From a virus: a stretch of 34,551 nucleotides of DNA. Under the pieces are notes generated by a model. It was not told the origin of the DNA, did no database searches, and was given only the letters and a program-made list of their open reading frames with translations. The position numbers were made by a program, and so were the translations under genes. Below are positions 1-34,551 of the stretch, piece by piece (the first letter of the stretch is position 1; each line of letters begins with the position of its first letter). The stretch is taken from positions 1-34,551 of IMG/VR virus record IMGVR_UViG_3300007603_000010, one strand, 5' to 3'.

Positions 1-335
1 AAAGGCGGGAAGCCTGTTACAAAAGAAGTGCCATCTGAAATGCCAGAACTACTTACATCACCAGAAAGAACTCTTGCGTTTACGATACCTGTATTTGTTG
101 CCCTAATCCAATCATAGCCATCAAAAGTATACCACATTGAAGCCGCAATTGCATTGGCTAGTGCTTTGTTATTTGTAACTCCTGCGGCTGGAAGGGCAGA
201 TGTTGTTATAAAAGGATTAGCAGATGTAGGTGCAGATGCACTTGTGATAGCCGCTAACTGGTCAGCCGTAATTTCGTTACCGACTTCTACGACATTCGTA
301 GGAATCATAACACCGACTGACAGGTTAATACTCAT
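1..335 (-). CDS. Tail/appendage-type structural protein, partial (5' end only)
   Basis: The reading frame opens at an ATG at 335 and runs off the left edge without a stop, so only about the first 111 residues are visible. It begins MSINLSVGVMIPTNVVEV and is rich in Ala, Thr, Ser and Asn with an Ala/Thr/Ser-rich stretch (TSASAPTSANPF), as is common in phage fibre or appendage proteins. Its ATG shares a base with the TAA of the upstream 58-residue gene (TAATG), so it belongs to the structural operon and is probably translationally coupled. No family is recognised; the structural role is inferred from position and composition. Confidence 0.6.
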   Translation of the reverse strand, partial: MSINLSVGVMIPTNVVEVGNEITADQLAAITSASAPTSANPFITTSALPAAGVTNNKALANAIAASMWYTFDGYDWIRATNTGIVNARVLSGDVSSSGISDGTSFVTGFPP

Positions 336-511
336 TAGGCGATAGAATCCTCAATTGCCGTGTTTAGTTCTGCTAGGGTTTTACCAAAGAACATCTGAAC
401 GCCATCAATGCAATCAAACTGTTGATTCGCTTCAACTGCACCAATGACAGTTGTTTTTCCGTCAAGGGTGAACCCAGCAAAGCCTTTATATGGAGTGTTT
501 ATTGTATACAT
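335..511 (-). CDS. Small structural-operon protein, 58 aa
   Basis: This is a 58-residue frame starting MYTINTPYKGFAGFTLDG and ending EDSIA. It is supported by overlaps on both sides: its ATG overlaps the TAA of the 104-residue gene and its own TAA overlaps the ATG of the next gene, both as TAATG. This chain of three coupled junctions is strong evidence that the frame is real although it is very short. The composition is soluble and mixed, with no membrane segment. It lies in the tail-protein part of the late operon, so a minor virion or assembly role is possible, but no family is recognised. Confidence 0.62.
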   Translation of the reverse strand: MYTINTPYKGFAGFTLDGKTTVIGAVEANQQFDCIDGVQMFFGKTLAELNTAIEDSIA

Positions 512-825
512 TATCCAATGTTAAAGTCTGAAAGACTGCTCCCAGTAAGTTTAACTTTGTATTTATCAGTTCCAGAACTAGCCATACCAGAGAAATACGA
601 AACATTAGTGCCTTGCACCACACAAACTGCGTATGCACTTGTTGTTTGATTAACAAGACCCCAGTTGCCAACGCCAATGTTCTTGAGAAAGAACGGCTGT
701 GTGGATGCTCTCCAGCCCCAATCAATAGCACCATTGGCTCTGTCAATTGATACAGCAGAATAAGCAAGAAAGTTTGCTTGCTGTTTACCTACGGAGTCAG
801 CGTATTGTGTGAACTCAATAGCCAT
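511..825 (-). CDS. Small tail/virion-type protein, 104 aa
   Basis: This 104-residue protein begins MAIEFTQYADSVGKQQ and is rich in aromatic, Ser, Gly and Asn residues (GWRASTQPFFLKNIGVGNWG), a composition typical of beta-rich phage tail proteins. It is coupled by TAATG overlaps to the genes before and after it. There is no signal peptide or clear membrane helix. Position between the head-tail adaptor and the fibre-like gene at the left edge suggests a minor tail or decoration component. No family is recognised. Confidence 0.62.
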   Translation of the reverse strand: MAIEFTQYADSVGKQQANFLAYSAVSIDRANGAIDWGWRASTQPFFLKNIGVGNWGLVNQTTSAYAVCVVQGTNVSYFSGMASSGTDKYKVKLTGSSLSDFNIG

Positions 826-1127
826 TAGACAGTACTGATAGTGATGTTGATAGCAGGTGTACCAGCGTTAGCCACAGCATAAAGAACACCTTGATAGTTA
901 TCAATTGAGAACTGAGACTGCGGAGGAAGAACAACACCAACTGTATCAGTAGCGTTGCCCATAACCTGTACGGTTTCAGTAGCAGATGTGTTCTGCACAA
1001 GAACAATAATACGCTTGGTAGTAATGTCAGGTGGAAGGGTAAGCACTTGAATCTTAGTAGTGCTTAAAGCCGTCTGAGTAGTCGTATAACTACGCAGGAA
1101 CGGAGATGATGTTGAGATGATTGCCAT
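825..1127 (-). CDS. Small virion-type protein, 100 aa, beta-rich
   Basis: This 100-residue protein reads as an alternating-hydrophobic beta-sandwich: stretches such as KRIIVLVQNTSATETVQVMG and GVLYAVANAGTPAINITI resemble small phage head or tail decoration proteins. The start at 1127 lies three bases after the TAA of the adaptor gene, and its TAA overlaps the next ATG. Position just after the head-tail adaptor is consistent with a minor capsid, decoration or tail component, but this is inference from context and composition. Confidence 0.62.
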   Translation of the reverse strand: MAIISTSSPFLRSYTTTQTALSTTKIQVLTLPPDITTKRIIVLVQNTSATETVQVMGNATDTVGVVLPPQSQFSIDNYQGVLYAVANAGTPAINITISTV

Positions 1128-1130
1128 AAA

Positions 1131-1898
1131 TTAGTAAGTTCTGGTTATATTTAGTTTGCCGTATTGTCCTTGTTGATTGAGGAATTTATCGTATTCCTGC
1201 TCAATTACTTCCTTAGCCTTGGCTTCAATTACTGGTGCTTCTTGAATCTGACCTTCAGAAACAAGCCAGTTAGCCGCCGCTCCCCAAGCCATAAACGCAG
1301 AGAAGATATACGGAATCTCTATCTTTGTCCAAGATGCAGGATGCGTGTTAGGGTTTTGCCCCACAGTTGTAGATACAACCGTGCAAGTGTAGAAATTGCC
1401 AGCGTGAGGCTTACCAAGAACTGGAGTATATGTTCCAGTACCTGAGCCAGAGTCAAAGTAGACCTGAACTCCTTGATAATAAACTACGGTAGGGCTGTAC
1501 AACTCTCCCTCAAGAGCAATGCAGTCTTTTCTGTACAAGTACCAACCTGACACAATGCCATTTCCAATGATAATTTTACGAACAGAACCGCTGTCGTATA
1601 TCTGGTATGGGACTTGAACCGCTTGTGTGGTCTCTTGAGGGTTCTTTGTGTAGACAGCAAGAATCTCATCTGCTTCTGTCGCTGGAGAGAAAGAAACAAC
1701 CCCGTTAGCGTCAGTTGTTGTCGTGAACTCTACAAGTCTGCAAACATCTGCCCATTGAATGGTTTCCCAAGCCTCACGAATCCTTGCGGATGCAAAATCA
1801 CGGAACTGAGCGAATGTCTCAGCGGTGATGTTGTGACGGTCATTTCCAGAATACTGGAGAGCGTCAAAGAGGATTTGTGAAAAGTTTGCAGTTCTCAT
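1131..1898 (-). CDS. Head-tail adaptor (connector)-like protein
   Basis: A 255-residue protein two genes downstream of the major capsid gene, in the usual place of a podoviral head-tail adaptor. The N-terminus (RTANFSQILFDALQYSG, then a helical AREAWE-type region) and the C-terminal helix ending in a Gln-rich stretch (YDKFLNQQGQYGK) resemble adaptor proteins that dock under the portal. The middle (roughly residues 120-200) is beta-rich and Tyr/Trp/Gly-rich and may be an inserted domain. The start at 1898 overlaps the upstream stop as TAATG. The assignment combines position with general sequence character; no diagnostic motif was found. Confidence 0.5.
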   Translation of the reverse strand: MRTANFSQILFDALQYSGNDRHNITAETFAQFRDFASARIREAWETIQWADVCRLVEFTTTTDANGVVSFSPATEADEILAVYTKNPQETTQAVQVPYQIYDSGSVRKIIIGNGIVSGWYLYRKDCIALEGELYSPTVVYYQGVQVYFDSGSGTGTYTPVLGKPHAGNFYTCTVVSTTVGQNPNTHPASWTKIEIPYIFSAFMAWGAAANWLVSEGQIQEAPVIEAKAKEVIEQEYDKFLNQQGQYGKLNITRTY

Positions 1899-2260
1899 TA
1901 TGTGAGATAACCGTCAGCCGTGAAAATTGTGCCGTTAACGCAAGTACGCTTGGCGTAATTGGAAACGGCAGTTTCTGGATTGTCCCGAAGAAATTCTCTG
2001 AGAAATGAATCATCATCCCAGCACTCGTACCCCAGCCGATGTCCCCAGTAATGGAAAGCGGCTTGGGGTATCCGAGCCTTTAGTTGACCAACACCATCGA
2101 TGCTTCGGGCTTCGTTGGCGTGGTTAAAAATGGCTGACTGTTTCGCTTCGGCATATGCCTTAGTTTCTTCCATTCTCCACCCACGCAGAAGTTCATCCCT
2201 AACCCTGTTTCTTAATTCAGGGGGGATAACCTCCGCTAGGTCTTGAATGATGTCAGCCAT
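1898..2260 (-). CDS. Small conserved phage protein between capsid and adaptor, 120 aa
   Basis: The frame could open further upstream, but the ATG at 2260 (MADIIQDLAEVIPPELRNR) is preferred because it falls eight bases after the capsid stop and removes an overlap with the capsid gene. It is a 120-residue, mostly helical, soluble protein with a striking aromatic patch, FHYWGHRLGYECWDDDSF, followed by LREFLRDNPE. That patch looks like a conserved family signature, but the family's function is not known to me. The position suggests a head-completion or assembly role. It is TAATG-coupled to the adaptor gene. Confidence 0.6.
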   Translation of the reverse strand: MADIIQDLAEVIPPELRNRVRDELLRGWRMEETKAYAEAKQSAIFNHANEARSIDGVGQLKARIPQAAFHYWGHRLGYECWDDDSFLREFLRDNPETAVSNYAKRTCVNGTIFTADGYLT

Positions 2261-2267
2261 TGTCTGA

Positions 2268-3299
2268 TTAGGCGGTGAAGTCGAACACGCCAAATGCCAG
2301 CGGGTTGTAGACGCAAAGTCCAGCAACTGCTTCAATCATTCGGGCTTCGCCACCACCGTTGTTGGTGAGAGCAGTAACTCCAGCGACATTGCCGCCATAA
2401 CGAATCTCAACTTGGTCAAACGGGATGACATAACCAGCAAAGGTCGAGCCAACGCCAGAAGTAGCATTGAGATAGTGTGACGGGTGCAGACGAAGTTTAC
2501 CGAAATCGCCTTCAAACACATCAACCGAAGAGATGTAGGACGAAGCGTCCGACTCACGGTTAAGGGTTCTGATAGCGGTCATCGGGGCTGTGCCTGAGCC
2601 TTGGGTAGATGTAAACGCAAGGTTAGTAAAGGCTCTCTTAAGAGCAGTACCAACGAGAGCGTCATAGTCTCTGTATTGACCAGTTTGGCTGTAGATACCC
2701 GTGAGGATATTCTGGACAACCGTTTCAGTCAGAGCCGCAGTTCCAACCGTAGAACGGTTAGCCGTAGGCGTACAGAAGGTGTCAGGAACAGCAAGCGTTG
2801 TGTCCTTCGTAGCAATTGGCTGAAGCCACTTGTTAAGACCACGGGTGAGGTAGGGGGTTGAACCACCAGCGTCAGCCTGAGCACCGTTGTTGGAGCACAT
2901 TGTGGCTTCCATATCACGCTTGATAGCCTGAATGCCCTTAGCGACATTGTTAGCGAGTTCATCACGAACCCCAGCAATCGTAGCGATGTCCTGCGTAAGC
3001 GGGGACACACGGACGGCTCTGCGGAAGATTTGGATGTAGTTGCTGAGTTCAGCACGATAGGTTACGCCGCCATCCTTGACATAGTTGTCATAGGAGGTCA
3101 CATCCGTACCATCGACTGTACCAGTCGTCTTAGGTGTAGGAAGTGAATCGGCTTGCCATCTGAAAAGTGTATTTCCAGGTTTTGAACCCTTCTTTGCCAT
3201 CGATGTGAAAGGAGTATCCTTTGCATCAACGAGTGCGATGAGGTCAGCGAGGTCTTCTCTTTTTCCAGAGGAGATGTCTTTTTCTAGGAGATTTGCCAT
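2268..3299 (-). CDS. Major capsid protein, SU10-like
   Basis: This 343-residue protein forms the icosahedral shell. The N-terminal segment DLADLIALVDAKDTPFTSMA followed by KGSKPGNTLFRWQADSLPTP and an AELSNYIQIFRRAVRVS stretch is the pattern I associate with the SU10-type major capsid family (HK97 fold, Pfam DUF5309 type). The length fits the family. The gene follows the scaffold gene by 22 bases and precedes the small conserved protein and adaptor genes, the usual capsid-module order. The start ATG at 3299 has no Shine-Dalgarno sequence upstream. SU10-type capsids occur in podoviruses, which supports the short-tailed reading of the genome. Confidence 0.85.
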   Translation of the reverse strand: MANLLEKDISSGKREDLADLIALVDAKDTPFTSMAKKGSKPGNTLFRWQADSLPTPKTTGTVDGTDVTSYDNYVKDGGVTYRAELSNYIQIFRRAVRVSPLTQDIATIAGVRDELANNVAKGIQAIKRDMEATMCSNNGAQADAGGSTPYLTRGLNKWLQPIATKDTTLAVPDTFCTPTANRSTVGTAALTETVVQNILTGIYSQTGQYRDYDALVGTALKRAFTNLAFTSTQGSGTAPMTAIRTLNRESDASSYISSVDVFEGDFGKLRLHPSHYLNATSGVGSTFAGYVIPFDQVEIRYGGNVAGVTALTNNGGGEARMIEAVAGLCVYNPLAFGVFDFTA

Positions 3300-3321
3300 A
3301 GTAGTTATATAGGTTTGGGGA

Positions 3322-4341
3322 TTACAAGAATTTGTTAGCGATGATTATGCTCAAATCGTCACGGGAGTTAGAAGACGCATATCGTTGCTTTGCGACCTGT
3401 TCAGCAACCTGATTTTTCTTCAGGGGAACTGGGCTTGCAGACGACCTAGGTTGTGCGAGTACTTTTTGAGGAGTAGTTACTCTCTTCTGGTTCTCATAGA
3501 CTTTTATGCCTGTAATGAGGTGACCTAGTACTAACTTATGGTCAGGTGCACGAAGTATTTCTGGAAATGCCTTGATGAAAGATTCTGCCATCTGTCGTTC
3601 CTTACTGGAACGGTCTTTCCACCACACATAATCCTTTTGAGCCACCGCTTCAAACTGATTGTACGCTTGAAGGAACTGTGCTCTTTTTGGGAGATGTTCT
3701 TCAAGTGCATCCATAGATTTAACTTTAATCTTTCGGATGTCCTCAGCCGTGTACTCTACTTCTTCGCCATCTGACTTTGTCACAACAGCACCATCAGGGT
3801 TCATTTCGCACCAACGCCTAATTTGTTTGGCTTGGTCAGCCTCTCGGCTGATTTCTTCCATACTACGGATGTGGCTGAACGGGTTGCTTGAATCTGGGAC
3901 TTGGGCTGGCTTGGTAGCCTCTTGCTCCAATCGTTCCACTTCTTGCTTTAGTCGTTCAACTTCCGCTTCGGCTTCTCTACGCTTGGCAGAGAGTTTATCG
4001 ATGCGTTTCTTAACGCCCTTTGGTAGACCTCTTTCAATTTCTTCATCGTCAGACTTGGTTTCTTCGGTTTCCTCGGAGTCTTCTGATTCTGAATTGTCAG
4101 CGGTTGTTTCATTTTCCTGTGAAAGAACAGCACTATCTTGTTCATAAGCGGTGCTTTCACCTTCCGCTTGTTCCTGACCTTCTTGGACTTCAGGAGACCC
4201 GTTCTGTTCCTCACCGCCTAGGAACTTATTGCTGATAATATCAGCGATTTCATTTAAACCAAAAACTGCGGAATTGTTTTCGGTGTTTGTCGTGGGGTTG
4301 TTTTCAGCCGTCCCAAGGTCGGCATCATTCTTTGTATTCAT
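3322..4341 (-). CDS. Capsid assembly scaffolding protein
   Basis: A 339-residue protein lying immediately before the major capsid gene. It is highly acidic in its first third (Glu/Gln/Asp/Ser-rich), has a heptad-like coiled coil at about residues 110-145 (AKRREAEAEVERLKQEVERL), and ends in a basic, Pro/Ser-rich tail, the usual make-up of a scaffolding protein that cores the procapsid and is then released. Unusually, an IIxNKFL motif occurs near the N-terminus (ADIISNKFLGG) and again as the last residues of the protein (SIIIANKFL). The ATG at 4341 has no Shine-Dalgarno sequence. The assignment rests on position and composition. Confidence 0.8.
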   Translation of the reverse strand: MNTKNDADLGTAENNPTTNTENNSAVFGLNEIADIISNKFLGGEEQNGSPEVQEGQEQAEGESTAYEQDSAVLSQENETTADNSESEDSEETEETKSDDEEIERGLPKGVKKRIDKLSAKRREAEAEVERLKQEVERLEQEATKPAQVPDSSNPFSHIRSMEEISREADQAKQIRRWCEMNPDGAVVTKSDGEEVEYTAEDIRKIKVKSMDALEEHLPKRAQFLQAYNQFEAVAQKDYVWWKDRSSKERQMAESFIKAFPEILRAPDHKLVLGHLITGIKVYENQKRVTTPQKVLAQPRSSASPVPLKKNQVAEQVAKQRYASSNSRDDLSIIIANKFL

Positions 4342-4435
4342 TAGATAAGGTCTAAAGTCCTATATACAGAGTTTTAGAATGGACTCAGAACCATTAGAAG
4401 CCTTTAAGAGGCAAAAAGTTACTGTTGCAAGAGGA

Positions 4436-4714
4436 TTACTTGTCCAAGCCAATTTCGCCTGAATCATACTGTTCAGGTGCTTTTCCTTGGTCGGCAAGTA
4501 CTTCATCCCGTGTGAGTATAAGAAGGTCTCTAAAACTGCTTAAAGAAGAGGCTCTTCCTGAATGCCAAGCCCTGTCTTCCCCCTTAGAATCCTTTGAAAG
4601 TGCATCAGAAACCTCTGATTCAATGCTGGCATTGATAAGAAGCATAACAGCACCCCAAGTTGGATTCCCCTTTTCAAAGGAAAGACCGTTGATAATTTCG
4701 ATAGGGAGGCTCAC
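4436..4714 (-). CDS. Small protein between portal and scaffold, 92 aa
   Basis: The 92-residue frame starts with GTG at 4714, overlapping the portal stop as GTGA. It begins MSLPIEIINGLSFEKGNPTW, has a hydrophobic stretch (GAVMLLINASI) that is too short for a confident membrane helix, and is mildly acidic. The tight overlap supports it as a real, translationally coupled gene. It sits in the capsid module between portal and scaffold. About 94 bases separate it from the scaffold gene, with nothing evident in them. No family recognised. Confidence 0.6.
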   Translation of the reverse strand: MSLPIEIINGLSFEKGNPTWGAVMLLINASIESEVSDALSKDSKGEDRAWHSGRASSLSSFRDLLILTRDEVLADQGKAPEQYDSGEIGLDK

Positions 4715-6918
4715 ATCATACCTCCTTGCTGTTCAGGGGCTTCCTGCTGGGCTTGCATTTGCTCTGCTTGCTGAATCTGTTGTTGCATCTGATTCCCAGC
4801 CTGTTCAGCGATAGGAGTAACTCCCGTGCGACCAATCTGCTTGTTCTGTTGCTGGCTTACGGACATTTGCAGGTTCTTGATGAAGTTATCCATAAGGGCA
4901 CGGAAATGCTGGTCGGATTGCATTTGTTGCTGTGCCTTGGGGTTCTTAGAGATAATGTCTTGCAGGTACTGGAGTTTAGACGGGGCTGAAGGGTCGTTTT
5001 CGACATAGTTAGCCTCGTTTCCAAGCATCATAAGACCGATGTCAGATTGAATTTCCTTATACAGCATCTGAGAAGCCGTTGCCGTGTTGATGATGAGTTC
5101 TTTTGCCTTATCAGGGTCGATAGCCTCAATAGCCGCTTTAACAAGTTTGTTCTTGTCAATAACTCCTGCACTATCAAGAGGGAGAACAAATTGCGTAATT
5201 GCTTTGAGTTTCTCGATGACAAACTGAGTATCAAGTTCTCTAACATCGTATTTAACTTGGAAGTCATAATTATTGCTAATGGAACTCAAGTTCTGAGGAA
5301 GCGAGCGTCCAGTAATTTGTTCAATCTCGGCTGAGTCCATATACTGGAGCATCATTGAGAATGTCATAGAAAAAGCCTCACTCCAGACATCCAGCCAGTT
5401 ATTCACAAGGAATTGCTGGGTTGTTTGAGTTTTTTGAGGCATTATGTTTGGATGATAAAGTCCAAAGTACGCACAATGCTCCATATCAACCTTGTCCATT
5501 AAGGCGAAGGCTGTGTTAGGCTCTCCAGTTGGAGTAGGCATAAATCTGTAGTCATCAACTGATGTAACAGGCAAATGAACCCCCGGAGAAATCTTATTGA
5601 TACCACTTAGTCTCTTCTTTACTAGGACTGGTGGTAGCGTTGTGAAGGCTGTTCTATCCCGCACGGAGTCACGCTGGGCTTTGACTTCCTCTTGGTCTGT
5701 CTGGGCGATTTCAGGGATTCCACGGGTTTCGTAGATAGGTCTTCTAATTTTTTCTCTGCGGTAGATAACAAACGGATACTTATTTTGAGCACTTCCAAGT
5801 AGTTCGTGCGAAGCGTATTCTTCGTTGCCAGACTGTGGGCAGAAGATTGTTTGATAGATTCCAGCAATGCCATCGCTGTCAATCAATCTGCTATATGCGT
5901 AAACCAGTTCAATCAAGTGGTCATTTCTGCTTACTTGATAATTCAACAAGGCGGCGGCAGGGAGAAGGTTAGGGTCGTTGAAGTTAGATTGTTTACCAGC
6001 GGTATTAACAGATTGTTCAACAAATGAGTTATCCCATTCGTACTGTTTTGCCATTGTACGAAGTTCTACTTCAGTAACATAAGTTCTTCTGAAGATAACT
6101 CTGGCTCTTTGAATATCAATCGTTTCTGGCGGGAATGAAATCTCGTCATATGGCTTTAAGGAAACCAAACTTGGTTGGTTCTTAGAAATAAACGGTTCTG
6201 GGATATGAGCAGTTCCAGTTTCTCTTAGTTCCTTAATTGCCTTCTTAACTGTTGCAGGAGAAACAGTCGGAAGGTACATCTGGATTAAAGACATAGCAAA
6301 CTCTTCCTTGGAAGGGTCTACAATGGCATCTGGGAGGTCTTTGAGGGGCGTATTGGGGTCTTTCTGCATTCCCATCTGAACAGCCTGAACAAGTTCGTCC
6401 ATAGATAGTTTCTGGAAGCGTGTAGACATCTCTCGTTCCCACAGGATGTGTAATCCAGCCCATCCGTATTGAAGTCCGTTCTGGGCAAGCAATTCAGCCT
6501 CTTTTCGCAGTTCTGTACGCAGTCTTGACTCAACAAGCCAAGACATAAGCACATTAGCGGTAGCGGCTGTTTCGGAATCGTTGAATTCCGTACCTTTTAC
6601 CTTAATCTGACACCTATCAAAGGTTGTCATAAGGATAGCAACTATTTCATTAATCGTTCTATCAACAAGTCTGCAACGAACATCTGAAGCACCTTCAAAG
6701 GGGAATGCACCATCACCGTTCATACGGTTTTCGCTGTGCTTCTTGCCGTCATCCGTCTGACCTTCCCATCTAGCAAGTCTTATGTCGTCATTTTCCGCTA
6801 TGTTAGCGGTGTTTCCTCCGTTCTGCGTAGAACGCTGGTATTCCGAATAGAAGTAGGGAATATCAGGCTTATCCGTTGCAAATACAAATTTATCTGCGTT
6901 GTTGTTGTATTTTTTCAT
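4711..6918 (-). CDS. Portal protein (head-tail connector)
   Basis: A 735-residue protein directly downstream of the terminase, about the size of P22-class portals, which form the dodecameric DNA gate at the unique capsid vertex. Residues about 45-95 (RWEGQTDDGKKHSENRMNG, then FPFEGASDVRCRLVDRTI) match the N-terminal pattern of large portals in terminase-portal-scaffold modules. The centre is a long mixed alpha/beta body, and the C-terminus is a Gln/Met-rich coiled region (QMQQQIQQAEQMQAQQ), as is common at portal barrel ends. The ATG at 6918 lies 28 bases inside the preceding HTH gene and has only AT-rich sequence upstream. Confidence 0.85.
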   Translation of the reverse strand: MKKYNNNADKFVFATDKPDIPYFYSEYQRSTQNGGNTANIAENDDIRLARWEGQTDDGKKHSENRMNGDGAFPFEGASDVRCRLVDRTINEIVAILMTTFDRCQIKVKGTEFNDSETAATANVLMSWLVESRLRTELRKEAELLAQNGLQYGWAGLHILWEREMSTRFQKLSMDELVQAVQMGMQKDPNTPLKDLPDAIVDPSKEEFAMSLIQMYLPTVSPATVKKAIKELRETGTAHIPEPFISKNQPSLVSLKPYDEISFPPETIDIQRARVIFRRTYVTEVELRTMAKQYEWDNSFVEQSVNTAGKQSNFNDPNLLPAAALLNYQVSRNDHLIELVYAYSRLIDSDGIAGIYQTIFCPQSGNEEYASHELLGSAQNKYPFVIYRREKIRRPIYETRGIPEIAQTDQEEVKAQRDSVRDRTAFTTLPPVLVKKRLSGINKISPGVHLPVTSVDDYRFMPTPTGEPNTAFALMDKVDMEHCAYFGLYHPNIMPQKTQTTQQFLVNNWLDVWSEAFSMTFSMMLQYMDSAEIEQITGRSLPQNLSSISNNYDFQVKYDVRELDTQFVIEKLKAITQFVLPLDSAGVIDKNKLVKAAIEAIDPDKAKELIINTATASQMLYKEIQSDIGLMMLGNEANYVENDPSAPSKLQYLQDIISKNPKAQQQMQSDQHFRALMDNFIKNLQMSVSQQQNKQIGRTGVTPIAEQAGNQMQQQIQQAEQMQAQQEAPEQQGGMM

Positions 6919-7084
6919 TAATAAAATTAATTAAGTCGTCTCGAAAGTATCGTTTATGGTTGCCTTTTGTGGTATATGTTCTTATAACACCCGTTTTAGC
7001 AAGTTGTTCAAGAAGGGTTCTTGAAAGTCCAGAACAAAGCATTGCTTTTTTTCTTGGAAGTAAGCAAGGAAAATAAAGTTCCAT
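6890..7084 (-). CDS. Excisionase/MerR-like HTH DNA-binding protein, 64 aa
   Basis: A longer frame exists, but the ATG at 7084 is chosen because it overlaps the terminase TAA as TAATG, the junction used throughout this operon. The 64-residue product reads CSGLSRTLLEQLAKTGVI, then RTYTTKGNHKRYFRDDLINF, a helix-turn-helix plus wing in which a basic GxHKRYFR wing precedes a D-L-x-x-F helix, as in phage excisionase/MerR-type domains. Its last 29 bases overlap the portal start. A site-specific DNA binder between terminase and portal is unusual; it could be a late regulator or packaging-site protein (a small-terminase substitute), but neither is shown. Confidence 0.7.
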   Translation of the reverse strand: MELYFPCLLPRKKAMLCSGLSRTLLEQLAKTGVIRTYTTKGNHKRYFRDDLINFINEKIQQQRR

Positions 7085-8685
7085 TAGTAACTTCCTCCAC
7101 CCGTTCCACGCATTGTGCTGTCCGAAATGTAAACAGGATTCATAGTCATTAGGTATCGAAGGCAGTCTATTGGGTCTTTCGTTGCTCCCTTGTCGCCATC
7201 TTGACCAGTCCACTCCTTGATGCAGTATATTAGATTTTGACATTTGTCTGAGATGTATAGTTTAGGTTTATTCAACGGGCTGATGTCTTGGGACATATCA
7301 TAGGCAAAGCCGTCATTAATTAAAGTAACGCCTTGTTCAATCCTAATTCCTGCGGCTGGGATAAAATGCATAGGCACTTCCCCGTCATCAAGCATATCAA
7401 TTAAAGTAACTCCTCCATCTTCTGTTACAGCCTTAGTTCCACCTGCACGGGGGTCGATATATCTCTCAGATATCTCTTCTCCGCTCTCAAGGTCTAGAAT
7501 AAGTTGCTTGTAGTCGGCTAGTGAGCGTCCTGCTCCGTTTCTTTGGGCTGTTCCAGCCTTCCCGTCTGGCTCTCCAGCAGGTAACGCCCACTCGCCCTCT
7601 GATTCGTCTGGGAACTCTCTGTAGACAATGACATCCCCGTCTTGTGTTACCTTTGCCCAGATGATAAACCAGTTTCTAGCACCAGCAGGGTCTACAACCA
7701 TATAGTTAGTACCCTCGACTGGAATGTTTTCTGACTTAATAATATTGACCTCTGGGGTAAATCTTGGAAATTGACTACCGCTGATGTTGTCAGCCCAACC
7801 ATACGCACGAATCTTAACTTCGTAAGGTTTCTTGCCCATCAGAGTCTTCTTTAACTGTTCAAATGGGTTGTACGGGTTAAGTTCGCTGTGAAACCACATA
7901 ACGCCAGCAGGACGAACATAAGATTGTGCCTTATAAGGCATATGACCCCTTGGGCATCCGTTCACATTGATGTTATCTGGCAAGAGCGGGCTTTTACGGT
8001 GCTCAAGTATCTTAGCACCGCTTACATACTCTTTTACAACGCTACTGTACCCCGTGATTGGTGTGAATGTTGTGATTAACTTACCAAAACGAGTAACAAT
8101 ACGATACCTCAGGGTTTCAATCCAATCTAAAGGCACTAATTCATCGCACCAAATCAAATCTACCTCGCCACCCTCAATAACATCACGCTTTTGAGCGTAA
8201 TTCATAAAGAAGCATTGGCTTTTGTTAGGTAGAATAAAAGTGTTGTCAGAAAAACCGTTTTTTTGCGTGTACGATACATTCTGAACCTTGTTTTTACGCA
8301 AATCCTTGAACTCAGATGGCAAGTACTTATGGATAACATTCTGTTGCATCTGAATTGACGACTGATTGGTCGTGTGCAGACACCACACTCTAGCATCCTT
8401 TGTGTTAATCAAGGTTTGGACTACACGCTTTGCCGCCCACTCTGTTTTAGAGGCACGGTTTCCACCAAGAATAAGAACTTCGTTGTTTTTCTTAAGCATC
8501 TCATCTGCTTCAAGCCAATGAGGAAGGTCAAACCCGTGCCTGTAAGGGTCTAGTTTCTCCGCAAGGATTTTATCCTCTCGGATGGAAAGAATTTCAGCCG
8601 TTTTTTCCTCACCAACCTTATCAACCAACCTACGGACATCTTCCGTGGTAGGCATCAATAGAACTGGGTGAGGCGTTAGGTTCAT
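7084..8685 (-). CDS. terL: Terminase large subunit
   Basis: This 533-residue protein is the ATP-driven DNA packaging motor and genome-cutting nuclease. The Walker A loop is GGNRASKT near residue 57, and Walker B is VDLIWCDE near residue 177, with a TTFTPITGYSSV coupling segment after it. The C-terminal RNase H-fold nuclease shows the expected acidic positions: VVDPAGARNW, YIDPRAGG and KDPIDCLRYL near the end. The ATG at 8685 overlaps the endolysin stop as ATGA, and the stop overlaps the HTH gene. Length and motif spacing are normal for the family. No clear small subunit is adjacent. Confidence 0.93.
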   Translation of the reverse strand: MNLTPHPVLLMPTTEDVRRLVDKVGEEKTAEILSIREDKILAEKLDPYRHGFDLPHWLEADEMLKKNNEVLILGGNRASKTEWAAKRVVQTLINTKDARVWCLHTTNQSSIQMQQNVIHKYLPSEFKDLRKNKVQNVSYTQKNGFSDNTFILPNKSQCFFMNYAQKRDVIEGGEVDLIWCDELVPLDWIETLRYRIVTRFGKLITTFTPITGYSSVVKEYVSGAKILEHRKSPLLPDNINVNGCPRGHMPYKAQSYVRPAGVMWFHSELNPYNPFEQLKKTLMGKKPYEVKIRAYGWADNISGSQFPRFTPEVNIIKSENIPVEGTNYMVVDPAGARNWFIIWAKVTQDGDVIVYREFPDESEGEWALPAGEPDGKAGTAQRNGAGRSLADYKQLILDLESGEEISERYIDPRAGGTKAVTEDGGVTLIDMLDDGEVPMHFIPAAGIRIEQGVTLINDGFAYDMSQDISPLNKPKLYISDKCQNLIYCIKEWTGQDGDKGATKDPIDCLRYLMTMNPVYISDSTMRGTGGGSY

Positions 8686-9377
8686 CTAGCGGGTGGAGTT
8701 GTGTCTGGCGTTATGCCACCGCCTTGCTCTTTTAGGAATTGAGCATATGTCATTCTTTGACCTAGAGGGGTTTTTCCTGTGCGGTCTGCTGGAGGTTGTG
8801 GATTTGGATTTGGAGGGACTGGTACATTAACAGAATAATCCATATCTGAAATAGGAAGAACACGGGCTTGTCGTTGTTGCCAATTCTCTTTTGGTGCAAT
8901 TGCTTTGTGCAAATGCTCAGGATTGTTGAGGTCTAGTTTATGTGTCTTTGCTCTATCCTTAAGATAAGCGTACATTATCTTACGAGCGTTCGCTGGTTCT
9001 GCCGCAAGGTCTGGGTTATTGACGATGTCAATTCCAGTTAGTTTAGCAAGACGCTCGTAGTTGTATCTTCCAGTAAGATGAATGAACCCTCTTCCATAAT
9101 ACTTAACAGCATCTGCATCTGTCTTGTTTCCTAGGTTTTTGCCAGCAGTAGTTTTTGCACCATACATCTTTGTGAAGTATTCTTCTGGAGTCCCGTTGTA
9201 TGTTTCTTTCATCCGCATTTTCGGACCACCCTCAGCAAGCATATGTCTTAACAGATTTTTTTGAGTGTTTGCATCCGTGAACCCTTCTTGGTTCATTTCA
9301 ATAATCTCATTATCAATCCAACCGTAATTATATATAGGGTCTGTTGCTACAGGTTTTTTTGCCGCTTTCTTTGCCAT
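8682..9377 (-). CDS. GH19-family endolysin (chitinase-class muramidase)
   Basis: A longer frame extends upstream, but the ATG at 9377 (MAKKAAKKPVATDP) is preferred: it lies one base after the upstream stop and has an AAGGAG about 12 bases upstream, one of the few SD-like sites here. The 231-residue protein carries the GH19 signature YYGRGFIHLTGRYNYERLAK near residues 90-110, followed by NNPDLAAEPANARKIMYAYL. An AEGGPKMRMKET segment probably supplies the catalytic glutamates; the usual preceding His is replaced by Ala. GH19 phage lysins cut the glycan strand of peptidoglycan. There is no signal peptide, so a holin would be needed. A Pro-rich linker precedes the C-terminus. It is far from the holin/spanin pair. 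Confidence 0.82.
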   Translation of the reverse strand: MAKKAAKKPVATDPIYNYGWIDNEIIEMNQEGFTDANTQKNLLRHMLAEGGPKMRMKETYNGTPEEYFTKMYGAKTTAGKNLGNKTDADAVKYYGRGFIHLTGRYNYERLAKLTGIDIVNNPDLAAEPANARKIMYAYLKDRAKTHKLDLNNPEHLHKAIAPKENWQQRQARVLPISDMDYSVNVPVPPNPNPQPPADRTGKTPLGQRMTYAQFLKEQGGGITPDTTPPAR

Positions 9378-9378
9378 A

Positions 9379-9972
9379 TTACTGAATCTCTCCTTGTGGT
9401 TTATATTTAAAGATGTCAAAATCAACGCTACCATCATCAGAACGCTTAGGGATATAATAGTCTGTGTCTGGAAGAATTTTCTTTTCTGCAATATTTTTAT
9501 GATATGCCTCTAGCGACATAATGTTTTTCTTTTGCTCTTCAGTCATATAGGAACTCTTTTTTGAGTTCTCAATAATCTTGTCTACCTCTTCTGGCTTAAA
9601 CTTATAATGTTGCGAGTTAACAAATTCTTGTTCCCAGTTGCTTGTAGCCCCAGCCCCAACCACAGCATCCTTAGCAATAGGTCTTTCAAGAGGAATCATT
9701 TCGGTGGGGTCTACTGTGTAAGGACGCTCAATAGTAGCCGAAGGAGGTTTGTACTCCGTGATGATGCTACCCCCCATAGGGATGGTGTAGTGTCTTCCGC
9801 TTTGAGTGATTTGCAGGTTCTGCGTCTTGGTGTCGTACCCGCTGATGAGGTAACCGCCAACAGACTGACCAACCTTAGCCCACTTAGAGCCTTGCGGGGT
9901 GTGGATTGAGAAAGTATCGTTACCAGTCATCCCCCTGAACTCAACAGGTGGTTGTTTGTTAGGTTGTGCCAT
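9379..9972 (-). CDS. Unknown structural-operon protein, 197 aa
   Basis: Residues about 25-75 (WAKVGQSVGGYLISGYDT, then LQITQSGRHYTIPMGGSI) look like a small beta-barrel in which a Gly-Gly-Tyr turn is followed by Asp-rich and Gln/Arg-rich strands. The rest is Pro-rich and then Lys/Glu-rich helical (KFKPEEVDKIIENSKKS), ending KYKPQGEIQ. No signal peptide or membrane helix. It lies between the HTH gene that opens the late operon and the endolysin. The ATG at 9972 follows an AT-rich leader (TTTTTATTATG) with no SD. Function unknown; a virion or lysis accessory protein is possible. Confidence 0.65.
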   Translation of the reverse strand: MAQPNKQPPVEFRGMTGNDTFSIHTPQGSKWAKVGQSVGGYLISGYDTKTQNLQITQSGRHYTIPMGGSIITEYKPPSATIERPYTVDPTEMIPLERPIAKDAVVGAGATSNWEQEFVNSQHYKFKPEEVDKIIENSKKSSYMTEEQKKNIMSLEAYHKNIAEKKILPDTDYYIPKRSDDGSVDFDIFKYKPQGEIQ

Positions 9973-9980
9973 AATAAAAA

Positions 9981-10379
9981 TTAATATTTACCGATAAAGC
10001 GAGGGTGGCGGGTAACAACCCAGCGAGCACCGTCCCAGCGTACCTTGACTGCCATACCAATGCCAAATTTGGTCGATTCACGGCAAATTACATTTTCCTG
10101 CTTGCCATCAATCACCACTCCGATTACACGGGGATTCTTGTATTTGCAGTAAACTGTTCCCTGTTTCTCCGCAGGGGAAACAGTCAAATCGACCTCCTTG
10201 AAGCCGATATTTTCCTTGAGAGCACGAACACCTTCCTCTGTCCAAGAAATCTCCCAGAGATGTTTAGGACGCTTAGATTCAATGCGTGTCCAATGAACAA
10301 CTTCCTCATAAGATGAGCGAAATTGGCGTAAGATGTCTTTTGAAAGACCTAAGGCTATAGAGAGTTCTTTCTCGTTCAT
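9981..10379 (-). CDS. HTH-containing regulator at the head of the late operon, 132 aa
   Basis: The ATG at 10379 (MNEKELSIALGLSKDILRQF) is preferred over an upstream TTG, because a promoter with a 17-base spacer places its -10 box only seven bases before this ATG. The N-terminus (ELSIALGLSKDILRQFRSSY) is a likely helix-turn-helix, followed by a WTEEGVRALKENIGF helix. The C-terminal half is a beta-rich, basic domain (VYCKYKNPRVIGVVIDGK) ending near RHPRFIGKY, which could bind nucleic acid. A GTCGAT/ATCGAC palindrome inside the promoter spacer and an extra GTCGA half-site suggest autoregulation. It would be the first gene of the structural operon. Confidence 0.68.
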   Translation of the reverse strand: MNEKELSIALGLSKDILRQFRSSYEEVVHWTRIESKRPKHLWEISWTEEGVRALKENIGFKEVDLTVSPAEKQGTVYCKYKNPRVIGVVIDGKQENVICRESTKFGIGMAVKVRWDGARWVVTRHPRFIGKY

Positions 10380-10386
10380 ATGTCGA

Positions 10387-10415
10387 TATCTGGTCGATGA
10401 ATCGACAAGAGTCAA
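10387..10415 (-). promoter_or_regulatory. Promoter of the minus-strand late operon
   Basis: On the minus strand TTGACT (10415-10410) is followed by a 17-base spacer and CAGATA (10392-10387). The start codon of the HTH gene begins at 10379, so a transcript starting at the usual distance would be leaderless or nearly so. The spacer contains a perfect GTCGAT-TC-ATCGAC inverted repeat. Confidence 0.5.
10393..10406. promoter_or_regulatory. Candidate operator: GTCGAT inverted repeat
   Basis: GTCGATGAATCGAC has perfect 6-base arms around a 2-base centre and lies between the -35 and -10 boxes of the late-operon promoter. A further TGTCGATA occurs at 10381-10388 and ATGTCGAA at about 10421. Binding here would block RNA polymerase. 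The HTH protein at 9981-10379 is the natural candidate ligand. Confidence 0.45.
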
Positions 10416-10431
10416 GCAATATGTCGAAAGG

Positions 10432-10516
10432 CAGAGGGGGTGGGATTTGAACCCACGGTGGGTTTCCCCACGCCAGTTTTCAAGACTGGAGCAATAAACC
10501 TCTCTGCCACCCCTCT
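10432..10516 (-). tRNA. tRNA-Ser(TGA)
   Basis: An 85-base cloverleaf with 7-bp acceptor AGAGGGG/CCCCTCT, a long variable arm, and loop CTTGAAA with anticodon TGA (serine, UCA codons). The T arm contains GGTTCAAAT. CCA is not encoded. It is the last of the tRNA array and lies directly upstream of the late-operon promoter. Confidence 0.92.
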
Positions 10517-10521
10517 AAAGG

Positions 10522-10594
10522 TGGGCGTGAAGGGAATCGAACCCTCGACTTAAGCCTTATAAAGACTCCACTCTAACCGCTGAGTTACACGCCC
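10522..10594 (-). tRNA. tRNA-Ile(TAT)
   Basis: A 73-base cloverleaf with acceptor GGGCGTG/CACGCCC, D stem ACTC/GAGT, anticodon loop TTTATAA giving TAT, and T loop TTCGATT. TAT would read the rare isoleucine codon AUA directly, avoiding the need for a lysidine-modified CAU tRNA. The anticodon stem (GAGTC/GGCTT) contains two G-T pairs. Confidence 0.85.
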
Positions 10595-10599
10595 GAAAG

Positions 10600-10672
10600 T
10601 ACGGCAAGCGGGGGTCGAACCCGCAACATCCTGCTTGGAAAGCAGACACTCTGCCAATTGAGTTACTGCCGT
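10600..10672 (-). tRNA. tRNA-Gly(TCC)
   Basis: A 73-base cloverleaf with acceptor ACGGCAG/TTGCCGT, anticodon loop TTTCCAA (TCC, reading GGA and GGG), T loop TTCGACC and discriminator A. Only five bases separate it from the tRNA-Ile gene, so the array is probably cut from one precursor. Confidence 0.9.
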
Positions 10673-10677
10673 GAAGG

Positions 10678-10750
10678 TGGGACTGACTGGACTTGAACCA
10701 GCAACAAATCGCTTAAAAGGCGACTACTCTAACCATTGAGTTACAATCCC
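10678..10750 (-). tRNA. tRNA-Lys(TTT)
   Basis: A 73-base cloverleaf with acceptor GGGATTG/CAGTCCC (one T-G pair), anticodon loop CTTTTAA giving TTT for lysine AAA/AAG, T loop TTCAAGT and discriminator A. CCA is not encoded. Confidence 0.92.
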
Positions 10751-10755
10751 TAAAG

Positions 10756-10826
10756 AACCCTGACAGGGATTTGAACCCCGACAAGGAGTACCAAAAACTC
10801 CTGTGCTACCGTTACACCATCAGGGT
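10756..10826 (-). tRNA. tRNA-Gln(TTG)
   Basis: A 71-base cloverleaf with acceptor ACCCTGA/TCAGGGT, D arm GTGT/GCAC, anticodon stem GGAGT/ACTCC around loop TTTTGGT (TTG, glutamine CAA/CAG), and T loop TTCAAAT. The discriminator base is T, whereas bacterial tRNA-Gln usually has G. Confidence 0.88.
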
Positions 10827-10830
10827 AGAA

Positions 10831-10896
10831 GGACGCATAAGAGGAACTTTAACCTCTTTCCTCCGATAAACGGAATTCAACTTAAACTAATGCGTC
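10831..10896 (-). tRNA. Degenerate 65-base tRNA-like element, apparent anticodon TTA
   Basis: The element has a perfect 7-bp acceptor (GACGCAT/ATGCGTC) and sits in a normal slot of the array. The D arm is weak (GTTT/GAAT with wobble pairs and a 5-base loop), the anticodon arm is TTCC/GGAG closing loop GTTTATC, and the T arm is AAGAGG/CCTCTT with an 8-base loop lacking TTCRA. It resembles mitochondrial-type reduced tRNAs. Read as a 7-base loop, positions 34-36 are TTA, which would decode the UAA stop. It may instead be a decaying tRNA. Confidence 0.45.
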
Positions 10897-10900
10897 AAAA

Positions 10901-10972
10901 TCGACCCACTAGGAATCGAACCTAGATGACCCGCTTAGAAGGCGGGTGTTCTATCCGTTGAACTATAGGTCG
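10901..10972 (-). tRNA. tRNA-Arg(TCT)
   Basis: A 72-base cloverleaf with acceptor CGACCTA/TGGGTCG, D stem GTTC/GAAC, anticodon loop CTTCTAA (TCT, arginine AGA/AGG), T arm CTAGG/CCTAG with loop TTCGATT, and discriminator A. AGA is often rare in bacterial hosts and commonly supplied by phage tRNAs. Confidence 0.92.
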
Positions 10973-10979
10973 TAAAAGG

Positions 10980-11094
10980 GCGGGGGAGGGGAGTCTAACC
11001 CCTCGTACTATATTCAGAACTTCCTATGACCGTGTTTTAAACCATTGAACCATTGGTTCTGCTAATAATGTACTCGTAACAAAAACGACCCCGC
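10980..11094 (-). ncRNA. 115-base tRNA-like structured RNA in the tRNA array
   Basis: The minus strand folds by eye into a cloverleaf-like shape. GCGGGG at the 5' end pairs with CCCCGC at the 3' end. TCGT/ACGA forms a D-like hairpin. A long imperfect central arm pairs GTAC...CAGAAC with GTTCTG...GTAC. GAGGGG/CCCCTC closes a 7-base TTAGACT loop like a T arm. It lies between intact tRNA-Arg and tRNA-Thr genes. No canonical tRNA fits it: the central arm is far too long and the T loop lacks TTC. It could be an intron-bearing, decayed or repurposed tRNA. Confidence 0.45.
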
Positions 11095-11100
11095 AAAGTA

Positions 11101-11172
11101 AGCCTTGTGTAGGATTTGAACCTACGACCTTCTGTTTACAAAACAGACGCACTACCGCTGTGCTAACAAGGC
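11101..11172 (-). tRNA. tRNA-Thr(TGT)
   Basis: A 72-base cloverleaf with acceptor GCCTTGT/ACAAGGC, D arm GCAC/GTGC, anticodon stem TCTGT/ACAGA with loop TTTGTAA (TGT, threonine ACA), T arm GTAGG/CCTAC with TTCAAAT loop, and discriminator T. It is the first transcribed tRNA of the array. Confidence 0.92.
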
Positions 11173-11191
11173 AAAGTCAAAGAACTCCTGC

Positions 11192-11220
11192 TGTATGTTC
11201 AAGTACTTTCTTATAGTCAA
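11192..11220 (-). promoter_or_regulatory. Candidate promoter of the tRNA array
   Basis: On the minus strand TTGACT (11220-11215), a 17-base spacer and CATACA (11197-11192) lie just upstream of tRNA-Thr. The -35 box matches five of six sigma70 consensus bases and the -10 box is weaker. It is the only good candidate found for the tRNA genes. Confidence 0.4.
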
Positions 11221-11262
11221 ACCAATTCTTTCTAATTCATCGAAATCCCTTCCCCCAGAATT

Positions 11263-11302
11263 GGGGGACTGAGGGGGTAAATAACAGGGGGTACTAGGGG
11301 GG
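11263..11302 (+). other. Potential G-quadruplex motif
   Basis: Four G tracts of 5, 5, 5 and 6 bases are separated by loops of 5, 9 and 5 bases and followed by a run of eight A residues. This meets the usual pattern for a four-stranded G structure on the plus strand. The first tract also pairs with CCCCC at 11252-11256, so hairpin and quadruplex are alternative folds. Confidence 0.5.
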
Positions 11303-11684
11303 TGAAAAAAAATTGAGTCAAGCCTAAAATGCTCTAAGGGTTAAAAAAGTTTTCCTGTTCGCTATTTGCGAATAAAAAATGTCTGAGTGAACCTGATAAA
11401 AAAACGAACCAATAGTAAAAGAGCCACCCCCCCCGCCCCCTTAAGGTGACATCTTTGGTCAGGTTATCAGGGTTCAGTCGGAAATGAACCGTTCCTTATG
11501 GGGTAAAGCCTCCGAATCCATCAACAGGTTCAAAACCCATACTGAACATCAGTTCACATATGGATTTAAAGGGTCTGGCTGGTCTCTGGAGCGGCTAGGA
11601 CGGTCTGGTTGGTATGTAGACACGGCTAGACCTCAGGAGTGGCTACCTGAGGCTAACTGGGGTGGACTATTGAGGGGGTCAGGC

Positions 11685-12236
11685 TTACTGGTAAATCGGG
11701 GTGCGGAGGGTCTGGAATTCGGCTGGGAAGGTCTCCAGTCGGATGGCATCGTAGTTGAGTTCCATCCGAGCGGCTTCACCAGCGGCTACGGCTAGGAGCA
11801 CATCGTAGTCCCGCTCACCGTAGTTCAGGAAGTGGCTCACGGGGAAGGTGGCGACTAGGGTGTGGCGGTCGTACCAGCAACCGCCTTCGGCTGGGCTGTA
11901 GCACTCACGGCTGACCTCGTAGAACGAGAGGTAGCGGATGCCAGCGAGTCGGTCTGAGCCATAGGAGTACAGACCAGCGAAGCGACCTGCGTAGACTGAG
12001 AGGTGGAGGTCGTACGAGTCACGCTTGAGCGTCTGGTTTTGGTTGTAGTCGCTGACCTTCTTCAAGCAATCTTTTAGGATGACTTCAAGAGCCTGATGAC
12101 GCTGGTGGTCGTCTTCGGCTTTGGTCGCTTCACCGACCTGCTTCCAGATGTCATCGTGGTTGATGATGCTGGTATTCTTGCGTGTCAGTTCGTTGATGGC
12201 GAGCATCGTGCCCACCCAGTCGGAATGAATGTTCAT
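11685..12236 (-). CDS. Unknown protein downstream of the ArdC gene, 183 aa
   Basis: A 183-residue protein beginning MNIHSDWVGTMLAINELTRK with a helical N-terminal half (charged, EDDHQRHQALEVILKDCLKK) and an aromatic, mixed C-terminal half with a Cys/Trp patch (RECYSPAEGGCWYDRH). The ATG at 12236 follows the A/C-rich leader CACACGAACCAAA, of the kind also seen before the ArdC gene and several plus-strand genes, and a TATAAA lies at 12262-12257. It is 39 bases downstream of the ArdC stop and probably co-regulated. No family recognised; an early host-takeover or antidefence accessory role is plausible only by context. Confidence 0.68.
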   Translation of the reverse strand: MNIHSDWVGTMLAINELTRKNTSIINHDDIWKQVGEATKAEDDHQRHQALEVILKDCLKKVSDYNQNQTLKRDSYDLHLSVYAGRFAGLYSYGSDRLAGIRYLSFYEVSRECYSPAEGGCWYDRHTLVATFPVSHFLNYGERDYDVLLAVAAGEAARMELNYDAIRLETFPAEFQTLRTPIYQ

Positions 12237-12275
12237 TTTGGTTCGTGTGTAGGAGATTTATAGTAGAGGCACGGC

Positions 12276-13130
12276 TTATGCCGTGACCTCCGTTTCTGGT
12301 TCGGTGACTGCTACGCCCTTGAACTTCGTCCAGCGTTTGAACGCTTCGCTGGCGGCTTTCTGGATTAGCGTCTTGTCGTTGGAGAGCACCTTGAGCCAGT
12401 TGCCAAGGTAGGCACTAGAGTTATCGAACACGGTGGTAGCGAGCAGACCAGTATCGTTCAGGCAGATGCTGGAGAACAGTTCTGCGACCAGTTCTTCCTT
12501 AGCGTATTCCTTTGAGCCGAAGCCGTCAGTCGAGTGTGTGCCACGCTCCTTGAGCGAGTGACCGATTTCGTGGAACAGCGTTGCGTAGTATTGCTCAACG
12601 CTCTTGAACGATTCCTTCCGTGGCATTTCAATCGTGTGGAAGATTGGAGAGTAGGAAGCGGATGTGCCACCGTGCGTCACGCCTACCGTGTTCAGAGCCG
12701 CCAGTTTTTCAGCCGCTTCGATTGGGGTGAACACGATTTGCTTGTTCGCTCGCTTGAAGTCAGGGAGGTTGCACTTGTTCACGGGGAAGACCGTGTAGTA
12801 GCGAGCGAGCAGGAAGGTGTCAGCAGAGCCGTTGACCTTCGTCTTTTTCTTGTCTTCGACCTTAGCGAAGTAGGTGATGGGCAGACCTTTCGTTCCCGCT
12901 TCCAGCGTACCACCAGCCGCCTTGATTTGGTTGAAGGTCAGGTAGTAGTCGTCAGAACCCCAGAAGGCGAGGGTGAAGGCGTTCACCCCAGAGTAGGGCT
13001 TGCGGCTCACGCCATTTTGAGGGGAGACGGATGCCCAAGGCTTCTGCCAAGGTGCGACTCCGTTCTGGAGGCTGATGATGAAACGGTCAGCGATTACATC
13101 GGCTACCGTGATTTTGGTGGGCTGGTTCAT
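12276..13130 (-). CDS. ardC: ArdC-type antirestriction protein
   Basis: The ATG at 13130 (MNQPTKITVADVIADRFI) is preferred over one 42 bases upstream because it follows the A/C-rich leader shared by neighbouring genes. The 284-residue protein has the two-domain ArdC plan. The N-terminal ssDNA-binding domain has GVAPWQKPWAS and SRKPYSGVNAF (about residues 25-50). A C-terminal zinc metallopeptidase-like domain has LFHEIGHSLKE and the third-ligand segment AKEELVAELFSS. ArdC proteins bind entering ssDNA and counter restriction. A GTCG/CGAC hairpin lies 21 bases before the start and a near-perfect 10-base inverted repeat at 13177-13198 may be its operator. Confidence 0.87.
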   Translation of the reverse strand: MNQPTKITVADVIADRFIISLQNGVAPWQKPWASVSPQNGVSRKPYSGVNAFTLAFWGSDDYYLTFNQIKAAGGTLEAGTKGLPITYFAKVEDKKKTKVNGSADTFLLARYYTVFPVNKCNLPDFKRANKQIVFTPIEAAEKLAALNTVGVTHGGTSASYSPIFHTIEMPRKESFKSVEQYYATLFHEIGHSLKERGTHSTDGFGSKEYAKEELVAELFSSICLNDTGLLATTVFDNSSAYLGNWLKVLSNDKTLIQKAASEAFKRWTKFKGVAVTEPETEVTA

Positions 13131-13151
13131 TTGGTTTTTGGTTTTGTAGGT

Positions 13152-13164
13152 GTCGTCAGGCGAC
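13152..13164 (-). promoter_or_regulatory. 5' leader hairpin of the ArdC gene
   Basis: GTCG/CGAC closes a 5-base loop and is followed by a 21-base unpaired A/C-rich linker ending ACCAAAAACCAA before the ATG at 13130. The same hairpin-plus-linker plan occurs before the genes at 14633 and 15219. Confidence 0.4.
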
Positions 13165-13176
13165 TCACACACCCTA

Positions 13177-13198
13177 GTAGTCCTATTGATAGGAGTAC
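13177..13198. repeat. Near-perfect 10-bp inverted repeat, possible operator
   Basis: GTAGTCCTAT and ATAGGAGTAC flank a 2-base TG centre with a single mismatch between arms. It lies 47 bases upstream of the ArdC start, within the expected promoter region, so a dimeric regulator could bind here. Confidence 0.45.
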
Positions 13199-13429
13199 AG
13201 GAGATTCTTCGTGTCGATTGTTACAATTGTGTGACGGGAATCTGGAGGCTCAACCTTTGTGTAGGACGGGTGCGTGTGCGTAGCAGAGACCGTGCCAAGT
13301 CTCCTTTACAGGTGCAGATTTATATGACCGATAGCAGACGATTATTTGAACTTTATAATACGCTGAAACACGCATTCCGACCAATGATACCAGCGGTTTT
13401 CTCATTTTTACCAATTTTTACACTTCTTT

Positions 13430-13455
13430 GGGGTGTCAGGGGCGTTTACAGAGGG
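13430..13455 (+). repeat. 26-base direct repeat, copy 1
   Basis: Begins GGGGTGTCAGG and continues GCGTTTACAGAGGG. It matches 13752-13777 at 24 of 26 positions by eye. Both copies follow the sequence CACTTC(N) or CACTCAGAAT and precede G-rich sequence. Confidence 0.6.
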
Positions 13456-13655
13456 TAGTCAATAGCCTTACCAGTACAGGGGGGTGCGAGGTCGCCACGG
13501 GCTTCCTAGACCCTTTAGCGTTGATTTGCTTGTTTTTGCGCAACCTGATTGACAGGTCTTATCCTGATATCTTTAGTCAGGATTCAATCATTAGTGCCGC
13601 ACCTATGATTCAGCCCGAATACCCCTTGACAGACCTATGATTAGAGTTCCTGCTG

Positions 13656-13673
13656 GGGGTCATTAGATTTGCT
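13656..13673 (+). repeat. GGGGTCATTAG repeat, copy 1
   Basis: GGGGTCATTAGATTTGCT matches 13889-13906 at 16 of 18 positions. A third, partial form (GGGGTGCATTAGTCTG) occurs at 13865-13880 with one inserted base. Confidence 0.45.
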
Positions 13674-13751
13674 TATAGCATCATCTGGCGGCTTGACACG
13701 GGTGTGTGTGTAAGTCGTTGATATTCAACGCTTTAGAACTTCACTCAGAAT

Positions 13752-13777
13752 GGGGTGTCAGAGGCGTTTACAGGGGT
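13752..13777 (+). repeat. 26-base direct repeat, copy 2
   Basis: Begins GGGGTGTCAGA and continues GGCGTTTACAGGGG; second copy of the repeat at 13430-13455, 322 bases away. The repeats lie in non-coding DNA and are candidate regulator- or initiator-binding sites. Confidence 0.6.
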
Positions 13778-13888
13778 GGGTCTAGGGGGTAGCATCGGCT
13801 GGAGAAGCCACCCTCCTAGGGCAATCTTGCCATTGTCAACGCACTTGGCACGGTTCGTGCTATGGGGGTGCATTAGTCTGTCCTTATA

Positions 13889-13906
13889 GGGGTCATTAGT
13901 TCTGCT
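13889..13906 (+). repeat. GGGGTCATTAG repeat, copy 2
   Basis: GGGGTCATTAGTTCTGCT, second copy of the repeat at 13656-13673, 233 bases away in the same non-coding region. Confidence 0.45.
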
Positions 13907-14071
13907 ACTGCGTATCAAATACCCTGATATGACCTTGCACTCAGCCGCTAGGGGCATATCTTAGTAGGAGTAGGGACAACACCTACCCGCTCTTTGAAAC
14001 CCTTCCCGAAACCGAATGTTCTATGTGGAACAATCGGGGACGGGTAACCCAAACCACAACCACACAAAGAT

Positions 14072-14479
14072 ATGAGCCTCGACTGGCTTGCTGAGAAACT
14101 GCCCAAGAGCGTCAGGAACTACACATTCCTGAGCGACAAGGGCGAACCGACAACCGTGATGCACCCCAAGATGGAAGCACTCATCTGGCTAACGCTGACC
14201 CTGCGTATGAACTACACAGGCGGCTTGGCTAAGAAGAGCGAAGTCTTGAAGCGAGTCCAATACCTGCGAGCGAAGGGTAAACTGCCAGCCCTATGGGTAG
14301 GCGAGAACACCCTGAAGCAAGACCCTGCCAGTTGGCAGGGAGCAGACAAGGACGGCAAGTATATCCTAACCGACCAAGATGTCCTAGTTTACTGGGGTCT
14401 CTGGACGAATAGCGTGTACTCGACTGGGAACACTTTCAAGCAATGGAAGACCCTAATCGATAAGCGGGACGCAGAATAA
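14072..14479 (+). CDS. Unknown early protein, 135 aa
   Basis: A 135-residue soluble protein beginning MSLDWLAEKLPKSVRNYTFL, basic overall, with many Lys, Trp and Tyr residues and a helical centre (LRMNYTGGLAKKSEVLKRVQ). It is the first gene of the plus-strand early group. The ATG follows an A/C-rich leader (CCACAACCACACAAAGAT) with no SD, preceded by a TGTTC/GAACA hairpin at 14017-14032. A G5...CCC terminator-like hairpin follows within six bases of the stop. No family recognised. Confidence 0.7.
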   Translation: MSLDWLAEKLPKSVRNYTFLSDKGEPTTVMHPKMEALIWLTLTLRMNYTGGLAKKSEVLKRVQYLRAKGKLPALWVGENTLKQDPASWQGADKDGKYILTDQDVLVYWGLWTNSVYSTGNTFKQWKTLIDKRDAE

Positions 14480-14484
14480 AGCAG

Positions 14485-14512
14485 AGGGGGAAGTCACTAA
14501 CCCTTCTTTTCT
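14485..14512 (+). terminator. Terminator-like element with conserved loop, copy 1
   Basis: AGGGGG, loop AAGTCACTAA, then CCCT and a T-rich tract (TCTTTTC). The stem is short, but the loop sequence recurs in the elements at about 15083 and 15587, each right after a stop codon. Confidence 0.55.
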
Positions 14513-14588
14513 TGGCTCAATCTGGTTGACAACTGGGGGAAAGGTGTTTCTACTACTTTCAGTTCTTTCACAGTCCAATTTCCGTGAA

Positions 14589-14632
14589 CCCTCAAACCTG
14601 AGGGAGCGGGATACCCAAAAACCAAAAACAAA
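14589..14632 (+). promoter_or_regulatory. SD-less leader: hairpin plus A/C-rich linker before the 148-aa gene
   Basis: A perfect CCCTCA/TGAGGG hairpin (14589-14604) is followed by a linker ending ACCAAAAACAAA immediately before the ATG at 14633. There is no Shine-Dalgarno sequence. Upstream at about 14551 is the box CTACTACTTTCAGTTCTTTC, also found before the next two genes. Confidence 0.5.
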
Positions 14633-15079
14633 ATGCTCAAGAAGTGGCTAGCCAACTGGTTAGGTCTTAACGACCTGACCCTCACCCTCAACAGCGTCCA
14701 GAAGGATGTCAACACGCTCGACCAAAAGGTCGGTGCTCTCTCTATCGAGAGCGAGCCTGACCTCAGCGGTGTCGAAGACCGTCTGGACGAACTCGAAAGC
14801 ACCGTTAATGACCTCGACCTTGACGATTATGTCAAGAATGACGACATTGACGACCAAATCGAACAATGGATGGGGAATAGCGACTACTGTGATTCCGACC
14901 GTGTGAACGACCTTATCGAGGAGAATACTGAAGACCTCAGCGATTCCCTTGAGGAAAAGGTCGCCGAAGCGGTAGAAGAGCAGATTGGTGAGGCTCAGAA
15001 GCCCTCTAAGGAGGAACTTCGTGAACTCATCAAGGTCGTCCTAGAGGAGATGCTCAAGCGTCTCAGCGAACAGAAGTAA
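14633..15079 (+). CDS. Acidic coiled-coil protein, 148 aa
   Basis: A 148-residue protein with a short basic N-terminus (MLKKWLANWLG) followed by an extremely Asp/Glu-rich body with heptad spacing (SVQKDVNTLDQKVGALSI; LEEKVAEAVEEQIGEA), and a final basic helix (ELIKVVLEEMLKRLSEQK). It is probably an extended oligomeric coiled coil. Such acidic phage proteins sometimes mimic DNA or bind host enzymes, but there is no specific evidence here. It has its own leader hairpin and terminator element, so it is monocistronic. Confidence 0.72.
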   Translation: MLKKWLANWLGLNDLTLTLNSVQKDVNTLDQKVGALSIESEPDLSGVEDRLDELESTVNDLDLDDYVKNDDIDDQIEQWMGNSDYCDSDRVNDLIEENTEDLSDSLEEKVAEAVEEQIGEAQKPSKEELRELIKVVLEEMLKRLSEQK

Positions 15080-15082
15080 GTC

Positions 15083-15112
15083 AGGGGGGGAAGTTACTAA
15101 CCCCTCTTTTTT
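15083..15112 (+). terminator. Terminator-like element with conserved loop, copy 2
   Basis: AGGGG(GG), loop AAGTTACTAA, CCCCT and then TCTTTTTT. It gives a 5-bp stem with a T tract directly after the 148-residue gene. The loop differs by one base from copies 1 and 3. Confidence 0.62.
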
Positions 15113-15177
15113 GGTTGCATAAAGGTATTACATTGGATTCACTACTTTCAGTTCCTTCTCATTCTACTTTCCCTAAA

Positions 15178-15218
15178 CCAGCAATTTCGCTGGAGGGGAA
15201 CACCAAACCAAAAACAAA
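15178..15218 (+). promoter_or_regulatory. SD-less leader: hairpin plus A/C-rich linker before the 120-aa gene
   Basis: CCAGC/GCTGG hairpin (15178-15193) followed by a linker ending CCAAACCAAAAACAAA before the ATG at 15219. The last 12 bases are nearly identical to the leader of the gene at 14633. A GGAGG at 15192 is too far upstream to act as a normal SD. The ACTACTTTCAGTTC box lies at about 15141. Confidence 0.5.
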
Positions 15219-15581
15219 ATGACAAAGCCAGACCTGCGAGAGTTCTCCTCTTGCTCTTATAACCGTATTAAGCAGTCAATTGACTCCCTTGAAACTGCTC
15301 TTTACTTCGCCTTTGCAGGTGAAGAAGAGATGTTTCGTGAGGCTGAACGGCTTCATCTAAAAGGTGAGCCTACTATCAAGCAGACAGAAGAGTATTTGAC
15401 CCTTTGCGAATACTGGCGAAACCAGCAAGACACTTGCGTTTCCATTGCTAAAGCGATTCAGTTACTGAACCCTGAGTTCAGGGACGAGCGTTTCAGGATG
15501 GCTTATGGAAGGAATCAAGTCATCTGCGTTAAGCCATATAAAGAGCGTCAGGAAGAGAAATTGCTCATCGGGCAAAAGTAA
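15219..15581 (+). CDS. Unknown early protein, 120 aa
   Basis: A 120-residue, mainly helical soluble protein starting MTKPDLREFSSCSYNRIKQS, with alternating acidic and basic helices (ALYFAFAGEEEMFREAERLH; LTLCEYWRNQQDTCVSIAKA) and a basic C-terminus. It is monocistronic, with the hairpin plus A/C-rich leader upstream and a conserved-loop terminator element after it. No family recognised. Confidence 0.7.
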   Translation: MTKPDLREFSSCSYNRIKQSIDSLETALYFAFAGEEEMFREAERLHLKGEPTIKQTEEYLTLCEYWRNQQDTCVSIAKAIQLLNPEFRDERFRMAYGRNQVICVKPYKERQEEKLLIGQK

Positions 15582-15586
15582 AAGTC

Positions 15587-15612
15587 AGGGGGAAGTCACT
15601 AACCCCTTTTTG
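15587..15612 (+). terminator. Terminator-like element with conserved loop, copy 3
   Basis: AGGGG(G), loop AAGTCACTAA, CCCC and TTTTT: a 4-5 bp stem with T tract after the 120-residue gene. It is followed at about 15620 by AACTTTCAGTTCTTTCACA, again the box seen upstream of the neighbouring genes. Confidence 0.62.
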
Positions 15613-15649
15613 GTAAGTAGAATAACTTTCAGTTCTTTCACATCCGCAT

Positions 15650-15847
15650 ATGAGCCAAAAATACATCAATGTATCAGCCGTTAAAAAGTTTGTTAAAATG
15701 CAATCTGGAAAAAGGGTAAGCAAGGACTTCCTTGACGCTCTTGACAGATTCATTGAACATAAACTTACTGACGCAAGCCGTGAGCATAACGGGGGTAAAA
15801 AGACCCTTTGCTCTGGTGTCGCTGGATACCACCTTGGTCGTAAGTAA
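15650..15847 (+). CDS. Small histone-fold-like DNA-binding protein, 65 aa
   Basis: A 65-residue basic protein whose order of elements resembles an archaeal/bacterial histone fold: a first helix (VSAVKKFVKMQSG), an L1-like KRVS turn, a long central helix (KDFLDALDRFIEHKLTDASR) and an L2-like NGGKKTL turn, matching the RVS and GRKT signatures of minimal histones. The third helix is short or degenerate (CSGVAGYHLGRK). If correct, it would bind and compact DNA as a dimer. It is monocistronic in the early cluster, with the ACTTTCAGTTC box upstream and a GGGG/CCCC terminator after. The fold is inferred from pattern only. Confidence 0.6.
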   Translation: MSQKYINVSAVKKFVKMQSGKRVSKDFLDALDRFIEHKLTDASREHNGGKKTLCSGVAGYHLGRK

Positions 15848-15850
15848 GGC

Positions 15851-15869
15851 AGGGGGTAACTCCCCTTTA
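15851..15869 (+). terminator. Terminator after the histone-like gene
   Basis: AGGGG, loop GTAACT, CCCCT and TT: a compact 5-bp hairpin four bases after the stop codon. The T tract is weak. Confidence 0.5.
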
Positions 15870-15881
15870 TGCGGAAAACTT

Positions 15882-15967
15882 AACCAGAGAGGCGAGAGGG
15901 TAGCGTAATCTACCACGGGCATCGGTTGGCGTTGGCGTGTTCAGCCCTGTTGAGCCGACCTCTGGTT
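15882..15967 (+). ncRNA. Candidate structured RNA, 86 bases
   Basis: Between two genes, AACCAGAG (15882) and CTCTGGTT (15960) can form an 8-bp closing stem. Inside it, GGTAG/CTACC makes a hairpin with loop CGTAAT, and CGGTT/AGCCG (with a wobble pair) closes a second arm around a GGC/GCC element. This looks like a small multi-branched RNA. It is not a tRNA in either orientation. It may be a trans-acting small RNA or a 5' leader; no family is recognised. Confidence 0.4.
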
Positions 15968-15991
15968 ATTCACTTTATGCCCATAATAAGT

Positions 15992-16016
15992 CGGGGAGGT
16001 AAAACTCCCCTTAACT
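15992..16016 (+). terminator. Terminator-like hairpin upstream of the 109-aa gene
   Basis: GGGGAG, loop GTAAAA, CTCCCC and then TTAACTTT: a perfect 6-bp stem. It would end transcription from the histone-like gene and structured RNA before the next promoter. Confidence 0.5.
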
Positions 16017-16051
16017 TTAAAACTAAAAAGACCTTGCTAAACCTAAAAGAG

Positions 16052-16057
16052 TAATAC
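16052..16057 (+). promoter_or_regulatory. Candidate -10 box TAATAC
   Basis: TAATAC lies 11 bases before the ATG at 16069, with TTGCTA upstream at 16034. The same TAATAC hexamer occurs at 16436 and 20669 upstream of other genes. The -35 spacing is not constant, so this is only a recurring-motif assignment. Confidence 0.3.
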
Positions 16058-16068
16058 ACTCTAAACCT

Positions 16069-16398
16069 ATGGATACTTACCAATTCAAAAACCTAAAAGT
16101 CCAATACGGAAACATCACCGTCCTAGCCACAGGCTACGCTCACTTTGAACTCTGCGACATCGGAGAGGGTCATTATGAGTTCTGGGGCGAAAAAGGAAAA
16201 GAAGAATACCTAGTCGCTTTCTTCGACAAATGCGTCCTTCAGGACTATAACCTAAAAGCGAAAAAAAGCACCGCAGAGATGGGCTTGACCCATATTGACC
16301 GAAAAAACATTGAGAACCTAATTATCGAAATGCTCAATGAAGACACGGGACTCTGCATCGACCTCGCCATTCAGGACGACCCTGAAGAAAAAAACTAA
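16069..16398 (+). CDS. Unknown early protein, 109 aa (paralogue of 16809-17075)
   Basis: A 109-residue acidic protein starting MDTYQFKNLKVQYGN with a beta-rich N-terminal half (LATGYAHFELCDIGEGHYEF) and a helical end (IENLIIEMLNEDTGLCIDLA). It shares the pattern Y-x-(F/I)-(K/R)-N-L, then G-x-AH-(F/Y), then (L/V)-L-N-(E/N)-D with the minus-strand product at 16809-17075, so the two are paralogues. Neither family nor function is recognised. Confidence 0.7.
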   Translation: MDTYQFKNLKVQYGNITVLATGYAHFELCDIGEGHYEFWGEKGKEEYLVAFFDKCVLQDYNLKAKKSTAEMGLTHIDRKNIENLIIEMLNEDTGLCIDLAIQDDPEEKN

Positions 16399-16484
16399 AA
16401 AGGCAAAAAAACCCTTGCTAAAAAGCAAAAGACTGTAATACTTTCATTCTCACCCACCTAGCATCCATCCAGTAAATAAATCCT

Positions 16485-16751
16485 ATGAACCCAATCGTTT
16501 ATCTCATCATCCGCTCTATTGTCGAAGAAGACAATAACAAGGCACAGACCTTTGTGTACAGCAAAGACTCCGCTTTGGAGGCTCTTGCCACCTACAAGAA
16601 CTGGCAGTCCATCTGGAAGGGTTGCACCATCACCGTTGAGCGTGTGGTGTACCTCCAATCCATCAAGTCCTTCTCCACCGCAACCATCGAGTACTCGGAA
16701 CTGGTTAAGGCGGCAAAGGAAGAAATCGACAAGGAAGTCGAGCCTTCCTAA
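16485..16751 (+). CDS. Unknown early protein, 88 aa
   Basis: An 88-residue protein beginning MNPIVYLIIRSIVEEDNNKA, with alternating beta strands and helices (VYSKDSALEALATYKNWQSI) and a Lys/Glu-rich end. It has a single-domain ferredoxin-like look, but no family is recognised. A TAATAC box lies 44 bases upstream of the ATG and a strong terminator follows the stop. It lies between two paralogous genes on opposite strands. Confidence 0.68.
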   Translation: MNPIVYLIIRSIVEEDNNKAQTFVYSKDSALEALATYKNWQSIWKGCTITVERVVYLQSIKSFSTATIEYSELVKAAKEEIDKEVEPS

Positions 16752-16773
16752 AGGCTACTCCTAAAGGAACAAG

Positions 16774-16810
16774 GGTCACCAACCGTAACGGGTTAGGTGA
16801 CCTTTTTTTT
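16774..16810 (+). terminator. Strong intrinsic terminator between convergent genes
   Basis: GGTCACC pairs with GGTGACC, with an inner AACC/GGTT extension, followed by eight T residues. It is the best intrinsic terminator in the window. It lies between the plus gene ending at 16751 and the minus gene ending at 16809; the minus-strand side also has an A-rich 5' flank but a poor T tract. Confidence 0.85.
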
Positions 16811-17075
16811 AGGTATAAATCTTAGAGCCTAAGGTGCGGCAGAGATGCGAGTCGTTATTTAAAACGGCTACGGCAGACTCCGCAATCTGTGCTAAGACCT
16901 CTTTGTCGGTAACATAGCCAGACTTTCCAAGGGCATCGTAAAGTTCCGCAGTCTCAAAAGCGGCTTGCTTTCCATCTTCCTCGTAGTCTTCAACTACATA
17001 ATGAGCCTGTCCACCAACGAGGTATTCGCTACCTTCGTGTTTAATATTTAAGTTTCTAATACGGTATGCATACAT
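16809..17075 (-). CDS. Unknown early protein, 88 aa (paralogue of 16069-16398)
   Basis: An 88-residue protein starting MYAYRIRNLNIKHEG with GGQAHYVVEDYEEDG and a helical C-terminus (AESAVAVLNNDSHLCRTLG). It matches the plus-strand 109-residue protein in its N-terminal motif, the central AH motif and the final LN-D-x-x-LC motif. It is convergent with the 88-residue plus gene. TTGACA (17114-17109) and TACATA (17091-17086), 17 bases apart, put transcription only a few bases before the ATG at 17075. Confidence 0.7.
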   Translation of the reverse strand: MYAYRIRNLNIKHEGSEYLVGGQAHYVVEDYEEDGKQAAFETAELYDALGKSGYVTDKEVLAQIAESAVAVLNNDSHLCRTLGSKIYT

Positions 17076-17085
17076 ATCGTGCGTA

Positions 17086-17114
17086 TATGTAGGACACTAG
17101 TATTACCCTGTCAA
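17086..17114 (-). promoter_or_regulatory. Promoter of the 88-aa minus gene
   Basis: A perfect TTGACA, a 17-base spacer and TACATA. The ATG is ten bases downstream of the -10 box, so the transcript would have almost no 5' leader. Confidence 0.55.
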
Positions 17115-17117
17115 GCC

Positions 17118-17579
17118 CTATTCTTTGATTGGCACAATGTCGATTATGTCACCCTTGAGCATCTTATTGATGTCTTGGTGGGTAACCTTAAGGCGGTGCT
17201 CTACGACCACCGTAGGAGCGTCTTGAAGAGCCATAACCTTGTCGGTCATAATGGCGATGGCTAGGGGTAACTGACCTGCTGGGATATTCTCAATCTCCTC
17301 CAGAAGCCTGTGCGAGCCTTTGCTGACAATCTGGGATAAAAGGGCTGAGGTGTTTTTCTTCCAAGTGCCTAGGTCGAACCCCTTGTGGTCTTCGATGTCC
17401 TTCCTTATGGCGAGCACCGCTGGCTTGCTAACGCCCGTCTGGGCTGACACGGCACTAGCACCTAGACCGTCCTTAAGCAGTTCGATGGTCTTGTCACGCT
17501 TTTCTTTGGGGACTTTCTTGCCAGTAACCCTTAAAGAAGGGTTCGTGCTTAAGCGTTCTGGGCTTGATTCGTATTCCAT
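17118..17579 (-). CDS. HTH DNA-binding protein, possible small-terminase-like, 153 aa
   Basis: The ATG at 17579 (MEYESSPERLSTNPSLRVTG) is preferred to one 36 bases upstream. Residues about 25-60 form a helix-turn-helix (TIELLKDGLGASAVSAQTGV, then SKPAVLAIRKDIEDH). The C-terminal helical region (NIPAGQLPLAIAIMTDKVMA) and a final MLKGDIIDIVPIKE tail resemble oligomerising domains. Phage small terminases often have an HTH plus an oligomerisation domain, and none is seen beside the large subunit; this is one candidate, but it could equally be a transcription regulator. It is the only gene here ending in TAG. A TTGACA/TAGAAA pair lies at about 17668-17641. Confidence 0.62.
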   Translation of the reverse strand: MEYESSPERLSTNPSLRVTGKKVPKEKRDKTIELLKDGLGASAVSAQTGVSKPAVLAIRKDIEDHKGFDLGTWKKNTSALLSQIVSKGSHRLLEEIENIPAGQLPLAIAIMTDKVMALQDAPTVVVEHRLKVTHQDINKMLKGDIIDIVPIKE

Positions 17580-17660
17580 AATATTATAGGCTTCTAGATG
17601 GATGCATTCCTGCAAGTTGGATTTCTAGTTGTAATCTTATTTCTATGCGTAACTTATGTC

Positions 17661-17689
17661 TTGTCAATTCTAATCGCCTGTATTAGTAG
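17661..17689 (+). promoter_or_regulatory. Promoter of the replication operon
   Basis: TTGTCA (17661-17666), 17-base spacer and TAGTAG (17684-17689). The endonuclease ATG is at 17698, eight bases after the -10 box, again implying a leaderless or nearly leaderless transcript. A TTGACA for the opposite strand overlaps the -35 box. Confidence 0.4.
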
Positions 17690-17697
17690 ACCTAAAA

Positions 17698-18072
17698 ATG
17701 AGATTAAAGCCAAAAGACATCTCTGGATTCAGAGATAAGGTCATTCTTGAACAGGGTGGCGTATGCTGGCTATGTGAAATTGACTTAAAAACTGTTACCC
17801 CGTGCCTTGACCACAACCACGAAACGGGTAAGATTAGGGGTGTACTGTGTCAGAACTGCAATGGCATTGAGGGTAAGATTAAGAACCTAGCAAGACGAGC
17901 CAAACGGGAAAAAACCAGTTACGAGTTTGTTGTAAAAATTCTAGCGTACTGGAATTACTTCTCTGCCCATCAGCGTCCTGAATTCCACCCAACACATAAG
18001 ACAGAAGATGAGAAGCGATTGAGACGAAATAAAAAGGCGAGAGATAAGAGAAAAAAGAAGATTGGGGGTTGA
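17698..18072 (+). CDS. Endonuclease VII-type HNH nuclease
   Basis: A 124-residue protein with the recombination endonuclease VII signature: VCWLCEIDL (zinc CxxC), LDHNHETGKIRGVLCQNCN (catalytic DHxH and second CxxC) and NGIEGKIKNLARRAK. These enzymes resolve branched DNA such as Holliday junctions and replication debris. The C-terminus is highly basic (RRNKKARDKRKKKIGG), useful for DNA binding. It opens the plus-strand replication/recombination operon and lies just before the exonuclease gene. Confidence 0.9.
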   Translation: MRLKPKDISGFRDKVILEQGGVCWLCEIDLKTVTPCLDHNHETGKIRGVLCQNCNGIEGKIKNLARRAKREKTSYEFVVKILAYWNYFSAHQRPEFHPTHKTEDEKRLRRNKKARDKRKKKIGG

Positions 18073-18097
18073 CTTGTTGTAATACCGATGGATACTA
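18069..18097 (+). promoter_or_regulatory. Candidate promoter of the exonuclease gene
   Basis: TTGACT (18069-18074), 17-base spacer and ATACTA (18092-18097), or GATACT with a 16-base spacer. This would start transcription close to the ATG at 18109, favouring that codon over the in-frame ATG at 18088, which would lie inside the promoter. Confidence 0.4.
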
Positions 18098-18108
18098 GTG
18101 TTGTTCCT

Positions 18109-18936
18109 ATGAGCAACACCATCCAAATCCGAAAGGGCATTGACCCGTCCTTTGTCCCTAACATCGTTGATTCCGATTATCGGAAAGCAACTGGCTTGAG
18201 CAAGTCTATGCTCAGTCACTTCCTCAAGTCTCCCGCTCACTACCTCGCACATTGCGACCAGATGAGCGAGCCTACTGCCGCTATGCAGTTCGGCACGGCT
18301 TATGATGCTGAGATTCTTCAGCAGAAGCCCAGCGACTTCTATGCCGTGATGCCAGATGTGGACGGCAGGACTAAGGAGGGTAAGGCGGTCAAGGAGCAGT
18401 TCAAGATTGATGCGGCTGGTAAGGCTGTTATCTCGCCCAAGGAAGCAGAGATGATTCCGCTGATGAAGAAAGCCCTGTACGAGCACCCTGTTGCTAACCG
18501 TCTTCTCCGTACATTGACGCACAAGCAGGTCGCTTGCTTTGGCACATATCAGGACTCAAAAGACAAGCAAGTTCGCTTGAAGGGCTTGCTAGACGGCTAC
18601 AACGAAGCCGAGGGTATTATCGTAGACCTCAAGACGGCAGAGGATGCTTCTCCTGAAGGCTTCCGTAAGGCAATCTGGAAGTATAAGTACGCCTATCAGG
18701 ATATCCAATATCGCTGGCTCTTAACCAATGCTGGTAAGCCTGTCAATGACTTCATCTTCATCGTTCAGGAAAAAGAGCCTCCCTTTGCGGTTGGTTGCTA
18801 CTCCATCAGCGTTGATGACCTAGCCTTGACCTACCAGTCTTGGGAGATGGCTATGATTCGATTCGGTCATTGCCAGAAGAGCGGACAGTACCCCGCTTAC
18901 GCTGACGAGGTCGTGAACCTGAAACTAACCAAGTGA
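18109..18936 (+). CDS. PD-(D/E)XK exonuclease, exodeoxyribonuclease VIII-like
   Basis: The 275-residue protein begins MSNTIQIRKG from the preferred ATG at 18109 (an in-frame ATG at 18088 is the alternative). It contains SKSMLSHFLKSPAHYLAH (family N-terminal motif), MQFGTAYDAEIL, KGLLDGY then IIVDLKTAED (the D and DxK catalytic residues), and YAYQDIQYRW (the QxxxY motif). It belongs to the PDDEXK-like nucleases that pair with annealing proteins. The ERF protein about 2 kb downstream is its likely partner, giving a 5'-3' end-resection and annealing system. It overlaps the initiator gene by GTGA. Confidence 0.85.
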   Translation: MSNTIQIRKGIDPSFVPNIVDSDYRKATGLSKSMLSHFLKSPAHYLAHCDQMSEPTAAMQFGTAYDAEILQQKPSDFYAVMPDVDGRTKEGKAVKEQFKIDAAGKAVISPKEAEMIPLMKKALYEHPVANRLLRTLTHKQVACFGTYQDSKDKQVRLKGLLDGYNEAEGIIVDLKTAEDASPEGFRKAIWKYKYAYQDIQYRWLLTNAGKPVNDFIFIVQEKEPPFAVGCYSISVDDLALTYQSWEMAMIRFGHCQKSGQYPAYADEVVNLKLTK

Positions 18937-19628
18937 GCGAGCCTAAGTTCACGGGGATTTGGATTCCCGCCATCGTCCTGACCTATCCCATCAGCATCAC
19001 CGCTAAGGTGTGCTTTGGGGTGGTCGATGGGCTGGACAACGAGGACGGATGCTTCGCATCCAATGCGTACCTCCAGAATCACCTTCAACTGGAAAAGCGT
19101 CAACTTCAGAACATCCTAAAGGAACTGGATGACGCTAAACTCATTGTCCGTCAAGAGGTTGCAGGACGCAGAATTATCAGGACTGTTAGTAAGGTTGCTT
19201 TAGTAAAAGCCCGAACTGACGCACAGGTCACCCGCTCAGAGGGGTGCAATCCATTGCACGGGGGGGTGCAAAATAATGCACGGGGGGGATGCAATAAATT
19301 GCACCCATATAGTAAAGATGATAATAAAGAGGATAAAGATACAAAGGATTCTGCTCCTTGGTCATCTCCTTTACCCTTTGAATCAGAAGAGTTCTCCAAT
19401 GCTTGGATGTCTTGGATTGCTTACCGAAAGGAAATCAAGAAGCCCATCAAGGAGAGCACGATGAAGGCTCAATGGAAGGAGTTCGCACTATGGGGTGAGC
19501 AGAAGTCCATTATCTCAATTGAGATGTCTATTAAGAACGGCTGGCAGGGTCTCTTTGAACCTGCTAGGTCTCAAAGTGGAAAAGGTAACACAAAACCATT
19601 GACAGCAAGCGACCACGAAGCATTCTGA
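18933..19628 (+). CDS. Winged-helix replication initiator (lambda O-like organisation)
   Basis: A 231-residue protein starting with GTG at 18933, overlapping the exonuclease stop as GTGA. Residues about 20-85 form a winged helix (SNAYLQNHLQLEKRQLQNIL, then KELDDAKLIVRQEVAGRRI), as in phage replication initiators. A flexible Gly/Asn/His- and Asp/Lys-rich linker (about 100-145) is encoded by the DNA iterons at 19241-19306. The C-terminal domain (NAWMSWIAYRKEIKKPIKES) resembles DnaD/loader-interacting helical tails. The DnaC-like loader lies just downstream, so the pair parallels lambda O and P. The name is based on architecture and context, not sequence identity to O. Confidence 0.78.
   Translation: MSEPKFTGIWIPAIVLTYPISITAKVCFGVVDGLDNEDGCFASNAYLQNHLQLEKRQLQNILKELDDAKLIVRQEVAGRRIIRTVSKVALVKARTDAQVTRSEGCNPLHGGVQNNARGGCNKLHPYSKDDNKEDKDTKDSAPWSSPLPFESEEFSNAWMSWIAYRKEIKKPIKESTMKAQWKEFALWGEQKSIISIEMSIKNGWQGLFEPARSQSGKGNTKPLTASDHEAF
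19241..19346. other. Probable intragenic replication origin (iterons plus A-rich tract)
   Basis: Three palindromic 14-mers lie at 19245-19258 (TGCAATCCATTGCA), 19267-19280 (TGCAAAATAATGCA) and 19290-19303 (TGCAATAAATTGCA), each within a G-rich frame and spaced by 22 and 23 bases. They are followed by about 40 bases of A-rich sequence (19307-19346), a typical unwinding element. The array is inside the linker of the initiator gene, as in lambda gene O. Confidence 0.78.
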
Positions 19629-19633
19629 TTCTA

Positions 19634-19969
19634 ATGAGAAACCTAAATAAGCCACCTCGCTACAATGTAGCCAGCATCCAAGCCCAGCAGACGCTAGGCG
19701 GTGATGTGATGCAGTCGGACGGGGAAGGACAGTATGTCGAGTTCCGTGATTACGCTTGGTTGCTCACGGAGAAGCAACGCCTTGATAATAATTGTGATTA
19801 CCTTGACCAGAAACTAGACGAGGAAATTGAAAAGTCTGCTATGCTCTGCGGACAGGTCGAGCGGCTGACCAAGGCGGGGGATGAGATGGCGTTAAACCTT
19901 ACTCACATTGGATGGAACATCTGCGTTGAAGCGTGGAACGCCGCCAAGGAGGGCAAGCAGTCCAAATGA
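19634..19969 (+). CDS. Unknown coiled-coil protein between initiator and loader, 111 aa
   Basis: A 111-residue protein with a Pro-containing N-terminus (RNLNKPPRYNVASIQAQQ) and a helical, heptad-patterned body (LTEKQRLDNNCDYLDQKLDE, then EIEKSAMLCGQVERLTKAG). Its ATG is five bases after the initiator stop, and its stop overlaps the loader ATG as ATGA. The location in the replication block suggests an accessory role, but nothing specific is recognised. Confidence 0.66.
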   Translation: MRNLNKPPRYNVASIQAQQTLGGDVMQSDGEGQYVEFRDYAWLLTEKQRLDNNCDYLDQKLDEEIEKSAMLCGQVERLTKAGDEMALNLTHIGWNICVEAWNAAKEGKQSK

Positions 19970-20643
19970 GCGACATCGCCTGTCATTGTGGTCGTAGGGG
20001 TGCGTTGTTTGCTAAGAACGACAGCACTCATAAACTGGTTCGCTGGCATCATTGCCGTGAGCACCTAGATGCCGTCCGTGTAGCCGATGCTGGATTGGTT
20101 GATTCTATTATCCCTCCATCTATGCCAGAAATCTTTAGGGATACTGACATCGCTCGCCTTCACCCCAACATCCAGAAGGCTCTGGATTGGAAGCCCAGCG
20201 GTGATGTCTCTGGTCTCCTTCTGCACGGCACTACGGGCATTGGGAAGACCCGTGGTATCTGGGCTATCATCTGCCGTATGTGGGCTGAGGAAGCCCTAAA
20301 GGACAAGCAATTGAACTTCCAGTTCTTGACTATGCGTAAACTGGAGACCACCATTGAAATGGGTTTTAAAGACCAGAAGCACGGCACGGCTCTAGACCAG
20401 TTAATCACGATGCCGTTCTTAATCTTAGATGACTTTGGTAAGGAGCGGCTTACCCAGCGTATGGCTTCTGACCTGTTCGCTATCATTGACGAGCGTAGCA
20501 CGGCTCGTAGGGCTACCATTGTTAGCACGAACTTCAACGGTTCTACTCTATTAGAGCGTTTTGACGCTAGGGACAAGGAGACTGGCGTTGCCCTTATCCG
20601 AAGACTAAAGGACTACTACCAGATGGTAGGGGCAGGGTCATAA
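19966..20643 (+). CDS. DnaC-like AAA+ helicase loader
   Basis: The ATG at 19966 (MSDIACHCGRRGALF) is chosen because it overlaps the preceding stop as ATGA. The 225-residue protein has a short N-terminal Cys/His segment (CHCGRRG and HHCREH, possibly zinc-binding), Walker A LLHGTTGIGKTR, Walker B FLILDDFGKE, sensor-like TIVSTNFNGS and ARDKETGVALIRRLKDYY with an Arg-finger-like RR. This is the DnaC/IstB class that loads replicative helicase. With the winged-helix initiator it forms the initiation pair. No phage helicase is in the window, so it probably loads the host DnaB. Confidence 0.86.
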   Translation: MSDIACHCGRRGALFAKNDSTHKLVRWHHCREHLDAVRVADAGLVDSIIPPSMPEIFRDTDIARLHPNIQKALDWKPSGDVSGLLLHGTTGIGKTRGIWAIICRMWAEEALKDKQLNFQFLTMRKLETTIEMGFKDQKHGTALDQLITMPFLILDDFGKERLTQRMASDLFAIIDERSTARRATIVSTNFNGSTLLERFDARDKETGVALIRRLKDYYQMVGAGS

Positions 20644-20668
20644 TAGTATAACTTTAGCCTTGCATTAG

Positions 20669-20674
20669 TAATAC
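20669..20674 (+). promoter_or_regulatory. Candidate -10 box TAATAC before the RHH gene
   Basis: TAATAC with TTGCAT just upstream (20660), 28 bases before the ATG at 20703. It follows the end of the helicase-loader gene and would drive the RHH and ERF genes separately. The close TTG/TAATAC spacing is atypical. Confidence 0.3.
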
Positions 20675-20702
20675 CCTTCTGTTCTTCTCCGCTCCTTCCA
20701 CT

Positions 20703-20879
20703 ATGAAAAAAACTTCTTTAAAAATTCGTCAGCGTAACAAAGAAATGATGTTGACTCTTCGCATCGAAAGTAAGACACTCGCCCGTCTGAACACTCTTTC
20801 AAAGAAAAACGCAATGACCCGTTCTGATTTTGTCAGAAATATTTTAGAAAAAACGGTTGACGAAACCAAGAATGTATAA
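20703..20879 (+). CDS. Ribbon-helix-helix (Arc/MetJ-type) DNA-binding protein, 58 aa
   Basis: This short frame encodes 58 residues: a basic N-terminus (MKKTSLKIRQRNKEMMLTLR), a beta strand (LTLRIES), helix A (KTLARLNTLSKKNA) and helix B (TRSDFVRNILEKTV). This is the RHH pattern in which two chains pair their strands to read the major groove. It has its own TAATAC-type promoter box and lies directly before the ERF gene, so it is a likely regulator of the recombination/replication region. Confidence 0.75.
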   Translation: MKKTSLKIRQRNKEMMLTLRIESKTLARLNTLSKKNAMTRSDFVRNILEKTVDETKNV

Positions 20880-20927
20880 CACATTGCTTCTATGAATCCT
20901 TTCAGCACTTTCTTCGATAATAATCCT

Positions 20928-21653
20928 ATGAGCCAAAACACTCCAGAAACCCAAGCCATCCTGTTCAAATCCCTAGTGGACTTCATTGAAGCCAGTAAGG
21001 ATATCCACGCAGACTCCACCAATCCATTTCATCGCAATCGTTATGCCAGCCTATCCGCTCACCTGCTTGCACTTAAACCCCTTGCCGCAAAGCACGGACT
21101 TGCCATCATCCAAATGCCTATCGGTGATTCCGAAAGCGTTGGTGTGCGAACCCTCGTCATCCACGCTTGTGGTGCGTACCTATCGGCTGACGCTCTTATC
21201 CCAGCAGAGAAGGGACTCAAGGGACAAGACGCAGGAGCACTCATTTCTTATCTTCGCCGCTACGCTTTGGCTTCGGTGTCTGGCGTGGCTACTGAGGATG
21301 ACGATGCAGAGACTGACCGAGTCTCAAAGGCTGGAAGTACTGTCTCGCTTGAGAACCCTCCAAAGGGAATGAAGTACATCCCTAACCCTAACGCTGGTAA
21401 GTCCGTTAAGGCTTCTGGTGCTATGGTTGCACCCTTCGGTGACCGCAAGGGTATTCCTCTTGCTGAACTCCCGAAGAAGGAAGATGACCGTAGCGTTAAG
21501 TGCGGTGACCTCTACTACTTCGCTAAGGTCTGGACTCCCAAGCCCTTTGGTGAATCAACCACCGTTTCCCCTAAAGACCTCGCTATTAAGGCTGAAGCAA
21601 TCCGTCTCTTTGAAGGCGAAGCACCGCAAACCGCTGACGAAGTCCCTTTCTAA
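20928..21653 (+). CDS. erf: ERF-family single-strand annealing protein
   Basis: The ATG at 20928 (MSQNTPETQAILFKSLV) is preferred because it starts close to the conserved ERF core and follows the TCCT that also precedes the ATGs at 16485 and 18109; an in-frame ATG at 20892 would add 12 residues. The 241-residue protein has DSTNPFHRNRYASLSAHLLA and the hallmark QDAGALISYLRRYALASVSG then VATEDDDAE. ERF proteins anneal complementary strands and partner with exonucleases such as the one at 18109. The C-terminus is a linker ending ADEVPF, resembling the acidic-PF tip of SSB; no separate SSB gene is visible. Confidence 0.87.
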   Translation: MSQNTPETQAILFKSLVDFIEASKDIHADSTNPFHRNRYASLSAHLLALKPLAAKHGLAIIQMPIGDSESVGVRTLVIHACGAYLSADALIPAEKGLKGQDAGALISYLRRYALASVSGVATEDDDAETDRVSKAGSTVSLENPPKGMKYIPNPNAGKSVKASGAMVAPFGDRKGIPLAELPKKEDDRSVKCGDLYYFAKVWTPKPFGESTTVSPKDLAIKAEAIRLFEGEAPQTADEVPF

Positions 21654-21671
21654 TTCTAACCCATAATTCAT

Positions 21672-21866
21672 ATGTCCAATACCTATAAGTACTACGGCAA
21701 AGGCACGAACTACATCATCCTTTCGGATGGTAACATCGCTCGCCTCCTGAAGCCCACCAAGATTCACCGCCAGACCTACTACAACTTCACCGTTGAAGGT
21801 AAGTACAAGCGGTACAACCAGCAGGACTTGGTTAAGTTGCTGGAAGCAGATAAGAAGGATGCCTGA
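21672..21866 (+). CDS. Unknown small protein, 64 aa
   Basis: A 64-residue basic protein (MSNTYKYYGKGTNYIILSDG; then NIARLLKPTKIHRQTYYNFT; then VEGKYKRYNQQDLVKLLEAD). The pattern of strands followed by KRYNQQDLVKLL resembles the end of a small winged DNA-binding domain, but is not conclusive. The ATG follows the ERF stop by 18 bases. The next gene starts inside its last codons. No family recognised. Confidence 0.6.
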   Translation: MSNTYKYYGKGTNYIILSDGNIARLLKPTKIHRQTYYNFTVEGKYKRYNQQDLVKLLEADKKDA

Positions 21867-22254
21867 GTACCAGCCAAAGACAGAAGGAATCACCTACCTC
21901 CGTCACGCCATCATTCAGCAACGCAAACGCAAAGTAGCAAAATTCATCTCTCTACCTATGGAACAAGCCGAGAAAATCGTTAGCCAAGCCGAGGGGTTCG
22001 TCCCTCGTAAGGCTGGCTATGACCCACGCAGGAACTCAGAAAAAGCAGCGGCACTAATCCTTGGCTTAGAAGTCAAGGAACTGGTGGCTAAACTTGACGC
22101 ACCAGATACGGCTAGTCTTTTAAACAAACTAGCGGAAGCAAAGAACTACATCAAGATGCTTGAAGAGGGTGGAGACATCCTGTACTCTCATTCTACTTCT
22201 GGTGGTGGGCGACAAGGTTGGTTGAACACACGGAAGTTCCGCACGAACAAATGA
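21859..22254 (+). CDS. Unknown protein, 131 aa
   Basis: The ATG at 21859 (MPEYQPKTEGITYLRHAIIQ) overlaps the stop of the preceding gene by eight bases and has AAGAAGG upstream. The 131-residue protein is basic and helical (RKRKVAKFISLPMEQAEKIV, then KAAALILGLEVKELVAKLDA) with a flexible Gly/Ser/Arg tail. It lies between DNA-binding genes in the replication operon. Its stop overlaps the next ATG as ATGA. No family recognised. Confidence 0.65.
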   Translation: MPEYQPKTEGITYLRHAIIQQRKRKVAKFISLPMEQAEKIVSQAEGFVPRKAGYDPRRNSEKAAALILGLEVKELVAKLDAPDTASLLNKLAEAKNYIKMLEEGGDILYSHSTSGGGRQGWLNTRKFRTNK

Positions 22255-22571
22255 ATAAAGGCACAAGCACATATGGTTACGGCAAAACCCTGTTGCTTGT
22301 GGTTAAGGCTTACTGTGATGGTTTAACTATGCCAGAGACAGCCAAGGCTTGTGGGCTGTCTTATGGTGCAGTCTATGGTGTTAAGAGGCGTATGAATCTA
22401 GATTTTAAACTAGATAAAGGCAGACGCAAGCACGGCTCAGTAAAGGAAATTGTTATTCTTGAACACCAAAACGGATTAACTCCAAGAGAAATTATTAATA
22501 AACATAACTTGGTTAGGTGTTCAGTTTACTCCGTTTTAAAGGACTGTTCTATTAAGCCTAATAAAAAATGA
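22251..22571 (+). CDS. Tandem helix-turn-helix protein, 106 aa
   Basis: The ATG at 22251 overlaps the preceding stop as ATGA. The 106-residue protein has two similar HTH units: VKAYCDGLTMPETAKACGLS then YGAVYGVKRRM (about residues 18-48), and ILEHQNGLTPREIINKHNLV then RCSVYSVLKDC (about 68-100). The GLT-x-x-E and (A/S)VY-x-V positions repeat, suggesting internal duplication. The linker is Lys/Arg-rich. It probably binds a direct or inverted DNA repeat as a single chain. The next gene starts at its stop (ATGA). Confidence 0.72.
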   Translation: MNKGTSTYGYGKTLLLVVKAYCDGLTMPETAKACGLSYGAVYGVKRRMNLDFKLDKGRRKHGSVKEIVILEHQNGLTPREIINKHNLVRCSVYSVLKDCSIKPNKK

Positions 22572-22774
22572 TTCACGAATTCCGCAATCCAATCCCAGTC
22601 CAAACCGATATCGGCTATGGATGGATGATGTATGTGCGGGATGGTGGAACTTGGAGTAACGACATCTTTGCTATTGTGCTAGAGAAAGACGGTGTTATCC
22701 GTCATATGCGTACCGACCAGTTCAAGGTTTTACAAAACCCCACTTTCGATATCTCTAATGAGCAAACTAATTAA
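22568..22774 (+). CDS. Unknown small protein, 68 aa
   Basis: A 68-residue protein beginning MIHEFRNPIPVQTDIGYGWM, beta-rich with acidic and aromatic residues (YVRDGGTWSNDIFAIVLEKD). It has the character of a small beta-barrel and is coupled by ATGA to the HTH gene. The phosphoesterase gene starts 17 bases before its stop. No family recognised. Confidence 0.62.
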   Translation: MIHEFRNPIPVQTDIGYGWMMYVRDGGTWSNDIFAIVLEKDGVIRHMRTDQFKVLQNPTFDISNEQTN

Positions 22775-23495
22775 GTTCGTAGCCGTAGGTGACAACCACG
22801 GTGATATGGTGGATAAAGATGTTGCGGCTGAGTTCTTCAAATTTCTTAAGTGGTTTTCTCCTGACCAAGTAATCCACCTAGGTGATAACTGGGATTTTAG
22901 AAGCATCAGGCGTGGTGCTGGTCGCAAGGAAGAAGACGAGTCGCTGATTGCTGATGTCAAGGCTGGCAAAGATTTCATTACCCGTGTCCAACCTTCTGTA
23001 TTCCTAAACGGAAATCACGATGACCGCCTTGACCAGATTATCAACGGCTCGACTAGCGGGATGATGGTAGACTATTGCCACGACCTAAAGGAGAGCATTA
23101 AGAGCCATCTTAAGAAGAACGGTTGCAAGAAAATTTACGACTATCACGCAGAACAAGGCGTACATAGATTAGGCAAAATTGCTTTTGTACACGGATACAC
23201 CTGTGGTGTAAGAGCCGTAGAGGAACACGCTATCCATTACGCAGAGCCTCAGGGTGCTGTCATTATGGGTCACCTCCATAGCATCCAGCAAATCAACGCT
23301 AGGAAGCATCAAGGTGCTGTCGGATTCTCTGGAGGTTGCCTATGCGGTAAATCCCCTGAGTACGCCAAAAACCGTCTAGCCACCAGCAAATGGGGGTCAG
23401 GCTGGACTTACGGGTTCACCCAAGGCAACGAATGGAAGGTCTGGCAAGCCCACCGAGTGGGCAAGAAATTTATCTATTCTATCAAAGGACTATGA
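22758..23495 (+). CDS. Calcineurin-like metallophosphoesterase
   Basis: The ATG at 22758 (MSKLIKFVAVGDNHGDMV) is used because it starts directly at the catalytic domain. The 245-residue protein has the five family motifs in order: VGDNHGD (D-x-H), HLGDNWD (GD), LNGNHDDR (GNHD), FVHGYT (H) and MGHLHS (GHxH), which bind two metal ions. Family members are phosphodiesterases or phosphatases, including DNA nucleases of the Mre11 type. A DNA substrate is suggested by the replication operon but not shown. It overlaps the next gene by ATGA. Confidence 0.9.
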   Translation: MSKLIKFVAVGDNHGDMVDKDVAAEFFKFLKWFSPDQVIHLGDNWDFRSIRRGAGRKEEDESLIADVKAGKDFITRVQPSVFLNGNHDDRLDQIINGSTSGMMVDYCHDLKESIKSHLKKNGCKKIYDYHAEQGVHRLGKIAFVHGYTCGVRAVEEHAIHYAEPQGAVIMGHLHSIQQINARKHQGAVGFSGGCLCGKSPEYAKNRLATSKWGSGWTYGFTQGNEWKVWQAHRVGKKFIYSIKGL

Positions 23496-23731
23496 CCAAT
23501 AAAGACCTCAAAGAACTAGAACGAATGTTTGGCACTAAGTGCGAAGAGAACCCTGCCAAAGGCTTCTTCACACGCAGACAACTGCAAAAAATGTGGAACT
23601 GCGGAGAGAGTGCTATCTCCAAAAGAATTAATTTGTCCGTTAGAAACAATCTTCTTGAAATGAAGATGTATCGTGTGAAATCTGGTATGGTCACACGCCC
23701 AATTCCTCACTACCGTATCACCAAAAAATAA
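23492..23731 (+). CDS. Winged-helix DNA-binding-like protein, 79 aa
   Basis: The ATG at 23492 overlaps the phosphoesterase stop as ATGA. Residues about 25-70 (GFFTRRQLQKMWNCGESAIS, then KRINLSVRNNLLEMKMYRV) read as a small winged helix, with the wing continuing into TRPIPHYRITKK. The protein is strongly basic. It is near the end of the early operon; a regulatory or DNA-processing role is likely but unproven. Confidence 0.66.
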   Translation: MTNKDLKELERMFGTKCEENPAKGFFTRRQLQKMWNCGESAISKRINLSVRNNLLEMKMYRVKSGMVTRPIPHYRITKK

Positions 23732-23733
23732 TT

Positions 23734-24012
23734 ATGTCATCCGATAATAAACTCAAAAACTTCCTCAAGGACTTCGATGAATCCATCGTTCCCGCTGATG
23801 GTCTAGACTACGCTTTCTATGGCGTAGCAAAGACTGAGACTGGCTATCAAGCCATCTACTCAACGGAGCGAATTATCGCCCATTTGATGGAGGAAGATAT
23901 GATGGACTTCGATGCCGCTGAAGAGTTTATGCACAAGAACATCTTTGATGCATACCAAGGCGAGAACCCGCCTATCTTTATGGACATCATCCCTGAGGAG
24001 TTCTGGAAATGA
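23734..24012 (+). CDS. Unknown acidic protein, 92 aa
   Basis: A 92-residue strongly acidic protein (MSSDNKLKNFLKDFDESIVP; then LMEEDMMDFDAAEEFMHKN; ending MDIIPEEFWK). The EEDMMDFDAAEEF segment followed by a Y-Q-G-E-N-P-P-I stretch looks like a small conserved phage family. It is the last gene of the plus-strand operon, with its stop two bases from the stop of the opposing spanin-like gene. Confidence 0.65.
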   Translation: MSSDNKLKNFLKDFDESIVPADGLDYAFYGVAKTETGYQAIYSTERIIAHLMEEDMMDFDAAEEFMHKNIFDAYQGENPPIFMDIIPEEFWK

Positions 24013-24014
24013 GA

Positions 24015-24734
24015 TTACTCTTCATTCTCTTTTGCGTCTGCTTCGTCTTTGAGGCTGTCCTTTTTGTAGCGATTCTTAATACTTTTAATAAAGACGAAAA
24101 GAAGTCCTGTTGCTACAACTGCAAGACTTGTGCCGACAATCCAAGCAAACCATTGGCTGTCAAAAATCCAGAGGCTACCCATAGCCAAAGCACCGCCACC
24201 CATCAGAATTAACCCCTTGGTCTTCCAAGGCGTAAAGGCAATTACTGCTAGTCCTGCAACAAATAACCCCAGTCCTGTGGTACTAAACTGCCATAGGGCT
24301 TTTTCTTTTAAAGCAACTTGACGCTCTTTCTCCGCATTGTCGGCTATGGCTTGGGCGACAGCAATGGCGTTCTCCTTCTCTTCTACCAAAGCCCACAGGT
24401 CGCTAGTTTCAGAATCAATCTTCAACGCCTCTTCTTTGTCCTTCTTGACCGCCTTGTGGTCTTTTGATTCGACCATCCGTCTAAAAGATTCAACTCGTTC
24501 TTGCTTTGGCTTGCTGACCCCGCTGAGTCTTGCGACTTGCCCTTCAACGAGTTCTCTAGCAATCCCATCAGGAATGGCAGGAGCGACAGCAGTAAGGGCA
24601 GAAGCCGCTTCAGAAACGATTCCTTCGATTTTGTCAATGTATAGGTCTTTCTCCTTGTTGTTGATTATTACTGGAGCAATTGGCTCTTGGGTTGCACATC
24701 CGCATAAAAATATTGATGCTATTATATATCTCAT
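24015..24734 (-). CDS. Lipoprotein with coiled coil and membrane segments (u-spanin-like)
   Basis: A 239-residue protein. The N-terminus (MRYIIASIFLCGCATQ) is a lipoprotein signal with lipobox LCGC, cleaved before Cys13. Next come Asp/Glu/Lys-rich helices with coiled-coil character (about 85-140: SETSDLWALVEEKENAIAVA) and then three hydrophobic segments near 150-215 (STTGLGLFVAGLAVIAFTPW and two more), with a basic/acidic cytoplasmic-type end. An outer-membrane lipid anchor at one end and inner-membrane helices at the other is the plan of a unimolecular spanin, although u-spanins normally have a single terminal membrane segment. It overlaps the holin stop as ATGA. Confidence 0.6.
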   Translation of the reverse strand: MRYIIASIFLCGCATQEPIAPVIINNKEKDLYIDKIEGIVSEAASALTAVAPAIPDGIARELVEGQVARLSGVSKPKQERVESFRRMVESKDHKAVKKDKEEALKIDSETSDLWALVEEKENAIAVAQAIADNAEKERQVALKEKALWQFSTTGLGLFVAGLAVIAFTPWKTKGLILMGGGALAMGSLWIFDSQWFAWIVGTSLAVVATGLLFVFIKSIKNRYKKDSLKDEADAKENEE

Positions 24735-25033
24735 TTGAGTTTTTCTAAAGCCTTGGTTCTGACCCAGTCAAACAACTCAGGGGCAATAGAACCAGCGATA
24801 GAACATAGAACGCTTTTGTAAATAGGCTCTATGTCCACAGAGTACAAGGATAGGCTTGTAATTACGCCTACCACAGCACCTGCCGCTATCTTTCTGAACC
24901 ATATAAAGAAAGTGTATTTTTCATTTCTGAGGACAAGGCTAGTGAAAGCACCAAGAGCACCGAAGATAGCCATAATCCATCCCCCTCGTTTGAGTTCTTG
25001 AATAAGGACTTCATAGTCGTGGTTGTCGTTCAT
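24731..25033 (-). CDS. Holin-like membrane protein, 100 aa
   Basis: A 100-residue protein with about three hydrophobic segments: GGWIMAIFGALGAFTSLVL (17-35), KIAAGAVVGVITSLSLYSV (about 48-66) and SVLCSIAGSIAPELFDWV (about 74-91). A short charged N-terminus and a basic C-terminus (RTKALEKLK) complete the holin plan, and the GGW start plus a SxAGSIAPELF motif resemble holin superfamily III (LydA-type). Holins permeabilise the inner membrane at a set time and would release the GH19 endolysin. It is two bases from the stop of the giant gene. Confidence 0.75.
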   Translation of the reverse strand: MNDNHDYEVLIQELKRGGWIMAIFGALGAFTSLVLRNEKYTFFIWFRKIAAGAVVGVITSLSLYSVDIEPIYKSVLCSIAGSIAPELFDWVRTKALEKLK

Positions 25034-25035
25034 CG

Positions 25036-28000
25036 TCAGTTCCTCAATGCTCGTTTTTTGGCTTCTTGTTCAGAAGCGTAGATGCCGACTTGAACTTTCT
25101 GGGAGTTATAGACCTTGAACTTGTCTCCTTGAATCATAATGATGTATCCGTTGATAGCCTGTAATACCTTTCCATTAGGTGCGACTTTCTCCGCAAAATT
25201 TTCTTTTACGCTGTAATTAGCGTTCATATCCCTATAATCTACCTGACCAACATCCTTGGTTCTGGTTGCACCGTAAGGGTTGCTGTTCATACCAAGCAGG
25301 TTTGTCTGCACATTACTTGGAAGGTCTGAAAGTTTACGCTCACCAGAGTTAGCAGAGATAGATGTTTCGTGCAGGTCTAGGACATTGATAGGTCTCTTGA
25401 GCAACAGAATCTCAGGCTTCTGCCCGTTCTTTTGAACAATACCTGTGTTATAAGACCTGTGACCAGAGTCCATAGATTCTACAAAGTCATTGAATTTTAT
25501 AATGCCGTAGACATCTCCAGACTTAAGTCCTTTTGTAAGGCTATCTGTAAGCGTGTTGCCCATTGTGCTCTTGAGGTTAGCAAGCGTGAACGCTCCTGCC
25601 GTTTTAGAGCCATCCCATTCAGGGAAGAACCGCATAACTTCCTGCTTCTTCTTATCGCTAAGACCTTTCATAACTCTGTCCCACACAGCACCCATAAAGT
25701 CGTCTATCATAGGTGCTCTTGTGCCAAAGTTCTGAATGCTACTGTCTTCAAGGGTAAGCATCACGCTGGCAATCAACTCATCATAATTCATCTTGTTGTC
25801 CTTAACAATCTTCCTGAGTGCATCAGTCTGCTTGTTCTCAATTACAACTTCCCCAGTTTTTTTGTCCTTATGCGTGGTAACTTTTTCAACGGCTTCAGCC
25901 ATCGCAATGCGAAGGTCTTTTTCGGAGACAATCTTACCACGCTTAAAGATGTCAAAAACATTGTAGTAGAACTCAGAGCCTTGAACTGACGCTCTAGCCT
26001 TCTCGTAAGATGTGAAGGTCAGAGGCATAATTGCTGTAACACCTTTGCCCGCATCTTTGTTTGCCTGTACAGCGTTGTTAGTTAGGTTGACAAACCCTTC
26101 ACCTTGCGATGCCCAAGCCGCATTGCTTCCTCTTTCAGCCTGAAGCATAGGGTAAGGAAGACCTCCAGCACCCTCAGCAACCACCCTGCCTTCGGCTGTG
26201 GTGATGTCTGTACCCGTAAGGGTATCAGGAGCGTGGCTGATTGCCCTAAGCCCTCTGAGGTCATTTAAATCCTCAGCGGTGGCGTACCTGACAAAGCCTC
26301 CAGCCGATGCCATAGCCTTCTTGAACCAAGGCATATCCTCAGACTTACGGAGGACAAGCATATCCCTTTCGTTCAGGGAGTACCATTTGTCAGATTGAAT
26401 CTTGCTCCAAGCGTACACCCAGAGTTCGTGACCCTTATGCTTCTCGATATTGACCGTGCCGTCAGCCTCAGTATTATGAATCTCCATCTCAGGATACTTC
26501 AGTTTATTGAAGTTATCCATAGTGGCTGGCATATACTGCCCCGTGTATTGGTCTAGGAGTTTAGAGTAGTTCTCTCCGAATGTCCTGACCTGTGACTTCA
26601 GCGGAAGACCTAGGTCGTTTTCAATACGCTGGAAGAAGTCCGTAGCACCCATTGCTCTGGCTCGTTCAGCGGCTTCAGAGTACAGCAGGTGCTGGTAATT
26701 CTTACCTCGGTATGCAGGTTCAACGCTGACGCTAGGGTCTGAGAAAATCTTTCTGCCATCCTTTGCTCCAATCTGAGTCTTCCAAGTGATGTGACCAACC
26801 TCTTTACCAGCCTCAGTAATCTGAAGGTAGTGGTTGTGTGTGCTCTTACCCGCAACCCTTCCAGCCATCACAGCCATACCTCTGCTTGCACTAGCCTTTT
26901 CGGTTTCAAATGTAAGTTTAAGTTCTTTTGACATCTCAGGGTTCTCAGCCGCATAGCGTCCAATGAATCCCTTCTTCCATTTCAGGCTTTTTTGGTTATA
27001 GGTTTGACCGCCCTTGTCGTTTTCGTTGACAGAAAAATGAATAGGAAGTTGGTCTTTTATACCATAGCCTCTTTGAGCCTTAACTTTTTGACTAGCACCA
27101 AACAGATAAGCGTCTATGTGGTCAGCGGGAACGCCAAGTGAACTAGCAACAGTATCTTTATAGAAATTAGCATCAGACATATCAGAGATAGGCTGTTTAT
27201 AATCACTAGAAATAGACAGTTTACCTTTCTCAAGTAAATTTCCTTTCTCATCGTACTTTGGCTTTTCATATCTGCCGTAGATATTAGGTCTATCGTCATC
27301 ATATTTAAATTTATCAAACCATTCGCTATGCGTAAAATCTGGTCTGTCCAATTCCCACATTGGGTTTTTCATTCTAACACCTTCGTTGTCTTTCCAATAC
27401 CAAAGACCGCTGTTCTTTGCTTCCCAAATATTATCTGCTTTTGTTTTTCCTGTTTGCGGGTAGTGACCAATGTCTTCCCATCCAACATTGTCTGGATTTG
27501 TTTTGCTACCCCTAGCGTCTGGATTTCCAGTAATTTCATCATTTCCAACGCTAACTCTGCGAACTAATAATCCTTGTTCATCTTTTGATTCAAAGATGTT
27601 TTTCTTTGGTTTGTAGTAATCATCTCCTCCTTGGTAGTCGCTAGGGCTGTAGTATTTTGTGTCCCTGCTTTCTCTTTCAGCCCCAGTATTGGAGCGTCTA
27701 GCGTCCGTGTCCGATACCTTACGCTTATTGCCCATTACTTCTTGAACACGCTTGGCAAGTTGTTTTCTTGTATTCCTGATATTGTTCAATTCGTAATTAT
27801 AAGTGTAGTAGTCTCCTTGCTTCTGAAGTTTTTTTGTAGCCTCTGTCAGACTTGTTCTTCCTTCTACGACATCGCTATAGATTTGCTTTGAAACGCTGTC
27901 GCTTCTAGAAGCCTTTTCTAAGGCAATCATCATATCGTCTTTGCTGGCTGATGTAAATACATCGAGGTTGTCAGCAATGTCTTTTACGCTTTGAGGCATC

Positions 28001-31000
28001 TCAACCTCGTGCCAAGATTTGACTGAACCTCTTAGTTCACTAAGCCAAGAATTAAGTTCAGTTAAAGAAGAACTGCTTTGAATTCTGCCTTTAAGTTCTT
28101 TCTCCTCTGGGCTGTAGTAAGCGTTCCTATCAAGAGTACTTCTGGTTACATCGTAGTAACCGCCATTACCAAGGCTCTCTGCGTTCCCAATGGTACGCAT
28201 ACGGGCGTGGTAAGGTCTGTTCTCTGGGTCAATGATAACTCCATCAAGATACTTAACGCCCTGAGAGCGTAGTCTTTCTGCGGCTTCAGACAGCAAAACA
28301 TTATTAAGTTTCTTGCCACGCATTGACTCAGCAACGCCTGTGCTTTCTACGGATGCCTTGTTTCCGTCTACATTAATGTGTATGTTAGCAATGAAGTTAG
28401 GCTTTCCGCTTTTGTGAAACCCTTGTTTAACCTCAAGAGTAAATCCGTATTGAGGGTCACCAACAGAACGATGTGTGTTTTTGAATTCAACTGTCATTCC
28501 CTTTGGAAGCGTATCCTTGTTGTCGTTAAAATACTTCCCGATAAATGTTCTTTGAAATGCGTGACCAAAAGGGTCGTAGCGTCTTCCACCACGGCTATCC
28601 GTTTCAGCAACGCTATAGGATGTCATAGCCTTTCCGCTCATAAAGTCGGCTTTTATTTTGTCGTTAAGTACGATGTGGTTTCCTCTGGCAAGACCCATAG
28701 CGGTGATGATTTCATCACGGGACATTATTTGTTTTCCGTTTGCTTGAGCCTGAGCATCCATAATGCTATTTTGCAGTTCCTCAAAGGCTTTGCTTTCAGC
28801 CATTTTAACATTCACAGCCTCAACATAAGCGTCATAGAACTCCTTAGGAATTTCTCCATTTTTTACTCTTTTATCTAGTGCTTTAGTTGTCGTATTGACC
28901 AGTTGCTTAAAATCTTCTTGTCCTTGTCTTGGAGTGGTGACTTCGTGAATGGCTCTGGAAAGACTCCCTGAGATGTACTCGACATTTCTAGCGTCAAGTT
29001 TTCCAGCCTTGCCTTGTTCATACATATCAAGAACAAGTTTATTGGCATCAAACGAACCGTCAGATGCATTAGACAAAGTCTCAAACAGTTTTTTAATTTC
29101 AGGGTTTCCAGCGACATCAAGACCCTTAAGGAATCTTTCTGTAGAGCCGTACTTCTGAATCTTGATTCCGTATTTGGCAAGGAAACCGCCCCAGATTTCA
29201 GGAAGTGCTTTTCCATACAATCCTGTACGAGAAATATATTTCATCTGAGACACAGTAGGAGCATCGTCAGGATGAGTAAGGACAAGGGTGTTTATTCCCT
29301 TTCTGATAGATTCTACAATCAGGGATTTTAAAGCAACCAAGGTTCTTTCGTTGATGACTTCAAGAGGGTAGGCTTTTTTGTTCTTCATAGCCTCTTCGTG
29401 CTTAATGAACTCTCTGTCAATTGCTTCTATATTGCGACTTAGTGTGTGAGGAGATGCGGCTTCAAGTTCAACTAAATCAACGGTTTTATTGGTGTTTCCT
29501 TCATTCTTTCTTTTCTCAAGAATTCGTTTCTTGATTTCACCGTACACTTCCGCTTGCTGTTTTGCTGTTCTGTAAATCAAAGAATCTTTTTCTACAAACT
29601 CTTTGTTAACGGCATCTAGAACATTCCATAAAGCACGGCTATGACCTCCGTAAAGTGTATTATTGGGGTCTATCAAAGAACCGTGATAAGCCCTGTAAGC
29701 ATCATAGGTGTCAAAAATATGAAGTCTTCCTTGGCTTGCATAATTAGGAACAGGATTTGGGTTAGACCTTTTGACATCGGCGGTTTCCCACGCAGTTTCC
29801 GCAATAGCAGAAGATGTGTCAGTATAAATTCTGCTTATGAATTCAGCAATTGTTCTAGGACCACCAATTGAAGCAGGATTAAATCTCTGATTAGCATAGA
29901 ACACCTTACCATCGCTCATCTGAAGTCTTAATCCAGCATCTTGGGCGTTATTGAAATCGCTGTATCCGTCTTGATAATATTTAATGTTGTGGTCTACAAA
30001 TTGGTCCGCTATGTTTTTTAGAATGTCAGGTTGTTTTAGAATCTCAAGCAGGTGGGTACGAGTTACATTTTCGTGAGATGCGTCTTTAGGTGTATGCGGA
30101 CGAAGTCCAGTTGGGTCTCTTCTAAGACCAATGTCTGCATTACTTATGGCAAACATTTGCATATATTGGTTTACAATAAGGTCTGGATTCCTTTCAATAA
30201 ATTTAGCAACTTCAAGTGCAATTTTTCTTGCTTCTTTTTCTTTTGCTGTAACCTTTTTAGATGTAGTGTTTCTTCCTTGTCCAGTTCTTTGGTTGTCAGA
30301 AAGATAACTAATCAGCGGAATTGAAGTGCCAAAGCCCTCGTCATAAAATGCACCATTTTTAAGGGCTTCAAGAACTCGTTCTCTTTCCTTAAGGTCTGGG
30401 TATTTGTTTACAAGTTCTTGAAGCCCTTGAAGTTTTTTAACTAAATCTGTTCTTTGTTCTGTCAGAATTTTTTGAGATTCTTTATTCAAAGCACCTTGAG
30501 GAAGAATGCTTTCACTATTGTTAGATTGAATTTCCTCTATGTATAGGTATTTGTTTCCTTCGGAATCGAATCTTACTGTTGTTCTTGTGTGAACAACTAC
30601 ATCAGGTCCGTAGTGACCTCTTACTCCGTGATGATATTGAGACTGTTCAATTCTAATAGGCGTTTCAGTATACTCGCCTTTAGTTCCACCAAATACATAA
30701 TTCTCAGTCTGCAATCCTCCAAGTTCTTTAGCACCAGTATCAATCCTAAGCGACAAGCCATTGTTCTTAAGAAAATCTGTGATTTCCTTTGGGTCTAATA
30801 CGGACATATTTTCTCCCTTAGGTGTAGCAATTGGAGAATGTTCCTGTCCTCTCGGAAGAATGCCACCAGTAGCCGCATCGTACCTGCGTGTTAATCTGTA
30901 TGTAGGTTGAATCTTAGACTCAAGCCAATCAACAAATCCAACAGCCTCAGCCTCAGCCCATAGACGCTCTCCAGTTCTAGAGCCGTACTGAAGCAATCGC

Positions 31001-34000
31001 TTACGCAGTTGCTGAGGAGTCATATTAGGTGTATCTCTAAGCATCACCTGAATTCTGTCATTAAGAGCAGAACGGAAGGTCATAGGATAAATCTTATCCC
31101 ATCCCTTCATATGAGCATCTATGCCACCAATACGCATACTCATCCAAGCCTGACCGCCAGAATTAGAGCCAAAAGAACCGTCAAGTCTTGCAGGGATTCC
31201 AGCGTGTTGAATTAGGGTTACCGAATCTTCTGAAAACAAATCTGCCTTAGAATCAATCTTTTCCAAAATCTTTGGAATCAATTCCATTTTATTTCTGATT
31301 CCGTTGAGAAATCTAGGGTCTACTTGAGGATTATTAATCTTTGCGTTGTATTCTTCAGTAAGACTTCTTAGCATCTCAACATATTCAGCACGAAACTTTC
31401 CTGCAAATCCTCTTGCGTGAAGTTCTTCTGTTGCTTTTTGTCTTCCGTACTCTTCTCTAGGGCTGAAGTGAACACCACGGTCATAAGCCGCCTTAACATC
31501 CTGAGCAACTTCGTGCATAGCCTGTTGTTGCTTCTGGAGTTTCTGCTTACCAGCAAGCATAGCCTGTTCTGGCGTTGCGTATGAACCAATACGCTCACCT
31601 CGTCTGTCGTAGGCAACGACCTCGCCATCAAGAATCTGATGGAATCTGTAGCCAGTTTTGTGCTCCCAATGCTTACCATTAGGGGCTTCCCTGTAGGTCA
31701 TCTCAGCAGGTGAGAAGTTTCTGCCGATGTCTGGGATTGCATTCTTGGGGTCAAAGCCAAGAACCTTTTCTCCAGTTAGTCGGATGTCCTGCATTCTTCC
31801 AATTGAAAGCATCGTGTAGGCGTTCAAAGCATCGTAGTAGATTTCGCCAATAGGATGATTAACATAGACATCGCCAGCACCAAGGGGAACGCCAGCAACT
31901 TGATGCATAACATCTCTTCTCTTTCCTCCATTGCCGTCTCCGTTGTCCAACAGGATAGATGACTCAACCTTTCCACCAGCAACATCTTTACCCATATTGG
32001 TTATATACTTGATGTAGTCGGCTTCAAACAGCATAACATCTCCGTTCCATAGGTCTCTTACCGAAGGATTAGACCACATATTTTTCGCCCTCTCGCTATT
32101 AACCCTGAGGTCAAGGGTGTGTGCAACCATTGAGACCTTACCATTCTTGCCAACCTTTATGTCAACGCTAAGAAGAACACCAAGTCTGTTTGTGAAAGGA
32201 ACTTCGTCTCCAGTAATTCTTGGTACATTTGGTCCAGTTTCTACCGTGTGCGTAGCACCCCAGTATCCAGACTCAAAAACTGATTTGTCTGGATTCATAG
32301 CAAGAGCCTGAAGAGTTTTAATCTTCTGACCCATAGCAGGTGAGATATGCCCAGCACGAATAAGTCCAGCAACATCCTTGTCAGACAAGTGACCAACTAG
32401 ATTGCCAGCACCGTCTGTTTGTCTTGCTGGGTCAATGGCTAGAAGTTCAGCGTGAACAGCCTTGCCTAGTTGCAAGTCGTTAGAGAGACTTGTTTTCTTT
32501 CTAGGGTCTCTAGCCCCTCTTGCTCTACCAAGGTCGTCAAGACCTTTTCTGAGGATAAGTTCTCCTCTGGCTTTATCAGACATCAAGGTCAGGTCAATTC
32601 GTCCAGTTCTGTTTTGATTCTGAGTCATCTTCAAGAAGTCAGAAATCATATAGTCAATAGAGCCTACCCTGATTCGCTTCCCGCTACTGTCTCTGAAGGA
32701 TTCAGACAATGACCTGCCTTGTTTAAACGAAAACCGTGGGTCAAGGGCAGAGCGTTTGTTTTCAAAGTGGTCAATAAATCTATTAACCGTTCTGTCCATT
32801 ACTCCACGAAGACCTTCGTACTTACCAGCAAAGAATAAGAAGTCGGGTGGTTTAGCACCAACGAGTTCTTGGAAATAATATGCACCGAACTCTTCAGTAA
32901 GGTGTTCAAGTAAAGGCTTTTTGCTATTTACCGTAGCCTCAGTCAATGTGGCTTGACCTGTCTTTTCGTACTCATCAACAGCCCTATCAGCAAGGTCTGA
33001 CAAACGCTTTGCTTCGGCGGCGTGTCCAGTAGGGTCAATGCTTTTATCAACCTTGTTGTATGTACGCTTCATATACTCCCTAAAGAAAGCCTTACTTTCA
33101 TCTGGGTTGATAGAACCGCCTTCAAGGAGTTTACCTGTTGCGTCTCTTACGCCAAGAAGGTCGTGCTTGAGGTTCTCAATAAAGTGCGGAGTCATAACCG
33201 CCTTACGAAGAATTAAGTGAAGCATTTCGTGTGGAACTGTTCCAGCACGGAATCCAGATTTAGCACCCTTTGAAAGTTTAGTGGTGTTGATGTGCATTGT
33301 TACCTGACCATCAGCGGCTGTTTCCATCACAACGCCTTCCATATTGATGTGCTCAAACTGAGAAAGTTGTTTTGGTTTTGTAGGGTCTGTTTTATGTATA
33401 CCAGTTTTCCTATCAAATCCGTTATCATCTAAGAACTTAGTGTGGTTAGCGTCATTTCTGAATTGAAATCTAGAGTCAGGAGCAAGACCGTCAAAGGCGA
33501 CAACAATGCCATCCATCATCGGCTTAGTTCCTGTCATCTCTCCAATCTTTCTGAATAATTCATAGGCTTGAGCAGTATGATGTTTCCCTGTTTCCTTAGC
33601 ACCCTCAATGGCGTACTTAGCCATTATGTCTGCTCGTTCAATGGTCTTAGCACCTGTGGCTCTAGAGAGAAGCCCACCAGCAAGTCCACCAACGCCACCA
33701 AGAGCAATGCCAGCCCCAGCACCCTGCCACATACCTTCAAGACCGTTATTGCCGTAGCCAAGCCCGCCACCAATGACAGCACCGTAAGCCGCACCTTTTG
33801 TTATGTCAGCAGACAATGAAAGAAGCGGGTCAGCGGCATTAATTACCTTAAGCAAGTTCTGTGCAGAAGGGGAAAGAATAGCCTTGTCAGCCTCAAGAGC
33901 CGCCTTAGCATAAGAAAGGAATCCTCTTGGACCTCTTTGTATTTGACCACCAATAGCACTAAGTGCTTGACCAACACCGTGTGCAACACCTCCAGCAACA

Positions 34001-34551
34001 TAAGCATTGGAGATGTCAGAAACAATAGGAACAGAGTGTCCAGCAAGAGATGCCGCACTAGTTCCTAACGAACCCATACGGACGGTTGTTGCAATTTCTT
34101 TAGCAGACATACCAGTCACGGTTTCTGCCGCCAATGAACCTGCGTTGATTCCGTAATCAATAACTCCTCTTGTTGCACCGCCAATTAATTCAATTGGTTT
34201 TCCAATGCCATACTTAAGAGCACCACCAATTAGTCTGTTTTGGATAGCCCCTGCACGGGCGGCAAGCATAGCGGCTTTCTCTCCCATACCAATAGCACGA
34301 AGCCCAAGTCCACCAATCTTGGCAAAAGGAATAAACAACGAGGGGTCAGCAATATAACTCATTGCCTGAGTCATTTCGTGGTCGATGTAATCTTTGTTGA
34401 CTAACAAGGTTTTCTTTCCTTCTGCTAAGTCAATTGAATCTAAATTAAACTCTCTTGCTTCTTGATACTGCCTGTATCCCTCGTCTGAATCTTCGCCTGT
34501 TATAGCGGCTTTAAATCTAAAGAACTTGCTTGTAGGGTCTGATGATTGAGC
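25036..34551 (-). CDS. Giant multidomain virion-type (polyvalent) protein, partial
   Basis: The frame is open at the right edge and supplies 3,171 residues; its N-terminus is outside the window. Visible parts: Gly/Ala-rich hydrophobic helices (about 33,650-34,370, for example GAAYGAVIGGGLGYG), likely membrane-active; a HExxH site (PHEMLHLI, 33,217-33,231) with a downstream EHLTEEFGAYYF segment as possible third zinc ligand; an EEIQSN-containing domain (about 30,500-30,650); a TLVALKSLIVESIRKG-type domain (about 29,160-29,350); and two GNAT-like modules (about 28,170-28,625 and 26,570-27,036). Its C-terminal module (about 25,036-25,225) duplicates one near 31,535-31,720. Giant proteins of this class are packaged in the virion and injected. 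No RNA polymerase motif was seen. Length and position, just before holin and spanin, fit a late virion gene. Confidence 0.85.
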   Translation of the reverse strand, partial: AQSSDPTSKFFRFKAAITGEDSDEGYRQYQEAREFNLDSIDLAEGKKTLLVNKDYIDHEMTQAMSYIADPSLFIPFAKIGGLGLRAIGMGEKAAMLAARAGAIQNRLIGGALKYGIGKPIELIGGATRGVIDYGINAGSLAAETVTGMSAKEIATTVRMGSLGTSAASLAGHSVPIVSDISNAYVAGGVAHGVGQALSAIGGQIQRGPRGFLSYAKAALEADKAILSPSAQNLLKVINAADPLLSLSADITKGAAYGAVIGGGLGYGNNGLEGMWQGAGAGIALGGVGGLAGGLLSRATGAKTIERADIMAKYAIEGAKETGKHHTAQAYELFRKIGEMTGTKPMMDGIVVAFDGLAPDSRFQFRNDANHTKFLDDNGFDRKTGIHKTDPTKPKQLSQFEHINMEGVVMETAADGQVTMHINTTKLSKGAKSGFRAGTVPHEMLHLILRKAVMTPHFIENLKHDLLGVRDATGKLLEGGSINPDESKAFFREYMKRTYNKVDKSIDPTGHAAEAKRLSDLADRAVDEYEKTGQATLTEATVNSKKPLLEHLTEEFGAYYFQELVGAKPPDFLFFAGKYEGLRGVMDRTVNRFIDHFENKRSALDPRFSFKQGRSLSESFRDSSGKRIRVGSIDYMISDFLKMTQNQNRTGRIDLTLMSDKARGELILRKGLDDLGRARGARDPRKKTSLSNDLQLGKAVHAELLAIDPARQTDGAGNLVGHLSDKDVAGLIRAGHISPAMGQKIKTLQALAMNPDKSVFESGYWGATHTVETGPNVPRITGDEVPFTNRLGVLLSVDIKVGKNGKVSMVAHTLDLRVNSERAKNMWSNPSVRDLWNGDVMLFEADYIKYITNMGKDVAGGKVESSILLDNGDGNGGKRRDVMHQVAGVPLGAGDVYVNHPIGEIYYDALNAYTMLSIGRMQDIRLTGEKVLGFDPKNAIPDIGRNFSPAEMTYREAPNGKHWEHKTGYRFHQILDGEVVAYDRRGERIGSYATPEQAMLAGKQKLQKQQQAMHEVAQDVKAAYDRGVHFSPREEYGRQKATEELHARGFAGKFRAEYVEMLRSLTEEYNAKINNPQVDPRFLNGIRNKMELIPKILEKIDSKADLFSEDSVTLIQHAGIPARLDGSFGSNSGGQAWMSMRIGGIDAHMKGWDKIYPMTFRSALNDRIQVMLRDTPNMTPQQLRKRLLQYGSRTGERLWAEAEAVGFVDWLESKIQPTYRLTRRYDAATGGILPRGQEHSPIATPKGENMSVLDPKEITDFLKNNGLSLRIDTGAKELGGLQTENYVFGGTKGEYTETPIRIEQSQYHHGVRGHYGPDVVVHTRTTVRFDSEGNKYLYIEEIQSNNSESILPQGALNKESQKILTEQRTDLVKKLQGLQELVNKYPDLKERERVLEALKNGAFYDEGFGTSIPLISYLSDNQRTGQGRNTTSKKVTAKEKEARKIALEVAKFIERNPDLIVNQYMQMFAISNADIGLRRDPTGLRPHTPKDASHENVTRTHLLEILKQPDILKNIADQFVDHNIKYYQDGYSDFNNAQDAGLRLQMSDGKVFYANQRFNPASIGGPRTIAEFISRIYTDTSSAIAETAWETADVKRSNPNPVPNYASQGRLHIFDTYDAYRAYHGSLIDPNNTLYGGHSRALWNVLDAVNKEFVEKDSLIYRTAKQQAEVYGEIKKRILEKRKNEGNTNKTVDLVELEAASPHTLSRNIEAIDREFIKHEEAMKNKKAYPLEVINERTLVALKSLIVESIRKGINTLVLTHPDDAPTVSQMKYISRTGLYGKALPEIWGGFLAKYGIKIQKYGSTERFLKGLDVAGNPEIKKLFETLSNASDGSFDANKLVLDMYEQGKAGKLDARNVEYISGSLSRAIHEVTTPRQGQEDFKQLVNTTTKALDKRVKNGEIPKEFYDAYVEAVNVKMAESKAFEELQNSIMDAQAQANGKQIMSRDEIITAMGLARGNHIVLNDKIKADFMSGKAMTSYSVAETDSRGGRRYDPFGHAFQRTFIGKYFNDNKDTLPKGMTVEFKNTHRSVGDPQYGFTLEVKQGFHKSGKPNFIANIHINVDGNKASVESTGVAESMRGKKLNNVLLSEAAERLRSQGVKYLDGVIIDPENRPYHARMRTIGNAESLGNGGYYDVTRSTLDRNAYYSPEEKELKGRIQSSSSLTELNSWLSELRGSVKSWHEVEMPQSVKDIADNLDVFTSASKDDMMIALEKASRSDSVSKQIYSDVVEGRTSLTEATKKLQKQGDYYTYNYELNNIRNTRKQLAKRVQEVMGNKRKVSDTDARRSNTGAERESRDTKYYSPSDYQGGDDYYKPKKNIFESKDEQGLLVRRVSVGNDEITGNPDARGSKTNPDNVGWEDIGHYPQTGKTKADNIWEAKNSGLWYWKDNEGVRMKNPMWELDRPDFTHSEWFDKFKYDDDRPNIYGRYEKPKYDEKGNLLEKGKLSISSDYKQPISDMSDANFYKDTVASSLGVPADHIDAYLFGASQKVKAQRGYGIKDQLPIHFSVNENDKGGQTYNQKSLKWKKGFIGRYAAENPEMSKELKLTFETEKASASRGMAVMAGRVAGKSTHNHYLQITEAGKEVGHITWKTQIGAKDGRKIFSDPSVSVEPAYRGKNYQHLLYSEAAERARAMGATDFFQRIENDLGLPLKSQVRTFGENYSKLLDQYTGQYMPATMDNFNKLKYPEMEIHNTEADGTVNIEKHKGHELWVYAWSKIQSDKWYSLNERDMLVLRKSEDMPWFKKAMASAGGFVRYATAEDLNDLRGLRAISHAPDTLTGTDITTAEGRVVAEGAGGLPYPMLQAERGSNAAWASQGEGFVNLTNNAVQANKDAGKGVTAIMPLTFTSYEKARASVQGSEFYYNVFDIFKRGKIVSEKDLRIAMAEAVEKVTTHKDKKTGEVVIENKQTDALRKIVKDNKMNYDELIASVMLTLEDSSIQNFGTRAPMIDDFMGAVWDRVMKGLSDKKKQEVMRFFPEWDGSKTAGAFTLANLKSTMGNTLTDSLTKGLKSGDVYGIIKFNDFVESMDSGHRSYNTGIVQKNGQKPEILLLKRPINVLDLHETSISANSGERKLSDLPSNVQTNLLGMNSNPYGATRTKDVGQVDYRDMNANYSVKENFAEKVAPNGKVLQAINGYIIMIQGDKFKVYNSQKVQVGIYASEQEAKKRALRN
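26570..27036 (-). repeat. Internal duplicated module, copy B, of the giant protein
   Basis: Encodes HFSVNENDKGGQTY, then GFIGRYAAENPEM, then an acetyltransferase-like VEPAYRGKNYQHLLYSEAAE and SQVRTFGENYS. It aligns through its length with copy A. The RGK-x-x-x-x-x-L-L-x-SEAAER segment resembles the acetyl-CoA binding turn of the GNAT fold. Confidence 0.65.
28170..28625 (-). repeat. Internal duplicated module, copy A, of the giant protein
   Basis: Encodes SYSVAETDSRGGRRY, then TFIGKYFNDNKDT, then GVAESMRGKKLNNVLLSEAA and ARMRTIGNAES. The same landmarks occur in the same order in copy B, about 1.6 kb further along the gene. The duplication is protein-level; the DNA has diverged. Confidence 0.65.

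Follow-up and report, generated by a model that had tools for sequence, protein, structure and literature searches.

We believe that positions 19245-19343 of the virus record IMGVR_UViG_3300007603_000010 are very probably a phage replication origin of the lambda type, situated inside the gene for the initiator; this reading comes from the sequence and from its comparison with relatives. The window, i.e., the whole stretch of DNA that was analysed, is this record at its full length of 34,551 bases. Where an origin lies inside a gene, a short piece of DNA holds both the protein and its target, and the case would bear on how origins can be found directly from the sequences of uncultivated phages. 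The features are collected in Table 1.

Table 1. Features of the putative origin, its gene and the following genes (window coordinates)
Feature	Positions	Strand	Sequence	Basis or remark
O-like replication initiator gene, 231 aa, GTG start	18933-19628	+		PHROG 678 1.4e-21
Winged-helix DNA-binding domain, residues 13-98	18969-19226	+		AlphaFold model, fold matches
Gln59 codon, in helix 55-67	19107-19109	+		Covaries with half-site base 1
Iteron 1	19245-19258	.	TGCAATCCATTGCA	Sequence inspection
G-run between iterons 1 and 2	19260-19266	+		Sequence; spacer runs general in relatives
Iteron 2	19267-19280	.	TGCAAAATAATGCA	Sequence inspection
G-run between iterons 2 and 3	19282-19288	+		Sequence; spacer runs general in relatives
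Iteron 3	19290-19303	.	TGCAATAAATTGCA	Sequence inspection
A-rich tract, presumed unwinding element	19304-19343	+	taCAtATAnnAaAGaagATAAnAaAGagGATAaanatAca	Sequence is the consensus in 65 genes; GAT bias
C-terminal domain, presumed partner-binding domain	19386-19628	+		Helices from residue 152; N7 O alignment
Small intervening gene, 111 aa	19634-19969	+		No convincing family match
DnaC/IstB-like helicase loader	19966-20643	+		ATG start at 19966 assumed; phrog_50 6.9e-16, IstB_IS21 2.1e-9

Array and A-rich tract in the window

The iteron unit is a 14-bp palindrome of the form 5+4+5, i.e., two 5-bp half-sites flanking a 4-bp, mostly A-rich centre. The start-to-start spacing is 22 and then 23, and the array begins 312 bp into the initiator gene, in the part coding for the linker; iterons 1 and 3 are in the same codon frame, iteron 2 in another. 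The first-pass annotation had described three 14-base palindromes at intervals of 22-23 bases in the initiator linker, and its coordinates, spacing and sequence are all correct. The window also has a G-run at 19241-19244, before iteron 1.

The pattern TGCA-N6-TGCA has three matches in the 34,551 bases, all of them in the array, with 0.85 expected; since three matches anywhere are reached by 4 of 100 dinucleotide shuffles, the bare motif count is modest evidence. The strong part of the observation is the clustering of the palindromes, not the count: a score for three like palindromes at a spacing of 19-27 equals 29/30, and the maximum in 300 dinucleotide shuffles of the gene was 25. Under synonymous-codon shuffling of the window gene with positions fixed, the maxima of 2,000 shuffles equal the observed values (14/15 pairs, 29/30 agreement), and a run of 100 shuffles never reached them; the encoded peptide explains part of the palindrome pattern in the window.

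About 40 bases of A-rich DNA had been noted after the palindromes, and they are indeed there. The stretch 19304-19350 has 72% A+T (a value matched by 1.3% of same-size stretches of the window) and 51% A (matched by 1.0%, either strand considered).

Initiator gene and its neighbours

On profile evidence the protein belongs to the O-like replication initiators. It matches PHROG 678, "replication initiation O-like", as well as other replication-initiation families; the O proteins of lambda (1.7e-35) and phage N7 (1.3e-81) also hit PHROG 678. In hhalign the C-terminal domain is aligned with the C-terminal part of N7 O (97.5%, 5.5e-12), and the comparison of the initiator with the single lambda O sequence gives a probability of 0.4% (E 0.14). 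Pfam HTH_36 is matched at 1.9e-4, below the family cut-off, and the Pfam RepA_N domain is absent among the Pfam matches of the initiator up to E 0.1.

The AlphaFold model (36-row alignment, mean pLDDT 75.3, pTM 0.42) consists of a winged-helix N-terminal domain, a low-confidence stretch at residues 99-141 and a helical C-terminal domain from residue 152. Array and A-rich tract together code for approximately residues 105-137, which fall within the low-confidence stretch, and the linker holding the array is predicted to be disordered. The best matches among solved structures are 4pql_A (Z 9.1, rmsd 2.2, 80 aligned) and 5kbj_G, a "Rep-DNA complex" (Z 8.3); we take the initiator and Rep-DNA entries of this type to be RepA_N proteins. 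Such entries (Z 9.1, 8.3, 8.2) stand barely above other winged helices, which score Z 7-8. Foldseek with the initiator model returned no match at E 0.001 or better, and a sequence search of solved structures returned nothing convincing for the initiator.

The genes upstream of the initiator are exonuclease VIII-like and endonuclease VII-like; downstream are the small gene, the DnaC/IstB-like loader and an ERF annealing protein. The placing of a DnaC-like loader as the next but one gene is borne out by the phrog_50 and IstB_IS21 matches.

A GC-skew check had been proposed. The cumulative maximum, at 20,637, is near the array; however, gene direction confounds the skew, and the classical sign of an origin would be a minimum, so the skew decides nothing. 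Direct repeats of at least 14 bases within 200 bases of each other were not found at 10.4-14.1 kb. The region so scanned contains seven tRNA genes (Ser, Ile, Gly, Lys, Gln, Arg, Thr) at 10430-11172 on the minus strand; an ArdC-like anti-restriction protein with a zincin domain (Pfam 3.1e-20, 4.5e-29; phrog_7245) is encoded at 12276-13172, also on the minus strand. A minus-strand open frame of 3,171 codons at 25036-34551 extends past the record end, and the window record has no exact terminal repeat of 10 to 200 bases.

Relatives and conservation of the array

A profile of 13 initiators (A1) gave 164 relatives among viral contigs, and the best 80 of 164 were kept. The peptide patterns behind A1 belong to the N-terminal domain, so the scan for relatives was not directly guided by the linker, although some of the 13 initiators had themselves been found with linker peptides. 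The best 80 of 164, the window's gene, one locus reached via its loader (L033, with no PHROG family match at 1e-5) and two MAG loci make 68 distinct genes. The window's gene and 64 relatives (65 genes) were anchored on one protein column after the array; L084, L120 and L122 were dropped, and near-copies of the window (L040-L045) were left out of the 65. Iteron 1 was set at the better-pairing of two offsets (22 or 23), which gives a slight bias in favour; the pitch, 22 then 23 in 27 genes and 23 then 23 in 38, follows from the anchor construction and this choice.

Absence of the repeats in close relatives had been named as an observation that would speak against an origin; the palindromes are present at the anchored place in the 65 genes. 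The mean there is 4.11 of 5 pairs, and shifting the place by between -9 and +9 gives no more than 1.87. Iteron 1 forms four or five pairs in 40/65 genes, iteron 2 in 49/65 and iteron 3 in 63/65; at least two palindromes of this quality occur in 57 of the 65, and at least three pairs in all three palindromes in just 46. Iteron 1 is degenerate (at most 2 pairs) in 17 genes, all of which are among the 26 genes with Lys59. Among 82 distinct iterons, pair 1 is paired in 58 (maximum of 48 with shuffled partners) and pair 3 in 60 (maximum of 54); judged by these counts, palindromy is maintained despite sequence change at pairs 1 and 3, the most variable ones.

The half-site consensus is GGAAA in 24 of the 65 genes, GGCAA in 16, TGCAA in 7, TGCAG in 7, GGAAG in 5, TGCGG in 4, and TGTAA and CGAAC in 1 each; half-site likeness is 0.81 within a gene versus 0.64 between genes. 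A run of at least three G or C is present in 130/130 inter-iteron spacers of these genes (at least four G in 101, at least four C in 12), and the conserved runs may be an unrecognised part of the site. A G-quadruplex formed by the spacer G-run was set aside, because some relatives have C-runs in the same spacers.

The exact pattern TGCA-N6-TGCA is confined to the array in the window and in a near-identical record of 42,856 bases (G002), though the records may be incomplete; it has no match in G003 (88,287 bases), which fits the other half-sites of G003. The pattern GGCA-N6-TGCC is confined to the array in four records (G004, G059, G060, G061), G004 having two of three copies exact.

Further afield, a search of genome contigs gave three weak relatives, two in one Puniceicoccaceae MAG and one in a Ruminococcus MAG; of 55 genomes around one of these MAGs, two gave a match at all, namely that MAG and another with a weak match. 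Searched against phage records, the initiator gave 33 weak matches, a single one of which (Pseudomonas phage Cruim01, 26% identity) covers at least 80%, the loader gave 24 and the terminase 8; a plasmid search with the initiator gave 16 partial matches.

Several loci deserve mention in their own right. L084 (on a contig shared with L010) and L278 have one visible iteron and a broken reading frame; either a deletion between the repeats truly took place, or the assembly collapsed them. The 88,287-base contig IMGVR_UViG_3300010970_000150 carries two initiator genes 43.6 kb apart (L213 and L215), whose half-site classes differ, TGTAA with Gln59 and GGAAA with Lys59; it is either two joined phages or a true two-origin element. 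Other palindromic linker arrays were seen by eye in the distant relatives L279, L282, L284, L285, L288 and L294, e.g., TGAAA..TTTCA and TGACA..TGTCG.

Of 80 loci that extend over 1.5 kb or more, six of them near-copies of the window, 78 have a loader downstream on the same strand; the two loci without it are the distant MAG loci L120 and L122. The A-rich tract, with its common consensus, follows the iterons at a fixed distance in the 65 genes. These two features weigh on a rival reading, in which the winged-helix protein uses the palindromes as operators to control its own operon and the origin lies elsewhere. Winged-helix proteins are often repressors, and many repressors are found in the structural-match list; however, the tract at its fixed distance and the downstream loader are features of an origin, the sites start well inside the gene, and the record has no exact motif copy upstream or elsewhere. 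We therefore hold the operator reading to be very improbable.

Residue 59 and base 1 of the half-site

The variable residues among positions 1-100 were screened against each of the five bases of the half-site. The top pair is residue 59 with base 1, at 0.91 of the base entropy explained; the next-best pairs have 0.85, 0.83 and 0.81, the screen being uncorrected for kinship. Base 1 is T in 19 of 20 genes with Gln59 (C in the remaining one), G in 19/19 genes with Arg59, and G in 26/26 genes with Lys59 by the consensus of six half-sites. The last figure includes two G/T ties (L099 and L101), which were counted as G in the screen and in the trees; two Gln genes have T/C ties. The rule that Arg or Lys goes with G, and Gln with a pyrimidine, is followed outright by 63/65 genes, because the two Lys genes tie between G and T. 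Counted by single half-sites, G at base 1 is found in 114/114 for Arg, 2/120 for Gln and 121/156 for Lys, so that the Lys group follows the rule less strictly. In the model, helix 55-67 contains residue 59; from its place in the winged-helix fold, this helix is presumed to be the recognition helix.

All 14 genes first seen in a later scan fit (Gln-T 9, Gln-C 3, Lys-G 1, Arg-G 1), no more than 2 of the 14 being on the G side. They were tested under the rule "G or not G", the wording "pyrimidine" having come afterwards, and L209 was dropped from this set as already seen. Among 22 loci inspected one by one, 10 could be read by eye, all with Gln at the place of residue 59 and T or C at base 1; the other 12 have no clear 5+4+5 array.

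On a tree built from the remaining columns (64 genes, without L033), each trait changes 9 times, and on well-supported branches the paired changes go the same way in 4/4 cases; supported switches are so few that significance is unreachable from them alone. With ties taken as G, residue 59 and base 1 agree in 77/77 genes. Two quick trees of these 77 genes, from which L033 and L154 were dropped and whose support is trusted less, give 6 and 6 changes with 3/3 supported pairs for the wing domain without the helix start, and 12 and 12 changes with 5/5 supported pairs for the C-terminal domain. The higher number of changes on the C-domain tree suggests that the wing domain and the array were exchanged as a block. 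Linkage through such swaps could account for part of the association, and a contact between the residue and the base is therefore a prediction, not a result. A second and weaker determinant may be residue 60, where Asn goes with A at base 5; here there are 7 and 8 changes, with about 2 of 3 supported pairs going the same way.

We lean slightly towards the view that a one-residue switch sets the identity of the origin: residue 59 would read the outermost half-site base, the half-sites would largely change together, and related phages would thereby gain mutually incompatible origins.

The same covariation bears on the proposal that another protein binds the array, for packaging, recombination or partition. 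Iteron arrays can serve partition, and recombination genes are close by; yet the array and the wing-helix domain encoded by its own gene covary in sequence, and the identified neighbours are replication as well as recombination genes. We give a site of this kind even less credence than operators.

Selection on DNA, RNA or peptide

The three copies occupy three codon frames in 38 of the 65 genes and two in 27. Broken pairs are G-U or U-G in 25/173 cases, near the 1 in 6 expected if wobble is not favoured. In view of the different frames and the lack of G-U enrichment, it is DNA, rather than peptide or RNA, that seems to be selected. The palindromes of the initiator genes have 12.3 of 15 pairs, versus an average of 8.1 of 15 in synonymous shuffles. 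Codon choice in the A-rich tract is also biased: Asp is GAT in 172/173 codons versus 190/514 elsewhere in the same genes, and in comparison with the remainder of the genes, Lys is AAA in 166/194 (versus 395/1,149), Asn is AAT in 67/98 (versus 221/583), and Glu is GAA in just 48/106 (versus 304/897).

Each palindrome could form a short stem in RNA; however, the stems of hairpins in the mRNA would be just 5 bp long, the broken pairs show the proportion of G-U given above, and a residue of a DNA-binding domain covaries with the base, so that we see only a remote chance that the repeats are mRNA hairpins. Practically no chance is left for a mere coding feature, i.e., a repetitive peptide linker: synonymous shuffles do retain, on average, the 8.1 pairs given above, but translation in two or three frames turns the same DNA into different peptides, the linker is modelled at low confidence, as though disordered, and the tract uses GAT for nearly every Asp.

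Discussion

For the origin reading, we propose the following course of events. A dimer of the winged-helix domain would bind to each palindrome, with a subunit on either 5-bp half-site; three such dimers, at a pitch of 22-23 bp (about two helical turns), would form a nucleoprotein complex; the complex would melt the adjoining A-rich tract; and the C-terminal domain, directly or via the DnaC-like loader, would bring the replicative helicase.

Within the family, the target has been altered several times while its place stayed the same, which makes a natural series. A residue-to-base rule would bear on how initiators acquire a new origin specificity and on whether related phages can replicate together in one cell. 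In a literature search, mostly of open-access papers, we recognised neither a residue-level iteron code nor a description of origins inside genes for this phage group, and we do not claim that none has been published.

Comparison with known systems

In lambda, the iterons lie within the initiator gene O and are followed by an A-rich tract, with gene P next (NC_001416; PMC7466680). The annotated iteron starts in NC_001416 are spaced by 20, 24 and 23, and direct comparison presents the iterons as inverted half-sites around an A-rich centre. The likeness thus extends to inverted-repeat iterons within the initiator gene at a spacing of about two turns, an A-rich tract after them and a replication gene downstream. 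Lambda has four iterons with the half-site TCCCTC, whereas the window has three 5+4+5 palindromes separated by GC-run spacers; P is directly next, whereas the loader of the window is DnaC/IstB-like and one gene further on; and lambda O is linked to the window initiator via PHROG 678 only, not by a pairwise profile. The claim of the first-pass annotation that the plan is that of lambda agrees with PHROG 678, the N7 O alignment, the relatives and the 78/80 loaders. Its remark that the iteron sequence looks unrelated to that of lambda agrees with the comparison, in which the sequence is unlike; the plan of half-site, A-rich centre and half-site is alike.

Repeats followed by AT-rich sequence were seen by eye in the linkers of 6/7 other phage replication-initiation genes (Cruim01, GJ44, N7, Skulduggery, LspM-01 and HU1), the exception being LE1 Orf5. 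In SPP1, as PMC6316719 describes it, oriL in gene 38 has direct repeats and an AT-rich element, the loader gp39 takes part, and a second origin, oriR, is about 13 kb away. The likeness to the window is in the repeats and AT-rich element inside the initiator gene and in the involvement of a loader; the difference is in the two origins, while the window, which may be an incomplete record, has no second exact motif copy.

The RepA_N protein of pSK41, according to PMC5703833, has a winged-helix N-terminal domain that recognises four Rep boxes situated midway along the gene for the protein; the origin codes for the linker, and the C-terminal domain binds primase. The winged-helix N-terminal domain and a linker coded by the origin (here the putative one) are common to both, and the fold matches of the window initiator include initiator/Rep-DNA entries; pSK41 is, however, a plasmid RepA_N system, and the window initiator has no Pfam RepA_N match. 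For the PLE satellite RepA, PMC8263062 reports that the N-terminal domain and the origin covary, that a cognate pair is needed and that modules are swapped, with the origin described in a noncoding region. Covariation in PLE is thus shown for modules, whereas here one residue is set against one base; an exchange of the wing domain and the array as a block would have parallels in PLE RepA (PMC8263062) and in pPR9 (PMC5703833).

Since lambda, the six phage genes of seven, SPP1 and pSK41 follow the same plan, an origin of the in-gene kind is already known. The present case adds the family, the 5+4+5 unit with its GC-run spacers, and the residue-base rule.
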